Positions 1 through 64,000 of a DNA stretch of 64,000 nucleotides are shown piece by piece. The stretch's first letter is position 1, and each line of letters opens with the position of its first letter. The stretch comes from Planctomycetes bacterium MalM25. GTDB taxonomy: Bacteria; Planctomycetota; Planctomycetia; Pirellulales; Lacipirellulaceae. The stretch spans positions 3,211,968 through 3,275,967 of the forward strand of contig CP036424.1 in the NCBI GenBank assembly GCA_007745835.1. Direction: 5' to 3'. The translations under genes and the position numbers were made by a program. The notes under the pieces are model-generated. The model ran no database searches, had not been told where the DNA came from, and saw nothing but the letters and a program-made list of their open reading frames with translations.

Positions 1-800
1 TGCGCGACCGAGAACGCCGCGTCCCACACGAGCGGCGACCCAACGCCGGACGAGACGACCGAGCCGGACGCCGACAGCCGACCGCTCACCGGCAGCGGCG
101 GCGCGCGGCGTGAGCTGTAGCGGTTGATCGCGGCAAACAGTTTGTTCGTGACCTCGAGCCCCTCGGCGCGGTACTTGAAGTCGTAGGCGGAGCCGTCTTC
201 GGCCGCCTCGCCACGCAGCTCCAGCTTGCCGGCGAGGGTGTTGGTGGAAGCGACCGTGATCGCCATGCGCCCCGGCGTGTCGGCCGAGGGGGCGACGATC
301 GCGTTCACGTGGCGCAGGCCGATCGTGTGCTCGGGGGAGCCCCGCTCGGTCGCCAGCAGGATGGTCGCGTCGCGCAGCTCGATCGTGGGGGGCCGATCGC
401 CGCTGGTCGGCGGCGGCTTCAGCCGAGCAAGGTTCCACGTCCCGTCGCGCATCTTGGTCGCCGCGAACCGGGGGGTCTTCGCGATAACGCGACGCACCGT
501 CGGTTTGCCACGGAGCAGCGCGCGGAGATCGAAGTCCCCTTCGACGACCAGCTCCTCGACTTGCAGCACACCCCGCGCTGAGCCGCCCGCGGTCTCTTCG
601 ACGATCTGCACGTCGTGCATCGTGACGCCCCGCCCCGGCACGAAGCGCGCGTCGCCCACGTGCGCCCGGAAGGGCTGGCAGTAGCGGTTGAGCGCCGTCT
701 CGCAGAGGCGGTGCGCCTCGTCGTCGATGCGGAAGTAGAGGAACGTGCCCAGCGCAATCGCCAGCAACACCGCCAGCGTGATCACGCCGCGGAAGACCAC
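1..800 (-). CDS. Membrane-anchored AsmA-like protein, C-terminus cut by window edge
   Basis: The reading frame runs off the left edge, so only the N-terminal part is visible. It opens with one hydrophobic helix (GVITLAVLLAIALGTFLYF) and continues into a soluble region with repeated 'GDARFVPGRGVTMHDVQIVEE'-like beta-rich stretches, as in AsmA/YhdP-type envelope proteins that are anchored in the inner membrane and project outwards. That family link is inferred from pattern, not proven. The start is unclear: the first usable in-frame codon is GTG at 800, but the frame stays open upstream with no ATG, and the ATG at 843 is out of frame. It runs in the same direction as the neighbouring tilS. Confidence 0.6.
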   Translation of the reverse strand, partial: MVFRGVITLAVLLAIALGTFLYFRIDDEAHRLCETALNRYCQPFRAHVGDARFVPGRGVTMHDVQIVEETAGGSARGVLQVEELVVEGDFDLRALLRGKPTVRRVIAKTPRFAATKMRDGTWNLARLKPPPTSGDRPPTIELRDATILLATERGSPEHTIGLRHVNAIVAPSADTPGRMAITVASTNTLAGKLELRGEAAEDGSAYDFKYRAEGLEVTNKLFAAINRYSSRRAPPLPVSGRLSASGSVVSSGVGSPLVWDAAFSVA

Positions 801-957
801 CCAACACGTGTTGACCAGCCGGCTGAAAATTGTGGGAGTCCATTCCTCTAGCGCAGAGCGGGCCGACTCAGCGATCCTTCGCCGAGGAGATTCGTGCCCG
901 CAGGGGGATATTGGTCGGTTTCGACCGCGTGCAGGGTGGCCGCCAATCCAAATAGGG

Positions 958-1986
958 TCAACACGAACCGGGGCTTTCCGAAGACGCTAGCACGAGACAA
1001 CCGTCGCGAGATTCGGCCCGCACCCCGCCCGGGAAGACCTCCGCGGCGAAGGGGGCCGCTAGCGTCGCCAGCTCGCCGAGCCGGCGCCAGGCGGCGGCGG
1101 TCATCGCCCCTTCGGGCCACCCGGCCCGCCACCACGCGAGACGGATGGCGGCGGTCACGAGGCCCGGGGGCTCGTCGGCTAGCCGACGCGAGTCAAACCG
1201 CCAGCCGGTCGCTTCGCGCAACGCGGCCTCACCGAGCAAGCGGTCGGCGAGGGCCTCCAGGGTGTCGGACGCCTCGGCGGCGTGGTCGGCCAGGCCGGCC
1301 AGGTTCGCCCGGGCGGCGGGCACGCGTTCTTCGAGCTGCGGCAGCACTTGGTTCCGCAACCAATTGCGGGTGTGGACGTCCGCGGCGTTGGTGGCGTCTT
1401 CGCGGTGCGGCTGATCGATCGACCTTAGATAGGCCTCGACCTCGCTGCGGCGGACCGAAAGGAGGGGGCGAACCAGGGTGCAGGCCTCGGTGAGGGGCGC
1501 CGTCGGCCGGATGCCCGCCAGGCCGCGGACGCCCGATCCCCGCAAGGCGCGGAAAAGGACGGTCTCCGCCTGATCGTCGGCCGTGTGCCCGGTGGCGAGG
1601 TAGCGGGCGCCGGCGTCTTGAATGGCCTGGCGGAAGAACGACCGGCGTTCGTCCCGGAGTTGCTGCTCGCTGCGGGCGCCGCTCTGGCTCGAAAGCCCCG
1701 TGATCGAGTCCCACCCCAGGGTGTTGGCCAGTTCGGAGACCCATAGGGAGTCCCCTGTGGAGGCTTCGGAGCGGGCCCGGTGGTTGTAGTGCAGCACGAA
1801 AAGCCGCCCCCGCCCGCCCGCCTCGTCCTTCAGAGCGTGCAGCCCCCGCAACATCGCGACGCTGTCCGCCCCCCCCGAAACCGCGACGGCGACGTTCACG
1901 TCGCGCCAAACCGCGGGGGGCCAGGCGGCGCGGACTCGCTGATCCAGGTCATCGGCAGGCGGTGTTGCGGACGCCCTATCTTGCAT
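958..1986 (-). CDS. tilS: tRNA(Ile)-lysidine synthetase
   Basis: TilS attaches lysine to C34 of the AUA-reading tRNA-Ile, an essential cytoplasmic modification. The PP-loop ATP-binding motif SGGADS lies at residues 37-42, followed by HYNHRAR and GHTADDQAET, all hallmarks of the family. At about 342 residues it is a short form with little of the C-terminal domain of the E. coli enzyme. The frame extends to an ATG at 2133, but that extension is low-complexity and unlike TilS, so the ATG at 1986 was chosen because it puts the PP-loop at the usual distance from the N-terminus. It is divergent from rny. Confidence 0.93.
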   Translation of the reverse strand: MQDRASATPPADDLDQRVRAAWPPAVWRDVNVAVAVSGGADSVAMLRGLHALKDEAGGRGRLFVLHYNHRARSEASTGDSLWVSELANTLGWDSITGLSSQSGARSEQQLRDERRSFFRQAIQDAGARYLATGHTADDQAETVLFRALRGSGVRGLAGIRPTAPLTEACTLVRPLLSVRRSEVEAYLRSIDQPHREDATNAADVHTRNWLRNQVLPQLEERVPAARANLAGLADHAAEASDTLEALADRLLGEAALREATGWRFDSRRLADEPPGLVTAAIRLAWWRAGWPEGAMTAAAWRRLGELATLAAPFAAEVFPGGVRAESRDGCLVLASSESPGSC

Positions 1987-2345
1987 CGTGCCAAGAGTTT
2001 CGGTAAACAGCGGGCTTGCCGAGTGGCCCCCCCGGAGGCGAGAATCGCGGGGCGCCAGCGGCGTGCGAGCTAGCGAGTGAAGCCGGCCCAACGTCCCCCG
2101 TTGGGGGCCGTAAGCCCACCGCTTCGCCATCATTCATATAACCTAAACGCGTCTTCTCTCACCCCTTGCTGACAGGCGGCCAACACCGCCTGGTGATTCG
2201 CGGCGAACCGAGCGACCGAACGGACGACCCGATCGGCGCCTGGCGACCCCCCCCCTCGCGAACCCGGCTGAAAGCATCGGAGAGGCTGACGCGAACAAAC
2301 GGGCGCCGCCAAGGCAGGCGGTGACTCGAAAGTACTTCCCTCTCC
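1987..2345. other. Divergent intergenic region tilS/rny
   Basis: A 359-base region between divergent tilS and rny. Open frames here are short and of no recognisable family. It should contain promoters for both genes, but I see no convincing -35/-10 pair and no RNA element that I can name. Confidence 0.5.
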
Positions 2346-3896
2346 ATGCGCGATTTACTCTACCCAATCGGCTTGGCGGCAGCGACCGGCCTGGGATTTC
2401 TTGCCTGCGTCTTGCTCGGAAGGCTCCGCAAGTGGGACGCCGAGAAGGAGGCCGCCCAGATCATGGAGCGGGCCGAGCTCGAGGCCAAATCGCGTCTGAA
2501 GGACGCGGAGCTCGAGGCCAAAGAGGTCGCCATCGCCGAGAAGGGGAAGATCGAGGAGCAGATGTCGGTCGTGCGCGACAAGCTGCACGAGCGTGAACGC
2601 CAACTCGACAAGCGGGACGACGCCGCCACGGGTCGCGAAGATCAGCTCGAGAAGCAAGAGAAGATGGTCGAGAGCAACCAGCGGCGCCTCTCGGAGAAGC
2701 TGGCCGACGCGGACGTCCACGCGAAGGAGCTCGAGGGCCTGCTCGACGTGCAGCGTCAGGCCCTCCACAAGGCGAGCGGCCTCGGGCCCGACGAAGCCAA
2801 GACCATGCTCTTGGAGCAGCTCGACCAGGACCTTGCCCACGAGCAGGGCGTGCGGATCGCCAAGGCGGAGAAGCAGCTCGCCGAGAAGGTCGACGCCCAG
2901 GCCAAGGAGATGCTCATCACCTCCGTGCAGCGCTTCGCCGCCGCCCACACCGCCGAGGCGACGACCAGCACGGTCGACATCCCCAGCGACGAGATGAAGG
3001 GCCGCATCATCGGCCGCGAGGGACGCAACATCCGCTCCTTCGAGAAGGAGACCGGCGTCGACGTCATCATCGACGACACGCCCGGCGTGGTGATCGTCAG
3101 CTCGTTCGACCCGGTCCGCCGTCAGGTCGCGCAGATGGCGCTCACCAAACTGATCGCCGACGGCCGCATCCACCCCAGCCGCATCGAGGAGCTGGTCAAG
3201 GAGACCACCGCCGAGGTCGAGAAGCTCCTGGTCAAATACGGCGAGGAGGCCGCCCAGGAGGTTGATATCCGCGGGCTGCACCCGAAGGTGATCCAGCTGC
3301 TGGGGCGGCTGCACTACCGAACGAGCTACAGCCAGAACGTGCTGCGGCACTCGGTCGAGGTGGCGTTCGTCACGGGCATGCTGGCCGAGGAGCTCGGCTA
3401 CGACGGCGACCTCGCCCGCCGGGCCGGCCTGCTGCACGACATCGGCAAGGCGGCCGACCACGACGCCGAAGGGGGCCACCCGAAGATCGGCGCCGACCTG
3501 CTCAAGCGTTACGGCGAGAACGAGACGGTCGTCCACGCCGCCCTCGGCCACCACGACGACATCCGCGTCGACCGCCCCTACACGGTCCTCACCGCGGCGG
3601 CCGACGCGTGCAGCGCCTCGCGTCCCGGCGCGCGGCGGGAGAACCTCGACCGCTACATCAAGCGGATGCAGGAGCTCGAGTCGATCGCCAGCGGCTTCGA
3701 GGGCGTCCACCAGGCGTTCGCCATCCAGGCGGGCCGCGAGGTGCGCGTCATCGCGAAGACCAACCAGACGACCGACGAGTCCGCCTCGAAAGTCTGCCGC
3801 GACATCGCCAAGGCGTTCGAGGAGCAGCTCACCTACCCGGGCGAGATCAAGGTCACGATGATCCGCGAAGCGCGGTTCTCAGAAACCGCTAAGTAA
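2346..3896 (+). CDS. rny: Ribonuclease Y
   Basis: Membrane-tethered endoribonuclease that starts mRNA decay. The order of parts is standard: an N-terminal membrane helix (about residues 5-25), a long charged coiled coil (30-190), a KH domain with [12 protein letters not shown] at 219-230, and an HD domain with the metal-binding GLLHDIGK at 361-368 and later HAALGHHDD. The length of 516 residues matches the family. A YmdB-type phosphodiesterase gene follows 83 bases downstream, the same order as in Firmicutes, which suggests a conserved functional link. Confidence 0.97.
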
Positions 3897-3910
3897 AGGG
3901 GACGGCCGGC

Positions 3911-3960
3911 GGCTGTCAGCTATCGGCTGTCGGCGGATCGTGCCTCCTGCCGATAGCCAA
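3911..3960. repeat. Imperfect inverted repeat between rny and ymdB-like gene
   Basis: The 9-base arms GCTATCGGC (3919-3927) and GCCGATAGC (3949-3957) pair across a 21-base loop, next to a second GGCTGTC motif. It sits just after the rny stop and may be a dispersed repeat or mRNA-stabilising hairpin. There is no T-run, so it is a poor terminator. Confidence 0.5.
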
Positions 3961-3979
3961 CCGCCTCAAGCCGATCGCC

Positions 3980-4801
3980 ATGCAGCTGCTTTTCATCGGC
4001 GACGTCGTCGGCAAACCGGGCCGGCAGATCATCCAGCGGGCGTTGCCCGGGCTGATCGCCGAGCGCGGCCTCGATCTGGTCGTCTGCAACGCCGAGAACG
4101 CTGCGGCCGGGTCGGGCTACACGCCGAAGATCCACAACGAGCTGATGGAGGCGGGCGTCGACGCGATCACGCTGGGCGACCACGTCTACCGCAAGCGTGA
4201 GGTGCTGTCGCTCCTGGAGTCGGCGGACAACGTGGTGCGCCCCTGCAACCTGCCCGCCGAGGCGACCGGCCGCCGGTGGGCGCTGGTGCGGAGCAAGTCG
4301 GGCGCGCCGGCGATCGTCTGCTGCGCGCTCGGGCAGCTCTTCATGAAGTCGATCGATAGCCCCTGGCGGGCGCTCGACGCCGCCCTCGCCGAGGCGCCCG
4401 CCGACGTGAAGGTCCGCTTCGTCGACTTCCACGCCGAGGCGACCAGCGAGATGCAGATCACCGGGCGCTACCTCGACGGGCGCGTGTCGGCCGTGCTGGG
4501 CACGCACACGCACGTCGCGACCGCCGACGAGGCCGTCCTGCCAGGCGGCACGGCGTTCCAGTGCGACGTCGGCATGACCGGACCGCACGACAGCATCCTC
4601 GGCCGCCGCACCGACCGCGTGCTCGCCGCCACGCTCACCGGCATGCACCACCCGTTCGATGTCGCCGAGAACGATGTGCGGTTGAACGGCGCGCTCGTGA
4701 CGATCGATCCCGAGACCGGGCTCGCCAGCGCCATCGAACGCATTTCGATCAACGAAGCCGAGGCGGAACGGTTGTCGAAGCTTGAGCCCGCTAAGAACTG
4801 A
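3980..4801 (+). CDS. YmdB-family metallophosphoesterase (2',3'-cyclic-nucleotide phosphodiesterase)
   Basis: The 273 residues match the TIGR00282/YmdB family, dimetal phosphoesterases reported to act on 2',3'-cAMP, a product of RNA decay. The metal-ligand motifs are all visible in order: FIGDVVGKPGR near residue 5, NAENAAAG near 38, LGDHVYRK near 60, DFHAEATSE near 150 and GTHTHVAT near 175. It lies directly after rny, consistent with a role linked to RNA turnover. The ATG at 3980 puts the first metal motif at the very N-terminus, as usual. xseB starts 14 bases after the stop, suggesting cotranscription. Confidence 0.92.
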   Translation: MQLLFIGDVVGKPGRQIIQRALPGLIAERGLDLVVCNAENAAAGSGYTPKIHNELMEAGVDAITLGDHVYRKREVLSLLESADNVVRPCNLPAEATGRRWALVRSKSGAPAIVCCALGQLFMKSIDSPWRALDAALAEAPADVKVRFVDFHAEATSEMQITGRYLDGRVSAVLGTHTHVATADEAVLPGGTAFQCDVGMTGPHDSILGRRTDRVLAATLTGMHHPFDVAENDVRLNGALVTIDPETGLASAIERISINEAEAERLSKLEPAKN

Positions 4802-4815
4802 GAACGAGTCGACCG

Positions 4816-5169
4816 ATGGCCAAGAAGAAAAACAAGCCGAAAGCCGCCGCTGCTCCTCCCTTCGAGGAGTCGCTCGGGGAGCTCGAGTCGATCGTCGCGG
4901 ACCTGGAGGGGGGCGAGCTCGGCCTCGCCGACGCCCTCGCCCGCTACGAGGAGGGCGTCAAACGGCTGAAGCAGTGCCACGGCCAGCTCGAAGCGGCCGA
5001 GCGGCGGATCGAGTTGCTCAGCGGTGTCGACGCCGACGGAAACCCGGTCACCACGCCGTTCGACGACGCGGCCACGGCCGACGACGCCTCGCCCGGGGCC
5101 CGTTCCCGCAAACGGACCGCCCGCGTCGCCGACGAGTCAGACGTGGACGATTCGACCCGGCTCTTTTAG
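4816..5169 (+). CDS. xseB: Exodeoxyribonuclease VII small subunit
   Basis: The small subunit of ExoVII, which degrades single-stranded DNA with XseA. The core FEESLGELESIVADLEGGEL and LARYEEGVKRLKQCHGQLE at about residues 16-70 is the typical two-helix hairpin. At 117 residues it is longer than the usual 70-85, with a Lys-rich N-terminus (MAKKKNKPKAA) and an acidic, charged C-terminal tail. The partner xseA is not in the window. The gene precedes ispA and dxs, an arrangement widespread in bacteria. Confidence 0.93.
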   Translation: MAKKKNKPKAAAAPPFEESLGELESIVADLEGGELGLADALARYEEGVKRLKQCHGQLEAAERRIELLSGVDADGNPVTTPFDDAATADDASPGARSRKRTARVADESDVDDSTRLF

Positions 5170-5324
5170 ACTAGAAGATTGCCCGACCCATCTTGTTGTG
5201 GGCCAAGGCGTTACGGCGTGGCGGGCGACGCCCCCACGCCGCCCCTCGGGTGTTAAGCCGCCCGCGTCTCGGAGGTTAGACCCTCGGGAACGAAGCCGCC
5301 CCGCCCCACGCGAACCAGCCGTCG

Positions 5325-6260
5325 ATGCTCACCAACGCCCCGCCACAGGACGCTACGCCACAGGACGCTGGGCCCGCCAAAGCTGGAGCGAGCGATGTCG
5401 CGGCGATCGAGTCGGCGCTCGAAGCGGCGCTGGCCGATGGCCCCGGCCGCCCCCCCCGCCTGATGGAGGCGATGCGGTACGCGGTGCTCGGACCGGGCAA
5501 ACGGCTCCGCCCCCGGCTGGCGCTGATGGCCGCCCGTGCTTGCGGGGGGGATCCCAACGCGGCGCTGCCCGCGGGTTGCGCCGTGGAGTTCGTCCACGCC
5601 TACTCGCTGGTGCACGACGACCTGCCCGCCATGGACGACGACGACCTGCGTCGCGGCCGCCCGACCGTCCACCGCCAGTTCGACGAGGCGACCGCCATCC
5701 TGGCGGGCGACGCGCTGCTCGCCCTGGCGTTCGAGACCCTCGCCACCGGAGCGACCACGCCCCGATTCGCAGCGGAGGGCTGCCGCTCGCTCGCCGCCGC
5801 CGCCGGACCGGCCGCGCTGGTGGGCGGTCAAGTCGACGACCTCGCCGGCGCCGACGGCGCGCCGGAAGACAATGAGGCCCGCCTCGCGCACCTCGAACAG
5901 ATCCACCGCCGAAAGACCGGCGCGATGATCAACGTGTCGCTCCGCCTGGGCGCGCTCGCCGCCGAAGCGAGCGACGAGCAGCTCGAAGCCCTCGCAGCGT
6001 TCGGCGACGCGCTCGGCCTCTTGTTCCAAGTGACCGACGACCTGCTCGACGCCACGGGCGACGAGTCGGCCGTCGGCAAGCGCGTCGGCAAAGACGCCGA
6101 CCTCGGCAAGCTGACTTACCCCGGCCTGCTGGGACAACAAGCGAGCCGCGATTACGCCCAAGAGCTCGCCGCCACCGCCCAGCAGAGCCTCGCCCCCCTG
6201 GGTGAACCGGCGGAACCGCTCCGGGAGCTGACGCGACTAATCCTCGAGAGAGACCGATGA
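5325..6260 (+). CDS. ispA: Polyprenyl (farnesyl/geranylgeranyl) diphosphate synthase
   Basis: Trans-prenyltransferase that condenses isopentenyl diphosphate with allylic diphosphates. The first aspartate-rich motif DDLPAMD starts at residue 98 (the DDx4D bacterial form), followed by RRGRPTVH. The second motif, DDLLD, is near residue 236 within FQVTDDLLDATG. GKRLRP at 59-64 binds isopentenyl diphosphate. The length of 311 is normal. The N-terminus carries a small duplicated PQDATPQDA segment. Its place between xseB and dxs fits the common isoprenoid cluster. Chain length cannot be told safely from the sequence. Confidence 0.93.
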   Translation: MLTNAPPQDATPQDAGPAKAGASDVAAIESALEAALADGPGRPPRLMEAMRYAVLGPGKRLRPRLALMAARACGGDPNAALPAGCAVEFVHAYSLVHDDLPAMDDDDLRRGRPTVHRQFDEATAILAGDALLALAFETLATGATTPRFAAEGCRSLAAAAGPAALVGGQVDDLAGADGAPEDNEARLAHLEQIHRRKTGAMINVSLRLGALAAEASDEQLEALAAFGDALGLLFQVTDDLLDATGDESAVGKRVGKDADLGKLTYPGLLGQQASRDYAQELAATAQQSLAPLGEPAEPLRELTRLILERDR

Positions 6261-6265
6261 GTTTA

Positions 6266-6301
6266 ATCCCCCTCCCTGCTAGGGAGGGGCTAGGGGAGGG
6301 T
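6266..6301. repeat. GC-rich palindromic repeat, half copy (GGGGAGGG family)
   Basis: It begins 5 bases after the ispA stop and reads CCCCCTCCCTGCTAGGGAGG followed by GGCTAGGGGAGGG. It matches one arm of the bipartite elements at 11533-11636 and 58437-58535. It can form a hairpin and may act on the 3' end of the ispA message. Confidence 0.75.
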
Positions 6302-6399
6302 AACGATCGTCCGTGGCGCCTCGCTCCATAACAGCCAATCGTCACTCATTCAACGAACATCCCCCCACCCCCTCCTAAGGTCACCAAGTAAAGTAGCTG

Positions 6400-8307
6400 A
6401 TGCCCGACCCCCTGCTCCCGACGATCTCCTCGCCCCGTGATTTGGACGGGCTGTCGCGCCAGCAGCTCGAGCAGGTCGCGTCGGAGATGCGCGACACGCT
6501 CTGCAACCTGGTCGAGGCCCGCAGCGCGCACTTCGCGTCGAACCTGGGCGTCGTTGAGCTCTGCCTCGCGTTGCACACGACCTTCGACTTCTTGCACGAT
6601 CGATTGATCTGGGACACGGGCCACCAGATCTACCCGCACAAGCTCATCACGGGGCGCTACGACGAGTTCCCGTCGATCCGCACGAAGGGGGGCCTCATGG
6701 GCTACCCCAATCCGGAGGAGAGCGACTACGACCTGTTCGTCACCGGCCACGCCGGCTCGAGCGTCAGCACGGCGCACGGCCTCGCGAGTGGCGACCGGCA
6801 CTTGCGAAACCAGGAGAACCGCTGGAGCGTCGCGGTGATCGGCGACGGCGCGTTCCCGTCGGGCGTCGTCTACGAGGCGCTCAACAACCTGAAGCGCGAC
6901 GGCCAGCGGCTGCTGGTCATCCTCAACGACAACAAGATGTCGATCTGCCCCCGCGTCGGCGGCGTGGCCGATTACCTCGACCGCCTGCGGATGAACCCGA
7001 TGTACTCGGGCCTCAAGGAGGAGGTCGCCAAGGTCCTGTCGAAGGTCCCCGTGCTGGGCGACCCGGCCGAGCGTCTGCTCGCCCAGATGAAGGAGGCCGC
7101 CAAGGCGGGCCTGCACGGCGGCATGTTCTTTGAAGACCTCGGCATGCGCTACCACGGCCCGATCGACGGCCACAACCTGCCGCTGCTGAAGAAGTACCTG
7201 AAGATGGTCAAGGCGGGCGACGGCCCCGTGCTGCTGCACGTGGTGACCGAGAAGGGGCACGGCTTCCGCCCCGCCGCCGAAGACCCGGTCACGTTCCACG
7301 CGCCGCCGGTCATCGAGCGCGAGGAGGACCGGGTGGTCTCGATGCAGAAGTCGGGCGGCCGGACATTCACCCACACCGCGAGCGACGCGATCCACGCCGC
7401 CATGACGGCGAACGAGCGCGTCACCGTCATGACGGCCGCCATGTGCCAGGGCAACAAGCTCGAGCGCGTGCGCGACGACTTTGCCGACCGCTTCTTCGAC
7501 ACGGGCATCTGCGAGGCGCACGCGGTCTCTTTCGCCGCCGGGCAGGCGAAGGTCGGCATGCGACCGATCGTCGACATCTACAGCACCTTCCTGCAGCGTT
7601 CGTTCGACCACATCTTCCAAGAGGTCGCCCTGCAGGACCTGCCGGTCACTTTCATGCTCGACCGGGGCGGGCTCTCCGGCCCCGACGGCCCCACGCACCA
7701 CGGCGTGTTCGACCTCGGCTACCTGCGGGTCTTCCCGAATATGGTCGTCATGGCGCCCGGCGACGCCGGCGACGTGGCGCCGATGCTCGACTTCGCCCTG
7801 CAGCACAGCAGCCCGTGCGCGATCCGCTACCCGAAGGCGGCCGCGATCGAAGTCGAGGGCGAGCGCACGCCGATCGAGCTCGGCAAGGCGGAGGTCCTCC
7901 GCGAAGGGCCCGACGGCGCCCTGATCGCCGGCGGCGCCATGCTGCTCGACTGCCTCGCCGCCGCCGACCGCCTGAAGGCGGACCGCGGCCTCGACCTGAC
8001 GGTCGTCAACGCCCGCTTCGTGAAGCCGCTCGACACGGAGACGATCGTCCCGATCGTCGAGCGGAGCCCCTTCACGGTCACGATCGAAGAGGCCGCGCTG
8101 GCCGGCGGCTTCGGCTCGGCCGTGCTCGAAGCGTGCAACGACGCGGGCGTCTCGACGACCAATCTCAAACGCCTCGGCATCCCCGACCGGTACGTCGAGC
8201 ACGGCGACCGCGGCGAGCTGCTCGCCGACCTCGGCCTCGACGCCGACGGCCTCGTGAAGGCGTGCGAAGAGCTGGCGGGCGAGCCCTCGGCGAACTTGGC
8301 AGGATAG
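6400..8307 (+). CDS. dxs: 1-deoxy-D-xylulose-5-phosphate synthase
   Basis: First enzyme of the MEP isoprenoid pathway, joining pyruvate and glyceraldehyde 3-phosphate with thiamine diphosphate. Visible signatures are the N-terminal DTGHQIYPHKLITGR, the cofactor motif GDGAFPSG with NDNKMSI, and the transketolase-type pyrimidine domain (DTGICEAHAVSFAAG, then DRGGLSGPDGPTHHG). The C-terminal transketolase domain ends in EEAALAGGFGSAV. The length of 635 is typical. The ATG at 6400 gives MPDPLLPTISSPRDLDGLS, the normal Dxs opening. It lies downstream of ispA. Confidence 0.97.
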   Translation: MPDPLLPTISSPRDLDGLSRQQLEQVASEMRDTLCNLVEARSAHFASNLGVVELCLALHTTFDFLHDRLIWDTGHQIYPHKLITGRYDEFPSIRTKGGLMGYPNPEESDYDLFVTGHAGSSVSTAHGLASGDRHLRNQENRWSVAVIGDGAFPSGVVYEALNNLKRDGQRLLVILNDNKMSICPRVGGVADYLDRLRMNPMYSGLKEEVAKVLSKVPVLGDPAERLLAQMKEAAKAGLHGGMFFEDLGMRYHGPIDGHNLPLLKKYLKMVKAGDGPVLLHVVTEKGHGFRPAAEDPVTFHAPPVIEREEDRVVSMQKSGGRTFTHTASDAIHAAMTANERVTVMTAAMCQGNKLERVRDDFADRFFDTGICEAHAVSFAAGQAKVGMRPIVDIYSTFLQRSFDHIFQEVALQDLPVTFMLDRGGLSGPDGPTHHGVFDLGYLRVFPNMVVMAPGDAGDVAPMLDFALQHSSPCAIRYPKAAAIEVEGERTPIELGKAEVLREGPDGALIAGGAMLLDCLAAADRLKADRGLDLTVVNARFVKPLDTETIVPIVERSPFTVTIEEAALAGGFGSAVLEACNDAGVSTTNLKRLGIPDRYVEHGDRGELLADLGLDADGLVKACEELAGEPSANLAG

Positions 8308-8321
8308 AGTGAACTCGTACC

Positions 8322-8702
8322 ATGGCGGACAAGAATGACGAACTTCTTACCGCAGGGGACGACTCTCACCTGAAGCAGAACGAACGCACCGCGCGCTGGT
8401 TAGGCTCTCTAGGTCTAGCAGCCATCGTGCTCGCCGTAGGGGTCACCTACTGCCTCGCGAGCCAAGCTTGGCCAATGGGAAAGGACTCGGGGTTCATCGT
8501 ACAACTAACGAATCGTTACGGAATCATCGCACACCCGGCGATGCACGCCGTCGTAGCGAGCCTATGCTGCTTTCTTCCGCGGGTTCTAGCCACATTCAAG
8601 GAGGGGCGAACTCAAGGATTGATCGCGACATCCCTCTGGATACTGGCCTTTTTTGCCGCGACAAGCTTCGTATGGATCGGTGTCGCCTTCCAGAACGGCT
8701 GA
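8322..8702 (+). CDS. Small membrane protein of unknown function
   Basis: The 126 residues have a polar N-terminus (MADKNDELLTAGDDSHL) and three likely membrane helices at about 27-47, 72-90 and 98-120. I recognise no family. It starts 14 bases after dxs and precedes nadK, so it may be cotranscribed, but it is less GC-rich than its neighbours. The ATG at 8322 is the only good start. Confidence 0.7.
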   Translation: MADKNDELLTAGDDSHLKQNERTARWLGSLGLAAIVLAVGVTYCLASQAWPMGKDSGFIVQLTNRYGIIAHPAMHAVVASLCCFLPRVLATFKEGRTQGLIATSLWILAFFAATSFVWIGVAFQNG

Positions 8703-8712
8703 GCCAAATCCC

Positions 8713-8732
8713 CCAGGGGCTCGCGCCCCTGG
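8713..8732. repeat. Short hairpin repeat CCAGGGGC/GCCCCTGG
   Basis: A perfect 8-base stem around TCGC, immediately after the small membrane protein gene and before nadK. There is no T-run. It resembles short dispersed hairpins of high-GC planctomycete genomes (inference). Confidence 0.55.
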
Positions 8733-8775
8733 CTACGCGCTGCCGTCCCTGCGGGACTCCGGTTAAGATGGTGGC

Positions 8776-9624
8776 ATGCCAACGCCCCCCCCTGCCCTGT
8801 TGATGTACGACGGTTCGCGGCCCGAGCTCGCCTCGCGGGCCGAGGCGCTGCGCGGCGTCATCGAGCGGATGCTGCCGATCGTCGCCACCGAGAACGACCT
8901 CGACGCGCCGTTCGACCCGCAGGGCGCCGAGATCGCCATCGCCATGGGGGGGGACGGCACCATCCTCCGCTCCGCCCGCCGGATGGGCGTGAACCAGCTG
9001 CCGCTGGTCGGCGTGAACCTGGGCAAGCTCGGCTTCCTCGCCGGCACCAACCCGGACGACCTGGAGACCGCGCTGGTCGAAGTCGCCGAGCGGCGTTATC
9101 GATTGGTCAACCACCTGATGGTCACCTGTTCGCTCGTCCGCGACGGCGAGACGATCGACTCGCGGCTCGGCCTCAACGAGGCGGCCATCCTCGCGGGCGA
9201 GCCGTTCGGCATGATCGAGGTCGACCTGCGGATCGACGGCGACCTGGCCGCGACCTACTCGTCGGACGGCATGCTGATCAGCACGCCGGTCGGCTCGACC
9301 GCGCACAACCTGGCGACCGGCGGGCCGATCCTCCGCAAGGACCTGGCGGCACTGGTCGTCTCCGCGATCAACCCGCACACGCTCACGGTCCGGCCGGTCG
9401 TAGACTCGGCCGACCGCGTCTACGAGCTGACCGTCCCCGCGCCGAACGAGGGGACCACGCTCATGGTCGATGGCCAAGTTGTGTCAAAACTCGAGCCGGG
9501 CGACACGGTCCGCATCGAACGCGCGCCGGCCGTCTTCCAGCTGATCGAAGTGAGCGGCCAGACGTACTACCGGACCCTGCGCGAGAAGCTTGGCTGGGGC
9601 CGTAGGCCAAGAGACCGGAAGTAG
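8776..9624 (+). CDS. nadK: NAD(+)/NADH kinase
   Basis: Phosphorylates NAD to NADP, which dependent reductases such as those of the MEP pathway need. The diagnostic GGDGT motif is at residues 58-62 (AMGGDGTILRSAR), followed by GVNLGKLGFLA. The second conserved block, DGMLISTPVGSTAHNLATGG, lies near residue 165. The length of 282 is normal. Its location after dxs matches the loose xseB-ispA-dxs-nadK clustering seen elsewhere. Confidence 0.96.
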   Translation: MPTPPPALLMYDGSRPELASRAEALRGVIERMLPIVATENDLDAPFDPQGAEIAIAMGGDGTILRSARRMGVNQLPLVGVNLGKLGFLAGTNPDDLETALVEVAERRYRLVNHLMVTCSLVRDGETIDSRLGLNEAAILAGEPFGMIEVDLRIDGDLAATYSSDGMLISTPVGSTAHNLATGGPILRKDLAALVVSAINPHTLTVRPVVDSADRVYELTVPAPNEGTTLMVDGQVVSKLEPGDTVRIERAPAVFQLIEVSGQTYYRTLREKLGWGRRPRDRK

Positions 9625-9724
9625 GGATAGCTAAACCACCGACCGCTTGCGTGATCATGCTCAGGAAAGGTCGAACGCGTCGAACGATGAAACCGAAGCT
9701 GGTTGCAATGTGATATTATGTGGC

Positions 9725-10243
9725 ATGAAATCGCCCACTCCAAATAAAGTCGGACTAGCGGAAGCGTTGGCTGTAGCTGCGGGTCGAGCAAAGGCTCCAG
9801 AAACAGAAGAAGATGCAAAGATGCTCTGCCTTCTTCTACACGACGGTGAGTGCACAGCCGAGATATCGGATTCCAATATATCGGTGTGGTACTCGTGGCT
9901 GCGTCAATGGCGCCCTTCAACCTATTTTAAGTGCCTAGCACCGGGCCTCCTGTGGCGTTTGATGCAGTTAGGCAAGGTGACCCACATTGATGACGAGGTC
10001 ACTTTCCGTGTAGGTCCCGGGAAAGCAGGCACAGGACGGTATGTTTTCGACTACGGAGAGAAGTGGGTCCGTATTCGTCAGGCACCAGAGCAAATTCTCA
10101 TTGTTATTCGGGATGAGCCTGGCCGCTTAGACGATGAGATCCCGGAGTTCACCGGTAGAGTCGCACGGTGCGAACGCTGTAACGGCGTACTGCGAACACC
10201 TCTTGCGAAGCAATGCGTCAACTGCGGCTACGATTGGCACTAG
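9725..10243 (+). CDS. Uncharacterised protein with C-terminal zinc ribbon
   Basis: The 172 residues end in CERCNGVLRTPLAKQCVNCG, two CxxC knuckles spaced like a zinc ribbon. The rest is mixed alpha/beta with no family I can name. The base composition is clearly more AT-rich than the flanking genes, which suggests transfer or a weakly expressed accessory gene. The frame is open from a TTG at 9647, but the ATG at 9725 is a better start because the upstream 26 residues look non-coding. nadK upstream runs the same way, 100 bases away. Confidence 0.65.
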   Translation: MKSPTPNKVGLAEALAVAAGRAKAPETEEDAKMLCLLLHDGECTAEISDSNISVWYSWLRQWRPSTYFKCLAPGLLWRLMQLGKVTHIDDEVTFRVGPGKAGTGRYVFDYGEKWVRIRQAPEQILIVIRDEPGRLDDEIPEFTGRVARCERCNGVLRTPLAKQCVNCGYDWH

Positions 10244-10582
10244 GCGTGCAGGCTACTCGGCGTGAACGCCCCAGGCGGAATGATTGGCGGGGGTCGCCTC
10301 CGATCTAACCTGAGCGTCGGCGGGCGGCACAGACATTCGGCCGCGCAAGGCTCTCTTAGCGGTTTGTCGTTGCCCGGCCTATCGTCCGTGGGCGCTAAAC
10401 CGGCTCGCCTCCTATCCGCCTGTGGCGGACGCCGCCATCTCCGACTTTACCCGGTTCGGCGGGCAACGGGGCCGGCACTGGCGCCATTCCTGTTGACCCA
10501 TCCGCCGATCTTAGGTCTGCTCCGTGGTCTCTGTGCCCTCCGTGGTGAACCCTTCGACTCCGTCGCGCAAGGAAGCCGACCG
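10244..10582. other. Intergenic region with dispersed-repeat copy
   Basis: 339 bases between the zinc-ribbon gene and the next secreted protein. A frame from 10262 stays open into the downstream gene, but its translation is compositionally biased and lacks a signal peptide, so I treat it as non-coding. It contains one copy of the CCGTGGT/CTCTGTGCCCTCCG repeat at 10521-10552. Confidence 0.6.
10521..10552. repeat. Dispersed repeat copy (CCACGGAGGGCACAGAG family)
   Basis: The segment CTGTGCCCTCCGTGGTGAAC matches the copies at 32783-32817 and, as reverse complement, at 32381-32414, with diverged copies at 34228-34304. It lies about 30 bases upstream of the start of the secreted protein gene at 10583. 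Confidence 0.8.
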
Positions 10583-11449
10583 ATGCGACTCCTCCCGATC
10601 GCCGCCCTCCTGCTAGCACTCCCGTTCTCGGCAGCCCCGACTTCCGCCGCTGGCGCCGAGGGGGAGAAGCACCTGCTCCGCTATCAGTTCAAGCCGGGCG
10701 AGACGCTCCGCTGGCAGGTCGATCAGCGCTCCAGCGTCCGCAACACGATGCAGGGGACCACGCAGGAGGCCCAGACCAAGACCCTCTCCACCAAGGCGTG
10801 GCGGGTGATCGACGTGCTCCCCTCCGGCGAGATCGAGTTCCTCACGCTCGTCGAGAAGGTGCGGATGGAAAACAAGCTGCCCGACCGGGCGGCGATGGTC
10901 TTCGATAGCACCTCGGAGGAGAAGCCCGCCCCCGGCTTCGAGGACGCCGCCCGCGCCGTCGGCGTGCCGCTCAGCGCGATCCGCATGTCGCCCCGCGGCG
11001 AGGTGGTCGATCGCAAGATCAAGCACCACCAGGACGCCGCCGACCCGCACGAGCAGGTCGTGATGCGGCTGCCCGAAGGCCCGATCGCCGTGGGCGAGTC
11101 GTGGACCGACCCGACCGAGATCACCGTGAAGGTCGGCGAGAGCGGCGTGAAGCCGATCAAGGCCCGCCGCCAGTACACGCTTGAGTCGGTCAGCGCCGGC
11201 GTGGCGATAATCTCTTGCAAGTTCCAGGTGCTCTCACCGACCACGCCGGAGATCGACGCGCAGCTCGCCCACCGCTTGGTGAAGGGCGAGGTCCGCTTCG
11301 ACCTCGATTCGGGTCGCATTCTCTCCCAACAGCTGGGCGTCGATCGCCGCGTGCTCGGGTTCGCGGGCCCCTCCAGCAGCATGCACCTGATCACCCAGAT
11401 GAAGGTCGAGCTGAAAGAGGCCCCCGCCGAGGTTGCTAGCAAGCCGTGA
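10583..11449 (+). CDS. Secreted protein, DUF6263-like
   Basis: The 288 residues open with a clear Sec signal peptide (MRLLPIAALLLALPFSAAP, cleavage near TSAAGA). The mature part starts LLRYQFKPGETLRWQVDQRS and resembles a planctomycete family of beta-rich exported proteins. A second member in this window, at 30496-31521, shares the same order of parts (KW-x-GDT-x-R opening, a central 'ITDVELS'-like segment, C-terminal loop). The function is unknown. The ATG at 10583 is chosen over an in-frame ATG at 10262 because it starts the signal peptide. Confidence 0.75.
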   Translation: MRLLPIAALLLALPFSAAPTSAAGAEGEKHLLRYQFKPGETLRWQVDQRSSVRNTMQGTTQEAQTKTLSTKAWRVIDVLPSGEIEFLTLVEKVRMENKLPDRAAMVFDSTSEEKPAPGFEDAARAVGVPLSAIRMSPRGEVVDRKIKHHQDAADPHEQVVMRLPEGPIAVGESWTDPTEITVKVGESGVKPIKARRQYTLESVSAGVAIISCKFQVLSPTTPEIDAQLAHRLVKGEVRFDLDSGRILSQQLGVDRRVLGFAGPSSSMHLITQMKVELKEAPAEVASKP

Positions 11450-11456
11450 GCGTCTG

Positions 11457-11494
11457 CTCCCTCCCCTTGATGGGGAGGGCCGGGGAGGGGTGAG
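11457..11494. repeat. GC-rich palindromic repeat, half copy
   Basis: CTCCCTCCCCTTGATGGGGA plus GGGCCGGGGAGGGG lies 8 bases after the stop at 11449. It belongs to the same family as 6266-6301 and one arm of 11533-11636. Confidence 0.7.
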
Positions 11495-11532
11495 GCGTTC
11501 AGAACAGGACGACTTGCATGTACTGAGCGGGG

Positions 11533-11636
11533 TGACCCTCCCCTAGCCCCTCCCTAAGAGGGAGGGGGATCAACTTGAAGCGGGTACCCGGGGCGCCTCC
11601 TCCCCTAACCCCTCCTCCTGAAGGAGGAGGGGGATT
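11533..11636. repeat. Bipartite GC-rich palindromic element, full copy
   Basis: Two hairpins flank a linker that contains GGTACCCGGG. The left part is CCCTCCCCTAGCCCCTCCCT with its pairing AGAGGGAGGGGGAT; the right part is CCCCTAACCCCTCCTCCTGA with GGAGGAGGGGGATT. Read on the reverse strand it lines up along its whole length with 58437-58535 inside bioA, including the shared GGTACCCGGG core. It lies between a secreted-protein gene and a glycine-zipper gene. Confidence 0.8.
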
Positions 11637-11742
11637 AACGCCGCCCCCGCGAATCGGTCTACGCGCCGCCTCCGGTTTGCCGATATACGTCGCAGAGCGT
11701 TCCCGCGCTTGCCACTCCCGGCGACCCACTGCGAGCCCACCG

Positions 11743-12414
11743 ATGCGCCACTCGACCTCCGCGGCCCGACTGCTAGCACTCGCTCTCGCGCTCGTCGCCA
11801 CGGGCGAGGCGGCGGCTCAGTACACCTACGCCCCGCCGCGCGACTACTACCGCAACGACACGGCCGAGGGAACGATCACCGGCGGGGCGCTCGGCGCGAT
11901 CGCCGGCGCGCTGATCGGCGGGTCGGAGGGCAAGTCGCCCGAGGGCGCGTTGATCGGCGCGGGCGTCGGCGCGCTGACGGGCAACCTGTTCGGCCGCTCG
12001 AAGGACGCCGCCGACCGCGCGCAGGCCGCCAACGGCTACGCCCTGACCCAACAAGCGAACCAACGCGCGCAGGCGCTGGCGGTCTCGAACTACGACCTCG
12101 TGCAGATGACCCAGGCCGGCCTCGGCGAGACGGTCATCCTCGGCGCCATCCAGCAACGGGGCGCCCGCCTCGACCTGAGCCCGCAGGGGCTCATCGACCT
12201 GAAGCGCTCGGGCGTGAGCGATCGGGTGATCGTCGCGGCGCAACAGGCGGCGACCTCCGCGGGCGCCGTGGTCCCGCCCCCCGGTCAAGCGTTGGTTCGT
12301 CCCGTGGCGCCCGCCGTGGTGGTGGAACGCCCCGTGTACTACTACGAGCCGCCGCGGCCTCGCGTGATGTTCCACATCGGCGGTCGCCCGGGCTACCGCC
12401 GGCCTTGCTGGTGA
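11743..12414 (+). CDS. Glycine-zipper envelope protein
   Basis: The 223 residues have a Sec signal peptide (MRHSTSAARLLALALALVAT, cleavage near AAAQ) and a glycine-zipper stretch at about 45-85 (GGALGAIAGALIGG and GALIGAGVGALTGNLFG). A helical region with DLVQMTQAGLGETVILGAI follows, then a Pro/Tyr-rich tail (PVYYYEPPRPR). Such zippers insert in or bind membranes. The exact role is unknown. The frame is open back to 11575 through a repeat, but the ATG at 11743 starts the signal peptide. Confidence 0.75.
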   Translation: MRHSTSAARLLALALALVATGEAAAQYTYAPPRDYYRNDTAEGTITGGALGAIAGALIGGSEGKSPEGALIGAGVGALTGNLFGRSKDAADRAQAANGYALTQQANQRAQALAVSNYDLVQMTQAGLGETVILGAIQQRGARLDLSPQGLIDLKRSGVSDRVIVAAQQAATSAGAVVPPPGQALVRPVAPAVVVERPVYYYEPPRPRVMFHIGGRPGYRRPCW

Positions 12415-12439
12415 GCGCGGGTCAGCTAGCGACCGCCGC

Positions 12440-14026
12440 TCACGTCCCTTCGACTTCGTGAACGATCACGATGTCGTGCACGCCGGCGGTCATCTCCGTG
12501 GCGCCCTCTTCGCCCGCGGCGAGGTGCGAACCGCCGACGATCACGATGCGGTCTCCCTTCGTGGCGAAGCCCTGCTCGATCGACCAGGCGTCCATGTAGC
12601 GGATCAGCTCCTTGGTGCTGCACGCCGGTGCGTCGCGCAGCGGCGTGACGCCCCAGAAGAGGCACATCTTGCGGAGGGTCTGCTCGCAGGAGCTGACGCC
12701 GATCGTCGGCACGAAGCTCCGCTGCTGCGAGAGCGCCATGGCCGTCCGCCCCGAGAAGCTCGCCGCCACGACCAGCTTCGCCCGCAGCGTGTGGGCCATC
12801 GAGCCGGCGCCGCGGACGACGGCCCGCGTCACGTCGTGCAGGCGTTTGCCGACGGGCACGGCGTCGGGCGTGCGGGGCGGGTTGTCCTCGAGGCTCCGCT
12901 CGGTCGCCAGGGCGATGCGGTTCATCATCTGAACCGTCTGGAGCGGGTAGTTGCCGATGGCGGTCTCACCCGAGAGCATGCAGGCGTCGCCGCCGTCGAG
13001 GATGGCGTTGGCGACGTCGGTCACCTCCGCCCGCTTGGGCCGGAGCGCGTCGTGCATGCTGTCGAGCATCTGGGTCGCGATGATGACCGGCTTCTCGTGG
13101 CGGTGGCACGTGTTGATGATCCGCTTCTGCTCGAGCGGCATCTCCGCGACGTCGATCTCGACGCCCAGGTCGCCGCGGGCGACCATCACGCCGTCGGCGG
13201 CGGCGACGATCTGGTCGAGGCGTTCGAGCGCCTCGCGCTTCTCGATCTTCGCGATCACGAGCGCCTCCGATCCGTTGGAGGCCAGGATGTCCTTCAGCGC
13301 GCTGACCTCGTCCGGCTTGCGCACGAACGACAGGCTCACAAAATCGACGCCCGCCTGCGCGGCCCACTCGGCGTGCTCGTGGTCCTTGCGACTGATCGCC
13401 GGGGCGCTGAGCTTGACGTCCGGCAGGTTGATCCCCTGGCGGCTGCGGATGGTGCCCTGTTGGACAACCTCCATCCGGGCGCGGCCGGGCGTCTTCTCGA
13501 CGACCCGCATGCTGACGGTGCCGTCGGCCAACATCACGTGGTTGCCGACCTCCAGCTCCTTCACCAGCGGCTTGTAGCTGCAAGTGAACTCGTTCGGCGC
13601 GCCGGGCGTGTCGCCCTCGATCATGAAGTACTCGGCGCCCGCCTCGCAGAAGAGCGGATCACCCGCCACCACGCCGAGCCGGAACTTGGGCCCCGCCAGG
13701 TCCGCCAGGATCGCGATCGGCTGGTCGAGCTCCTCGCTGATCCGCCGGATGCTGTCGACGTTCACCTGCTGTTGCTCAGTCGTGCCGTGCGCCATGTTCA
13801 GCCGGAAGACATCGACCCCCGCGAGGGCCAGCTGCCTAAGCATCTCCGGCTCGGAGCAAGCGGGGCCGACCGTGGCGACGATCTTCGTGCGGGCGCGGCC
13901 GCGGATATCGGACAGCGTGGGCATCGGCAACGGCGTGGAGATCGAGGAACGGACCGCCTCGGCAAGTGGCGTGGCGGGATCGGCATCGGCCGAGACCGGG
14001 TGGTCCAAGGTTTCTGTCGAGGACAT
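12440..14026 (-). CDS. pyk: Pyruvate kinase
   Basis: Last step of glycolysis, converting phosphoenolpyruvate and ADP to pyruvate and ATP. Recognisable blocks are TKIVATVGPAC, FRLNMAHG, the active-site AKIEKREAL, MVARGDLGVE, KPVIIATQMLDSM and DVANAILDGGDACMLSGETA. The C-terminal allosteric domain follows (VVAASFSGRTA). About 528 residues from the ATG at 14026, which has GGAGAG a few bases upstream. A further in-frame ATG at 14122 lacks support. The N-terminus carries about 40 extra low-complexity residues before the core. Confidence 0.96.
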   Translation of the reverse strand: MSSTETLDHPVSADADPATPLAEAVRSSISTPLPMPTLSDIRGRARTKIVATVGPACSEPEMLRQLALAGVDVFRLNMAHGTTEQQQVNVDSIRRISEELDQPIAILADLAGPKFRLGVVAGDPLFCEAGAEYFMIEGDTPGAPNEFTCSYKPLVKELEVGNHVMLADGTVSMRVVEKTPGRARMEVVQQGTIRSRQGINLPDVKLSAPAISRKDHEHAEWAAQAGVDFVSLSFVRKPDEVSALKDILASNGSEALVIAKIEKREALERLDQIVAAADGVMVARGDLGVEIDVAEMPLEQKRIINTCHRHEKPVIIATQMLDSMHDALRPKRAEVTDVANAILDGGDACMLSGETAIGNYPLQTVQMMNRIALATERSLEDNPPRTPDAVPVGKRLHDVTRAVVRGAGSMAHTLRAKLVVAASFSGRTAMALSQQRSFVPTIGVSSCEQTLRKMCLFWGVTPLRDAPACSTKELIRYMDAWSIEQGFATKGDRIVIVGGSHLAAGEEGATEMTAGVHDIVIVHEVEGT

Positions 14027-14247
14027 CGTCTCTCCGCGGGCGGGGGGTGCGGAAGGGGCCGGCGGGCAGTCCACGGCGGGCGTGGATTGGTGGCCCCGGG
14101 TGGGTGCGTAAAATCGTCGCATGAAAAGGCGGCCCCGGGAAGCGTGCCCCGCTAGGGAATCGCTTGAATAGGCGATCGGCTTCCGCCCAGGCCGGTTGTA
14201 CCGGCTACGCCGTGGTGGCCGGGCCCTCGGGGGGGTAAGCTCTCGCC

Positions 14248-15066
14248 ATGCAAAGCGGCGCAGAACAGGGAAAACACGGCCTCATCACGGGCGGATCGGC
14301 CGGTCTCGGGCTCGCGATCGCCCGGGCCGCCGCTGCGCAAGGCATGAAGGTTACCCTCGTTGGGCGCAATGCGGGGCGGCTCAAAGCGGCCGGCAACGAG
14401 CTCATGGAGCGGTACCCCGGCTCCCTTTTTGGCGAGAGGACCGCCGATCTCGCCGTTCCGGGCGAGCCGACACGCCTCATCTGCGAGGTCCAGGAGGAGC
14501 AGCCGCTCGACTTTGTCTGCCACGCCGCCGGTCTGTCCGCCCGCGGCCGCATCGTCGAGACGTCACGAGACGAGTTCGAGCGCCTGATGGCGATCAACTT
14601 CTTCGCCGCCGCTGAGTTGGCCGGCGCGTTGGGCGAGTCCTTCGCCTCTTCGAAGGGCCGCCTCGTGCTGATCGGCTCGCTTGCCAGCCGGGTCGCCCCG
14701 GCGAACCTGGGGGCCTACCCCGCCAGCAAGCACCCGCTCGCGGCCCTCGCGCAGCAGCTGCGGATGGAGCTCGGCCCGCAGGGGCTCCGCACGCTGCTGG
14801 TGCTGCCCGGCCCGATCGCCCGCGACGACGCCGGCGAGCGCTACAACGATCAAGCCGCCGACCTCCCCGCCGCGGCGAAGCGCCCCGGGGGCGGGGCGAA
14901 CGTGCGGGCGCTCGATCCGGATCGCTTGGCCCGGCAGATCCTCGCCGCCAGCCGCGCGGGCAAGGCGGAGCTGGTCACGCCGCTCAAGTCGCGGCTGCTG
15001 TTCGCGCTCGCGCAGCTGTCGCCCGGCTGGGGCGACTGGCTGCTGCGGCGGAGCATGCGGGGGTGA
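14248..15066 (+). CDS. Short-chain dehydrogenase/reductase
   Basis: The 272 residues form a Rossmann-fold SDR. The cofactor motif TGGSAGLG is at 14-21, the catalytic Ser is about residue 144 (LIGSLAS) and the YxxxK is Y157/K161 (AYPASK). The C-terminal segment ENA-like tail and LLRRSMRG resemble the 'dhs-7B/3-ketodihydrosphingosine reductase-like' branch, but the substrate cannot be told. It is convergent with the PEP-CTERM gene downstream, with a hairpin between them. Confidence 0.85.
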   Translation: MQSGAEQGKHGLITGGSAGLGLAIARAAAAQGMKVTLVGRNAGRLKAAGNELMERYPGSLFGERTADLAVPGEPTRLICEVQEEQPLDFVCHAAGLSARGRIVETSRDEFERLMAINFFAAAELAGALGESFASSKGRLVLIGSLASRVAPANLGAYPASKHPLAALAQQLRMELGPQGLRTLLVLPGPIARDDAGERYNDQAADLPAAAKRPGGGANVRALDPDRLARQILAASRAGKAELVTPLKSRLLFALAQLSPGWGDWLLRRSMRG

Positions 15067-15073
15067 CCCAACG

Positions 15074-15120
15074 AAAAAAGCCACCCCCACGACATGGCGT
15101 GAGGGTGGCTCTTCTTTCTT
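15074..15120. terminator. Bidirectional intrinsic terminator
   Basis: AAAAAAGCCACCC (15074-15086) pairs with GGGTGGC (15103-15109), followed by TCTTCTTTCTT. The A-run on one side and the T-rich run on the other let it serve both the SDR gene and the convergent PEP-CTERM gene. Confidence 0.85.
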
Positions 15121-15145
15121 GGTCAGCGAGTCGTCGTTGAGACGA

Positions 15146-15844
15146 TCACTTGCGACGCGCGAGGAACCCGGCGGCGCCGATCGCGAGCAGCATGGCCGAG
15201 GTCGGCTCGGGGATCACGGCGCTGAACTGCAAGTCGTGGTGACGAGCACTGATGGCGCCGAAATCTCCACCCGAGTTATCGTACAGCACGGTCGCGACCG
15301 GCGCGAAATCAACGGCGTCGATGATGAACTGGAAGCCGCCGGTGGTCGGCGACATAACGCTGACGGCGTTGCCATTGATTTCAGCAGTCCGGTTCAGGTT
15401 ACCGTTGCCGCCAACGCCGATCGCTCCGCCCGTGAAGCCATCGAACTGAACGGGACTGCCACCGTCGGTCGTCACGCCCGAGACGCTGGTCACGCTGAAG
15501 GTGACGTCGTTCAGGTTGCCAAAGCCGGTATCGATGCCTTGGCCCCATGCGCGCTGGGCCATGCCGCCGCCAGCGGCACGCAGCGTGAAGGTGATGGTGT
15601 CGTTCGCCGAAGCGTCACCATCCAAGTTCAGGTTCGTGTAGGTGATTTCGAAATCGAGGGGGTCAGCAACCGTGGTGCCACCAACCGCACCACCGTTGAG
15701 CGTCACGCTAGTGACATCGGGGTGACCAAAGACGCCGCTACCGCGAACGTCGAGCGCCTCGATCGTGATCGAGGCGGCTTGTGAGAGGGTCGCGCAGAAC
15801 GCGATGGCTGCAAGGCAGCCGAATCCGAGTAGTGAACGTTGCAT
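15146..15844 (-). CDS. PEP-CTERM protein, paralog A of a divergent pair
   Basis: The 232 residues have a signal peptide (MQRSLLGFGCLAAIAFCATL, cleavage after SQA). A beta-sandwich-like body contains LDGDASANDTITFTL and SVSGVTTDGGSPVQFDGFTG. The C-terminal sorting signal is IPEPTSAMLLAIGAAGFLAR followed by RK. Exosortase would cut at PEP and attach the protein to the surface. The ATG at 15844 has AGGAAGG upstream. It is clearly homologous to the divergent gene at 16293-17000, sharing DGDxxANDxxTFT, SGVTTDGG, FDGF, DFAPVAT and DLQFS. No exosortase gene is in this window. Confidence 0.88.
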   Translation of the reverse strand: MQRSLLGFGCLAAIAFCATLSQAASITIEALDVRGSGVFGHPDVTSVTLNGGAVGGTTVADPLDFEITYTNLNLDGDASANDTITFTLRAAGGGMAQRAWGQGIDTGFGNLNDVTFSVTSVSGVTTDGGSPVQFDGFTGGAIGVGGNGNLNRTAEINGNAVSVMSPTTGGFQFIIDAVDFAPVATVLYDNSGGDFGAISARHHDLQFSAVIPEPTSAMLLAIGAAGFLARRK

Positions 15845-15966
15845 TAGAACCTTCCTAACGGGGAGACAAGCGGGTGAATCTTGGTGAATCGCCCAGGGAA
15901 CAGGGAACAGAACTGCACTGATGGACAAGACCTGCGATGGCCTCGCGCGAGAATAGCCGTACGGGT

Positions 15967-15999
15967 AGAATGGCCAGAGAACGGCATATTGTCAACAAT
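15967..15999 (-). promoter_or_regulatory. Promoter with palindromic -35 box for PEP-CTERM paralog A
   Basis: On the minus strand, TTGACA (15990-15995) is followed after 17 bases by CATTCT (15967-15972). The -35 lies inside the interrupted palindrome ATTGTTGACAAT (15988-15999). The same palindrome serves the opposite gene at 16167-16178, so a shared regulator covering the -35 is plausible (inference). Confidence 0.6.
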
Positions 16000-16166
16000 C
16001 GGCTGCGGCTTTTACGCTTTTTGCCGAGATTGATCGTCGTAGCGGCAGTTGACCGACAGCCGCATACACCCCCACGGCGAGGGGGTCGTTGCATAAGCCG
16101 CTTCGACCCATAGCAGCCCAATCGCTGCTCCCTACAAGCTCACAATCCGTAAAACCGACCCGGCCA
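16000..16166. other. Core of divergent intergenic region between the two promoters
   Basis: 167 bases between the two identical boxes. It contains no convincing open frame. It holds short GC-rich palindromic tracts such as CACCCCCACGGCGAGGGGG (near 16066-16086) that could bind a regulator. Confidence 0.4.
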
Positions 16167-16199
16167 ATTGTTGACAATCCTCAGTAGACTGGGCACTAT
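16167..16199 (+). promoter_or_regulatory. Promoter with palindromic -35 box for PEP-CTERM paralog B
   Basis: TTGACA (16171-16176), a 17-base spacer and CACTAT (16194-16199). The -35 lies in ATTGTTGACAAT (16167-16178), identical to the box on the other strand at 15988-15999. The start codon follows about 95 bases downstream. Confidence 0.62.
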
Positions 16200-16292
16200 G
16201 TGAGCTGGTGTCCGGCTAGGCGGCCGGCGCCGGTTCCTCTTTTCACCTGTTCTCACCCACGCCTCATGATTCTGAACTTGGAAGCACTCCCC

Positions 16293-17000
16293 ATGAAAAG
16301 ACTACCCCTTCTCTGCGCGCTCTCCGCGCTCGCGTTCGCCAGCAGTGCCAACGCCGCAACCATCGTCATCGAAACCCTCGGTTTCAACACCAACGGCGTC
16401 GCCTTCGACGCGACGAACGAGGCCAACGCCTCGGGTGAATTGCTGAACGGAGCCGCCTTCCCAGGCGCCAACGTCGCCGGCATGACCCATGACATCACGC
16501 TGACCTACAACAACCTCGACCTCGACGGCGACACGACGGCGAACGACTCGGTCACGTTCACCATCAACGTCACCAACCCCGGTCCCGGCTTGCTCTTCAA
16601 CCAGGGCCTCCACACGAACTGGGGCACCGTTGAGGGCATGGACGTCTCTGTCTCGGGCGTTTCGGGCGTCACGACGGACGGCGGCGCGCCCATCGTCTTC
16701 GATGGCTTCGTTGGCGCCGCATTGGGCGCCGGTGATGGATCGGGCACAGTCGATCGGAGCGCTACCATCAACGGAATCCCGTACTCGCTGATGGCTTCCG
16801 GTGGCACCGGCTTCGTGTTCGTTCAGGACTTCCAGGACTTCGCTCCAGTTGCAACCCTGCAGTACCGCAACTCGGGCGGCACGCAAGGCACGCTGGTCGC
16901 GCGAAACTGGGACCTGCAGTTCAGCACCGCGATCCCCGAGCCCACGACGCTCGGCCTCCTCGGCCTCGGCATGATCGGCTTCGCCGCTCGCCGTCGCTGA
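16293..17000 (+). CDS. PEP-CTERM protein, paralog B of a divergent pair
   Basis: The 235 residues have a signal peptide (MKRLPLLCALSALAFASSAN, cleavage near ANA) and a body with LDGDTTANDSVTFTINVTNP and SGVSGVTTDGGAPIVFDGF. The sorting tail is IPEPTTLGLLGLGMIGFAAR followed by RR. It shares blocks along its whole length with the divergent gene at 15146-15844, so the pair arose by duplication. The frame is open back to 16200, but the ATG at 16293 starts the signal peptide. It is likely surface-exposed. The function is unknown. Confidence 0.88.
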   Translation: MKRLPLLCALSALAFASSANAATIVIETLGFNTNGVAFDATNEANASGELLNGAAFPGANVAGMTHDITLTYNNLDLDGDTTANDSVTFTINVTNPGPGLLFNQGLHTNWGTVEGMDVSVSGVSGVTTDGGAPIVFDGFVGAALGAGDGSGTVDRSATINGIPYSLMASGGTGFVFVQDFQDFAPVATLQYRNSGGTQGTLVARNWDLQFSTAIPEPTTLGLLGLGMIGFAARRR

Positions 17001-17060
17001 GCCCGCGCAAGCTGGCTTCGCGATAGCTGGCTTCGCGATAGTAAGATGAGACGACTCCTG

Positions 17061-17094
17061 AAAGCCCCTGCCCTAACCGGCAGGGGCTTTCTTC
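17061..17094 (+). terminator. Intrinsic terminator after PEP-CTERM paralog B
   Basis: A perfect 12-base stem, AAAGCCCCTGCC (17061-17072) and GGCAGGGGCTTT (17079-17090), with loop CTAACC, then CTTCGTTT. Two direct copies of AGCTGGCTTCGCGAT lie just upstream (about 17010-17038). Confidence 0.85.
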
Positions 17095-17469
17095 GTTTGG
17101 GCCTCGCGCTTCTTATGCGGAGCCAACGCGGCTCGTACTGAGCGGGTGATCCAGGTCGCCTCGGCCTAGATGCCGCTGGGAAAGAACGGCCGAGCAGTCA
17201 CTGCTGGCGCCACGGGGAACCGGGCGCCGACGACGAAGTTGCCGCCTCGCGCTGTGGCAGCAGTGCGTCAAACTTCGGCGTCGTCACGCCTCGAGAATCA
17301 CTCGACTCACTAGGTTTGGTCGCTGGATTCTCCGGCCGAGGCCTCGTACTGGTGGGTATTGGCGTCGCCAAGCTTCGTTTCACAACGTACTGTTAAGGAA
17401 AGGTTAAGATTCCGCGAACAGGGGCGCAGCCAGTCACGCACGGTCGGCGCGCCAACACACGAGGCGAAC
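17095..17469. other. Intergenic region upstream of phoU
   Basis: 375 bases with no recognisable gene. The only clear element is the direct repeat at 17392-17408. A short minus-strand frame at 17198-17383 has no family features and is not called. Confidence 0.5.
17392..17408 (+). promoter_or_regulatory. Possible Pho box upstream of phoU
   Basis: GTTAAG is repeated with an 11-base period (17392-17397 and 17403-17408, separated by GAAAG). Response regulators of the PhoB/PhoP type bind direct repeats at this helical spacing. It sits 62 bases before the phoU ATG. The exact motif in planctomycetes is not known to me. Confidence 0.45.
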
Positions 17470-18396
17470 ATGGGCAAGAACCTTCAGACGGACTTGGCGG
17501 ACCTCGAGCATCTGCTCTCGGCGCAGGCGGAGCTCGTCGAGGAGATGGTCCTCGCCAGCTACCGGGCTCTGCACGAGCGATCGCTCGATGTCGCGGTGGA
17601 GGTCCTCGCCAAAGAGCCCGAAATCAACGCGAGCGAGGTCAACATCGAGGAGCACTGCCTCGAGGTGCTCGCCCTGCAGCAGCCGGTCGCGATCGACCTG
17701 CGGCGGGTGGCGGCCATGCTGAAGATCAACTCGGATCTCGAACGCATCGCCGACCTCGCGGTCAACGTCGCCGAGCGGACCAAGTCGTTGAACGAGTACC
17801 CGCAGGTCCGTGTCCCCGAGCCGCTCGAGCTGATGCTGGAGCGGGCGCTCGGCATGCTGCGCGACGCCCACGCCGCGTTCCTCCGCGTCGACGCCGACCT
17901 GGCCCGTGACGTGTGCTGCCGAGACGACGAGGTCGACGCGATCAACCGCGACGTCATCGCCGGCCTCGTGAAAGAGATGGAGAGCCAGCCGCAGGACGTC
18001 GCCGGCTACCTCCACGTCTTCTCGGTCTCCCGGATCATCGAACGCATCGGCGACCACGCGACGAACATCGCCGAGGACGTCGTCTACCTGGCGGAGGGGG
18101 AGATCACCCGCCACCACACGCGAACAAAGCGATCGCGTAGCGAAGCTGCGGCCTCGCCACCGAGGTCTCGGCCACCGCCTGGTCACCGGTCACCGTTTTG
18201 CGTGAGTTGGCTGAGAGGTCGCGACAAAGGGGCATGCAGGTCTGACCCCAACCGCGTGCCCGCGTTGGCATGCACTCGCATCGTCCAGCACGACGTTCCT
18301 GCGCTGCCAACACGATCTCTCCGCAAGGGCATGGCCAGGCCGGCGAACAGGCCCTTGTGCGCTGGCGCCGCACCGTCTCACGAGACAAGCAAGTAG
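17470..18396 (+). CDS. phoU: Phosphate transport regulator PhoU with unusual C-terminal extension
   Basis: PhoU links the Pst transporter with the PhoR sensor to hold down the phosphate response. Residues 1-215 are a full PhoU with two three-helix bundles (LVASYRAL-like E/D-rich motifs, NSDLERIADLAVNVAER, and the second IIERIGDHATNIAEDVVYL). PhoU normally ends soon after EGEITRHH. Here the frame runs about 90 residues further through Arg/Pro/Ser-rich sequence unlike PhoU, so the original stop may have been lost by insertion or a frameshift. No pst genes are in the window. The ATG at 17470 is preferred over 17359. Confidence 0.9.
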   Translation: MGKNLQTDLADLEHLLSAQAELVEEMVLASYRALHERSLDVAVEVLAKEPEINASEVNIEEHCLEVLALQQPVAIDLRRVAAMLKINSDLERIADLAVNVAERTKSLNEYPQVRVPEPLELMLERALGMLRDAHAAFLRVDADLARDVCCRDDEVDAINRDVIAGLVKEMESQPQDVAGYLHVFSVSRIIERIGDHATNIAEDVVYLAEGEITRHHTRTKRSRSEAAASPPRSRPPPGHRSPFCVSWLRGRDKGACRSDPNRVPALACTRIVQHDVPALPTRSLRKGMARPANRPLCAGAAPSHETSK

Positions 18397-18603
18397 GTGA
18401 AGTCCTCTTGCCCTCTTAAGTTGCGGGCCTATGACCCCCTGTGAAACAGCGGTGTGCTCGCTTGCGTGACGTGGCCGGAGGCCGCCGCGTCTGCAAACTC
18501 GACTTTGCTCTGGCGGTCGGCTAGGATCACTCGCAAGCCCGGAAGCGATTTGAGATTCGGAGATCGCCGCCTACTTCTTGTCCCCCAGTTGCCGGAGAGA
18601 ATC
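18397..18603. other. Intergenic region phoU/sulfatase
   Basis: 207 bases without a gene. It continues the atypical sequence that forms the phoU extension, including GGGGTCATAGGCCCGC on the reverse strand near 18422-18437. I see no terminator. Confidence 0.4.
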
Positions 18604-20958
18604 ATGTCACGATTGCCCGCTGTTTGCGCCTTCGTTCTGCTGGCGGCATCTCTCTCGACGGTCGGGGTTCGTGCCCAGCAGCCGCAGGTGGACCGCACGG
18701 TGCTGCCGATCCAGGCGCCCTGGTACCCACCGATCACGACGCTCGACGCCCGCGACGCCAAGGCCCCGCCGGTCTTCGAGGTGAAGGCGCCGAAGGGGGC
18801 TCCCAACGTGGTCGTGATCTTGCTCGACGACATCGGCTTCGGCGGCACCGGCGCGACCGGCAGCGTTCTGCCGACTCCGCACTTCGACAAGCTCGCGAAG
18901 AACGGCCTGCTCTACAACCAGTTCCACACGACGGCCCTCTGCTCGCCCACACGGCAAGCGCTGATCACCGGCCGCAACCACCACTCGTGCAACCAGGCGA
19001 AGATCACGGAGGTGGCGACCGCCTTCCCGGGCGCGACGGGCATGCTGCCGAACGACGTCGCGACCGTCGCGGAGATGCTGCGTCAGAACGGCTACAGCAC
19101 CGCCGCGTACGGCAAGCACCACGAGACGGCCGTCTGGGAGATCAGCCCCTCGGGCCCCTTCACGCGCTGGCCGAACTTCACGGGCTTCGATGAGTTCTAC
19201 GGGTTCCTCGGCGGGGAGACCAACCAGTGGGCGCCGGCGATCTACCACAACCTCAACCGGGTCGAGGCCCCCAACGAACCCGATTACCACTTCATGAACG
19301 ACATGGCGACCAAGTCGATCGAGTGGATCCGGTTCCAGCAAGCGTTGACGCCCGACAAGCCGTTCTTCGTCTACTTCGCGCCGGGCGCGGTCCACGCGCC
19401 GCACCACGTCCCCAAGTCGTACATCGAGAAGCAGCGGGGCCGGTTCGACGAGGGCTGGGACGTCATCCGTGAGCGGATCTTCGAACAGCAGAAGGCGCTG
19501 GGCGTCATCCCTCCGGAGACCAAGCTCGCCGCCAAGCCGGACGACATCAAGGACTGGGACGACCTGTCCAGCAAAGAGAAGAAACTCTACGCGCGCCAGG
19601 CCGAAGTCTTCGCCGCCTTCCTCGACATGACCGACCACGAGACGGGCCGCATGATCCAGGCGATCGAGGACCTGGGCGAGCTGGACAACACCCTGATCCT
19701 CTACATCGCTGGCGACAACGGCACCAGCGCCGAAGGGGGCATGTCGGGCCTCTACAACGAGATGACGTACTTCAACGCGGAGCCCGAAGGCTCGGACATC
19801 GACGTCATGCTCCAGCACTACGACGACTGGGGCGGGCCCTCGACCTATCCGCACATGGCCGCGGGCTGGGCCGTCGCCTTCGACTCGCCCTTCACCTGGA
19901 CCAAGCAGGTCGCCTCCAACTACGGCGGCACACGCAACGCGATGGTCGCCCACTGGCCGGACCGCATCCAAGCGAAGGGCGAGGTCCGATCGCAGTGGCA
20001 CCACGTGATCGACGTCGTGCCGACGATCCTCGAAGCCGCCAACCTGCCCCAGCCGCGGGTCGTCAATGGCACGCCGCAGCGGCCGATCGAGGGGGTCAGC
20101 ATGGTTTACACCTGGGACTACCCCCGTGCGCCGAGCCAGCACACGACCCAGTACTTCGAGATGTTCGGCAACCGGGGCATCTACTTCGACGGCTGGTTCG
20201 CCGGCACGGTCCACGTGAAGCCGTGGGCCAGCCCCGAGAACCGCTTCACCGAAGACACCTGGGAGCTGTACCACGTGGCTGAGGACTTCAGCATGTCGAC
20301 GGACCTCGCCGACAAGCACCCGGACATCCTCGAGAAGCTGCAGCAGGTCTTCCTGGGCGAGGCGGTCAAGTACAACGTGCTCCCGCTCGACGACCGCCGC
20401 GAGGAGCTCTTCAACCCGAAGCTCGCCGGGCGCCCCGACCTGATGTTCGGCCGCCGCGAGCTGACCCTCTACGAGGGGATGTACGGGCTGCTCGAGAACG
20501 ACTTCATCAACGTCAAGAACACCTCGTTCGAGGTCGTCGCCGAGGTCGAGAGCGGGGACGAACCCGCCAACGGCGTCATCGTCGCCCAGGGCGGACGGTT
20601 CGGCGGCTGGGCTTTGCACGTGAAGGACGGCGTGCCGATGTACACGTACAACTACCTGGGCCTCAAACGCTCGGTCGCGACCGGCGCGTCGAAGCTGCCC
20701 GAGGGGGCCTCGACCGTGAAGATGGACTTCGCGTACGACGGCGGCGACAAGCCCGGCGCCGGCGGGACCGCGACGCTCTACATCAACGGTCAGTCCGTCG
20801 GTTCGACCAAGGTCCCGAAGACCGAGTTCGCGATCTTCTCCGCCGACGAGTCCGCAGGCGTTGGCCTCGACATGGAAACGACCGTCTCGGACGAGTACGA
20901 AGAGGGGGACAACCGCTTCACCGGCAAGATCGTGAAGGTGTCGATCGCGCTCAAGTGA
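18604..20958 (+). CDS. Arylsulfatase (formylglycine type, secreted)
   Basis: The 784 residues have a Sec signal peptide (MSRLPAVCAFVLLAASLSTV, cleavage after VRA). The sulfatase core has the metal-binding LLDDIGFGG at 73-81 and the canonical CSPTR at 113-117, whose Cys113 is converted to formylglycine. Further blocks are AYGKHHE, PFFVYFAPGAVHAPHH and AGDNGTSAEGG. The C-terminal 150 residues are a beta-rich domain (GGWALHVKDGVPMYTYNYLG), typical of large planctomycete arylsulfatases. It likely releases sulfate from marine sulfated compounds in the periplasm. The ATG at 18604 follows GGAGAG. A transporter gene follows 64 bases later. Confidence 0.94.
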   Translation: MSRLPAVCAFVLLAASLSTVGVRAQQPQVDRTVLPIQAPWYPPITTLDARDAKAPPVFEVKAPKGAPNVVVILLDDIGFGGTGATGSVLPTPHFDKLAKNGLLYNQFHTTALCSPTRQALITGRNHHSCNQAKITEVATAFPGATGMLPNDVATVAEMLRQNGYSTAAYGKHHETAVWEISPSGPFTRWPNFTGFDEFYGFLGGETNQWAPAIYHNLNRVEAPNEPDYHFMNDMATKSIEWIRFQQALTPDKPFFVYFAPGAVHAPHHVPKSYIEKQRGRFDEGWDVIRERIFEQQKALGVIPPETKLAAKPDDIKDWDDLSSKEKKLYARQAEVFAAFLDMTDHETGRMIQAIEDLGELDNTLILYIAGDNGTSAEGGMSGLYNEMTYFNAEPEGSDIDVMLQHYDDWGGPSTYPHMAAGWAVAFDSPFTWTKQVASNYGGTRNAMVAHWPDRIQAKGEVRSQWHHVIDVVPTILEAANLPQPRVVNGTPQRPIEGVSMVYTWDYPRAPSQHTTQYFEMFGNRGIYFDGWFAGTVHVKPWASPENRFTEDTWELYHVAEDFSMSTDLADKHPDILEKLQQVFLGEAVKYNVLPLDDRREELFNPKLAGRPDLMFGRRELTLYEGMYGLLENDFINVKNTSFEVVAEVESGDEPANGVIVAQGGRFGGWALHVKDGVPMYTYNYLGLKRSVATGASKLPEGASTVKMDFAYDGGDKPGAGGTATLYINGQSVGSTKVPKTEFAIFSADESAGVGLDMETTVSDEYEEGDNRFTGKIVKVSIALK

Positions 20959-21022
20959 CGCCTGACCTTGGCGGCCTTCCCGAAGGTGTGACTGGAACCG
21001 GGTTCGGTTACAATCACGCCCC

Positions 21023-22009
21023 GTGACACGCACCCTCAACCTGCTCGCGAACCTCTTCCCCGTCTGGACCGTGTTGTGCTGCCTCGCCGCGCTGTGGCGG
21101 CCGGGGCTGTTCGAGTGGTTCGGGCCGTGCATCGTGCCGGCGCTGGGCGTCATCATGCTAGGGATGGGCGTCACCCTTTCGGTCGACGACTTCACCCGCG
21201 TGCTGCGGACGCCGCGGCCCGTGCTGCTGGGGTTCCTCGCGCAGTTCACCATCATGCCGCTCTTGGGCTGGGCGATCTCGGCGGGGCTGGGCCTGCCGAC
21301 CGAGATCGCCGTGGGGGTGATCCTCGTGTCGTGCTGCCCGGGGGGGACCGCGTCGAACGTGGTGACCTTCATCGCCCGGGCGAACCTGGCGCTGTCGCTG
21401 TTGATGACGATGTGCTCGACGTTCGGCGCGATCGTGCTGACGCCGCTGCTCACGAAGTGGCTGGTCGGCGAGCGGCTGCCGGTCGATGCGTGGGGGCTGT
21501 TCAAGACGACCGTCCTGGTGGTGTTGCTGCCGGTGCTGGCCGGCCTGGCGTTGCACCACCTGACGCCCCGGCTGGTCAAGCGGGTGACGCCCGTCGCGCC
21601 GCTGGTGAGCGTGTTCGCCATCGCGCTGATCTGCGCGAACATCCTCGGCCGCAACGCCGAGCAGGTGATCGCCCACAGCGGCGTGCTGGTCGCGGCGATC
21701 GCCATGCTGCACGCGGGCGGGTTCGCGTTGGGCTACGCGTTGGCGCGGCTCTTGGGCTTTGAAGAGCTGATCCGTAGGACCGTGTCGATCGAGGTCGGCA
21801 TGCAGAACTCGGGGCTCGGCGCCGTGCTGGCGAAGGAGCACTTCACCAACCCGCAGACGCTCGTCTGCCTGGCCGCCGTGCCGTGCGCGATCTCGGCCGT
21901 GATGCACTCGGTGATCGGCAGCGTGCTGGCGGTCGGGTGGCGACTGCGGGCCGCCGACGAGCCGGCGGTTGATCCGCCGAACGAAGCCGCCCCAATCCAA
22001 AGGGGTTGA
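21023..22009 (+). CDS. Bile acid:sodium symporter (BASS) family transporter
   Basis: The 328 residues have about ten membrane helices. Family motifs are GVIMLGMGVTLSVDDF near 38-53, GVILVSCCPGGTASNVVTFIA near 96-116 and the C-terminal SIEVGMQNSGLGAVLAKEHF. Members move organic anions or pantothenate with sodium. The substrate is not predictable. The start is GTG at 21023. It follows the arylsulfatase in the same direction, so it could import a product of sulfatase action (inference). Confidence 0.92.
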   Translation: MTRTLNLLANLFPVWTVLCCLAALWRPGLFEWFGPCIVPALGVIMLGMGVTLSVDDFTRVLRTPRPVLLGFLAQFTIMPLLGWAISAGLGLPTEIAVGVILVSCCPGGTASNVVTFIARANLALSLLMTMCSTFGAIVLTPLLTKWLVGERLPVDAWGLFKTTVLVVLLPVLAGLALHHLTPRLVKRVTPVAPLVSVFAIALICANILGRNAEQVIAHSGVLVAAIAMLHAGGFALGYALARLLGFEELIRRTVSIEVGMQNSGLGAVLAKEHFTNPQTLVCLAAVPCAISAVMHSVIGSVLAVGWRLRAADEPAVDPPNEAAPIQRG

Positions 22010-22103
22010 GTCAACGACGATTCTTGGCCGCGCGAATTGTTTAACGACCCCCCGCGCCAATCCCGGGCGAGAGGCCCGAAACGGGTGGTTCGCTTCCAAC
22101 AAT

Positions 22104-22550
22104 TCAATCGACGTCCGGCGTGGGCGCCTCGCCGAGCAGGCTCTGCGTGATCGCCGCGAAGACGGGGCCGGCAGTCTTCAGCTCGCGGTCTTCCGATTGG
22201 CTGAGGATCAGGTAGGTCGATCCCCCCCGGTGGCAGGCGCGGACGCGGCAGGTGCTGGTCAGGTCGAGGTAGAAGAAGCTGGCGTCCACGCCGGTGAGCT
22301 TCACCTCGGCGATCTCCTCGGGAGCGTCGGTGGTCTCCAGCTCGGGGTACTCCCCCTTGAGGGCCTCGACCGCCTGGCTCACCACGTGCGGCAGATCGAG
22401 CGAGTCGGCGTAGACGATCAGCGTCCAGAACGCCGTGTTCGGGCTGGTGACCGTCAGGTTGAGCCGGGCCTCGTCGTCGCTGTCCTCTTCGAGGGTCCAG
22501 TTGTCGGGGTAGGCGAACGAGATCCCGGAGCGGTCGTAGGTGGCGAACAC
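22104..22550 (-). CDS. Conserved hypothetical, PsbP/DcrB-like fold
   Basis: The 148 residues begin MFATYDRSGISFAYPDNWTL, the beta-hairpin opening seen in DUF1795/PsbP-like small domains, and continue with FWTLIVYADS and DASFFYLDLTSTCRVRACHR. There is no signal peptide. The function is unknown. It is convergent with the BASS transporter, and its upstream side faces a divergent TPR lipoprotein gene. Confidence 0.65.
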   Translation of the reverse strand: MFATYDRSGISFAYPDNWTLEEDSDDEARLNLTVTSPNTAFWTLIVYADSLDLPHVVSQAVEALKGEYPELETTDAPEEIAEVKLTGVDASFFYLDLTSTCRVRACHRGGSTYLILSQSEDRELKTAGPVFAAITQSLLGEAPTPDVD

Positions 22551-22594
22551 GGGCGTGCGAGGGGGGTGCTAGCAAGCGGTTGTGGGCAGAGCCC

Positions 22595-22616
22595 CCAGCC
22601 TAACGCTTGAGGCTGG
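22595..22616. repeat. Hairpin CCAGCCT/AGGCTGG
   Basis: A perfect 7-base stem with an 8-base loop AACGCTTG, between the divergent genes at 22550 and 22678. It resembles a dispersed short palindrome (inference). Confidence 0.5.
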
Positions 22617-22677
22617 CGTTGTGACCGGGGCGGGGGGTCGATAGTCTCCGCAGGTTGCGGCCCCCAGCGGCCGATAA

Positions 22678-23631
22678 ATGCGGAGAGTGTCACACACCCT
22701 TCGAACCAACTCATCCAGGCTCAACTTGAACCGAGCCCGCCTTAAAACGCGAACCGGCCCCCTGCTAGCGATCGCGTTGATCGGCTCGCTGCTGCTGCCG
22801 GGCTGCGCCATGACCCGCCGGAACCAGCGGCCCGATTACGTGGCCCAGGCGAAGCAGATGTGGCGGCGGGGGGTGACGGCGCTCGAATCGGGCAAGCTCG
22901 GCGAGGCCGAGTCGTGGCTCCGCCAGGCGGCGGAGGCCTCGCCCGACGACGCCCCCACGCAGCGTCACCTGGCCGAGGCCCTCTGGCAGAGCGGCCAGCA
23001 CGACGAGGCGCTCGAGTGCGCCGAGGCGGCTTGCCGCTGCGCCCCGCAAGACTGCGAATCGACCGTCCGGGCGGGCCAGATGCGGCTCGCCCAGGGCGAC
23101 GCGGGGCAGGCGAACGACTGGGCCGACCGGTCGATCGACCTCAACACCCGCTCCGCCGACGCGTGGGCCCTGCGGGGCCGCTCGCACCAACGGCTCGGCG
23201 ACACCGACCGGGCGTTGGCCGATTACCAGCAGGCGCTCCGCTACGCCCCGAGCGACCCGCAGCTGCTGACCGACGTCGCCCTGCTCCACCGGGCCCGGGG
23301 CGACCACCGACGGTGCCTGACGACGCTGCACCAGCTGATCGACGCCTACCCGCCCGGCCAAGAGCCGGCCGGCGCGCTGGCCCTGGCGGGCGAGTCTTAC
23401 CTCGCCCTCGGCCGCGCTAGCGAGGCCGCCGACACGCTGCAGCTCGCCTCGACCCGCGGGCCGGCGGACGCGGATCTGCTGTACCGTCTCGCCGAGGCGC
23501 AAGCCGCCTGCGGCAACCGCGACCTGGCGATGGCGGACGCGCAACGGGCGCTCGACCTCGACGCGCAGCACGACGGCAGCCGCCAGCTGCTCGCCCGCCT
23601 GCGGTCGGCCGACACGGCCCGCCTCCGCTGA
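22678..23631 (+). CDS. TPR-repeat lipoprotein
   Basis: The 317 residues carry a lipoprotein signal with lipobox LLPGC near residue 42 (IALIGSLLLPGCAM), after a longer basic N-terminus. About six tetratricopeptide repeats follow from residue 55, for example AKQMWRRGVTALESGKLGEA and SADAWALRGRSHQRLGDTDR. It probably serves as a protein-binding scaffold on the periplasmic side of a membrane. It is followed 97 bases later by a small conserved gene. Confidence 0.85.
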   Translation: MRRVSHTLRTNSSRLNLNRARLKTRTGPLLAIALIGSLLLPGCAMTRRNQRPDYVAQAKQMWRRGVTALESGKLGEAESWLRQAAEASPDDAPTQRHLAEALWQSGQHDEALECAEAACRCAPQDCESTVRAGQMRLAQGDAGQANDWADRSIDLNTRSADAWALRGRSHQRLGDTDRALADYQQALRYAPSDPQLLTDVALLHRARGDHRRCLTTLHQLIDAYPPGQEPAGALALAGESYLALGRASEAADTLQLASTRGPADADLLYRLAEAQAACGNRDLAMADAQRALDLDAQHDGSRQLLARLRSADTARLR

Positions 23632-23728
23632 AGCGGAATAACCGGCGCATCCGGAACCGGAGCGGCCCCGGCCCGTGGCGTGACCTACGGTTGAGCACGA
23701 AAACCTCCCGTAGCCCGTGGACCGTCCG

Positions 23729-23992
23729 ATGGCCGACACGCTCCTCCCCGCTGAAACCCCCGCCGCCCCGCAAGCGAACGAGGCCGCGCCGTTTGTCGAT
23801 CGCCGCAGCCAACGCGGCTCGGGCACGCCCGGGCGCGAACGGCGTCAGTTCACCAACAGCCACAGCGGCCTGTCGGACGAGGCGGCCGAGCTGGCCAGCG
23901 CCATCGACAGCTACAAGGCGCGACACCGCCGGCGGTTCATCAACTACGAAGAGATGCTCAACGTTGTGAAGGCGTTGGGTTACTCGCGCTGA
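23729..23992 (+). CDS. Small conserved protein of unknown function
   Basis: The 87 residues start MADTLLPAETPAAPQANEAA (an in-frame GTG at 23717 is also possible). The first half is polar and disordered. The second half is a compact segment with LSDEAAELASAIDSYKARHR and INYEEMLNVVKALGYSR. The clean domain at the C-terminus and coding-like composition argue for a real gene. I recognise it only as the kind of small protein conserved in planctomycetes. Confidence 0.65.
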   Translation: MADTLLPAETPAAPQANEAAPFVDRRSQRGSGTPGRERRQFTNSHSGLSDEAAELASAIDSYKARHRRRFINYEEMLNVVKALGYSR

Positions 23993-24023
23993 GAGCGGCC
24001 GATTCGAGTGAAGCCTTCGCGGG

Positions 24024-24090
24024 GCGCCCGAGGCTAGCGCCTTCGGCTCAAGGTTGCGCGAACTGAGCCGAAGGCGCTAGCCTCGGGCGC
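24024..24090. repeat. Long perfect palindrome (GAGCCGAAGGCGCTAGCCTC family)
   Basis: Arms of 27 bases (24024-24050 and 24064-24090) are perfectly complementary around a 13-base loop, with core GGCTAGCGCCTTCGGCTC. It sits between a rightward and a leftward gene, where it can act as a bidirectional terminator-like hairpin, although no T-run follows. Confidence 0.85.
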
Positions 24091-24112
24091 AAACGGGTCG
24101 GTAGCGTTCGCC

Positions 24113-25090
24113 TCATGCTCCCTCTTCCCAGAACGCCGTCTGCAGGCGTTCGACGCGGACGTAGCCCGTCACGCGCCCCCCCGCGCCGAGCACCGCCGCG
24201 AGCGGCTGCCCAGTCGATTCGAGCTCGGTCAGGGCCTCCAAGAAGGGCGTGGTCTCGCGGAACTCGATGAGCGGCTCCACCGGCAGCTGCCCCTCCTCGG
24301 GCGGCTCGGTAAGCAGCCGCGACGCCCGCACGTAGCCCCGCCGAGCCGACTTCTTATCGGTCCGCGCCGGTTCGATCGGCCAGGCGTCGTGGTGATGGCG
24401 GCGGGCCAGGCGGAGCACGTCCTCCGGCTTCGCCTTCGTGGTGAGTCGCGGCTCGCTGCCGACCGACTGCAAGTACTCCTTGAGCGGCTTGCTGCCGATC
24501 GAGAAGGTCGCCATAGCGAGGTCGCGTTGCGCGGACGACAGCAAGCCAACCGCTTGGCCCTCGGAGAAGGCGTCGGCCAGCTCGCGTCGGCGGACCGAGG
24601 CGCGGAGCGGCTGGATCGACGCCCCGGTCACGACGCTCAACCCCCGGCTGGCGAGCCACAGCACCGAGCTGGGCGCGGCGAGCGCCACCGCGGCCGTCAC
24701 CAGGCCGCCCGAACAACGCCGCAGCAAGAGGTAGGGCGCCTGCAAGAACGCCCGCTTGGGGAGCAGCTCGCCGAACAGGAAGACGACCGGCGCCATGATC
24801 AGCGTCATCGCCATCTCGCCCGGCAGCCCGGCCGTCGGCAGCAGCACGCCCGCCGCGGCGACGATCGCCGACGAGGCGAGGTAGTTCGCCACGTTGTTGC
24901 CCACCAGCGCCGTGGCGACGAACGCCTCCGGGTGGTTGGACGACCAGAGCAGACCGCGTGCGGACCGCACGCCGGCGACCGCGTCGATCACCAGCCGCAT
25001 GCGGGGCACACGGTAGAAGCCGGTCTCGACGCCGCTGAAGAACGCGCTGAGCGCCAGGCCGATCAGGAAGACGACGAGGGCGTAGATCAT
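24113..25090 (-). CDS. CNNM/DUF21 membrane protein, shorter paralog
   Basis: The 325 residues start with a CNNM transmembrane domain (LSAFFSGVETGFYRVPRMRL, then GNNVANYLASSAIVAA and VFLFGELLPKRAF) as in CorC/HlyC-type ion transporters. The following region is shorter and less typical of paired CBS domains, and the C-terminal CorC domain is absent. It overlaps the upstream gene by 4 bases, so the two proteins are translationally coupled and may pair. A role in magnesium or other divalent-ion export is a family-level guess. Confidence 0.8.
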   Translation of the reverse strand: MIYALVVFLIGLALSAFFSGVETGFYRVPRMRLVIDAVAGVRSARGLLWSSNHPEAFVATALVGNNVANYLASSAIVAAAGVLLPTAGLPGEMAMTLIMAPVVFLFGELLPKRAFLQAPYLLLRRCSGGLVTAAVALAAPSSVLWLASRGLSVVTGASIQPLRASVRRRELADAFSEGQAVGLLSSAQRDLAMATFSIGSKPLKEYLQSVGSEPRLTTKAKPEDVLRLARRHHHDAWPIEPARTDKKSARRGYVRASRLLTEPPEEGQLPVEPLIEFRETTPFLEALTELESTGQPLAAVLGAGGRVTGYVRVERLQTAFWEEGA

Positions 25091-26451
25091 CGCGGTCCCC
25101 CCTCGCCCGCTTCGAGCGCGGCCTGGTCACCCAAGAGTTCGATCCGCACGACGAGCGGATCGTCGCCCGTCTCCTCGGCGGAACCGTCGGTCACGATCCA
25201 CACGAGCCCGCCCGCCTCGACGCGATCGCCCAGGCAGGCGGAACGTTCGAGAACCTCTTGCAACAGTCCGCCGACCGTCAGGCTGCGAGCCTCCGTGAGA
25301 GTCGCGGCGAGAGCCTTGCCGGCGTGGGCGCCGCCGTGGGTCGTCGCCCACGGCTTGAGCAGCTTCGTCACCCGCCGCAGCGGAGTGGCTCCCGAGGCCT
25401 CCCAGGCCCGTTCGCCGAGCGGGACGAGCCGGGCGGCGTAGGCGTCGTGCGGGTCGATGTGCGTGGCGTCGCGCAGCACCGAGTCGAGCAGCCGTTCGAG
25501 CGGCACGATGCCGATCGTCTCGCCCAGCTCGTTGATCACCACCGCGACCCGGCGGCCCTCGTCGCGCAGCCGGTTGAGCGCGTCGGCCGCGGAGGCGCAC
25601 CAGGGGACGATCGTGAGCGGCTCGGCGCGACGGTCGAGCCGGTCGGGCGGCAGCATGGCGAGGCGGCTGATCGGCACAGCGCCGGCGATCTCATCCGTTT
25701 CGGGCTCGGTCACCAACACGTACTCCCCCACGCCCCGCGTCTGACCGACCAGGTCGTCGAGGCTCACCGGCGGACGGAGCACGAGGCAGCGGTTGCGTGG
25801 GCGCATCAGCTCCGCGGCGGTCAGGTCGGCCAGCTCGACCAACCGCTGCAAGACCTGCCGCTCCTGCATCATGAGCGACTTGTTATCGATCGACTCGTCC
25901 GACCGCAGCTCGACCGCCTTCTCCAGGTCGGCCAGCTCGAGGTAGGGCTCCGGCCTGAGCTTCGGGAGCATCAGTCGGGCGCACGCGTTGCTCGCCGACT
26001 GCAACGGGGGGAGCAACGGATCGACCAGCCGCGCCGCCGCGGAGAGGGGGGCCGCCACCAACCCGCTCAGCCAGCGAGGGCGGAGCACCGCCAGGCTCTT
26101 CGGCAGCACCTCGCTGAGCAGGATGATCGCGAACAGCGCCCCCAGGGTGAACAGCAGCGGCGCCCAGGCCGAAGCCGTCTCCGCCTTGCGGAGGCGCATC
26201 GCGACCACCTCGGTCAGGGCGTAGTAGGTCAGGTTGACGACCAAGTTCCAGAACAGGATCGCCGTCAGCAGCCGCTCGGGACGGGCCAACAGCCCCGCGG
26301 CGCGGCGGTCGCTGGGGGAGCCGCCCGCCATGTCGGTCCGGTCGGACCGCGAGATCGAGAAGAGGGCCGCCTCGCTGCCGGAGAAGAACGCCGACGCCGT
26401 CACCAGGACGGCCATCGTCGTCAGCTCAAACCAGTAGTCCAGCAGGGGCAT
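25087..26451 (-). CDS. CNNM/DUF21-CBS protein (CorC/HlyC family)
   Basis: The 454 residues have a CNNM domain (ASAFFSGSEAALFSISRSDR, then ILFWNLVVNLTYYALTE and SEVLPKSLAVLRPRW), a CBS-pair region at about 200-320 (MMQERQVLQRLVELADLTA, ELMRPRNRC, INELGETIGIVPLERLLDSV) and a C-terminal CorC-like domain (TVGGLLQEVLERSACLGDRV and GLVWIV). It probably takes part in divalent-cation handling at the inner membrane. It is upstream in the pair with 24113-25090. Confidence 0.88.
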   Translation of the reverse strand: MPLLDYWFELTTMAVLVTASAFFSGSEAALFSISRSDRTDMAGGSPSDRRAAGLLARPERLLTAILFWNLVVNLTYYALTEVVAMRLRKAETASAWAPLLFTLGALFAIILLSEVLPKSLAVLRPRWLSGLVAAPLSAAARLVDPLLPPLQSASNACARLMLPKLRPEPYLELADLEKAVELRSDESIDNKSLMMQERQVLQRLVELADLTAAELMRPRNRCLVLRPPVSLDDLVGQTRGVGEYVLVTEPETDEIAGAVPISRLAMLPPDRLDRRAEPLTIVPWCASAADALNRLRDEGRRVAVVINELGETIGIVPLERLLDSVLRDATHIDPHDAYAARLVPLGERAWEASGATPLRRVTKLLKPWATTHGGAHAGKALAATLTEARSLTVGGLLQEVLERSACLGDRVEAGGLVWIVTDGSAEETGDDPLVVRIELLGDQAALEAGEGGPR

Positions 26452-26521
26452 CGGCGGATGGCGGGGGAAACCTGAGTGCTCGGCTCAATTCTAGCACACC
26501 CACCCCGACGACGCGCCGTCG

Positions 26522-28390
26522 CTATTCCTCTCGCGCCGGCTGGGACCCCGTGGCGATGTCGAACTCGGACAACGCCGGCACAAGCATCGCGGCCGTCGCG
26601 AAGGCGAACGTGCCGACCGTCGCCAGGCCGACCAGGCTGTAGCTGCCCAGCAGGAAGCTCACGATCGCGTAGAACGTGGCGAAGGGCGCCGTGAACGACG
26701 CCAGCGCGATCGCCGCCGACGGGTTCCGCCAGCCGAGCGCCACGAACAGCGCCAGCCCGCCGCCGACGATGAAGCCGATAAACGAGGCGAACTGGCCCTC
26801 GAACGTGTCGGACAGCGCGAGCATCATCCGCATGCAGGTCGACACGCCCAGGAAAAGGAACAGCAGCGTGCCGACGCTCACGCCGATCGCCTTGCGGCTG
26901 CTGGCGTAGATCATCGCCGCGTGCAGGCCGAGCACCGCGGCGAAGACGTCCATCACCAGCAGGCAAGCGACCAGCACGCCGAGTTCCCACGGGCTGATGG
27001 CGCCGGTCCAGCCGATCCACAGGCAGAGCAACAGCGGCAGCACGATCATCTCGCGCGCGTTCCAAAACGCCCCGCCGAGCTTGCCGACGATCAACTCTTG
27101 CGGTGAGAGGTCGGTCGCGAGCAGCAGGTCGAGCGACTTGCCGTCGCGCTCGCCCGTGAGGGAGGTCACCGACAACGCGTTCACCAGCACGAGGCTCACC
27201 ACCAGCAGGGGCGCCATCGGCGCGGCGGCGGCGGGGATCATCGACCGGCTCGCGCCCGGCTCCTGAACCGCCTGAACCGTTGCCGCGGCGCAGACAGCGA
27301 AGATGACCAGGTAGGCCGCCTTCACCGCAATCACCTTCTTGCCGTACGCCCAGGTGCGGACCTCGCGCCAGAGGACCGGGTTGTTCCAGACCTCGCGCGA
27401 CTTGCCGCCGGCGTGGTGGACGGCGGCGTCCTGGCCGCGCGCCTTGCCGACGGCGACCGGCCCGGCGGCGTTGGTCAGAGTGGCAGCCGAGTCCTCTTCG
27501 GACGACTCGTCACTCGTGGGCCCGGCGGCGCGCAGCTCGCGCGACGGGTTCCAGACCCGCACCATGCCGATCGCGATCGCGCTGAGCAGGAAGGCCAACC
27601 CGAAGCCGATCGCCACGAACCAGCCGACCGAGTCGGCGGCGGATACGGGCGCGGCGGATGTCTCATCCCCAGCGAACAACGCCGGGGGGGGGCCGTAGCG
27701 GGGCTCCATCGCGGCCGCGAGCGCCCGCCAGGGGCTGATCCGCGCGGCGGCGTCGGCCGCTTCGAGCCCGCCGATCGTCGGCCCCAGCACGCCCGAGGCG
27801 ACGACCTCCCCCAGCGCGAGCCAGAGGACGAGGCCGATGGCCGTCAGCGCGAGGGCCTGGAACGTCTTTTCCCGCCACAGGGCGAGCGTCGACCCGAGGC
27901 TCCCCGCCGCGAGCGCCGCGGCGGCCGTCACGGCGATCGCCCAGCCGACCTGCCGATGATCGATCCCGCCGAGCAGGGCGAGGATCAGGAAGAAGGGGAC
28001 GACGGCGAGCGTCGCCACCAGCACGGTGAGCAGGCTGGCGAGCATGCGACCGAGGACGAGCTCGGAGTTCCGCAGGTCGGTCAGCAGCAGCAGCACGAGC
28101 GTGCCCCGGCTCTTCTCCTGCGACACGGCCGCCGCCGAAAAGAGGGCCGAAAACAGGACCGCGAGCGTCAGCACCAGCGGCGTGAGCAACTCGAAGACGG
28201 CCCGCCCGAACCGAGCGAGCCCCCCCGGCCCCGAGATGGCCGCGTCGCTCCCCCCCGCCCCGACGAAGACCTGCCAAGCGGTCAGCGCCAGCCCCAGAAG
28301 GCCGGCCACGAGCAGCACCCGCGCAACAAAGAACTGCGGCCTGCGGGGGGCGGTGATCGCTTCGCGGGTGAAGACGGGGCCGATGAACAC
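26522..28390 (-). CDS. ABC-2 type transporter permease, duplicated
   Basis: The 622 residues have about twelve membrane helices in two halves joined by a polar linker (DESSEEDSAATLTNAAGPVA) near residue 300. Each half carries a signature of ABC-2 permeases: SQEKSRGTLVLLLLTDLRNS near 90 and TGERDGKSLDLLLATDLSPQ near 415. The internal similarity points to a fusion of two permease subunits. No ATPase gene is next to it. The start MFIGPVFTREAITAPRR is typical for this family. The exported substrate is unknown. Confidence 0.88.
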   Translation of the reverse strand: MFIGPVFTREAITAPRRPQFFVARVLLVAGLLGLALTAWQVFVGAGGSDAAISGPGGLARFGRAVFELLTPLVLTLAVLFSALFSAAAVSQEKSRGTLVLLLLTDLRNSELVLGRMLASLLTVLVATLAVVPFFLILALLGGIDHRQVGWAIAVTAAAALAAGSLGSTLALWREKTFQALALTAIGLVLWLALGEVVASGVLGPTIGGLEAADAAARISPWRALAAAMEPRYGPPPALFAGDETSAAPVSAADSVGWFVAIGFGLAFLLSAIAIGMVRVWNPSRELRAAGPTSDESSEEDSAATLTNAAGPVAVGKARGQDAAVHHAGGKSREVWNNPVLWREVRTWAYGKKVIAVKAAYLVIFAVCAAATVQAVQEPGASRSMIPAAAAPMAPLLVVSLVLVNALSVTSLTGERDGKSLDLLLATDLSPQELIVGKLGGAFWNAREMIVLPLLLCLWIGWTGAISPWELGVLVACLLVMDVFAAVLGLHAAMIYASSRKAIGVSVGTLLFLFLGVSTCMRMMLALSDTFEGQFASFIGFIVGGGLALFVALGWRNPSAAIALASFTAPFATFYAIVSFLLGSYSLVGLATVGTFAFATAAMLVPALSEFDIATGSQPAREE

Positions 28391-28518
28391 GTTGGCAGAG
28401 AGGGCTTCCTGGGAGGCGATTGGGAAGCTCTCAGTTTACTCGGTCACGGCTCGTGGGGCAGAGGTCCCTTTTCAGCCCCAGATCGTTGTGTCGTCAAGCG
28501 GCTCCACGACAGACGTTC

Positions 28519-28778
28519 TTAGGATCTGCTAACGAGTCGGTCGTACTCAGCATGCGTGCCAATCCAGAACCAGACAAAATCGTCCCCTTCTTCTACCGCG
28601 AGCGCGCGATAGTGGCTGCCCACGCGGACGGAGCAAAACCTACCAACCTTCTTGAACTGCAGAGAAGGGTGTGATGCGTCCTGCTTTAGCAGCTGAAAGT
28701 CTTATCCGCTATTCTCTGCACCGCTTGGGGAAGTTGCTCGTAGCAATCCCAGAAAGGCTTCGGAGCGTAGTGCCTCAT
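28519..28778 (-). pseudogene. RelE/ParE-type toxin, frameshifted
   Basis: Reading from ATG 28778 gives MRHYAPKPFWDCYEQLPQAV followed by QRIADKTF, then one base is missing near 28695-28697 and the frame meets a stop (TTC AGC TGC TAA). In the next frame the protein resumes as QLLKQDASHPSLQFKKVGRF, then CSVRVGSHYRALAV and FVWFWIGTHAEYDRL, and ends at TAA 28519-28521. The joined product of about 86 residues matches a RelE/ParE-superfamily toxin. The start overlaps the antitoxin stop by ATGA. It is a single-base deletion, a sequencing error or a programmed slip. Confidence 0.8.
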
Positions 28779-28972
28779 AGCTCGCGGCTCTCGCCTTCCC
28801 GATGCGACTGGACGGCGGATTGGGCAAGCTCGTCGAGCCTTCCTGATCGAGCATCTTCAGAAATCTGAGCATCCCATGCCTGCGCGTCGAACTCGCTAAA
28901 CCAAGTGCGGAATTGCGCCAACTCACCTGGAGGTAAATTGGCGATCGCGGCTTCAAGTTGATCAAGGGACAT
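28775..28972 (-). CDS. Antitoxin of RelE/ParE-type module
   Basis: The 65 residues open MSLDQLEAAIANLPPGELAQ, then FRTWFSEFDAQAWDAQISED, and end HREGESREL. This is the small helical antitoxin that precedes RelE/ParE toxins in many genomes. It overlaps the toxin by 4 bases and is transcribed first, as usual. With the toxin frameshifted, the antitoxin is probably a relic or protects against related toxins. Confidence 0.78.
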   Translation of the reverse strand: MSLDQLEAAIANLPPGELAQFRTWFSEFDAQAWDAQISEDARSGRLDELAQSAVQSHREGESREL

Positions 28973-29020
28973 CTTGGGCTCTCTGCTTCAGAAGAGTCGG
29001 TTCCGTTCCCTCAAGTATAC

Positions 29021-30100
29021 TCACAGTGCATCGATCACCATCTGGCCGATCGCGTCGGTGCCGTAGCCGCTGCGGTCGAGGCTCTTGCCCTCGAATTTGG
29101 GGGTCACCTTGCGGACGGCGGCGCCGATCTGCTCCCCCGCTTGGATCGCGGCCGCGTTCTGCTTGATGCGGCCCGTCTCGCGGAGCAGGAGGCCGAGCGA
29201 ATCGATCGTCGCGATCGGGTTCGCCACGTTCTGGCCCGCGATGTCCGGCGCGCTGCCGTGGACCGGCTCGAACATGCCCGGCGCGGCGCCGTCGGGGTTC
29301 AGGTTGCCGCTGCTCGCGATCCCCATGCCGCCCGCGATCGCGGCGCCCAGGTCGGTGATGATGTCGCCGAACATGTTCGGCACGACGATCGTGTCGTAGA
29401 CCTCGGGCTTGCTCACCATGTACATGCAGCACGCGTCGACGTGGTGGTACGCGGTCTCGACGTCCGGGTACTCCTCGGCGACCTCCTGGAAGGCGCGGTG
29501 CCACGTGTCGCCGGCGAACGTGAGGACGTTCGTCTTGTGGACGAGCGTCAGGTGCTTCCGCTGGCGGGTCTTGGCGAGCTCGAACGCGTAGCGGACGCAG
29601 CGCTCGACGCCGAAGCGGGTCGCCACCATCGTCTGGCTGGCGATCTCCTGTGGCGTCCCCTTGCGGACGAAACCGCCGACGCCGCAGTAGAGGTCCTCGG
29701 TGTTCTCACGGACGCAGACGAAGTCGATGTGCTCGCTCGTCTTCCCTTTGAGGGGGGTCTCGATGCCCGGGTAGAGCGTCACGGGACGCAGGTTGATGTA
29801 CTGGTCCAGCTCGAAGCGGAGCTTGAGCAGGATCCCCTTCTCGATCACCCCGCCCGCGAGTCGCGGGTCGTTGGGCAAGCCGCCGACGGCGCCCAGCAGG
29901 ATCGCGTCGAAGCCGCGGAGCGCACTGACGTCCTCGTCCTCTAGGATGTGGCCGGTCTCCAAGAAATGGGCGGCCGAGAACGGGAAGTCGGTTGTCTCGT
30001 AATCGAGTCCGCACGCGGTGGCGGCGGCCTTCAGGACTTCGAGCGAGGCGCCAACGACTTCGGGACCGATGCCGTCGCCGGCGAGTACAGCGAGTTTCAT
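29021..30100 (-). CDS. leuB: 3-isopropylmalate dehydrogenase
   Basis: Oxidatively decarboxylates 3-isopropylmalate in leucine synthesis, using NAD. Signatures are the N-terminal LAGDGIGPEVV, FDAILLGAVG, LLKLRFELDQYINLRPV, VRENTEDLYCGVGG, HKTNVLTFAGDTW and VVPNMFGDIITDLGAAIAGG, then FEPVHGSAPDIAGQNVANP. The length of 359 is normal. It stands apart from other leucine genes here, as is usual in planctomycetes. The region upstream holds a palindromic repeat. Confidence 0.96.
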   Translation of the reverse strand: MKLAVLAGDGIGPEVVGASLEVLKAAATACGLDYETTDFPFSAAHFLETGHILEDEDVSALRGFDAILLGAVGGLPNDPRLAGGVIEKGILLKLRFELDQYINLRPVTLYPGIETPLKGKTSEHIDFVCVRENTEDLYCGVGGFVRKGTPQEIASQTMVATRFGVERCVRYAFELAKTRQRKHLTLVHKTNVLTFAGDTWHRAFQEVAEEYPDVETAYHHVDACCMYMVSKPEVYDTIVVPNMFGDIITDLGAAIAGGMGIASSGNLNPDGAAPGMFEPVHGSAPDIAGQNVANPIATIDSLGLLLRETGRIKQNAAAIQAGEQIGAAVRKVTPKFEGKSLDRSGYGTDAIGQMVIDAL

Positions 30101-30109
30101 TGGGGGGTT

Positions 30110-30188
30110 GTCAGTGGACAGTGGCCGGTGGTCAGGAGAAACCGCTTAGTTTAGCTGCCGTCTGTCCACTGGCTACTGGCCACTGGCG
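30110..30188. repeat. Palindromic repeat (CAGTGGACAGTGGCC family) overlapping a gene end
   Basis: GTCAGTGGACAGTGGCCGGT pairs imperfectly with GTCCACTGGCTACTGGCCAC across a 35-base loop. It lies between leuB and the Rieske gene, and its right arm encodes the last residues and the stop (VASGQ, TAG at 30173-30175) of the Rieske protein. Confidence 0.75.
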
Positions 30189-30499
30189 ACTTCTTTGACC
30201 TGCACCTCGTCGCCGACGACGCGGGTCTCGAACACCTCGACGCCCAGACGCGGGTTGTCGGCCCATTTGCCGTCGTCCAGACGGAAACGCCAGCCGTGCC
30301 AGGGGCAGAAGACCTCGCCCTCCTCGACGCACCCCGCCCCGAGCGATGCGCCCTGGTGCGGGCAGAGATCATCGATCGCCCGGTACCGGCCCTCGACGAG
30401 GAAGATCGCAACGAGCCGCTCGCCGACGGCGACCGTCTTCCCCTCGCCCTCGGCGATCTCGCCGACGCGGGCGACCGTAACGTAGTCCGCCATGCTCAC
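30173..30499 (-). CDS. Rieske [2Fe-2S] protein (NirD-like)
   Basis: The 108 residues form a single Rieske domain. The cluster ligands are in CPHQG (C46, H48) and CPWHGW (C65, H68). It resembles NirD and ferredoxin components of small oxygenases. No partner reductase or oxygenase is adjacent, so the electron partner is unknown. The start overlaps the upstream gene stop (ATGA at 30496-30499). The C-terminal VASGQ comes from a dispersed repeat. Confidence 0.9.
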   Translation of the reverse strand: MSMADYVTVARVGEIAEGEGKTVAVGERLVAIFLVEGRYRAIDDLCPHQGASLGAGCVEEGEVFCPWHGWRFRLDDGKWADNPRLGVEVFETRVVGDEVQVKEVASGQ

Positions 30500-31521
30500 T
30501 CCACCGCCGCCGGCTCAAGCGTCTCGTCGGCAGGGACCTCGCCGGCCGAAGCGGGGGCGGCGGGCTCTTCTTCGGCGGGCCCTTCTTCAACCGAAGCCTG
30601 GATCCCCATCTCGGGGGTCTCGTCCTCGGCGACCGACCGCAGCTCGATGTTCTGGACGATCTGGTTGACGATCTCGCGGTCGCCGACTTTGACGATCACG
30701 TCCATCTCCTGCGAGACCTTCGAACTGACGAGGCGGCCGAGCTCCGCGTCGAACAGGATCTCGCCGTCGGACGACTTGGTCTTGATCGTGACGTCGAACT
30801 GCTGGTCTTCGCCGCCGGTGGACTCCATCTCGATCGACGGGGCGAAGACCTCCAGCCGGCGGCCGTCGACGCGGCGGGGGCCCTTGTAGGTGTAGGTGGT
30901 CGCGACCTTCATCGGCCCCATCTGCGGCGCCTGCACCTCGTTGGTGATGGTCCAGTGGTCGTTGAGCACGAGCGGTTCGTTGGGGAACTGCATCGCGCCC
31001 TGCTGGCTCATCTGTTTGACCATGTCGGACGACATGGCGCCGCCGGGCAAGCGGTCGAAGGCCTGGGCGAGCTCGTCGCTCAGCTCGACGTCGGTGATCT
31101 TGCCGTTGGGGAGCATGGTCGCGAGGAAGTCGTTCTCGATCATCGCCTCGAACATGGGGGCGACCAGCGCGGCCATGCCGGCGGGCGGGTCGCCGTCGTC
31201 CGAGTCGTAGTTGAAGCCCTGCCCCATCGGCGCGACGCTCTGCATCACCACCCGCTCGACCCCCTGCCGCAGCCGGCACGCGCCCGACTCGTCCGGCCCG
31301 CTGTCGACCGTCCACCGCATGAGCGTCGCGGTCTCGGACGTCGTGTTGATCTGCCCCGCCGGGCCGGCGTTCATCGCCATCTCCATCGACTGCGTCATCA
31401 GGTAACGCGTCGTGTCCCCCTCGGCCCACTTCCAAACGAGGGGCTCCTCCGCGAGGGCCTGGCTCGCGAAGACGAGGATCGCGCCGAGTCGCAAAGTCGC
31501 GGAGGAGTGGTGCATATTCAA
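30496..31521 (-). CDS. Secreted DUF6263-like protein
   Basis: The 341 residues have a signal peptide (MNMHHSSATLRLGAILVFAS, cleavage near ALA). The mature part starts LVWKWAEGDTTRYLMTQSME, a match to the start of 10583-11449. It continues with LPNGKITDVELSDELAQAFD and FDAELGRLVSSKVSQEMDVI, and ends in an Ala/Glu/Pro tail. The function is unknown. It is the first gene of a two-gene unit with the Rieske protein, with a 4-base overlap. Confidence 0.78.
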   Translation of the reverse strand: MNMHHSSATLRLGAILVFASQALAEEPLVWKWAEGDTTRYLMTQSMEMAMNAGPAGQINTTSETATLMRWTVDSGPDESGACRLRQGVERVVMQSVAPMGQGFNYDSDDGDPPAGMAALVAPMFEAMIENDFLATMLPNGKITDVELSDELAQAFDRLPGGAMSSDMVKQMSQQGAMQFPNEPLVLNDHWTITNEVQAPQMGPMKVATTYTYKGPRRVDGRRLEVFAPSIEMESTGGEDQQFDVTIKTKSSDGEILFDAELGRLVSSKVSQEMDVIVKVGDREIVNQIVQNIELRSVAEDETPEMGIQASVEEGPAEEEPAAPASAGEVPADETLEPAAVE

Positions 31522-31534
31522 TCTCAGTAATCGA

Positions 31535-31567
31535 TGTAGGAGGGGTCTCCCGACCCCGATTCCGGCG
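31535..31567. repeat. Half copy of the TGTAGGAGG-TCTCC repeat
   Basis: TGTAGGAGGGGTCTCCCGAC followed by CCCGATTCCGGCG is a diverged single arm of the palindrome at 34859-34943. It lies just upstream of the DUF6263-like gene at 31521. Confidence 0.55.
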
Positions 31568-31618
31568 TCTTAGCCGATGGGCTGGCCAACCGTCATCACA
31601 GGCTGGTGGTCAGTCCCA

Positions 31619-32359
31619 TCATAGCGTGATCGAGCCGCCCGGTTCGAGGACGATCGGCTCGGCGTCGGTCCGCTTCCGGATTTCCTCGGCCCACGCGGCG
31701 GCGTCCTGCTCGATCGGGGGGAAGGTGTTGTAGTGGCACGGCAGCACCTTCGCGGGCCTCAGCAGCTTGGTCGCGATCACCGAGTCGGCGGGGCCCATCG
31801 TGAAGAGGTCGCCGATCGGCAGCACCGCGAGGTCGAGGGGCGAACCGTTCAGATCCGCATCGCCGATCAATTGCATGTCGGCGAACAGCGACGTGTCGCA
31901 GGCGAAGTAGAGCCGCTTGCCGCCGGTGGTGATCTCCAGGCCCATCGCCACGCCGGCGTAGGTCCCGTCGGGCAGGCTGCTGGAGTGGTGCGCGGCGGTC
32001 ATCTTCACGCGCCCGCAAGCCCCGGACCCCTTGGAAATCAGCTCGTAGCCGCCCCCCGGATTCATGCCGACGACGTGATCCGCCGGCACGCCCTGCCCCG
32101 CCAGCCAGAGCGAGATCTCGTACGCCGTGAGGACCGTCGCGCCGGTCCGTTTAGCGATCGCGACCGTGTCACCGAGGTGATCTCCGTGCCCGTGCGACAG
32201 GACGAGGTAGTCCGCCTCCACGTCTTCGGCCTTCACGGGCGCGGTGGGCGAGTCGTTCAGGAACGGGTCGATGAGGACCTTCGTGCCGTCCCCCGTCGTC
32301 TCAGAAACACAGTCGAGCGACCAAGCGTTGTGGCCGAGCCAGGTGAGCGTTGTGGGCAT
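31619..32359 (-). CDS. UPF0173 metal-dependent hydrolase (beta-lactamase fold)
   Basis: The 246 residues match the UPF0173 branch of the metallo-beta-lactamase fold. Visible parts are TWLGHNAWSL at the N-terminus, IDPFLNDSP, the metal motif SHGHGDHLGD near residue 55, VKMTAAHHSSS, YFACDTSLFADM and PCHYNTFPPI near the C-terminus. The substrate is unknown. It stands alone between repeats. Confidence 0.92.
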   Translation of the reverse strand: MPTTLTWLGHNAWSLDCVSETTGDGTKVLIDPFLNDSPTAPVKAEDVEADYLVLSHGHGDHLGDTVAIAKRTGATVLTAYEISLWLAGQGVPADHVVGMNPGGGYELISKGSGACGRVKMTAAHHSSSLPDGTYAGVAMGLEITTGGKRLYFACDTSLFADMQLIGDADLNGSPLDLAVLPIGDLFTMGPADSVIATKLLRPAKVLPCHYNTFPPIEQDAAAWAEEIRKRTDAEPIVLEPGGSITL

Positions 32360-32380
32360 TCGTCTATCGCCGGGGTTCTG

Positions 32381-32414
32381 GGTTCACCACGGAGGGCACA
32401 GAGAGCACGGAGAA
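32381..32414. repeat. Dispersed repeat, left copy flanking a small gene
   Basis: GGTTCACCACGGAGGGCACA then GAGAGCACGGAGAA. It is the inverse of the copy at 32783-32817, and the two bracket the gene at 32418-32777. Confidence 0.82.
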
Positions 32415-32417
32415 GAG

Positions 32418-32777
32418 TTAGCTCTCAGTGGCTTGTATGAGTCGGCACTGGCCTGATTCAACGGTGCTATCAGCGCGATTGAACTGGAATGTGCCGGACC
32501 CATCTGTACCGATTTCCATTTGGAGATTGAGATCTGCCAAGACAGGCCGATTGAGCAATATGACTCCGTCTTGCATATGGATTACAGATTCTTGCTCGAC
32601 ATGCTTGTTGTCTTGAATCAATGAGCCAAGCGGATGATCAAACAACGCTGAATGCTCGGGAACACCAGTAAACACTGAGTCTATCGGCTCGATTATCTTG
32701 TGGATTGGAAGACCCCCCGCGATGAGCAAGAAGCCAAGCAGCTCACCCTCGTTCGTCATTAGCTTAATTGCCGGCAT
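32418..32777 (-). CDS. Small orphan protein bracketed by inverted repeats
   Basis: The 119 residues (MPAIKLMTNEGELLGFLLIA... ending LIQATES) have no family I recognise, no signal peptide and no membrane helix. A short beta-rich pattern (QDGVILLNRPVLADLNLQME) is visible. The gene is clearly more AT-rich than the neighbours. Inverted copies of one repeat lie 4 bases after its stop and 6 bases before its start, so gene and repeats could have moved as one cassette. Confidence 0.6.
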   Translation of the reverse strand: MPAIKLMTNEGELLGFLLIAGGLPIHKIIEPIDSVFTGVPEHSALFDHPLGSLIQDNKHVEQESVIHMQDGVILLNRPVLADLNLQMEIGTDGSGTFQFNRADSTVESGQCRLIQATES

Positions 32778-32782
32778 GCTTG

Positions 32783-32817
32783 CTCTCTCTGTGCTCTCTG
32801 TGCCCTCCGTGGTGAAT
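32783..32817. repeat. Dispersed repeat, right copy flanking a small gene
   Basis: CTCTCTGTGCTCTCTGTGCC then CTCCGTGGTGAATC, the reverse complement of 32381-32414. It sits between the small gene and the pgi stop. Confidence 0.82.
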
Positions 32818-32822
32818 CCTAC

Positions 32823-34205
32823 CTAACTCCGCAAGATCGCGTTCATGTTCTTCTTGTAAGCCTCCACGCCCGGCTGGCCGTAGGGGTTGATGCCGATCAG
32901 GCGGCCTTCGACCACCGTGGCGAGCATCAGCATCTGGAGGAGCTGGCCGATCGTGTGCTCGTCGAGCTTCGGCAGGACGAGGTCGGTCGTCGGGCGGTTG
33001 TCCTCGGCGTAGGCCTGGTTGGTGCCGGCGATGGCGGCGCGGAGGATGTCGGGCAGGGTCTTGCCAGCCAGCTCGTTGAGCTGGTCCTGGTTGTTGTCCG
33101 ATTGGCCGATGGCGAGCGGTGTGGAGTCTTGCGACTCGACGATGACGTTCGTGATCAGCTTGTCGCGGACGCCCTCCTGGTGCTGCTGGCCGCGGCTGTG
33201 CAGGTCACGGGTGTTGACGATCGTCAGCGGCAGGGCGCCCTGCTCGTTCTTGCCGAGGCTCTCGGCGAGCAGCTGGTCGTACCACAGGCCGGTCGCCTCG
33301 AGCCGCTTGCCCCAGGTGCTGAGGATGCGGGTGACGCACTCCTCGGTCTCTTCGAGCAGGTGGCTCACGCCGACGTACTGCAAGACGACGTTCTCAGCCA
33401 CGGGCGCGGTGGCGAAATGGTCGTTCATCGCCTTCGCGCCGGCGAGGAGCTTCTCGATGTCGAGGCCCATCAGCGCCGCCGGCAGCAGGCCTACCGCCGA
33501 GAGGACGCTGAACCGCCCGCCGACGCCGTCGGGGACTTCGTAGAGGTCCTGCGCGCCGAGCGCAGTCGAGAGATCAAAGAGCTTGCCGCTCTTGCCGGTC
33601 ACGGGGACGAACCGGTCGGTCAGCTGGTCACCCGCCGAGTCGGCCAGCTCGCGCAGAAAAATCCGTGTGGCGGCGGCCGTCTCGAGCGTTCCGCCCGACT
33701 TGCTGATGACCACCACGCCCCACGGCTCGTCGCGGCTCTTGAGCAGCTCGATCAGCCCGGTGGCGGCGTCGTTGTCGACGTTGTTCCCCTCGAAGTAGAC
33801 CCGCGGCCGGCCATTTCGTTTCTCCGCCGGCACTTCGTTGTAGTACGGGTGGCAGCACGACTCGAGCAGCGCCCGCGCGCCCATGTACGAGCCGCCGATG
33901 CCCAGGACCACGACACTCTGGCACGCACCGGCGAGGCGGTCGGCGGTCGCCTTCAGGCGGGCCAGTTCGCTGTCGGCGCCCTTCGCTTCGAGCTCGGCGA
34001 GCAGGCGGTCCGGCAGCAGGTGGAACCCGGCGTCGAGCGGCTCTTTTTCTGGCGTAGCTTCCGCTCCGCACGCCCACAGGTCGGCGTCGGCGAGGACCTC
34101 GGCGCGGGCCGATTCGAGCCGCGGCGCGAGGGCGTCGAGCTCCGCTTGCGAGGTTCCCCCCTGTTCGAAGAGGGCGGCGGACGGGTCGTACTTGAGCAAG
34201 GACAT
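32823..34205 (-). CDS. pgi: Glucose-6-phosphate isomerase
   Basis: Interconverts glucose 6-phosphate and fructose 6-phosphate. Key blocks are VVLGIGGSYMGARALLE, VVISKSGGTLETAAA (sugar-phosphate binding), TGKSGKLFDLS, GVGGRFSVLSAVGLLPAALM and the C-terminal QLLQMLMLATVVEGRLIGIN with YGQPGVEAYKKNM. The 460 residues match the shorter bacterial class rather than the E. coli-type 549. A palindromic repeat lies directly upstream. Confidence 0.96.
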   Translation of the reverse strand: MSLLKYDPSAALFEQGGTSQAELDALAPRLESARAEVLADADLWACGAEATPEKEPLDAGFHLLPDRLLAELEAKGADSELARLKATADRLAGACQSVVVLGIGGSYMGARALLESCCHPYYNEVPAEKRNGRPRVYFEGNNVDNDAATGLIELLKSRDEPWGVVVISKSGGTLETAAATRIFLRELADSAGDQLTDRFVPVTGKSGKLFDLSTALGAQDLYEVPDGVGGRFSVLSAVGLLPAALMGLDIEKLLAGAKAMNDHFATAPVAENVVLQYVGVSHLLEETEECVTRILSTWGKRLEATGLWYDQLLAESLGKNEQGALPLTIVNTRDLHSRGQQHQEGVRDKLITNVIVESQDSTPLAIGQSDNNQDQLNELAGKTLPDILRAAIAGTNQAYAEDNRPTTDLVLPKLDEHTIGQLLQMLMLATVVEGRLIGINPYGQPGVEAYKKNMNAILRS

Positions 34206-34227
34206 CGTCGTTTCGGTGGGTTCGGAT

Positions 34228-34304
34228 TAACCACGGAGAGCACAGAGAACACAGAGGAAAGACCGGTGTCTTCTCTGTGCTCTCTGTGTCCTCTGTGGTG
34301 AACT
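34228..34304. repeat. Palindromic double copy of the CCACGGAG-CACAGAG repeat
   Basis: TTAACCACGGAGAGCACAGA (34228 on) faces CTCTGTGTCCTCTGTGGTGA (ending 34301). The two arms of about 33 bases pair with a few mismatches around a short CGGTGT loop. It lies between aroK and pgi. Confidence 0.8.
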
Positions 34305-34342
34305 GAATACGTGGCGGATTCTACTGGCAGAAACGCCGTAGG

Positions 34343-34849
34343 TCAGCCGCCCAAGGCGGCTTCGATCCGCTGGCAGACCGCCTCGGTCGTTGGGCCCGAG
34401 CCGTCGACCGTGATCTCGGCGTACCGGCGGTAGAGGGCGACGCGCTCCTCGAACAGCTCCTCGAAGGTCTGATCGGGCCGCTTCGCGAGGCCCCGATCGG
34501 AGTGGTCGCCGACCCGGGCGAGGAGTGTCGGGAGATCGACCTCCAGGTAGACCAGCACGCCCTGCTCGCGCAGGTGGGCCATCCCCGCGGGGCTGTAGAC
34601 GACGCTCCCGCCGGTGGCGATCACCGCGCCCGCCGCGTCGACGCTCAGGACAGCCTGTTCCTCGGCGTCGCGGAGGACATCGTGGCCTTCGGCGTCGACG
34701 ATCTGCTGCAACGTCGCCCCGGCGGCGGACTGGATCAGCAGGTCGGTGTCGAGGAAACCGAGCCCGAGCCGCTTCGCCAGCACGACGCCAACGGTGCTCT
34801 TGCCGCAGCCGGGCATGCCAATCAGGACGACGTTGGGGCGGTTCTTCAT
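34343..34849 (-). CDS. aroK: Shikimate kinase
   Basis: Phosphorylates shikimate in the aromatic amino acid pathway. The Walker A loop GMPGCGKSTVG is at 12-22, followed by DTDLLIQSAAG (substrate Asp) and ATGGSVVYSPAGMAHLREQG (Walker B-like GG). LAKRPDQTFEELFEERVALY is the lid region with the conserved R and R-x-x-x-Y. The 168 residues match the family. It stands as a single gene between two palindromic repeats. Confidence 0.95.
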   Translation of the reverse strand: MKNRPNVVLIGMPGCGKSTVGVVLAKRLGLGFLDTDLLIQSAAGATLQQIVDAEGHDVLRDAEEQAVLSVDAAGAVIATGGSVVYSPAGMAHLREQGVLVYLEVDLPTLLARVGDHSDRGLAKRPDQTFEELFEERVALYRRYAEITVDGSGPTTEAVCQRIEAALGG

Positions 34850-34858
34850 AGTCGTGAC

Positions 34859-34943
34859 TGTAGGAGGCGTCTCCGACGCCGATAACGCGCCGCAAGCCGG
34901 ATCGGCCAGGATACCGTAATCGGCGTCGGAGACGCCTCCTACA
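34859..34943. repeat. Palindrome of TGTAGGAGGCGTCTCCGACG
   Basis: The 25-base arms at 34859-34883 and 34919-34943 are perfect inverses (TGTAGGAGGCGTCTCCGACG then CCGAT) around a 35-base spacer. It begins 9 bases upstream of the aroK start codon. A half copy is at 31535-31567. Confidence 0.85.
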
Positions 34944-35067
34944 AGGGAAGCAGCTTGGCGGTTCCCCCTTGCCCGACGGGCCCGGATGCCGACGATAACG
35001 GGACTGACCCGCCCCCGACGGGCCGATTCCCCCTACGCATCCCCCCTCCAGCCTCCCGCCCGCCGCC

Positions 35068-36294
35068 ATGGACATCCACGCTCTCATCAAGCCGCTGCTG
35101 CAAAAGAACGACTCGAAGATCGTGATGTACGTCGGCGACGGCCTGGGCGGTCTGCCGCAGCAGCCGGGCGGGAAGACCGAGCTGGAGACCGCCGCCACGC
35201 CGAACCTCGACAAGCTGGCGACCGAGGGCGTGCTGGGCGGAAGCCTGCCGGTCGCCCACGGCATCTCGCCGGGCTCGGGGCCGGGCCACCTCGGGTTGTT
35301 TGGTTACGACCCCGTGCAGTTCCTCATCGGCCGCGGCGCCCTCGAGGCGACCGGCATCGGGTTCAAGCTCGAAGAGGGCGACGTCGCCATCCGGGCCAAC
35401 TTCTGCACGCTCGACGCCGACGGGAACATCGCCGACCGCCGGGCGGGCCGCATCCCGACCGAGGAATCGACGCCGATCGTCGAGAAGCTCGCCGCGAACG
35501 TGAAGATCGACGGCGTCGAGGTCATCGTGAAGCCGGTCAAGGAGCACCGCTTCGTCGTCGTGCTGCGTCCCCAGGGTGAAGGGGGCGGTGCCGGTCTGGA
35601 AGGGAACGTCGCGGACACGGACCCGCAAGCGACCGGCGTGCCGCCGTTGGCCGCCGTCGCCAAGGACGCCGGCAGCGCGAAGACCGCCAAGATCTGCGAC
35701 GAGTTCATCGCCCAGGTGAAGGCGCTCCTGAAGGACGAGCCGAAGGCGAACTGCTGCACGCTCCGCGGCATCACCGGCAAGCCGAACATCGCGAGCTTCG
35801 AGGAGGTCTACGGCCTCCGCGCCGCGGCGATCGCCGTCTACCCGATGTACAAAGGCCTCGCGTCGCTCGTCGGCATGGACATCGTCGGCGAGGCGCAGAC
35901 GCTTGAGGAGCAGATGGCCGTCCTCAAGGAGAACTGGGACAAGTACGACTTCTTCTTCGTCCACTTCAAGTACACCGACTCGACCGGCGAGGACGGCAAT
36001 TTCGACGCGAAGGTCAAGCGGACCGAGGAGTACGACGCCGCCGTGCCCGCGATCATGGACCTGAAGCCGGACGTCTTCATCGCGACGGGCGACCACAGCA
36101 CGCCCGCCATGCTCGCCAGCCACAGCTGGCACCCGGTGCCGACGCTGCTGTGGGCGAAGCATTGCCGCCCGGACGGCGCCACCACCTTCGGTGAGCAGCC
36201 GTGCCTCACCGGCGGCCTCGGCACGTTCGAGGCGAAGAACCTAATGACCCTGGCGATGGCCAACGCCGGGCGCCTCGCGAAGTTCGGGGCGTAA
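35068..36294 (+). CDS. apgM: 2,3-bisphosphoglycerate-independent phosphoglycerate mutase (archaeal type)
   Basis: Interconverts 3- and 2-phosphoglycerate in glycolysis. It belongs to the alkaline-phosphatase fold. The metal motif VGDGLGG lies near 23, ETAATPNLDKLATEGVLG near 41, and the catalytic Ser in HGISPGSGPGHLGLFGYDP near 70. The C-terminal metal ligands are in HFKYTDSTGEDGNFDAKVK and IATGDHSTPA. The 408 residues match the ApgM branch, not the 510-residue GpmI. The ATG at 35068 gives MDIHALIKPLLQKNDSKIVM. Confidence 0.93.
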   Translation: MDIHALIKPLLQKNDSKIVMYVGDGLGGLPQQPGGKTELETAATPNLDKLATEGVLGGSLPVAHGISPGSGPGHLGLFGYDPVQFLIGRGALEATGIGFKLEEGDVAIRANFCTLDADGNIADRRAGRIPTEESTPIVEKLAANVKIDGVEVIVKPVKEHRFVVVLRPQGEGGGAGLEGNVADTDPQATGVPPLAAVAKDAGSAKTAKICDEFIAQVKALLKDEPKANCCTLRGITGKPNIASFEEVYGLRAAAIAVYPMYKGLASLVGMDIVGEAQTLEEQMAVLKENWDKYDFFFVHFKYTDSTGEDGNFDAKVKRTEEYDAAVPAIMDLKPDVFIATGDHSTPAMLASHSWHPVPTLLWAKHCRPDGATTFGEQPCLTGGLGTFEAKNLMTLAMANAGRLAKFGA

Positions 36295-36337
36295 AGGCGA
36301 GCCATCGACGCCAGCCCGTGGAGGACCCGGCGGCTGG

Positions 36338-36922
36338 CTAGTCGATTGGCAGCACGACGTTCTGTGGACGTGTCAGTTGCTGGTGTGTAAACAGCGGAGG
36401 CGAGCCGTACTCTGCCTCGCTGACTTCTGCTCCATCGACCCAGAACTGATCGACCGAGCATGTCCGCTTCTTGTCGTAGTACCAAGTAACACCGTTCCAC
36501 GGTTTGCCTGATCGATACTCAGCCTGAAACGACTTCATGTGGGCAATGTAGCAGACGCCATTCCACGGCTTGCCGTCGCGGTACTCGTGGACCCGTTCGA
36601 TCGCCCCGTTTGTGTCGTAATCGACCCAGACACCGTGTCGCTCGCCGTCCCGGTACTGCTGCCGACTCGAAAGACGCCCACGGTCGTCCCACATACGAAC
36701 GACCCCCGAGTAGGTATCCCACTCCTTGCCGACAACGCGTCCCGATGCTTGCCATACAAGGGCATGCAACAATTGCGCGTGCCCATGATGGAACGGAGTG
36801 TTGAACGGGTGTGTCAGCAGAGCGACGATTACAAACATCAGCAGAGCTAAAAACACCACGCCGCCCGCGCCGATTAGCATCCGGCTGACGAGGCTCGATT
36901 TACGCTGATTCGTTTCGCTCAC
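36338..36922 (-). CDS. Membrane-anchored MORN-repeat protein
   Basis: The 194 residues have one membrane helix near the N-terminus (GGVVFLALLMFVIVALLTH, about 19-37). Three or four MORN-like (YwqK-type) repeats follow from residue 65: YSGVVRMWDDRGRLSSRQQY, YRDGERHGVWVDYDTNG, YRDGKPWNGVCYI and YRSGKPWNGVTWYYD. MORN repeats often mediate protein or lipid contacts and are frequent in 'antitoxin YwqK'-like proteins. The start overlaps the next upstream gene by 4 bases. It is lower in GC than its neighbours. Confidence 0.75.
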   Translation of the reverse strand: MSETNQRKSSLVSRMLIGAGGVVFLALLMFVIVALLTHPFNTPFHHGHAQLLHALVWQASGRVVGKEWDTYSGVVRMWDDRGRLSSRQQYRDGERHGVWVDYDTNGAIERVHEYRDGKPWNGVCYIAHMKSFQAEYRSGKPWNGVTWYYDKKRTCSVDQFWVDGAEVSEAEYGSPPLFTHQQLTRPQNVVLPID

Positions 36923-37128
36923 GCCCCCACCGGCTCCACGGTCACGTGCGCGATGTTCATCATCGCACAGTGTTCCAGTCCCTTGTCGCTGCCGACGATG
37001 AGCATCTCGTCGTAGACCATCCCTTGATCGGGATGGCGGACCTCGAACTTCGCGCCGTTCGTTAAGTGCACGACTAACGGCCGGAACGGCTGCTTACGGA
37101 ACAGATCACGGAGATCGTCGGCGGTCAT
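36919..37128 (-). CDS. Small conserved protein
   Basis: The 69 residues (MTADDLRDLFRKQPFRPLVV, then HLTNGAKFEVRHPDQGMVYD) follow the pattern of a small planctomycete family with an N-terminal helix and a short beta barrel. The function is unknown. Its stop overlaps the start of the MORN protein (ATGA), so the two are coupled. Confidence 0.7.
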   Translation of the reverse strand: MTADDLRDLFRKQPFRPLVVHLTNGAKFEVRHPDQGMVYDEMLIVGSDKGLEHCAMMNIAHVTVEPVGA

Positions 37129-37358
37129 CGGGCGATCGAGGGTTCAAGATCGGTTCAGGCGACTACCCCAATTCTACCTCCCTCAAGTCGTCTCATCGAT
37201 AGAAGTCATCTACCAGAACCGGGGGCAGCCCGCCTGCAGAAGCCACTGACAGGCCGCGGTTTTCGTGATTTGTTGGCGTCTGTGGTACGATCCGTCGGTG
37301 CCAGCCAAGGCGTTTCGGCTCGCGAAGACGTTCCAGTTTCGTTCTGAGGATCGACACC

Positions 37359-38375
37359 ATGCGACGAAGCCTCTTTCTCGGTCTCCTGCCGGCGATCGCC
37401 CTGATCGCCGCGCCCGCGGCGGCGGCACCGAACACGGCCGACGCCACGCTCGAACTGACGATCACCCTCACCGGCGTGACGATCACCGACACGGTCTCCG
37501 GGACGAGCTTCCCGGCGGTCTTCGAGACGTCCAACGAAGTGGGCGACTTGCTGTTCGAGGACGCCGGGCCGAACGGCTTCACCGCCGACGGCGGCTCGTC
37601 GAACAACCCGCCGGGGAGCGTCGGCTCGGGCGGCGCCTCAGAGACCGTGTTGCTCAACGGCATCGATTTGGACGAAGGCGAGTACGACATGGACTCGTTC
37701 GGCATCGGCGACAGCCTCGTCACGACGATGGAAGTGAGCGCCACGGCCGAGACGCCCGGCTCGGTCTTCTTCGCCCAGGTCAATAGCGAGAACACGCTGT
37801 GGTTCTCGCACTTTGGCGCCGACACGGACCAGTTCACCTTCTCGTTCGATTACTCCGCCACGCTGACAGGCAGCCTGGACACCACCGGGTCGCCAGGGGT
37901 CACCTCGGTCACCGTTGATGACGCTGAGGTGATCGGCGGGGCCGAGGACACGCTCTCGGGATCGAGTATCAGCTTCCTGGCCGCGTCGGACTTCGCTAGC
38001 TTCGCCTCTTTCAACGACGACAACACGGTCGAGAACCTGGACGAACTCGCCTCCGGCACGTTCGACGTCGCCTTCGATGCGGGCGACAACGCGCTGAGCA
38101 TCACGTTCGCGTCGTCGCTGGTCGTGAACGCCGGGGTGGAAGACGTGCTGACGCCGCTCGAAGGCGACTTCAACGGCGATGGCGAAGTCAACGCCGCCGA
38201 CTACACCGTCTGGCGCGATAACGAGTCGGGGGGCTTCACCCCGGGCGACTACGACACCTGGCGGCTGAACTACGGCGCGACTGCCTCTTCGACCGTCGCT
38301 GTGCCCGAACCCGGCGCGCTGCTGCTCACCGTGCTCGCGTTCGCCGCGTCCTCTCTCTGGCGGCCCGTCCGGTAA
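37359..38375 (+). CDS. Secreted PEP-CTERM protein with dockerin-like segment
   Basis: The 338 residues have a signal peptide (MRRSLFLGLLPAIALIAAPA, cleavage near AAA). A beta-rich body follows (TLELTITLTGVTITDTVSGT). At 267-310 comes the planctomycete dockerin-like segment EGDFNGDGEVNAADYTVWRD, with the calcium-loop pattern DFNGDGEVNAAD, and DYDTWRLNYGA. The tail VPEPGALLLTVLAFAASSLW is a PEP-CTERM anchor. It is likely on the cell surface. The dockerin segment is nearly identical to that of the next gene. Confidence 0.88.
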   Translation: MRRSLFLGLLPAIALIAAPAAAAPNTADATLELTITLTGVTITDTVSGTSFPAVFETSNEVGDLLFEDAGPNGFTADGGSSNNPPGSVGSGGASETVLLNGIDLDEGEYDMDSFGIGDSLVTTMEVSATAETPGSVFFAQVNSENTLWFSHFGADTDQFTFSFDYSATLTGSLDTTGSPGVTSVTVDDAEVIGGAEDTLSGSSISFLAASDFASFASFNDDNTVENLDELASGTFDVAFDAGDNALSITFASSLVVNAGVEDVLTPLEGDFNGDGEVNAADYTVWRDNESGGFTPGDYDTWRLNYGATASSTVAVPEPGALLLTVLAFAASSLWRPVR

Positions 38376-38496
38376 AGCCTTCAACCGCTTCAGGAGCGGT
38401 GGAAACGCGACTCAGCGGCCGGCTTGATGTATGGTGAGGCGATCGTGAGGCCGTTCTGGCCCGCTACGGAACACACAGCCGGAAGAGAATCGTCCG

Positions 38497-40059
38497 ATGC
38501 CGTCTAACGTTTTTTGGCGAGGCGTCGCCTGCTGGCTTGGAGTCTCGCTCGGCGCCGCCGGGCCGGTAGCCGCTCAGCAGTGGCGCATCGACGCCAACCC
38601 TCGGATCGACCAGCACCGCAAGTCGGACCTCACGGTGCGCGTCGTCGATGCTTACGGCAACCGGGTCGATGGGGCCAACGTCGATGTCGAGATGAAACGG
38701 CATCACTTCCGCTTCGGCACGGCGGTGACAGCGGGGTTGATCAACAGCAACTCGCAAGACGCCGCGACCTACCGGGCCAAGCTGCTGGAGAACTTCAACG
38801 AGGTTGTCTTCGAGAACGACCTGAAGTGGCCCCCGTGGATCGGCCAGTGGGGCGGCGGCTTCAACTGGAACAACACCCGCAACGCGCTCAACTGGCTCGA
38901 CGCGAACGACCTGCCCGCCCGCGGTCACTACCTCTCCTGGGCGACCTGGAGCGGATCGGACGCTTGGGGCGATTCGCAGAACACCAACACGCTGCCGCAA
39001 CGCCTGTTCGACCACATCAGCGACATCGCCGGCACGGTGGGCGATCGCGTTTACGAGTGGGACGTCATCAACCACCCGGTCGGATGGACGGGCGACACCT
39101 ACGAGAACCGCCTCGGGGCCGATTTCTTCGGCGACATCGTCGATCACGCCCGGACCCAGGTCCCGGCGGGCACGCCGCTGTGGATCAACGAGGACGACGT
39201 GATCGCCGGCCAGTCACGCGCCAATGACTACGAGCGGATCATCGAGAAGCTCATCGACGACGGCTCCTCGCCGGACGGGATCGGTTTCCAGGCCCACTTC
39301 ATCGAAGACTGGGGCCGCGTCAGCAACAGCACGCCCGAGCAGGTCTACGACCGCATCGATCGCTTCGCGGACCTCCTCCCGCGTCTGCGAGTCACCGAGT
39401 TCGACATCGATGTCGGCGGCAACGAGGCGCAGCACGGCCAGCTGCTTCGCGACTACCTGACGATGATGTTCAGCCACGAGAGCATGGAAGCGGTCACCAT
39501 GTGGGGCTTCTGGGGGGGCGCGCACTGGCGGGGCGAGAACGGGGCCCTCTTCCGCAACGATTGGACGGAGAAACCCGCCCTCGCCGCCTACCGGGATCTG
39601 GTCTTCAACCAGTGGTGGACCGACGAGTCGGGCGCAACCGACCTCGCGGGAGACTTCGACACACGTGCGTTCGACGGCTACTACGATCTCACCGTCAACC
39701 ACGGCGAGGAGCAGCAGGTCGTTGCCGACTACCTGCTGACGAGCGACGCGACGATCGAGGTCGTCGTCGCGCCACGGCTCGAAGGCGATTTCAACGGCGA
39801 CGGCGTGGTCGACGCGGCCGACTACACCGTCTGGCGTGACAACGACACGGGCCAGTTCGCCCCGGGCGACTACGACACCTGGCGGCTGAACTACGGCGCG
39901 ACCCTCGCTTCGTCCTCCGGATCGGCGGCCGTCCCCGAGCCCGGTTCGCTGCTGCTCGTATCGCTAGCGCTCGCCGCCGGGCTCACTGGCAGAGGAACAG
40001 CGACCGATCCGACCTGCGGATCGTCTCGAGCATCGTGTCGCCCAGCACCTTGCGGCTGA
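38497..40059 (+). CDS. Glycoside hydrolase family 10-like surface protein, altered acid/base site
   Basis: The 520 residues have a signal peptide (cleavage near VAAQ) and a short N-terminal segment with RIDQHRKSDLTVRVVDAYG. A GH10 barrel follows with KRHHFRFGTAVT, ENDLKWP, YEWDVINHPVGW and TEFDIDV. The nucleophile Glu is E301 (in TEFDI), but the acid/base site, normally in an NE-P motif, reads NHP at 192-194 (His193). The segment at about 428-475 is dockerin-like, and VPEPGSLLLVSLALAAGLTG is the anchor. The last about 26 residues overlap the convergent USP gene. It is probably xylan- or glycan-related, but may be non-catalytic. Confidence 0.85.
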   Translation: MPSNVFWRGVACWLGVSLGAAGPVAAQQWRIDANPRIDQHRKSDLTVRVVDAYGNRVDGANVDVEMKRHHFRFGTAVTAGLINSNSQDAATYRAKLLENFNEVVFENDLKWPPWIGQWGGGFNWNNTRNALNWLDANDLPARGHYLSWATWSGSDAWGDSQNTNTLPQRLFDHISDIAGTVGDRVYEWDVINHPVGWTGDTYENRLGADFFGDIVDHARTQVPAGTPLWINEDDVIAGQSRANDYERIIEKLIDDGSSPDGIGFQAHFIEDWGRVSNSTPEQVYDRIDRFADLLPRLRVTEFDIDVGGNEAQHGQLLRDYLTMMFSHESMEAVTMWGFWGGAHWRGENGALFRNDWTEKPALAAYRDLVFNQWWTDESGATDLAGDFDTRAFDGYYDLTVNHGEEQQVVADYLLTSDATIEVVVAPRLEGDFNGDGVVDAADYTVWRDNDTGQFAPGDYDTWRLNYGATLASSSGSAAVPEPGSLLLVSLALAAGLTGRGTATDPTCGSSRASCRPAPCG

Positions 40060-40864
40060 GCAGCGTGCGGTGACTGTTGCCCATAACGATCAGGTCGGCC
40101 TCCCACTCGTCGGCCACCTCCAGGACGCCCGTGCGCGGGTCGCCGGGGCGGTAGTCCCGCTCGACCTCGATGCCGTGGGCCTCGCAGTAGTTGGCCGCGT
40201 GCAGCAGGTGCCGCTGGCGCCGCTCGTGGTCGTCGCCGAACGCGACGATCCGCAGCTTCGCCTCGGGCCACAGGTTCATCTGCACGAACCGCCGCATCGT
40301 CTTCGCCGACTGGGGCGAGCCGCTGTAGGCGATCAGCACCCGCTCGATCGGCGGCGCCCCATCCTTGCCCTTGGAGAAGACGTGAGGCCCCGCCGCGAGG
40401 ATCGGCCTCACCCCGCCCGAGACGAGGCGGACCATCGTCCCGGCCGGGTCGTAGTGCGTCTCGCCGTGGACGCCGTACTCGAAGAGACCGTGCAGGCCGA
40501 TGACCGTGAGGTCGTGGTACCGTGCCTGCGAGATCAGGTAGTCGAACGGCTCGGAGCGCTCCTCGCGTTTGACCGCGTGCCGGACCCCGCCCGTGCTGCA
40601 CGCGGCTTCGAAGGCCTCGATCGCCGCTTCGACCCGTTCACGGGTGACGGCGAGGCGGTGCTCCCGTAGCTCGATGACGGCGGAGCCGGCGCCGATGGGG
40701 GCCGACCCGACCCGGACAAGCTGCGCCACGTCGGCGACCGTCATGCCGGTGAGCGACGCTCCGTGGCGGGCGCCCAGGTCGATGGCGAGGCGCGTGGCGG
40801 CCTCGCTGCAGCAGGGGCCTTCCGCTGTCCGGCCGCCCAAGCCTACGAGAATCTTACCGATCAT
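39983..40864 (-). CDS. Universal stress protein, tandem domains
   Basis: The 293 residues hold two USP folds (MIGKILVGLGGRTAEGP at 1-17 and PIERVLIAYSGSPQSAKTMR near 170). The C-terminal ATP-binding pattern EADLIVMGNSHRTLLSRKVL with GDTMLETIRRSD matches the G-2x-G-9x-G-S/T-type loop in variant form. The first domain is more diverged. USPs are cytoplasmic stress and nucleotide sensors. The 3' end overlaps the convergent GH10-like gene by 77 bases. Confidence 0.9.
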   Translation of the reverse strand: MIGKILVGLGGRTAEGPCCSEAATRLAIDLGARHGASLTGMTVADVAQLVRVGSAPIGAGSAVIELREHRLAVTRERVEAAIEAFEAACSTGGVRHAVKREERSEPFDYLISQARYHDLTVIGLHGLFEYGVHGETHYDPAGTMVRLVSGGVRPILAAGPHVFSKGKDGAPPIERVLIAYSGSPQSAKTMRRFVQMNLWPEAKLRIVAFGDDHERRQRHLLHAANYCEAHGIEVERDYRPGDPRTGVLEVADEWEADLIVMGNSHRTLLSRKVLGDTMLETIRRSDRSLFLCQ

Positions 40865-41057
40865 GACGCGCCCTCCGGGTTGGGGCCGGAGGCGCCCGAC
40901 ATCGCGCCGAGCGAGGGCCAGAAACCTCCAGCCGCGAGCTGAGAAAACCGAGAGGCGTGAGAGGCGTCGCTCGGTGTATTCTTAGTACGGCGACCCCCGT
41001 TGGTTGGATCGCCGAAACGCGTTTTGTTCGCGCCGATTTCCGAAATAATCGAGAACC

Positions 41058-41759
41058 ATGAACTCCCTTGAACGCCGCGTCCTCGGGATGCTCCTGCTGG
41101 CCTGCCCCGCCCTGGCCTTCGCGGAGAGGAGCGTCGTTGAGATCGCCCGCGAGTTCCCCGACGGGGGCGGCTACCACTGGGTCGCCGGGGCCTCGGGCGT
41201 AAAGGAGCCGGTCACCTTCCGCGGCGAGACGCTGCTGGAGGCCTGCGACGAGGGGAGCTTCTGCTGCGGCTACACGTTCGCCGTCGCGGTCCGGGCGGCG
41301 GAGGAGCGGGGCCTGCTCGCCGACAAGTCGGTCGAGGAGATGAAGCGGTTCCTGAAGCTCTGGTACGGAGCCCCGGGGGGCGACAAGACGCTGGTCGTGC
41401 TGGCGGCCCAGACGCTAGGCGTCGGCCGAGCGACGCCGCTCGACGAGGCCGAGCCGGGCGACTTCGTGCAGCTGTGGCGCGAGGGGGGGTCGGGCCACAG
41501 CGTGATCTTCCTGGAGTGGGTCGAAGAAGCGAACCAGCGAGTCGGCTTCCGTTACCGCAGCTCTCAGCCGGCCACGGATGGGGTCGGCGATCGGACCGAG
41601 TACTTCGCCGACGCCCCGGACCACGACGGCCGGGTGCTTCGTGATCAGACCTACGCCTGCCGCCTGCTGGAGAGCCCCACGATCACCGCGAGTGAAACTC
41701 CCCACACCGCTGACGGTTCCGGCACGGCGACCGAGGCGACGCCGGGCGTCGCGCCGTAG
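41058..41759 (+). CDS. Secreted NlpC/P60-like cysteine protein
   Basis: The 233 residues have a signal peptide (MNSLERRVLGMLLLACPALA, then FAER). A Cys in EGSFCCGYTFAVAVRAAEER near residue 73 and a His in GGSGHSVIFLEWV near 148 follow the Cys-His order and sheet pattern of NlpC/P60 amidases. The third residue cannot be fixed. It may act on peptidoglycan or peptide bonds. The last about 35 residues are low-complexity (Thr/Ala/Ser) and overlap the convergent gene by 109 bases. Confidence 0.72.
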   Translation: MNSLERRVLGMLLLACPALAFAERSVVEIAREFPDGGGYHWVAGASGVKEPVTFRGETLLEACDEGSFCCGYTFAVAVRAAEERGLLADKSVEEMKRFLKLWYGAPGGDKTLVVLAAQTLGVGRATPLDEAEPGDFVQLWREGGSGHSVIFLEWVEEANQRVGFRYRSSQPATDGVGDRTEYFADAPDHDGRVLRDQTYACRLLESPTITASETPHTADGSGTATEATPGVAP

Positions 41760-43249
41760 TTCGCCGCCCAGATGTCGTAGTCGTCGTTGCCGACGAAGCC
41801 GTCGCCGTTGGCGTCGGCGGGGTGGCCCTCTTCGAGGCTCAAGAAAGCGTCCTGCCAGACCGTGTAGTCGGCGGCGTCGACCACCCCATCGGCGTTGAAG
41901 TCGCCCACGGCGGTCGGGTTGAACGTGTCGCCCGGGTCCCAGAAGACCGTGTCGAGGTAGACCGTCGCGTCCGACGAACCGAAAAACTGGACCGAGTCGA
42001 GCGAGACGTTGATCCCGTCGATCACGCCGTCTCCTCCTGCGGTCCACGCCTCCCAGTCGGCGTTGCGGTCGAGGCCCCACTTGTACTCGTGCCACTCGCC
42101 GTCGGCGATCACCGACCGGCGCACCCCGCGTTCGCCGGTTTCGGGATCGTCGATGGCGAGCGACACCTCGAGCCCGGCGTCGTCGGTCTTCAACCAGAAA
42201 CCGACCGAGCCGATCGACTCGAATTGCAGATTCGCGAGCCGCGTCGCGGCGTTCGAGGCTCCGTCGGTATCGCTATACTTGGCGCCCGACAGGTGCCGCA
42301 TCAAGAAGTCCTCGCCGGACGCTTCGTTGTAGACGAAGTCGATCCGCTGCGAGTGGCTCCCCTCGTGCGACTCGGCGTCGTCGCGGACCGCGTCGGAACC
42401 GGCCAGGTTGGCGGTCGTGCTGCCCGACAGCGTGGGCGAGCGGTGGAACACGCCCTCGTGGCCGTCGATCGTGCCGTCCGAGGCACGGCCGCTGCCGTAG
42501 TCGTCGAACGTGGTCAGCACCTTGCGCCCGTACTCGACACTGGTCCCCTCGGTCTGCGCCGTGCGGAGCTGGATATCGGCGCCGTAGTAGTACTTGAGGA
42601 TGTCGAGGTAGTTGACCGAGTTGTCGGAAAGATAGTCGGCGCCGTTCTGCGACTTGGCGCCCCGGTTGGGCCAGTTCGGGTTGTTGACGGTCCCCTGGAA
42701 CCCGAGCGGGGTGCCCTGGTTGAAGCCAGCGACCTCGCCGTCCGCGTAGGGGAAAGTGACCCATTGCTGAGTCGAAGTCGGGTCCGTGTCTCCCGGCTCG
42801 GAGATCACCCCCGGGTTGTCCGGATCGAAGGGTCCGCTCGGGATCGAACCGGCGACGTAGAACGCGGCGATCAACACGTCGCGCTGCACCCCGATATCGT
42901 CACGCACCCAGAGGATCTCCCCCTCGGTCGCCGCGGCGGCGTCGAAGTGGATCTGTCGCGGCGAGCCGGGACCCGAGTAGACCTGATCCGACGTGCCGTC
43001 GTTGATGAAACCCTTGTTGTCGATCTGGTAGTAAGCGTACGTCCGCGCCGCAACCGCCTGGGCCTTGAGCGCCTCGAACGAGGCGAGTCCGTTCTCACTC
43101 TTCACCACGTTGGGGAGGTAGTCGCTCTCCATCGGCACGAGACCCGAGCCGGTCACGTTGATCGTCGGCTGAGCGTCGAACTCCGACTGCGCGCAGAGCG
43201 CCTGCGGCAGGAGCAAACCGAGAGCGAGAGCGGCGTATCGGATCGGCAT
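41651..43249 (-). CDS. SpoIID/LytB-domain protein with dockerin and PEP-CTERM tail
   Basis: The 532 residues start at ATG 43249 with signal peptide MPIRYAALALGLLLPQALCA. The SpoIID/LytB domain is seen in MESDYLPNVVKSENGLASFE, LKAQAVAARTYAYYQIDNKG and NGADYLSDNSVNYLDILKYYY. Related proteins cleave peptidoglycan glycan strands. A carbohydrate-binding-like beta region follows, then VGDFNADGVVDAADYTVWQD and the anchor VPEPSAVWGVSLAVIVGLSS. An in-frame ATG at 43330 precedes the signal peptide and is not used here. It overlaps the convergent gene by 109 bases. Confidence 0.87.
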   Translation of the reverse strand: MPIRYAALALGLLLPQALCAQSEFDAQPTINVTGSGLVPMESDYLPNVVKSENGLASFEALKAQAVAARTYAYYQIDNKGFINDGTSDQVYSGPGSPRQIHFDAAAATEGEILWVRDDIGVQRDVLIAAFYVAGSIPSGPFDPDNPGVISEPGDTDPTSTQQWVTFPYADGEVAGFNQGTPLGFQGTVNNPNWPNRGAKSQNGADYLSDNSVNYLDILKYYYGADIQLRTAQTEGTSVEYGRKVLTTFDDYGSGRASDGTIDGHEGVFHRSPTLSGSTTANLAGSDAVRDDAESHEGSHSQRIDFVYNEASGEDFLMRHLSGAKYSDTDGASNAATRLANLQFESIGSVGFWLKTDDAGLEVSLAIDDPETGERGVRRSVIADGEWHEYKWGLDRNADWEAWTAGGDGVIDGINVSLDSVQFFGSSDATVYLDTVFWDPGDTFNPTAVGDFNADGVVDAADYTVWQDAFLSLEEGHPADANGDGFVGNDDYDIWAANYGATPGVASVAVPEPSAVWGVSLAVIVGLSSRRQA

Positions 43250-43412
43250 CGGGGGGCGGTGGGGGCTGGCGGGGCCAAGTCTTGTTCCTAGTATCACGGT
43301 AGCCGGAGACTGCGAGATTGGCTCTCTCATTTACGCAGCAGGGAGTCTCCTTTTCTCGTCTTCTGGCAAGATCCGCCCCCGCCAGAACCCCGATCAACGC
43401 TAGGAGCTCCGT

Positions 43413-43871
43413 GTGATCATCATCTCCGCCATGAGCGATCGCCGCGTGATCGGCGCCGGGGAGGGCATGCCCTGGAGCGTGCCCGAGGAGTACCAGCGGT
43501 ACCTCGATACCGTCGCGAGTAGCACCGTGATCTTCGGACGCAGGTCGTACGAGATCTTTGGCGCGGACCTCGATAAGTCGGAGCTGATCGTCGTGACCCG
43601 ACGGCCGGCGATCGAGGGCGTCCGGACGGCGGCTTCGCTCGACGAGGCGCTCCGCTTGGCTGAGTTGAGCCCGGGAGAGACCTTCGTCGCGGGCGGGGCG
43701 TCGCTTTACGAACAAGCGATCGCGTTGGCCGACCGGATGTTCCTCAGCACCATCCGCGGCGACTACGAAGGGGATGCGTACTTTCCGGACTTCGACCACT
43801 CCGATTGGAGGGTCAAACGATCCGAGGAACACGAGCGTTACGTCTTCCGCGAATGGGTGCGGAACGTATAG
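43413..43871 (+). CDS. folA: Dihydrofolate reductase
   Basis: Reduces dihydrofolate with NADPH for thymidylate and purine synthesis. The 152 residues show MIIISAMSDRRVIGAGEGMP with PWSVPEEY (the active-site helix, with Glu where many have Asp), VIFGRRSYEIFG (NADPH loop), ELIVVTRRP, FVAGGASLYEQAI and YEGDAYFPDFD. The start is GTG at 43413. Compared with E. coli it lacks the classic LP-x-D motif, so it sits in a diverged branch. No thymidylate synthase is nearby. Confidence 0.9.
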   Translation: MIIISAMSDRRVIGAGEGMPWSVPEEYQRYLDTVASSTVIFGRRSYEIFGADLDKSELIVVTRRPAIEGVRTAASLDEALRLAELSPGETFVAGGASLYEQAIALADRMFLSTIRGDYEGDAYFPDFDHSDWRVKRSEEHERYVFREWVRNV

Positions 43872-43889
43872 CTCAATCAAGCCAGTCGG

Positions 43890-43909
43890 CCCGACCAAAC
43901 TTGGTCGGG
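43890..43909. terminator. Hairpin CCCGACCAA/TTGGTCGGG between convergent genes
   Basis: A nine-base perfect inverted repeat with a 2-base centre, between folA and arsC (convergent). There is no long T-run, so it is a weak bidirectional terminator candidate. Confidence 0.5.
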
Positions 43910-43928
43910 GTTACTGCCTTCGTTCTGC

Positions 43929-44339
43929 TCACTTCCCCAGGTAGCCCGCGATCTTCGTTTTGATCTCATCGCGGACCCGGCGAAAGAAAACCATCTGCTC
44001 CTCCTCCGAGCCGGTCGCGTCGGCCGGGTCGTCGAAGGGCCAGTGGAGCGTCTCCGCCGCGTTCGGGAAGATGGGGCACGCCTCGCGGGCGTTATCGCAC
44101 ACGGTGATCGCCAGGTCGAACGACTCGCCGGCGAACTCATCGACCGATTGGCTCTGCGCGTCGGACAGGTCGAGCCCCAACTCGCCGGCCGCCTTGATCG
44201 CGAGCGGGTGGACGTAGCCCGACGGCTTCGACCCGGCCGAGCGGGCCTCCCAGGCGCCCGCGCCCAGGTCGTTCCACAACGCCTCGGCCATCTGGGAGCG
44301 GCACGAGTTGCCGGTGCAAAGGATGAGGACGCGTCTCAT
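43929..44339 (-). CDS. arsC: Arsenate reductase / low-molecular-weight phosphatase family
   Basis: About 136 residues from ATG 44339. The phosphatase-like loop CTGNSCRSQ (C8 to R14) is at the N-terminus. DLAITVCDNAREACPIF, near 70-86, supplies the second and third Cys of thioredoxin-coupled ArsC. The C-terminus is WPFDDPADATGSEEEQMV. It reduces arsenate to arsenite in the cytoplasm. The aquaporin gene lies 13 bases upstream in the same direction, a pairing known from aqpS-arsC loci in which arsenite leaves through the channel. Confidence 0.9.
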   Translation of the reverse strand: MRRVLILCTGNSCRSQMAEALWNDLGAGAWEARSAGSKPSGYVHPLAIKAAGELGLDLSDAQSQSVDEFAGESFDLAITVCDNAREACPIFPNAAETLHWPFDDPADATGSEEEQMVFFRRVRDEIKTKIAGYLGK

Positions 44340-44352
44340 GTGGCGTAGGGGG

Positions 44353-45018
44353 TCAGTCGGAGGACTCGGTCGGTTCTTCACTGCGGAGGCAGTTTGTCAC
44401 GATCGCCGCGAGGATTCCACCGGCCACCGGGGCGGCCAGGTACATCCAGAGGTGTTGCGTCTGCCCGCTGATCACCGCCGGTCCGAACGAGCGAGCCGGG
44501 TTCATCGAGGCGCCGCTGATCGGCCCGCCGACGAAGACGTCGAGGCCGACCGTGCCGCCGATCGCCAGGCCGGCGAGGATCCCCTCGGCCCGCCCCGCCG
44601 TCGTCACCCCGAGGGCGACGAACACTAAGAAGAAAGTCAGGATCACCTCGAGGATGAATGACTGCGTGACGTTCCCGTCAAGCGGCATCGTGGCGCCCAG
44701 CCCCGTAACGCCCGGATAGATCGCTTTGAGCGAAGCGCTGGCGGCGAGGGCGCCGATGCACTGCGCTGCGATGTAAGGACCGACGTCCTGCGCCGGGAAA
44801 CGCTTCGCCACGCACGCCGCGATCGTCACCGCCGGGTTGAGGTGCGCTCCGGAGATGTCGCCCAACGCGTAGATCATCGCCATCACCACGAGGCCGAACA
44901 CCAACGCGACGCCGACCAGCGAGACCGATCCGTCGGTCACTCCGTCCACGATGATGGCCCCCGTTCCTGCGAACACGAGGGCGTAGGTTCCGATCGCTTC
45001 GGCGAGATAGCGTTTCAT
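44353..45018 (-). CDS. MIP-family aquaporin / aquaglyceroporin
   Basis: About 221 residues from ATG 45018 with six membrane helices. Two NPA boxes: NPA at 61-63 (SGAHLNPAVT) and 173-175 (SGASMNPARSF). R176 is the selectivity-filter arginine. The context with arsC suggests an arsenite efflux route as in rhizobial aqpS, though the filter residues cannot settle it. Good GC composition and tight spacing argue for a two-gene operon. Confidence 0.93.
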   Translation of the reverse strand: MKRYLAEAIGTYALVFAGTGAIIVDGVTDGSVSLVGVALVFGLVVMAMIYALGDISGAHLNPAVTIAACVAKRFPAQDVGPYIAAQCIGALAASASLKAIYPGVTGLGATMPLDGNVTQSFILEVILTFFLVFVALGVTTAGRAEGILAGLAIGGTVGLDVFVGGPISGASMNPARSFGPAVISGQTQHLWMYLAAPVAGGILAAIVTNCLRSEEPTESSD

Positions 45019-45121
45019 GGCGGGGCTCCGGAGATGAGGGGCCCGGGCGGTCTGCCGGGGCTGATGGCCCCAAAAACTATCCGATCCCGCCATCGCCTGT
45101 CTGCGCCGATCCGCAAACCGT

Positions 45122-48100
45122 TTACGCCTTGGCGCGAGCTCGCTTCGGCATCGCCATCGCCACGAGGCCGATCAAGCAGATCACCAGCTGGCTGGCGATG
45201 AAGTAGAGCATGTACTGGGCGGTCGGGCTGTCGTTCCCGCCGTACGCGTGCAGGCCGACGCCCAGCTCGTTCACCCCGAACCAGCTCCAGGTCGTCACGA
45301 TGTTGCCGAACACCGCGAAGGTCGCGAGGCCCAAAGGACCGATCAGCTTCCCCCAGCGGGCGTGCAGCACCAAGGCGTTCCACAGCACGATGATCAGGGC
45401 GCCGTTCTCCTTCGGGTCCCACCCCCAGAACCGCCCCCACGAGTCGTCCGCCCACAGGCCGCCCAGCACGGTGCCGACGAAACTGAACAGCATCGCGAAG
45501 CAGAGCATGCCGTAGACGATTCCCGAAACGACTCGACCCGCCTCCGAGCCGCTCAGCTCTCGGTCGAAATCCAGCAGCCACATCAGCAGGTACAGAATCC
45601 CGAACGCCCCGGCGATGTAGACCGTGGCGTAGCCAAACGTCACGCAGACGACGTGCGTGGCCAGCCAGAACTGGGTGTCGAGCACCGCCTGCAACACCGT
45701 GAAGGTGTCGCCGTCGAGCGACAGGTAGTGAGCCACCACTAGCGTGGCAAAGCCAATCGCCGAGGCCGCCGCGCTGCCGAGTCCCATCCGATAAATCGCC
45801 TCGATCGCCATGCCCAGGAGCACGGCGCCCCAGCCGATGAAGATCGCGGTCGTGTAGAGGTTCGTCACGGGCGGGCGTCCGGAGATGTAGATCCGGCTGA
45901 TCAGGGCGAACGTGTGAACCAGCAGCGTGACGACGATCACCGCCGTCGCGCACCGCCCCAGAGTGCGAGGCAGAGTCGCCCCCCCCTGCCCCAGCCACCC
46001 GCAGCAGGCGAGCACGAACGCGACGAGGTACATCACCGCGCAGTAGTAGAACGGGCTGAAGGCGGAGAAGGCGTGCTCGAAGCGGACCTTGCCCGCGTCG
46101 AGGCGTTCGGCCGGCGCGAGACTCGCCAACGCTTCGGGCGCCGCTTGGAGGCTCCGCTGGTATTTCTCGAGGGCGGCTTCCAAGTCGGTCAGGCGATCCG
46201 CGAAGGCCTCCGCGTCCTCGTCGGCGTAGGCCACCAGCGCCCGCGACCACGCCACGCCCGCCGGTTCGGGCGGCAGCCCCTGGGTGCGACGCAACAGGTT
46301 CATGAGCTCGTTCTCGAAGAGCGTGGTCCACTCCCCCTCGGCCTTGCCCGGGGGCACGACCCGCACGGCGCCGCTGCGGCGGAGCACTTGCACCATCGAC
46401 TGGGCCCGCATGAGCTGCTCGCGGATGCCTTCGTCCTCGGTGCTGCTGAAGTTGGGCGTGCCGAAGGCGGTCACCAGTTGGCGGAGCGACATGATCTTCT
46501 GCCGCAGAGCGAGCGTCTTGTCCTGGACGAGCGTCAGCGGCTCCGTCGCCGGCCCCCCCTGCTCCGCCTGTTTGATCCGTAGGTACTGCTGATGGGCCTT
46601 ATCGAGCAGCCCCTCGGTCTTGCCCGGGTCGGCCATCACCTCGGCGTAGCTGTAGCGGAACGAGCCCGGGCGGGGCTCGAGGTCGAGCGCGTCGAGCAGT
46701 TCGAGGTTCTCGATGCGGAAGACGCGGTGGTCGCGCCAGCCGTCGCGCCCCGACAGCGTGTCGAGCAACCACTCGGTCGCCGGCACACGCGGCGCGTCCT
46801 CATCCTCATCAGCCGGCAGCACTTCCTGCCGGGCGCTGAAGTGCTGCAGCGTGTGCCGGGCGAGGGTGTCGATCGGCTTGATGCGTCCCCCCTCGGCGAC
46901 CGGCAGGGAGCCGAAGCGCTGAACCGCCATCTGGTTCGGCTCGTCGGTCACGGGCCGCGCCTTGCCGCCGAGGTAGGCGATCGTGACCAGGGCCGCGAGG
47001 GCCGGGCCCCAGACCGTTGGCCGTTTCCACAGCTCGGGCGACAACCAGCCGGGCGGGTCCGCCGCGGGGCCGTCCAACTTGGCCGCCTTCCGTTTCGCTT
47101 CCTCGACACGGCGGCGGGCGAAGCGGCCGAGCGTGATCAGGAAGTGCGCCAGCATGCCGAGTCCGACGAACACGCAACTCACGTAGGGGATCATCCAGCC
47201 GCCGTTGGTGACCACCTGCAAGACGGTCGCCTCGACCGGGCCGCGGGTGTCGAAACTCGATTGATAGATCGTGTCGCCCGCGTAGCGGAGCGGGTTGTTC
47301 ATCCAGATCTTCACCGGCCGCTCCACGCCGCGCGACGGGTCGGTCAACACGACGTCCGACGAGTAGTTCTTGGCCATCTCGGTGCCGACGTACTTGTCGA
47401 AGCGGAAGTCGTTCAGCGTGATCGAATACGGCTTGTAGGTCCGCTCGAAACGGAGCTCAACCTCGTGCGTCTGGTCATCGATGGCGATTGGCTGAGGACG
47501 CAGTCCGGTCATCCGACCGTCGGCCCCGATCTGGAACGACGACGATACGAGCCACACGCCGAGCGACTCACCCGACTCCTTATCGAGCGGCTCGACGTAC
47601 GCGGACGGCAGGTTCACGCCCGCGTCTCTCGACACGCCGGAGACCGACTTAGCGGGCTCCGCCATTGTCTCGAGGCCCGCGCCGGCGGTCGCCGGGTTGT
47701 CGCCCCGCACGGGGACGAGGCGTGAGGCGCCCTCGTAGCTTGTCACGCGCAGGTCGAACGGCAGGTCGTCGTGCCGGATCGGCTCGCCTGCTTTGACCGC
47801 CGCGGTGAGCATCGACGCCGGCACGGCGGTGACGCGGGTGGCGTCGCCCTCGTCGGTCGAGACCGCCAGTTCGAACGAGCGGATGTCGTCGACGTAGTTG
47901 ACGGTCGCTCCCTCGGGGATGCGCATCTGCCCCTCGACGGCGGAGAGGTGGGTCACCAGTTCGCCGATCATCAGCAGCCCGACCCCCGCGTGCAGCAGCA
48001 CGATCCCGGCGCGCTGCTTGAACACCAACCAGCAACCGAGGAAGGTCAGGACCGCGGCGCCGCCGCTCTTGGTCAGCTCCCAAACGATCCGCATGCCGGC

Positions 48101-48811
48101 GTCGTCGGGGCCGACCGAGGGGTTCGCGTAGAGGTAGACCGCCACCCCGAGCAACAGCGTGGTCAGAGCCGTCGCCAGCCACCACTCGGCGGGGCGGAGC
48201 TTGCCGACCTTGTTCATCGACCACCAGACACCGCCCAACGCGACGCCCGCCAGCAGCGCGCGGAGCGCTTGCCAGAGGCCGTCGCAGAACTCGCTGGAGA
48301 GCTGGCCCTTGAGCGACTGATCCATGCCCGTACCGATGACGCCGACCGTCGCCGCAATGCCCGCCGCCAGAACGCCGAGCCCGAGCGTCAGCCGGCCGCC
48401 GCGCGCGGCCGCCTTGAAGCGGAGCGCGTGGGCCGCCAACAAGTTGGCGAACATCAGCGAGCCGAGCAGCAGCCCGCCCGGGAACCAGAAGCTCCCCTCG
48501 ATCGGCCGAGCCTCCCCCTTGGTGAACACCAACAGCAGGCGATTGAACGCCTGGTACTCGAACTGGGCGAACCACACGCGGAAGTAGCCGCCATCCCATC
48601 CGTCGCCGTTCACGACGAACCAGATGTCGTGATCGACCTGAGCGAGCGTGCCGACGAAGACCAGCACGATCGTCAGCGCGAACAACACGACCGTCAGCCG
48701 CAGCGACGCAAGCGCGTCGAGCCAGCCGTAGCTCCGCTTCGGCTGGCGGCGGGCCTCGCTCGGAGCCGACGAGGGGGCGTCGGCGCCGCTGGCGGCGTTG
48801 GCGGGGGGCAT
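45122..48811 (-). CDS. ResB-CcsA fusion cytochrome c biogenesis protein
   Basis: About 1229 residues from ATG 48811 fuse the two halves of System II haem delivery. The ResB/Ccs1 part has several helices near 30-350 (SLRLTVVLFALTIVLVFVGT and LVFKQRAGIVLLHAGVGLLM) and a large periplasmic domain. From about 960 the CcsA part has helices and the haem-binding WGxxWxWD motif (DDSWGRFWGWDPKENGALI) with VTTWSWFGVNELG. The middle contains RIKPIDTLARHTLQHFSARQ, the planctomycete extra region. It follows an envelope lipoprotein gene by 41 bases. Confidence 0.95.
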   Translation of the reverse strand: MPPANAASGADAPSSAPSEARRQPKRSYGWLDALASLRLTVVLFALTIVLVFVGTLAQVDHDIWFVVNGDGWDGGYFRVWFAQFEYQAFNRLLLVFTKGEARPIEGSFWFPGGLLLGSLMFANLLAAHALRFKAAARGGRLTLGLGVLAAGIAATVGVIGTGMDQSLKGQLSSEFCDGLWQALRALLAGVALGGVWWSMNKVGKLRPAEWWLATALTTLLLGVAVYLYANPSVGPDDAGMRIVWELTKSGGAAVLTFLGCWLVFKQRAGIVLLHAGVGLLMIGELVTHLSAVEGQMRIPEGATVNYVDDIRSFELAVSTDEGDATRVTAVPASMLTAAVKAGEPIRHDDLPFDLRVTSYEGASRLVPVRGDNPATAGAGLETMAEPAKSVSGVSRDAGVNLPSAYVEPLDKESGESLGVWLVSSSFQIGADGRMTGLRPQPIAIDDQTHEVELRFERTYKPYSITLNDFRFDKYVGTEMAKNYSSDVVLTDPSRGVERPVKIWMNNPLRYAGDTIYQSSFDTRGPVEATVLQVVTNGGWMIPYVSCVFVGLGMLAHFLITLGRFARRRVEEAKRKAAKLDGPAADPPGWLSPELWKRPTVWGPALAALVTIAYLGGKARPVTDEPNQMAVQRFGSLPVAEGGRIKPIDTLARHTLQHFSARQEVLPADEDEDAPRVPATEWLLDTLSGRDGWRDHRVFRIENLELLDALDLEPRPGSFRYSYAEVMADPGKTEGLLDKAHQQYLRIKQAEQGGPATEPLTLVQDKTLALRQKIMSLRQLVTAFGTPNFSSTEDEGIREQLMRAQSMVQVLRRSGAVRVVPPGKAEGEWTTLFENELMNLLRRTQGLPPEPAGVAWSRALVAYADEDAEAFADRLTDLEAALEKYQRSLQAAPEALASLAPAERLDAGKVRFEHAFSAFSPFYYCAVMYLVAFVLACCGWLGQGGATLPRTLGRCATAVIVVTLLVHTFALISRIYISGRPPVTNLYTTAIFIGWGAVLLGMAIEAIYRMGLGSAAASAIGFATLVVAHYLSLDGDTFTVLQAVLDTQFWLATHVVCVTFGYATVYIAGAFGILYLLMWLLDFDRELSGSEAGRVVSGIVYGMLCFAMLFSFVGTVLGGLWADDSWGRFWGWDPKENGALIIVLWNALVLHARWGKLIGPLGLATFAVFGNIVTTWSWFGVNELGVGLHAYGGNDSPTAQYMLYFIASQLVICLIGLVAMAMPKRARAKA

Positions 48812-48852
48812 CGTCGTCACAGGACGTGTCCTGTTAAAGGAGAAGGCGGTGG

Positions 48853-49926
48853 CTACAGCGACAGCGTGTCGAGCCAGCCGCGGAACGCTTCGCGTTGTCC
48901 GGCGACCTCGTCGCCCGGGCCGCGGATCTTGAAGAACCAGGCCAACTCGCCCCGCACAACCATCGCCGCGTAGGTCGTCTCGTCCGGGCCGACGAACTCG
49001 AAGTAGCGGCCCGGCTCTCCGAGCAGCGTGATCGCTTCGCTCTCGGCGTCGAGATCCTCTTGGGTGGTCGGGGGCAGCTTCACCTCGCCGCGCCAGCGGT
49101 TGGCGTTGCCGAGCGGATCGCCCATCTGGCCGGCCGCCGCGAAGGCGAACGCGGTCACCTCGGCCCCGCCCGGCGTGCGGAACGACGCCTTGCGCATCGA
49201 GGAGACCTCGCCATCGTTCCAACCGTCGGGCGTCTCGTACTTCAACTCGTTTCGAGACGGCGGGCGCGCCGCGGGCGGTTTCGCCGGCGCGGCGCGGCCG
49301 GCGAACGGCGGCATGCCCCCGCCATCAAACCAGCCGGTCTGGTCGAGCAGCACGGCGCCGTCGGCAACGTCGTCGATCGGAGTGACCGCCTCAACGAGCC
49401 CGTCGGCATCGACCGGCGGCCGGCCGATCTGGCCGAGCCAGCGATTCACGTTGTCCAGCACCTGGGCGTCCCACTCGTCGACGAGGCCCAGACCGATCAC
49501 GCTCAGCTCGATCGGCTCGCCCCCCTCCGATCCGGGGATCATGAGTGTCGCCAGCCGCATCCCGCCGCCCGACTGCTCGGTCCAACCCTCGGGCGTTTCC
49601 CAAGTCGGCTTGGTCCCCTCGAAGCGGATCGATTTCAAGTACGCCCCGATCGACTCGCTCACGGGGTCGAGCGCGGCGCGCGGGCCGATCGCCTTGAAGA
49701 ACCAGGCCTGGTCCGGCCCGGGCACGATGGCGGCGAGCATCCGGTCGGTCGGCTCGCCGGTGCGTTCCGCCACGGGCTTCGCTGGCGGAGGGGACTCGTC
49801 GCTCGGCTTCGCGATTCGGTATGTCTTGATCTCGTCGGCGGGGCGGCAGCCGATCGTCGCGCAGAACGCCGCGAGGAGGGCGAGCGAGATCCGGGCGCCA
49901 TGAGGGCGAGGGTTGGGTGCGTGCAT
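48853..49926 (-). CDS. Lipoprotein with two repeats of one domain
   Basis: The 357 residues have a lipobox (AAFCATIGC near 20-27). Two related domains follow: WETPEGWTEQSGGGMRLATL at about 105-124 and KYETPDGWNDGEVSSMRKAS at about 230-250. Each is followed by a 'NVNRWLGQIGRPP' or 'NANRWRGEVKLPP' segment, and AWFFKAIGP and AWFFKIRGP recur at the ends. It therefore arose by tandem duplication. The function is unknown. The gene lies immediately upstream of the ResB-CcsA fusion, so a role in cytochrome c maturation is possible. Confidence 0.82.
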   Translation of the reverse strand: MHAPNPRPHGARISLALLAAFCATIGCRPADEIKTYRIAKPSDESPPPAKPVAERTGEPTDRMLAAIVPGPDQAWFFKAIGPRAALDPVSESIGAYLKSIRFEGTKPTWETPEGWTEQSGGGMRLATLMIPGSEGGEPIELSVIGLGLVDEWDAQVLDNVNRWLGQIGRPPVDADGLVEAVTPIDDVADGAVLLDQTGWFDGGGMPPFAGRAAPAKPPAARPPSRNELKYETPDGWNDGEVSSMRKASFRTPGGAEVTAFAFAAAGQMGDPLGNANRWRGEVKLPPTTQEDLDAESEAITLLGEPGRYFEFVGPDETTYAAMVVRGELAWFFKIRGPGDEVAGQREAFRGWLDTLSL

Positions 49927-50004
49927 CCCCCCATCGTACGACGCCCGACCACAGCAGGCCTAGCCGAGGAGGTCGCTTAAGGGTGCGTCAGGCGGTCGCA
50001 CCCA

Positions 50005-51378
50005 TCAGCCCCCGAAGATGCCGGCAAGGCTCTCGATGAGGGCGCTGTTGAAGCTGAAGGGCTGGTCCCAAGCCCACATGCTCTGGATGAGGTCCATCGC
50101 CATAAGGCCGCAGAGCAGCATGGTCAGCATGCTGGCTCCGAGGATGCCGACGATCCAGCCCGGGAACGAGACCTCTTCGGCGGCCGCCACGGCGACCGGC
50201 GCCGCGGCCGCTTCACCGCCCAGGCCGCCGCCCGAGAACCCGTCGTCGAACCCGCCGGCGGCGTCGTCGTCATCGACGGACTCGAATCCGGGGAGGTCCT
50301 CCTCTTCCTCGCTGATCTCCTCGAGGGCGACGATCTGCGAGCTGTCCTCTTCGTCGTCGTCCGAGTCGTCGCTCGGCGTGAGCTGAAAGTCCTCGCCACC
50401 CAGGCCCGAAGAGGCCGATCCGGCGTTCGACGGGGACGAGCCGGCCGCCGACAGGGCGGCCAGGTCGAGCTGCGAGCCGATCGCCGATCCGCCGCCCAGA
50501 TCCAGAGCGACTTCGTCCAGCGCGAAACCGCTGTCGGATGGGGAGAGATTGATACCGCTGTCGCTGCTCGCCAGGTCGCCGCCCGAGTCGTCCGAGCCGC
50601 CGAGCACGAGGTCGTCGTCCTCGTCCGCGGCGAGGTCGATCGCGTCGAGGCCCGACAGGCCCGAAACGTTGCTCACGCCGGAGAGAGAGGGGTTGGAGCC
50701 GTTGTCCTCACCGCCCCCCAAGATGTCGGAGCCGGCGTTGCTGCCGGAGAGATCGAGCTCGAGGTCTTCCAACTCCAAGTCGCTCGTTGCGGCGGCGTCG
50801 CCCGCGTTGGAGACCTTGCTCGCCTCGCCGTCCAAATCGAGTTCGAGCTCTTCGATGTTATCGAACGATCCACCGGCGGCGGGAGCCTCGGGGGGGTCGG
50901 ACCCGACCACGTCGCTCGCGGCGGCGAGTTCCAGGTCGTCTTCGAGCGACAGCTCGCTCTTGCCGATGATCGTGCTCTGCGGGTGGGGCATGCCCCCTTC
51001 GAGTTCTTGGTCGCCCGTCAAGAGGATCGACTCGGCGTCGTCGCCGTCGCCGAGCGGCTCGATCGACAGGTCGATCATGTCGTCGTCGAGTTCCAGGTCG
51101 TCGCCTGCCGAGGCGGCCGCCGGCTCGGGCGTTGGGGGCCCGTCGTCGCCGGGCATGGCGAGGGCCAGATCGCTCTCACCGCCCAGGGCGAGGTCGTCGT
51201 CCCCTTCGGACGGCACGCCCTCGGCCTCGAGCTTCTCGATCTCCTCGGTGCGGAACTTCCAGCTGGCGCCGTCGCGGTACGCGCGGAGGTCGCCCGCCTC
51301 ACGGAGGTGGTTGAGCCGCTCCTTGGTGAGCCCGAGGCGGGTGGCGGCGTCGTCGAGGCTGATGAACTTCTGCGACAT
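50005..51378 (-). CDS. HTH-domain protein with acidic repeats and membrane helix
   Basis: About 457 residues from ATG 51378. The N-terminal 55 residues form an excisionase/MerR-like helix-turn-helix (MSQKFISLDDAATRLGLTKE, RLNHLREAGDLRAYRDGASW). A long acidic low-complexity part (60-375) carries repeats such as ELELDLDGEASK, DLELEDLELDLSGS and DLVLGGSDDSG. One hydrophobic helix pair is near the C-terminus (FPGWIVGILGASMLTMLLCG). DNA- or protein-binding at a membrane is a hypothesis. It belongs to an operon with 51440-51922 and 48853-49926. Confidence 0.75.
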   Translation of the reverse strand: MSQKFISLDDAATRLGLTKERLNHLREAGDLRAYRDGASWKFRTEEIEKLEAEGVPSEGDDDLALGGESDLALAMPGDDGPPTPEPAAASAGDDLELDDDMIDLSIEPLGDGDDAESILLTGDQELEGGMPHPQSTIIGKSELSLEDDLELAAASDVVGSDPPEAPAAGGSFDNIEELELDLDGEASKVSNAGDAAATSDLELEDLELDLSGSNAGSDILGGGEDNGSNPSLSGVSNVSGLSGLDAIDLAADEDDDLVLGGSDDSGGDLASSDSGINLSPSDSGFALDEVALDLGGGSAIGSQLDLAALSAAGSSPSNAGSASSGLGGEDFQLTPSDDSDDDEEDSSQIVALEEISEEEEDLPGFESVDDDDAAGGFDDGFSGGGLGGEAAAAPVAVAAAEEVSFPGWIVGILGASMLTMLLCGLMAMDLIQSMWAWDQPFSFNSALIESLAGIFGG

Positions 51379-51439
51379 GGCGTGTTGGATATCGGGCGGC
51401 TGGCGCTGGCGAACCCACCCCACTCGGGGAGAGCGACCG

Positions 51440-51922
51440 CTAGCGGGCCTCCTCAAGCATCGCTTGGATGTCTTTCGGGGCCGGGTTGCTGCTGTTGAAC
51501 TGTTCCAACCGGAGGTCGGCGGAGAGGCTCCGGATCGACTTCAGCATAATCTGTCCCGAGCCCGAGTCGATGTGGTAAACAGCGAAGACTTGGCGGACTG
51601 GGTCAAAAAACAGGGCGGTGTGCGGGCCATTCGGGTTCTCCAGGATCCGCCAGTCGATCGGGGCTCGGGCCGGCGGCGCGGCCGTTGTGACCGTTGCGAC
51701 CGGACCGGGCTCGAAGCTCGGCGATGGCAGGGGCACGCCCCCGACCGGCGGCTGAGGCGTGGAGGGCGACCGTTCGGGCGCGGCTTGGGCCGGGACAGCG
51801 GCCGGTTGCTCCGCCCTCGGCTTGGGGGGCCAGGGGAAACTCTGGGCCAGCGCCAGGGTCGCCACGGCCAGCACGCCGAGGATCGCCAGTAGGCTGCGAG
51901 GGACGCCGGTTTCGGGGCGCAT
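51440..51922 (-). CDS. Secreted or membrane-anchored protein of unknown function
   Basis: About 160 residues from ATG 51922. It has one hydrophobic stretch near the N-terminus (RSLLAILGVLAVATLALA), a Pro-rich segment (about 28-75) and a folded C-terminal part (WRILENPNGPHTALFFDPVR, then IMLKSIRSLSADLRLEQFN). I recognise no family. It is first in a line with the HTH/acidic protein 61 bases away. Confidence 0.65.
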   Translation of the reverse strand: MRPETGVPRSLLAILGVLAVATLALAQSFPWPPKPRAEQPAAVPAQAAPERSPSTPQPPVGGVPLPSPSFEPGPVATVTTAAPPARAPIDWRILENPNGPHTALFFDPVRQVFAVYHIDSGSGQIMLKSIRSLSADLRLEQFNSSNPAPKDIQAMLEEAR

Positions 51923-52132
51923 CAGGGGGCTCCTTCCTAAATGATGTCGCGGTCGGGGTATCCACTCATGACGAACACCCCCGGTCTCGACCGATTCTAG
52001 ACCGCGAACGCCACCCCATCCACACGGCCGCATCGTGCCTCGGGACGCTTTCCAAACGAGGCGGGGCCGTTTAGCTTTGGGCGCAAGCCGTCAAAAACTC
52101 CCACCCGCGACGCCCCGCCCGGGGCCAGCCCC

Positions 52133-52975
52133 ATGTCGACGCCCACCGCCACGACCACCCCCGCCGACCGCCAAGCCGCCGCCCAGGAGCGGCTCGATTG
52201 GGCCCGCGAGATCGCCCTGGAAGCGGGACAGCTCACGCTGGAGCACTTCCGCTCCACGACGCTCGGCATCGACTGGAAGGGGGACGGCTCGCCCGTCACG
52301 GTGGCCGACCGGGCCGCCGAGCAGCACCTGCGGAAGCGGATCGAGGAGAAGTTCCCGGCCGACGCCATCCTCGGCGAGGAGTACCCCGAGAAGCCCGGCG
52401 ATTCGGGCTACAAATGGATCCTCGATCCGATCGACGGCACCAAGCCCTTCATGCACGGTGTGCCCCTCTACACCAACTTGGTAGCGGTCCTAGAAGAAGC
52501 GAGTGGCGAGCCGATCCTGGGCGTGATCAACGCCCCCGCGTCGGGCGAGACGATCCACGCCGCCGTCGGCGGGGGCGCCTGGTACCAGAACGGCGATGCC
52601 GAGCCCTACCGGGCCCAGGTCTCCTCGGTCGAGAGCCTGTCGGACGGTCTCTTTCTGACCGGCGACGTTGCGGGGTTCCGCACTGACCGGAAGGAGGACG
52701 CGACCGACGTTTATTTCGCCCTACAGGACACGGCCCGCATCTCCCGCACCTGGGGCGACGCCTACGGCTACATGATGGTCGCCATTGGCCGGGCGGAGGT
52801 GATGATCGACGCCGCCATGAGCCTCTGGGACGCGGCCTGCCTGAAGCCGATCCTGGAGGAGGCGGGCGGCACCTTCACCTGCTGGAATGGCGACCCGACC
52901 GTCCACGCGGGCGAGGGCGTTGCGACCAACGGGCGGGTTCTGGAAGAAGTTCTCACGCAAACCCGCGGTAAATAA
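52133..52975 (+). CDS. Inositol monophosphatase family (HisN-type) phosphatase
   Basis: The 280 residues show the full IMPase signature: the metal ligands GEEYPEKP near residue 82, WILDPIDGTKPF near 101 and LWDAACLKPILEEAGG near 230, with AIGRAEVMID before it. The family includes inositol monophosphatase, histidinol-phosphate phosphatase and 3'-phosphoadenosine phosphatase. The 'DPIDGTKPFMHGVPLY' region favours the HisN-type branch, but the substrate is not certain. Confidence 0.86.
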   Translation: MSTPTATTTPADRQAAAQERLDWAREIALEAGQLTLEHFRSTTLGIDWKGDGSPVTVADRAAEQHLRKRIEEKFPADAILGEEYPEKPGDSGYKWILDPIDGTKPFMHGVPLYTNLVAVLEEASGEPILGVINAPASGETIHAAVGGGAWYQNGDAEPYRAQVSSVESLSDGLFLTGDVAGFRTDRKEDATDVYFALQDTARISRTWGDAYGYMMVAIGRAEVMIDAAMSLWDAACLKPILEEAGGTFTCWNGDPTVHAGEGVATNGRVLEEVLTQTRGK

Positions 52976-53156
52976 GCCGACCGATTGCCCCCGAGCTGCC
53001 GAAACGCTACTCTGTGCGATTCGCCGCTACGGATAGACGGCGACCGGTGGGGAGATTCCCCGGCGAGACCCCAAAACACACCAGTGGGCCGCCCCGAGCG
53101 GCCCGACTGCAAACCAGCTGGCCGCCCGAGCGGCCTTACACTCCGAAGGCAGACCG

Positions 53157-53423
53157 ATGGCTCGCGCTTGTGAACTCTGTGGCAAGGGACCGCAGATGGG
53201 CAATCAGGTGACCACCCGTGGTAAGAAGAAATACCTGGGCGGCGTCGGCACCAAGATCACCGGCCAGACGCGACGGCAGTTCAAGCCGAACCTGCAACGC
53301 GTGAAGGTCACCGGTGCGGACGGCCAAGGCCGCTACTTGCGTGTCTGCGTACAGTGCATCCGCAGCGGCGCCGTGGTCAAGAAGGTGCGGAACGCCCCGT
53401 TCCAGGTTCCCGCGAAAGCCTGA
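53157..53423 (+). CDS. rpmB: Ribosomal protein bL28
   Basis: The 88 residues start MARACELCGKGPQMGNQVTT and keep the four-Cys zinc form (CELC and CVQC near 70). RTKRQFKPNLQRVKV-type residues are present (TRRQFKPNLQRV). It binds 23S rRNA in the large subunit. It precedes gatC by 24 bases. The upstream ORF that overlaps it in another frame is not coding. Confidence 0.95.
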   Translation: MARACELCGKGPQMGNQVTTRGKKKYLGGVGTKITGQTRRQFKPNLQRVKVTGADGQGRYLRVCVQCIRSGAVVKKVRNAPFQVPAKA

Positions 53424-53447
53424 GCGTGAACTGAAACGGTCCCCGCC

Positions 53448-53753
53448 ATGGCCATCTCGCAAGAAGACGTTGAGCGGGTCGCCCTCCTGGCGCGCCTGGA
53501 ACTCGACGCGGACCAAGCCGAAGCGCTCACGCCACAGCTGGCGGAGATCGTCGCTTACGTCGATCAACTCTCCGAGGTCGACACCGAGGGCGTCGAGCCG
53601 ATGGCCCACGCCCCGCTCGCCGGCGGAGCCGAGCTGACCAACGTGCTGCGGACCGACGAGGTCCGCCCCGGCGTGACCCACGAAGAGGCCCTGGCGAACT
53701 CGCCCCGCCACGACGGCGACGGCTTCTTGGCGCCCGCCGTTCTCGGCGACTGA
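53448..53753 (+). CDS. gatC: Asp/Glu-tRNA(Asn/Gln) amidotransferase subunit C
   Basis: The small subunit of GatCAB, which amidates mischarged Glu-tRNA(Gln) or Asp-tRNA(Asn). The 101 residues show EDVERVALLARLELDADQAE, ELAEIVAYVDQLSEVDTEGV and EPMAHAPLAGGAEL, all typical. It is followed by gatA after 31 bases. Confidence 0.94.
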   Translation: MAISQEDVERVALLARLELDADQAEALTPQLAEIVAYVDQLSEVDTEGVEPMAHAPLAGGAELTNVLRTDEVRPGVTHEEALANSPRHDGDGFLAPAVLGD

Positions 53754-53784
53754 TCGCCGCCCTCCCCTTACCCGCCCGTAGACG

Positions 53785-55329
53785 ATGGCCGACGCCTCGC
53801 CGCTTGACCTGTCGGCCGCCGAGCAGCTCCGCCGCCTGACGGCGGGCGAGCTCACCTCGGTCGAGCTGACCCGCGCCTACCTCGACCGCATCGCCGCGGT
53901 CGAGGATCGCGTCGGGGCCTTCCTCCGCGTGACCAACGAACGGGCCCTCGGGCAGGCGGCCGCCATCGACCAACGCCGCGCCGCCGGCGAGTCGCTCGGC
54001 GTCCTCGCCGGCCTGCCGGTCGCCGTGAAGGACGTCCTCTGCGACCGGGGCGAGATCACCTCGTGCGCGTCGCGGATGCTGGAGACCTTCCGTCCGCCGT
54101 ACGACGCGACCGTGGTCGCCAAGCTCAAAGCCGCCGACGCTGTGCTGATCGGCCGCACCAACATGGACGAGTTCGCCATGGGCGGCTCGACCGAGAACTC
54201 CGCCTTCCAGCCGACCCGTAACCCGTGGGACCTCGATCGCTCGCCCGGTGGTTCGAGCGGCGGGGCGGCGGCGTGCGTCGCCGCGGGCGAGGCGCCCCTG
54301 TCGATCGGCACCGACACGGGCGGATCGATCCGCCAGCCCGCCGCGCTCTGCGGCATCGTCGGGCTGAAGCCGACCTACGGCCGCGTCAGCCGCTACGGCC
54401 TCGTGGCGTTCGCCAGCAGCCTCGACCAAGTCGGCCCGTTGGCCCGCTCGGTGGAAGATGTCGCGCTGCTGTACGACGCGATCGCCGGGCACGACGAACG
54501 CGACTCAACTTCGGCGCCGACCGAGTTCACTCCCACGGCGCCCACGGTGAACGAGCCACTCAAAGGCCTCCGCGTCGGCGTCGTGCCGGAGCACTACACC
54601 GAGGGGCTCGACCCGGAAGTCCGCGCCGCGGTCGAGGGGGCGATCGACGGCTACCGCGATCAGGGCGCCGAAATCGTCGAGGTCGAGCTGCCGCACGCGA
54701 AGTACGGCGTGGCGACCTATTACGTGATCGCCCCGAGCGAGGCCTCCAGCAACCTGGCCCGCTACGACGGCCTGCACTACGGCCGCCGCACCGACGAGCA
54801 AGCGATGCTGGCCGAGCTCGCCGCGGAGCGCAAAGCGGCCGCCGAGTCGGGCGACAGCGCGGCGGCGGCGAAGATCGACTCGGCCCTCGTCCGCATGTAC
54901 CGCAAGAGCCGCAGCGAGGGGTTCGGCCCCGAGGTCCAGCGCCGCATCATGCTGGGCGCTTACGCCCTCAGCGCGGGCTACTACGACGCCTACTACTTGA
55001 AGGCCCTGAAGGTCCGCCGCCTGATCCGTCAGGATTACGACAAGGCGTTTGAAAAAGTCGACGTGATCGCCGGTCCCGTGACCGCCGCGCCCGCGTTCAA
55101 GCTGGGCGAGCTGGTCGACGACCCGCTGGCGATGTACCTGGTCGATCTCTACACGGTGAGCGCCAATCTCGCCGGCCTGCCCGCGATCAGCCTGCCGTGC
55201 GGCCAATCGAAGAGCGGCCTGCCGATCGGCCTGCAGCTGATGGCCCCCTCGCTCGAAGAGGACCGCCTCCTGAGAGCGGCCCGCATGCACGAAGCCGCTA
55301 GCGGCTCCTTGCCGACGCCACCCCTTTGA
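53785..55329 (+). CDS. gatA: Asp/Glu-tRNA(Asn/Gln) amidotransferase subunit A
   Basis: The amidase subunit releasing ammonia from glutamine. The amidase-signature stretch [20 protein letters not shown], the Ser/cis-Ser/Lys triad region ([12 protein letters not shown] and [20 protein letters not shown]) and [20 protein letters not shown] are clear. The 514 residues are normal. Together with gatC and gatB it supplies Gln-tRNA, consistent with the absence of a separate GlnRS, which cannot be checked here. Confidence 0.97.
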
Positions 55330-55338
55330 GGAATTCGT

Positions 55339-55497
55339 TAACACGACGAAACGAAGAAACAACGAAGAAGCTGCTTATTGGGAGGGCGAGGCTCCTGCTG
55401 AGCCGGCGCCCGGCACCCACTTCAGGCTCGGCAGGAGCCTCGCCCTCCCAGGTAAGTTACGCTCTCGTCGTTCCTTTGTTTCGTCGTGCTAACGGTC
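55339..55497. repeat. Nested palindromic repeats between gatA and gatB
   Basis: Outer arms AACACGACGAAACGAAGAAA (55340-55359) and the inverse TTTGTTTCGTCGTGCTAAC (near 55475-55493), with inner arms TTGGGAGGGCGAGGCTCCTG (55378 on) and CAGGAGCCTCGCCCTCCCA (ending 55450). A related outer half copy is at 59302-59328. It interrupts an otherwise tight gat operon. Confidence 0.8.
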
Positions 55498-55509
55498 CTA
55501 CCAAATGAC

Positions 55510-56994
55510 ATGAGCGATTACCAAACGATCATCGGCCTCGAGGTCCACGTTCAGCTCGCAACCCACAGCAAGCTGTTCTGCGGCTGCCCCAACAAGTTCG
55601 GCGGCGAGCCGAACACGCAGGTCTGCCCCGTCTGCCTCGGTCTGCCCGGCTCGCTGCCGGTGCTCAACTCGGAGGCGGTGCGGCTGTCGGTCGTGACCGG
55701 GTTGGCGCTCGATTGCACGATCCCCGAGTTCACGAAGTGGGACCGCAAGCAGTACTTCTACCCCGACCTGCCCAAGGGCTATCAGACCAGCCAGTTCGAC
55801 CTGCCGATCACCGAACACGGGCGTTTGGCGATCCGGGTCGAAGAGAGCGAGCCCCGCGACATCCGCATCACCCGGGCGCACCTCGAAGAGGACGCCGGCA
55901 AGAGCTCGCACGACGAGTCGGGCGCGGGGGGCGATTCGGTCATCGACCTGAACCGCGCGGGCACGCCGCTGCTGGAGATCGTCAGCGAACCCGACCTCCG
56001 CTCCTCGGCCGAGGCGAAGGCTTACCTCAACGAGCTAAAGCTGCTGCTCACCTACCTGGGCGTCTCCGACTGCAATATGCAGGAAGGCTCGCTGCGTGTC
56101 GACGCGAACGTGAACCTCCACGTCGACGACCCGGCCGGGCCCGGGCCCAAGGGTGAAGAACTTGTGGCCGCCACGCCGATCGTCGAGATCAAGAACCTCA
56201 ACAGTTTCCGCGCCGTCGAGCGGGCGATCGAGTACGAGGCCAACCGGCAGTGGCGCGACTGGCAAGAGACCGGCAGGCGGATCGGCCAGGCGCCGAAGAC
56301 GACCCGCGGCTGGGATGACTCGGCCGAGGTGACCCGCCCCCAACGCGAGAAGGAAGACTCGGCCGACTACCGCTACTTCCCCTGCCCCGACCTGGCGCCC
56401 GTCCTCAACCCGGCCGACGAGGTCGACCGGGTCCGCGCCGCGATGCCCGAGCTGCCCGCCGCCCTGCGGCTGCAGCTGCAAGCGGACTATGCTCTCTCCG
56501 CGTACGACGCCGAGGTGATCGTCAACCAGGGCCGCGAGGTGGTCGAGTACTACCTCGCGGTGGCCGACGGCTCGGGCGACCCGAAGCTCGCCGCCAACTG
56601 GATCACACAGCACGTGCTCAGCGTGATGAACGCGGAAGAGAAGCCGCTCGCCGACGTCGGCCTGCCCGCCGAGAACCTCGCGGGACTGATCAAGAAGCTC
56701 GCGGGCGGCGACCTACCGAGCTCGCGATCGCGCGAGGTCTTCGATCTGATGATCGCCAACGCACTCGACGCCGACGCCGCGATGAACAAGCTCGGCATCG
56801 CCGCGGTCGACGAGTCGGAGCTGGTCGAGCTCTGCCGCGAGCTGCTCGGCGCGAACGCCAAGGTCGTCGCCGACGTGCAGGGGGGCAACGACAAGGCGGT
56901 CGGCGCCCTCATCGGCCAAGCCCGCAAACGCAACCCCAACGCCGACCCGGGCCGCGTCCGCGCGATCTGCCTCGAACTGATTTCGGCGATGTGA
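55510..56994 (+). CDS. gatB: Asp/Glu-tRNA(Asn/Gln) amidotransferase subunit B
   Basis: The tRNA-binding/kinase subunit of GatCAB. Recognised by MSDYQTIIGLEVHVQLATHS, CPNKFGGEPNTQVCPVCLG, KGYQTSQFDLPI and the VDANVNLHV and EIKNLNSFRAVERAIEYE blocks. The C-terminal YqeY-like tail is KVVADVQGGNDKAVGALIGQ. About 494 residues. The ATG at 55510 is chosen over an in-frame TTG at 55486. Confidence 0.96.
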   Translation: MSDYQTIIGLEVHVQLATHSKLFCGCPNKFGGEPNTQVCPVCLGLPGSLPVLNSEAVRLSVVTGLALDCTIPEFTKWDRKQYFYPDLPKGYQTSQFDLPITEHGRLAIRVEESEPRDIRITRAHLEEDAGKSSHDESGAGGDSVIDLNRAGTPLLEIVSEPDLRSSAEAKAYLNELKLLLTYLGVSDCNMQEGSLRVDANVNLHVDDPAGPGPKGEELVAATPIVEIKNLNSFRAVERAIEYEANRQWRDWQETGRRIGQAPKTTRGWDDSAEVTRPQREKEDSADYRYFPCPDLAPVLNPADEVDRVRAAMPELPAALRLQLQADYALSAYDAEVIVNQGREVVEYYLAVADGSGDPKLAANWITQHVLSVMNAEEKPLADVGLPAENLAGLIKKLAGGDLPSSRSREVFDLMIANALDADAAMNKLGIAAVDESELVELCRELLGANAKVVADVQGGNDKAVGALIGQARKRNPNADPGRVRAICLELISAM

Positions 56995-57064
56995 TGGTAG
57001 CCGGATCGATTCAACCGCGGGTAGGCTGAGGCTCTCCGGAACGCCCTCCCCCGCCCCGCCCGCC

Positions 57065-57856
57065 ATGCTCATCACCCTCACGACCGACTTCGGCCTCGGC
57101 GGGAGGTACGTGGCGCAGATGAAGGGGGTGCTCTATCGCAAGGCGCCCGGCGTGACGGTCGTCGACCTGTCGCACGCGATCCCGCCGCAGGACGTCGCCG
57201 CCGGGGCCCGGTTCCTCGAACAGAGCACCACCAACTTCCCCGCCGGGACGGTCCACCTGGCGGTGATCGATCCGGGCGTGGGGAGCGACCGCGAGATCGT
57301 GGCCGTTCACGCCCACGGGCAGTTCTACGTCGGCCCCGACAACGGCCTCTTCGGCTGGACCCAAAGCGAGCTGACCGAGGCGGTGGCGATCGACCTGCCC
57401 CGCCTCAACCTGAAAAAGGTCTCCAATACGTTCCACGGCCGCGACATCATGGCGCCCGTAGCGGCCTGGCTGGCGAAGGGGGCGAAGCTCACGGACCTGG
57501 GCGAACCGCGCCAGGAACTCGTAAGGCTCCCCGAGAGCGAACCGCCGGTCGCGACCGAGGGCGGCCTCGAAGGCCGTGTGGTCGAAGTCGATCACTACGG
57601 CAATCTGATCACCAACGTCGAAGCCGCGATGCTGGGCGACGCCCCATGCGACGAGCGGCTCCGGATCGCGCTCGGCGAGCACGAGACCTTTGGCCTCTGG
57701 CGGACCTACGCCGACCAACCGCCGCAAACGCTGCTGGCGCTCGTCGGCTCGACCGGCCACGTCGAACTCGCGATCACAGGCGGCTCCGCCGCGACGATGC
57801 TCGGCGCCGGCGTTGGCGAAGCGGTCCGAATCGACTGGGATAAATCACTCTCCTAA
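57065..57856 (+). CDS. SAM hydrolase (adenosine-forming) / SAM hydroxide adenosyltransferase family
   Basis: The 263 residues show the DUF62 motifs: LITLTTDFGLGG, IDPGVGSDREIV, YVGPDNGLFGW, NTFHGRDIMAPVA and VVEVDHYGNLITNV. Members split S-adenosylmethionine into adenosine and methionine using water, or halogenate it in specialised forms. It lacks an obvious fluorinase insertion. bioA starts 16 bases after the stop, and BioA uses SAM as amino donor. Confidence 0.92.
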   Translation: MLITLTTDFGLGGRYVAQMKGVLYRKAPGVTVVDLSHAIPPQDVAAGARFLEQSTTNFPAGTVHLAVIDPGVGSDREIVAVHAHGQFYVGPDNGLFGWTQSELTEAVAIDLPRLNLKKVSNTFHGRDIMAPVAAWLAKGAKLTDLGEPRQELVRLPESEPPVATEGGLEGRVVEVDHYGNLITNVEAAMLGDAPCDERLRIALGEHETFGLWRTYADQPPQTLLALVGSTGHVELAITGGSAATMLGAGVGEAVRIDWDKSLS

Positions 57857-57872
57857 CCCTATCAACACGACT

Positions 57873-59300
57873 TTGCCCAACTCGACCGAACCGCTGCGCG
57901 ACTGGGACCGCGATCACTACTGGCACTCGTTCACGCCGATGGCGGACTACAAGCCGCTGGTGATCGAACGGGGCGAGGGGTCGACGCTGTACGACACCGC
58001 GGGCCGTGCTTACCTCGACGGCGCGAGCAGCATGTGGTGCGCCGCGCTCGGGCACAACCACCCACGTCTCAACGCGGCGATCACGGAGCAACTCGGCAAA
58101 CTGGCCCACTGCACGAGCCTCGGCATGGGCGCCGATGTCGCGGTGCGGCTCGCAAAGCGGCTCGCCGACCTGGCGCCGGGCGACTTGCAGCACGTCTTCT
58201 ATTCGAGCGACGGCTCGTCGGCGATCGAGATCGCCATGAAGCTCGCTCTGCAGTATTGGCGGCAGGCCGATGAGCCCAAGCCGGAGAAGACCAAGTACCT
58301 CTCGTTCAACCACGCCTACCACGGCGACACGATCGGCGCGACCGCGGTGGGTGGCATCGGGCGGTACCACGAGGTCTTCGGGCCGATCTTATGCGAAACG
58401 ATCCGCGTCGATCCACCAGACACGCGAGGCGACAAGAATCCCCCTCCCCCCTTGGGGGGAGGGGCTAGGGGAGGGGGCGAGGTAGGTACCCGGGTTCCCC
58501 CCCACCCCGACCCTCCCCCACAAGGGGAGGGGGAATGCGCGCACGCCCTCGCTCGCGTGGAGACCATCCTCAACGAGCAAGCCGACCAGATCGCGGCGAT
58601 CATCCTCGAGCCCCGTGTCCAGTTCGCCGCGGGCATGCTCTTCCACCCGCCCGGCTTCTTGGCGGGGCTGCGGCGACTGTGCGACGAGCACGGCGTGCTG
58701 CTGATCGCCGACGAGGTCGCCGTTGGTCTCGGACGCAACGGCAAGCTCTTCGCGTGCAATCATGAGGACGTGACGCCCGACTTCCTCTGCCTCGGCAAGC
58801 ACCTGACGTCGGGCTACCTGCCGATGGCGGCGACGATCACGCGGCCGCACGTTTACAAGGCGTTCCTCAACCGCTCGCCCGACGAGGACCGCACCTTCTG
58901 GCACGGCCACACGTTCAGCGGCAACGCGCTGGCCGCCGCCGCCGCGATGGCGACGCTCGACGAGTTCGAAGAGCGCACCTTCGAGGAGCTGCCCGCGAAG
59001 ATCGCCCACCTCGGCGAGCGCTGGTGCGACCTCGCCGCGCACCCCGAAGTGAAGCACGCCCGCCAGCTCGGCATGCTCGCGGCGTTCGACTTGGCTGCTT
59101 CTTCTGAGAACGGGGGAGCCGGGGGCTTCCTCGACGAATCCTCCACCGGCCGCCGTCTGGCTCGCTACGCAATGGACCACGGTCTCTGGCTCCGCGCGAA
59201 GCCCGACCTGGTCTACCTCGCCCCGCCTTTGAACGTGTCGATCGACGACCTCGACCGCATGTGCGACGTGATCGCTGAGGGTCTCTCGGCGGGGAAGTAG
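57873..59300 (+). CDS. bioA: Adenosylmethionine-8-amino-7-oxononanoate aminotransferase with in-frame repeat insertion
   Basis: BioA converts KAPA to DAPA in biotin synthesis with SAM as donor and PLP as cofactor. Seen are HYWHSFTPMADYKPLVIERG, SSMWCAALGHNHPRLNAAI, FYSSDGSSAIEIAMKLAL, FNHAYHGDTIGATAVGG, VLLIADEVAVGLGRNGKLF and LGKHLTSGYLP, with the PLP lysine at K309. A TTG at 57873 is the best start because it follows the previous stop and gives the usual N-terminus. Residues 189-221 (NPPPPLGGG... QGEGE) derive from a dispersed repeat inserted in frame, in a surface loop region between 'CETIRV' and 'ALARVETIL'. No other biotin genes are nearby. Confidence 0.92.
   Translation: MPNSTEPLRDWDRDHYWHSFTPMADYKPLVIERGEGSTLYDTAGRAYLDGASSMWCAALGHNHPRLNAAITEQLGKLAHCTSLGMGADVAVRLAKRLADLAPGDLQHVFYSSDGSSAIEIAMKLALQYWRQADEPKPEKTKYLSFNHAYHGDTIGATAVGGIGRYHEVFGPILCETIRVDPPDTRGDKNPPPPLGGGARGGGEVGTRVPPHPDPPPQGEGECAHALARVETILNEQADQIAAIILEPRVQFAAGMLFHPPGFLAGLRRLCDEHGVLLIADEVAVGLGRNGKLFACNHEDVTPDFLCLGKHLTSGYLPMAATITRPHVYKAFLNRSPDEDRTFWHGHTFSGNALAAAAAMATLDEFEERTFEELPAKIAHLGERWCDLAAHPEVKHARQLGMLAAFDLAASSENGGAGGFLDESSTGRRLARYAMDHGLWLRAKPDLVYLAPPLNVSIDDLDRMCDVIAEGLSAGK
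58437..58535 (+). repeat. Bipartite GC-rich palindromic element inserted in frame inside bioA
   Basis: Exactly 99 bases encode 33 residues (NPPPPLGGGARGGGEV, GTRVPPHPDPPPQGEGE). It has two hairpins around GGTACCCGGG and matches 11533-11636 (reverse orientation) and the half copies at 6266-6301 and 11457-11494. The frame stays open, so BioA continues normally afterwards. Confidence 0.85.
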
Positions 59301-59301
59301 A

Positions 59302-59328
59302 AACACAAAGGAACGAAGAAACGACGGT
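59302..59328. repeat. Half copy of the CACGACGAAAC repeat
   Basis: AAACACAAAGGAACGAAGAA then ACGACGG lies right after the bioA stop and matches an arm of the outer palindrome at 55339-55497, in the same family as AACACGACGAAACGAAG. Confidence 0.6.
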
Positions 59329-59400
59329 CGACTCGGTGAGTCGTCGTTTACAGCTAAAACCATGAGATGAAATGAATGGGGCGCACAGCGGACCCTACGG

Positions 59401-59703
59401 CTAGTGGAATGCCAAACCTTGGACCGCCAAAGTGACGCTAGTGATCGCGAGACTGAGCCAATAACCATGGCGTATCAGAATGTGGTCGATCGCTGAGAGT
59501 CGCCCACGTCGCAATAGCAGCATGGCGAGAAGGCATGGCCAATAACATGCGCTCGCGATCAGTGCGATTAGGAATACCCCACCACCATCCAGTACCAGCG
59601 AAGCCAACGAGCAGACTATGGCTTGCTGCAAAAAAGCGATTCCGAACGATTTCAGGAAGGTGTCCCTCGGATTCGTACTCGACCTGTGTTCATCCGTGTT
59701 CAT
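59401..59703 (-). CDS. Small membrane protein, start inside a repeat
   Basis: The 100 residues hold three likely helices (FLKSFGIAFLQQAIVCSLAS, FLIALIASACYWPCLLAMLL, GYWLSLAITSVTLAVQGLAF). The first 15 residues (MNTDEHRSSTNPRD) are encoded by the GATGAACACGG repeat, so the original start may be elsewhere. It overlaps the stop of the upstream regulator by 4 bases. No family is recognised. Confidence 0.5.
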   Translation of the reverse strand: MNTDEHRSSTNPRDTFLKSFGIAFLQQAIVCSLASLVLDGGGVFLIALIASACYWPCLLAMLLLRRGRLSAIDHILIRHGYWLSLAITSVTLAVQGLAFH

Positions 59704-59722
59704 CCGTGTTCATCCGTGATTC
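59685..59722. repeat. Tandem GATGAACACGG direct repeat at a gene junction
   Basis: On the minus strand ATGAACACGG occurs three times in tandem (59722 to 59685). It encodes the last residues of the regulator (ITDEHG) and the first residues of the next small gene (NTDEH), so a repeat bridges two reading frames. Confidence 0.75.
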
Positions 59723-61628
59723 CCTCCCCCATCTCGAGCTGCTTCATCTTGCGGTAGAGATTCGAACGATGAAGCCCGAGGTCGCGAGCCGCGGCGGCGA
59801 CGTTGCCCCGGCTGCGGTCGATCGCTTGGTTGATGTACCGGCGTTGGAACTCGTGGGTCGCCTCGGTCAGCTCGCCCTCGATCGCCAGCTCGCCGTCGGC
59901 GCCGCGTGAGGGTCCGCGTTCGATGATCGACAGGTCCTCGGGCGTGAGGCTCGGCGAGTCGGTCAGGTAGGCGACCCGCTCCATCAGGTTCCGCAACTCG
60001 CGGATGTTGCCGGGCCAATCGTGCCCCGTGAGCTTGCGTTTGGCGGCGGAGGTGAGCTTCGGCGGCTTGCGGCCGCGGGTCTTGCAGAAGGTCTTGAGGA
60101 AGTGCTCGGCGAGGAGGATCACGTCGTCGCCACGCTGGCGCAGCGGCGGCAGCTCGATCGACACGACGTTGAGCCGATAGAAGAGGTCCTCGCGGAACGA
60201 GCCCTCGCGGACCCGTTCGGACAGATCGCGGTTCGTCGCGGCGACAACGCGCACATCGACCTTCCGCTCCTCGGCCCCGCCGACTCGGACGACCGTCTTG
60301 TCCTCGAGGACGCGGAGTAGCTTCGCCTGCCCGCCGGGCGACATGTCGCCGATCTCGTCGAGGAGGAGCGTGCCCCCGTGGGCCAGCTCGAACTTGCCGG
60401 CGCGCGACTCGCGGGCGTCGGTGAAGGCGCCCGCCTCGTGGCCAAAGAGCTCGCTCTCGAGCAGCGTCTCGGCGATCGCCGCGCAGTTGACCGCCAGGAG
60501 CGGCTCGTTCCGCCGGCGGCTCTGGAAGTGGAGCGACTGGGCGACGACCTCCTTGCCCGTGCCGTTCTCGCCGAGGACCAGCACCGCCAGGTCGGCGTCG
60601 GCGACGCGGGTGATCGTCGAGCGCAGGGCGAGGATCGCCGGCGACTCGCCGAGCATCCGCACGCCGCTGGCCGCTTGCTCGACGAGCGCGTCGCGTTGCT
60701 CGACGAGCTCCTCGACCTGCTGCGTGTTGGCGACCGCCACCGCGGCGAGGCGGGCGAACTCGGCGAGGCCGCGCTCGTCGTCGTCGGAGAAATCGCCCGC
60801 CCGCTTGTTGATCAGCTCGAAAGCGCCGAGGCGTTCGCCGCCGGGCGCGTCGAGCGGCACGCAGAGGAGCGACTCGGTCCGGTAGCCGGTCGACTCGTCG
60901 GTCGTGCGGTCGACAAGCTCCGTGTCGCTGCGTGACACCTTCTGCGGTTCGCCCGACTGCACAACGCGCCCGACGACGCCCGCATCGGCGGGGATCACGA
61001 GGCGGTTGTCGGGCAGGCCCAACGCCGGCCGCCCCACGAGCCGCGACGCCTGGCGGTCCCACAGGAAGATCGTCGCCCGGTCCGAATCGAACAGCCGGGT
61101 GGCCGCCTCCGCCATGCGCTCCAGTAGAGCAGCGGTGTCGCTCGACTCGCCCCACTCGAGTGAGAGCCCGACCAGCTCCGCCAGCCGTTCGGTCCGGCCG
61201 GCGTCTTGCTGCGTGAGGAAGGCGGCCGAACGGGCCGCGAAGACGAGCCGGCCGAGGGCCTCACCGCCCAGGTTGGCGGGCGGGTTGCGGAGCGTCAGCA
61301 CGTCCGGCTGGGCCCCCCCTTCGGGCGAGGCGGTCGGGAGGGCGAGCCAGCCCCCGAGCTCGATCGGCCGCTCCGCGTCGAGCGCTTCGGCGGCCGCCTC
61401 GGGCAGTTCGCTCGGTCCGGGGGCCGACGCGAGCCGATTCCATTCGGGCGCGGCCGGTCGCCACAGCGCCGTCGCCGCGGCGCCTATCGAATCGTTGACC
61501 GCCGTGACAAGCCTGCCATCGAACGAGGCGGGGGCCTCGCCGACGGCTGTCATCAGATCGATCGCCAGTCGGGCCAACGGGGGTGTCGTCGTCATGACCG
61601 CCGATCGTGACGCCTCTTCCGTCGCCAT
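59700..61628 (-). CDS. GAF/AAA+/Fis-type transcriptional regulator, sigma-54 activator-like
   Basis: The 642 residues carry two GAF-like sensor regions (about 30-190 with ERMAEAATRLFDSDRATIFL, and RLGAFELINKRAGDFSDDDE near 255). The AAA+ domain has Walker A GENGTGKE near 349 and LLLDEIGDMSPGGQAKLLR. The C-terminal Fis-type HTH is INQAIDRSRGNVAAAARDLG. The sigma-54 contact loop reads GAFTDA at about 400-405 (D404), where the consensus is GAFTGA. It stands upstream of a small membrane gene. It may still activate sigma-54 or have lost that contact. Confidence 0.88.
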   Translation of the reverse strand: MATEEASRSAVMTTTPPLARLAIDLMTAVGEAPASFDGRLVTAVNDSIGAAATALWRPAAPEWNRLASAPGPSELPEAAAEALDAERPIELGGWLALPTASPEGGAQPDVLTLRNPPANLGGEALGRLVFAARSAAFLTQQDAGRTERLAELVGLSLEWGESSDTAALLERMAEAATRLFDSDRATIFLWDRQASRLVGRPALGLPDNRLVIPADAGVVGRVVQSGEPQKVSRSDTELVDRTTDESTGYRTESLLCVPLDAPGGERLGAFELINKRAGDFSDDDERGLAEFARLAAVAVANTQQVEELVEQRDALVEQAASGVRMLGESPAILALRSTITRVADADLAVLVLGENGTGKEVVAQSLHFQSRRRNEPLLAVNCAAIAETLLESELFGHEAGAFTDARESRAGKFELAHGGTLLLDEIGDMSPGGQAKLLRVLEDKTVVRVGGAEERKVDVRVVAATNRDLSERVREGSFREDLFYRLNVVSIELPPLRQRGDDVILLAEHFLKTFCKTRGRKPPKLTSAAKRKLTGHDWPGNIRELRNLMERVAYLTDSPSLTPEDLSIIERGPSRGADGELAIEGELTEATHEFQRRYINQAIDRSRGNVAAAARDLGLHRSNLYRKMKQLEMGEGITDEHG

Positions 61629-61646
61629 GCAATGCCAGCATCGCGA

Positions 61647-64000
61647 TCAGAGCGCCAAGGAGGCTAGCCCTTCGTCGATCGCGGGGGGCTCCGCTGACTC
61701 GGTCTTGAGCGGAGGAGCCTCGTCCTCTTCCTCGCCGTGTCTGGCCGAGCCCGTGAGGTAGAGCAGCAACGCGGCTTCCTGATCGACGGCGGGCGAGGCG
61801 GTCTCTTCGACAACGGCTGAACGACTCTCTCCCTCGCCCTCCGCCGCAACCAGCAACGCCAGGGGAGACGCCGTCGCCTGGTTCGCAATCGGGCCCGCAA
61901 TCGGCTTGGAAGCCGTGGCCGGCGCGGTGGGCAACTCGAGGCCGTAGTTCGAACGCCACGTGACGCGATCCACTTCGTCCACCGTACCGCTACCGTCCGA
62001 ATCGGCAGTGAGGTCGTCGCCGGACTGGCCTAGCTGGTCGCGGAAGACCGAGTAATCGACCGCGTTGACGAAGCCGTCCTGGTTGTAATCACCCGGCAGC
62101 GGCGCGCTGGGGGTCGCGACTTGGTAGGCGAAGCGGTCGATCAGGAACGTGCTGTTCGAGCTGTTCGCCAGGCCGCGTACACCCGCGAATAAACCGCTCG
62201 CCGCCGCGTAGGTCGCCGACTGGGTGACCGGGATCGTGTTGCGGCCGAGCTCGGCGCCCGTGTCGAGGTTCGTGATCACCATCTCGACGTCCCACACCCC
62301 GGCGGTGGCGGTCTTGATCGCTTGCCACGTGATGCGGAGTTCGTCGGTCAGGCGATCGCCGGCGCCGAAGTCGATGCCGATCTGCGCTCCGGTTAGCTCC
62401 ACCTGCGAGGCGACCGTGGTCGTGTCGGGCCAGAGCGTCAACGCATTCGAGTCGTTCCCGTTGTAGGCGATGCGGGCGGCGAGGATCGAGCTGCCGTTGT
62501 TGCCAAGCGAGGGAACAAAACGGTCCCCCGAGTCGCGCGTGGTCACGCCCAGGTGCAACAGATCGCTGGCGGGCCCGGTCCCAAGATCGAAGCGCATCTC
62601 GACTTCAAGCCGCAGCACGTCTTCCACGGCCACGTCGGCGCCGTTGGCGTTCGTCACCCCCTGGTAGGCGGCGGTCGACGAAGTCATCTCGCTGCCGGCG
62701 TTCACTCCCCAACCGTCCTGGGCGGTCCAGCCGTTCTGGTTTCGGACGTCGCCAGGATCAAAGCTGGGCGCGTCGAACTCGTGGTCGAACAGCACGGTCT
62801 CGGCGCCCACCGCCGCGCGGATATCGACCTCGACCACCAGCACGCCGGTCTTCACGCCGTCGGTCGCTTGGACCGTCAGGTCGTAACTCGATTGGCTCGC
62901 CCGGTCGATCGGTCCCGCAACAGTAATCACGCCGGCGTCGCTGATCGCGAAGGCACCGGCGGGGTCGCCCGCCACGAGGTCGAACGTCACCTCGCCGACC
63001 TCCTCCTCCAGGACGCCGACCACCCCGACCGCCGTGCCCGGCTGGGCCAGCTCGGACAGGAAGAACCTGTCGGCGGCGAGTCGGATCGTCGTGTCGGTGT
63101 TGTAGAGCGCGTCGAGCCGGTCGAGCCACTCCTGCGCAGTGATCGTCTCGCCCGGGTCGGCGACGGTCGGCACGCCGGTCCGGAAGTTGATGTCGCGATT
63201 CGGGACGAAAGTCAGCCACTCCGCGTTGGTCAGCGCGCCGTGGTAATTCATGTTGAGGCCCGACCCGTTCGCGTAGCCGCGATTGGCCCAGAACCAGGTG
63301 TCGCCCTTCGGCGGCAGGTCCGCGTAGTACTGACCCCCTTCGCTGAACCCACTCGGGCGGAAGACGACGTTGTCGATGAAGTAGTTGTTCTGCGTCTGGT
63401 TTCCGCCCGCGGCGACGCCCGACGTGGTGCCGTGGTCGACCCAGCCGAGTTGGTAGACGAGGTCGGCGTTGGGATTGCCGTAGTCGACCATGTAGCCGAA
63501 GTTGCGGATGAACGCGCTGTCCTCGGCCGCCTCTTCGACGAACCCGAGCCACCGCCCCGCGCCGACGACGACGTTCTCGTAGCCGACGCTCCGGTCGACG
63601 AACGCGTCCCAGTCCATGCCGTCGTAACCGGCGTTCTCGACGAAGTTATGGACCGAGACCGAGTCCTTGCTGGTGAGGTGCCAGATCGCTCGTTTCAGGG
63701 TGTCGTGAATGTAGTTGTCGCTGAAGGTGACGTTCTTCGGCCCGCCCCGCGCGACGAGGCCCTCCCACACGTAGCCGATCTCGAAGCCCTCGACCGACAC
63801 GTTATTCGTGCTGCTGCCCGTGACGTAGACCGCCGTGGCGTGGCCCTGCTGGTCGTCGAGATTCGCCCGGCTATGAAGCAAAGCGTTGTTCACGCCGATC
63901 AGCTTCACGTTCTGCGCATTACGGACTCGGAAGATGTAGTCGGACTCGTTCTCCGAGGCCTGCCCCGACGTGCGGGTGTGCGAGCCCGCCTTGTAGAGGC
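61647..64000 (-). CDS. Large beta-helix surface protein with dockerin segment, 5' end outside window
   Basis: The frame is open to the right edge, so only the C-terminal about 780 residues are seen. Parallel beta-helix repeats (VSVEGFEIGYVWEGLVARGG, PKNVTFSDNYIHDTLKRAIW) suggest a pectate-lyase-like fold. A cadherin-like domain follows (VAGDPAGAFAISDAGVITVA, SSYDLTVQATDG), then a laminin/ConA-like region. Near the end lies the dockerin-like PGDYNQDGFVNAVDYSVFRD, followed by VDRVTWRSNYG. The last 115 residues are acidic, Ala/Glu-rich and end in IDEGLASLAL, not in a PEP-CTERM signal. Confidence 0.8.
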   Translation of the reverse strand, partial: LYKAGSHTRTSGQASENESDYIFRVRNAQNVKLIGVNNALLHSRANLDDQQGHATAVYVTGSSTNNVSVEGFEIGYVWEGLVARGGPKNVTFSDNYIHDTLKRAIWHLTSKDSVSVHNFVENAGYDGMDWDAFVDRSVGYENVVVGAGRWLGFVEEAAEDSAFIRNFGYMVDYGNPNADLVYQLGWVDHGTTSGVAAGGNQTQNNYFIDNVVFRPSGFSEGGQYYADLPPKGDTWFWANRGYANGSGLNMNYHGALTNAEWLTFVPNRDINFRTGVPTVADPGETITAQEWLDRLDALYNTDTTIRLAADRFFLSELAQPGTAVGVVGVLEEEVGEVTFDLVAGDPAGAFAISDAGVITVAGPIDRASQSSYDLTVQATDGVKTGVLVVEVDIRAAVGAETVLFDHEFDAPSFDPGDVRNQNGWTAQDGWGVNAGSEMTSSTAAYQGVTNANGADVAVEDVLRLEVEMRFDLGTGPASDLLHLGVTTRDSGDRFVPSLGNNGSSILAARIAYNGNDSNALTLWPDTTTVASQVELTGAQIGIDFGAGDRLTDELRITWQAIKTATAGVWDVEMVITNLDTGAELGRNTIPVTQSATYAAASGLFAGVRGLANSSNSTFLIDRFAYQVATPSAPLPGDYNQDGFVNAVDYSVFRDQLGQSGDDLTADSDGSGTVDEVDRVTWRSNYGLELPTAPATASKPIAGPIANQATASPLALLVAAEGEGESRSAVVEETASPAVDQEAALLLYLTGSARHGEEEDEAPPLKTESAEPPAIDEGLASLAL

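Follow-up and report, generated by a model that had tools for sequence, protein, structure and literature searches.

The bioA gene of Planctomycetes bacterium MalM25 was found to contain a repeat that is dispersed through the genome, lies in frame and is absent from the BioA proteins of some relatives. Copies of this repeat were in frame in at least eight genes of the genome (G000), and six of the eight loops concerned carried repeat DNA in congeners also. Very probably, the repeat is a tolerated passenger within a length-variable loop of BioA, and such loops have been refilled across species.

A dispersed repeat within bioA

The window, i.e., the whole stretch of 64,000 nucleotides that was analysed (G000:C1:3211968-3275967), belonged to a genome assembled as a single contig of 4.72 Mb. 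Its relevant features are listed in Table 1. BioA was identified through NCBIfam TIGR00508 (448 bits, against a cut-off of 405); the best-matching stretch of this profile began at residue 222, immediately past the insert, and the conserved core residues of the enzyme were retained. Comparison with the starts of congeneric genes suggested that translation begins at the TTG at 57873. Both the 99-base palindromic element that the initial annotation had placed in the gene and its 33 extra codons, free of stops and frameshifts, were confirmed from the sequence and from copies across the genome; counted from this TTG, the codons correspond to residues 189–221. Reading from 58437 to 58535, the insert consisted of AAT, a palindrome with CTAG and GGGAGGGGG, a linker, an inverted second palindrome and AA. 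Folding of the insert strand was not equalled by any of 200 shuffled sequences (z = -3.5). Tryptic peptides predicted to span the insert include GGGEVGTR and VPPHPDPPPQGEGECAHALAR.

Table 1. Positions of bioA, its insert and related palindromic units within the window
Feature	Position	Strand	Evidence
bioA, adenosylmethionine--8-amino-7-oxononanoate aminotransferase, intact ORF	57873..59300	+	TIGR00508, PF00202, congener alignment
In-frame insert, palindrome pair, 33 codons, NPPPPLGGGARGGGEVGTRVPPHPDPPPQGEGE	58437..58535	+	Sequence, genome copies, absence from G008 and distant BioA
Left REP-like unit, CCCCCTCCCCCCTTGGGGGGAGGGG + CTAG + GGGAGGGGG	58440..58477	+	Sequence, genomic copy alignment
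Linker, GGTACCCGGG core, common to most complete genomic copies	58478..58496	+	Copy alignment
Right REP-like unit, inverted relative to left unit	58497..58533	-	Sequence, folding, copy alignment
Intergenic pair of the insert's family, diverged	11536..11636	-	Copy alignment, random-segment comparison
Single REP-like unit adjoining the intergenic pair	11459..11490	-	Copy alignment
Single REP-like unit of the insert's family	6265..6300	+	Copy alignment

The genome-wide search for the repeat that had been proposed at the outset, using BLAST, produced 74 hits at approximately 45 places, many of them full length with 79–86% identity. Since the best other copies were 80–86% identical over nearly their full length, with E values down to 6e-24, the insert was interpreted as a repeat and not as a chance resemblance. 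Complete genomic copies kept the anatomy of a pair plus linker when aligned, and the majority of copies seem to fall outside genes. The exact core, GGGGAGGGGYTAGGGGAGGG, occurred 22 times in G000, 18 in G007, 15 in G009, 4 in G008 and 20 in the related genus G042; beyond the family it occurred three times in total, in G087 and G095, among the sampled genomes of the order. Within the window, the complete intergenic copy initially reported at 11533–11636 proved to be real, at approximately 11536–11636, although it is diverged: its global identity to the bioA insert was 67%, with aligned halves at 78–84%, while its score of 33.8 lay far above the maximum among 400 random window segments (11.1). 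Three intergenic copies of the palindrome pair in G000 (L144, L145 and L147) had approximately 15–20 added bases within the left palindrome, which may be scars of insertion or excision. The sole Rfam family to reach its gathering threshold in the window was Acido-Lenti-1 RNA (RF01687, 46 bits), at 8713–8758 on the forward strand.

The BioA loop in structural models and in relatives

When BioA was aligned across the family and with distant homologues, the blocks flanking the insert were joined by a short, variable loop; solved BioA structures (PDB) aligned up to the insert and again after it. In the structure model, residues 186–219 formed a coil with the lowest confidence of the model (pLDDT approximately 27–42), and the insert lay between a strand (175–179) and a helix (219–239). 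On a model that is poor overall (mean pLDDT 59.6), the loop is predicted to be disordered, and a surface position, the feature initially suggested for checking at residues 189–221, seems likely.

The 33 residues are not common to all close relatives, because both distant BioA and the congener G008 lacked them and had a short loop. No palindrome was present in the BioA loop of G008 or of G042. The congener G007 possessed its own palindrome pair in this loop, and G009 a single unit, itself a weak hit (E = 0.04) in one search. The claim that the insert separates blocks adjacent in other BioA proteins therefore holds for distant BioA and G008, whereas in G007 and G009 repeat DNA is found there too. 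A search of genome contigs for BioA returned distant BioA only, with no near relatives. Two more distant family members (L043 of G028 and L045 of G027) had long extra sequence in the same loop that was not C-rich.

The BioA copies of G000 and G007 were 77% identical (0.769), ranking 166th among the 306 cross-genome pairs between G000 and G007, and the left and right junctions between insert and gene were offset between these genomes. Straightforward descent from a single insertion is disfavoured because this identity is no higher than that of random pairs and because the junctions are offset, although an ancestral insert may have been replaced. The G007 BioA copy was closest to other copies in G007 (0.88) and to one G000 copy, L007 (0.87), compared with 0.77 for the BioA copy of G000; the right edge, GGAGGGGGAATGCGCG, was common to both BioA inserts. 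On these comparisons, separate insertion or replacement fits the BioA loop better than one old insertion. In the flanks, G000 and G007 differed by 0.18, 0.13 and 0.38 at the first, second and third codon positions; this pattern indicates purifying selection on the enzyme around the insert.

Other host genes and reoccupation of their loops

A genomic copy was counted as in frame where the reading frame around it was open and the GC composition of both flanks resembled that of coding sequence. By this definition, G000 had no fewer than eight host genes: BioA, an N6/N4 DNA methylase, UvrA, IleRS, RNase R, MutS, a GlcF-like iron-sulfur protein and an unnamed protein. Hence the repeat could not be described as otherwise intergenic, there being seven further copies in frame inside genes. 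RNase R carried two single units and the GlcF-like protein one. The unnamed protein had no family hit and contained a DxSGSM motif; beside the insert it was 72–90% identical to its congeners in matched segments. Across the host genes, orthologs that lacked the G000 insert aligned on both sides of it. The linker was read as GTR in five of six complete in-frame pairs. No preference for this frame is claimed, because other copies, too, lacked stops most often in this frame (17 of 28).

Orthologs from G007, G008, G009 and G042 were aligned; the DNA between conserved blocks frequently resembled a further inverted repeat and was searched against its own genome. The loops were selected for having a repeat in G000, not in congeners, and the genes scanned more deeply were chosen after the alignments; hence no P value is attached to the result that, with BioA included, six of the eight loops were occupied by dispersed repeats, frequently from an unrelated family, in one or more congeners. 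In G009, inserts with further copies elsewhere were present in the methyltransferase (GAGCCGTAAGCGTCAGC type), MutS (GGGACGA type), the unnamed protein (GGAAGTGGGAAGT type) and UvrA (GAATGACGAA type); in G007, this was true of MutS and IleRS. Loop A of IleRS contained other dispersed families in G007 and G009, the IleRS of G008 had a single C-rich unit, and the methyltransferase of G007 a C-rich pair. The UvrA and GlcF inserts of G007 had no further copies in their own genome, and its unnamed-protein insert produced weak partial matches only; all three were excluded from the count. Scanning the whole MutS ORF of G009 revealed one strongly repetitive segment (L156, 1882–1973), located at the site used in G000, together with a lone weak match close to the C-terminus. 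Repetitive segments of the G009 IleRS ORF fell in three loops, one being the G000 site. From these alignments, repeat DNA appears to settle in these loops time and again, and the bioA insertion can no longer be regarded as a lone exception private to the species, given at least eight host genes in G000 and reoccupied loops in congeners.

Two related observations concern these host families. In the genus, IleRS has two further variable loops (L152:1973-2043 and 2341-2532 in G009, with orthologs in G007, G008 and G042); the dispersed repeats that fill them vary from species to species, and C-rich units occur among them in G007, G008 and G009. An open frame of 2400–2500 residues with two UvrA-like halves was also observed (G007:C6:79691-84013, with equivalents in G008, G009 and G042), and in G009 both halves of this frame bore similar repeat inserts (DNA 84% identical).

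Mobility, known systems and alternative explanations

None of the 51 Y1_Tnp loci of the family that were inspected, which are part of its Y1 genes, was framed by the C-rich palindrome, and a RAYT link for this repeat was rejected on that basis. Of these loci only L082 had a C-rich unit, a single one that lay approximately 370 bp downstream, outside the gene's own, different terminal palindromes. Five Y1_Tnp loci of G000 (L082, L085, L089, L093 and L101) were each flanked by their own, different palindrome type, and several repeat families of G000 are probably transposase-linked. The GAGCCGTAAGCGTCAGC repeat adjoins the Y1-transposase gene at L101; therefore, at least one family that uses the loops is transposase-associated. 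Dispersal suggests that the C-rich repeat itself is, or was, mobile.

Such repeats have precedents. In-frame palindromes occur in conserved genes of Rickettsia (PMC10969869, PMC2229807), and the present repeat resembles these elements in being palindromic, roughly 100–150 bp in length, dispersed and in frame within unrelated conserved genes, here eight. The likeness is one of behaviour only: the lineage differs, presumably the sequence too, and here the unit is a C-rich palindrome pair with a linker, most copies of which are apparently non-genic. The initial comparison, of a mobile repeat within a conserved enzyme, is supported in this respect, but none of the inspected Y1_Tnp loci linked a transposase to the repeat. 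Dimers of GTAG/CGTC REPs encode 20–30 residues within ORFs of several bacteria, uvrA and tRNA synthetase genes among them, and different REPs occupy about the same recB site in two Xanthomonas species (PMC3733652). Inverted dimers inside ORFs, with uvrA and tRNA synthetase genes as hosts, are common to both systems, whereas here recurrence at one site involves several unrelated families and several genes of one genus. Aligned genomic copies had no GTAG or CGTC tag at the end of the stem-loop; the bases towards the stem were mostly CTAG, CCAAC, CCGAC or CCGGC. REPINs and BIMEs (PMC3116915, PMC2817692) likewise comprise two inverted REP-like palindromes with a spacer. Multicopy palindromes of 20–40 bp, frequently paired in inverted orientation, were indeed found, but not on both sides of a REP-associated tyrosine transposase gene among the 51 Y1_Tnp loci. 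Since there was neither a framed locus among those inspected nor a GTAG/CGTC tag, the repeat is called REP-like, rather than a RAYT-mobilised REP.

The preferred explanation is that a non-autonomous dispersed repeat, comprising two inverted C-rich palindromes and a conserved linker, inserted into a BioA loop that varies in length, lies between a core strand and a helix and is probably disordered and at the surface. The repeat would have added 33 Pro/Gly-rich residues and left the enzyme unbroken, and presumably active, because its length is divisible by three and its frame stop-free. Inserts would survive only in loops that tolerate a change of length, selection removing those elsewhere; different species would refill the same loops, either through new insertions or through the exchange of one repeat for another, because tolerant loops are few and the repeat families of the genus many. 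A rather unlikely alternative is that BioA acquired a single pair in the ancestor of the genus and that gene conversion with other copies later homogenised this pair genome by genome, G009 retaining a deletion remnant and G008 having lost the insert or branched earlier. Repeat DNA at the BioA loop in three of four congeners and the right edge GGAGGGGGAATGCGCG in G000 and G007 agree with such an origin, and pairwise identity alone is compatible with gene conversion. Against this, both junctions differ between G000 and G007, the G007 copy resembles the G000 BioA copy less (0.77) than it does L007 (0.87) or other copies in G007 (0.88), and conversion within a family could not have placed unrelated families in the same loop of other genes.

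It is improbable that the insert was recruited, with a Pro/Gly-rich linker or mRNA hairpin being functional and kept by selection. The hairpin is stable, and several hosts act in DNA repair or information processing, a feature also reported for other REPs (PMC3733652); however, the sequence and even the repeat family at the same loop differ among congeners, G008 and distant BioA manage without an insert, and no encoded motif is conserved past what the repeat dictates. An ordinary variable loop of biased composition, with no repeat inserted, might be suggested by the variation in length across the family and by the other long inserts of G027 and G028, yet this very improbable reading is already refuted by full-length genomic copies, 86% identical (E = 6e-24), with the same two-palindrome anatomy. 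Least credible is an assembly artefact: repeats are prone to misassembly, but the genome is a single contig, the frame is kept in eight genes, and independently assembled congeners show repeats in the same loops, two of them with copies of the same family in the BioA loop. The assembly error initially considered is accordingly unlikely.

In-frame palindromes are already known; what is unusual is that unrelated repeats have come to occupy the same loops repeatedly. The literature covered, which was partial, gave no account of unrelated families reusing, within a genus, the loops of several core enzymes in this way. A further proposal, tentative and doubtful, is that a small set of core-enzyme loops in the genus are long-lived landing sites, where resident inverted-repeat DNA attracts other repeats or is exchanged for them, such that unrelated families succeed each other there without loss of enzyme function. 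Palindromes in frame have mostly been treated as a curiosity of Rickettsia; here, one genus provides many replicates, across enzymes, congeners and repeat families at the same loops. For that reason, whether repeats merely persist where loops tolerate them or supply proteins with new linker sequence becomes directly testable, by comparison and by removal of the insert.
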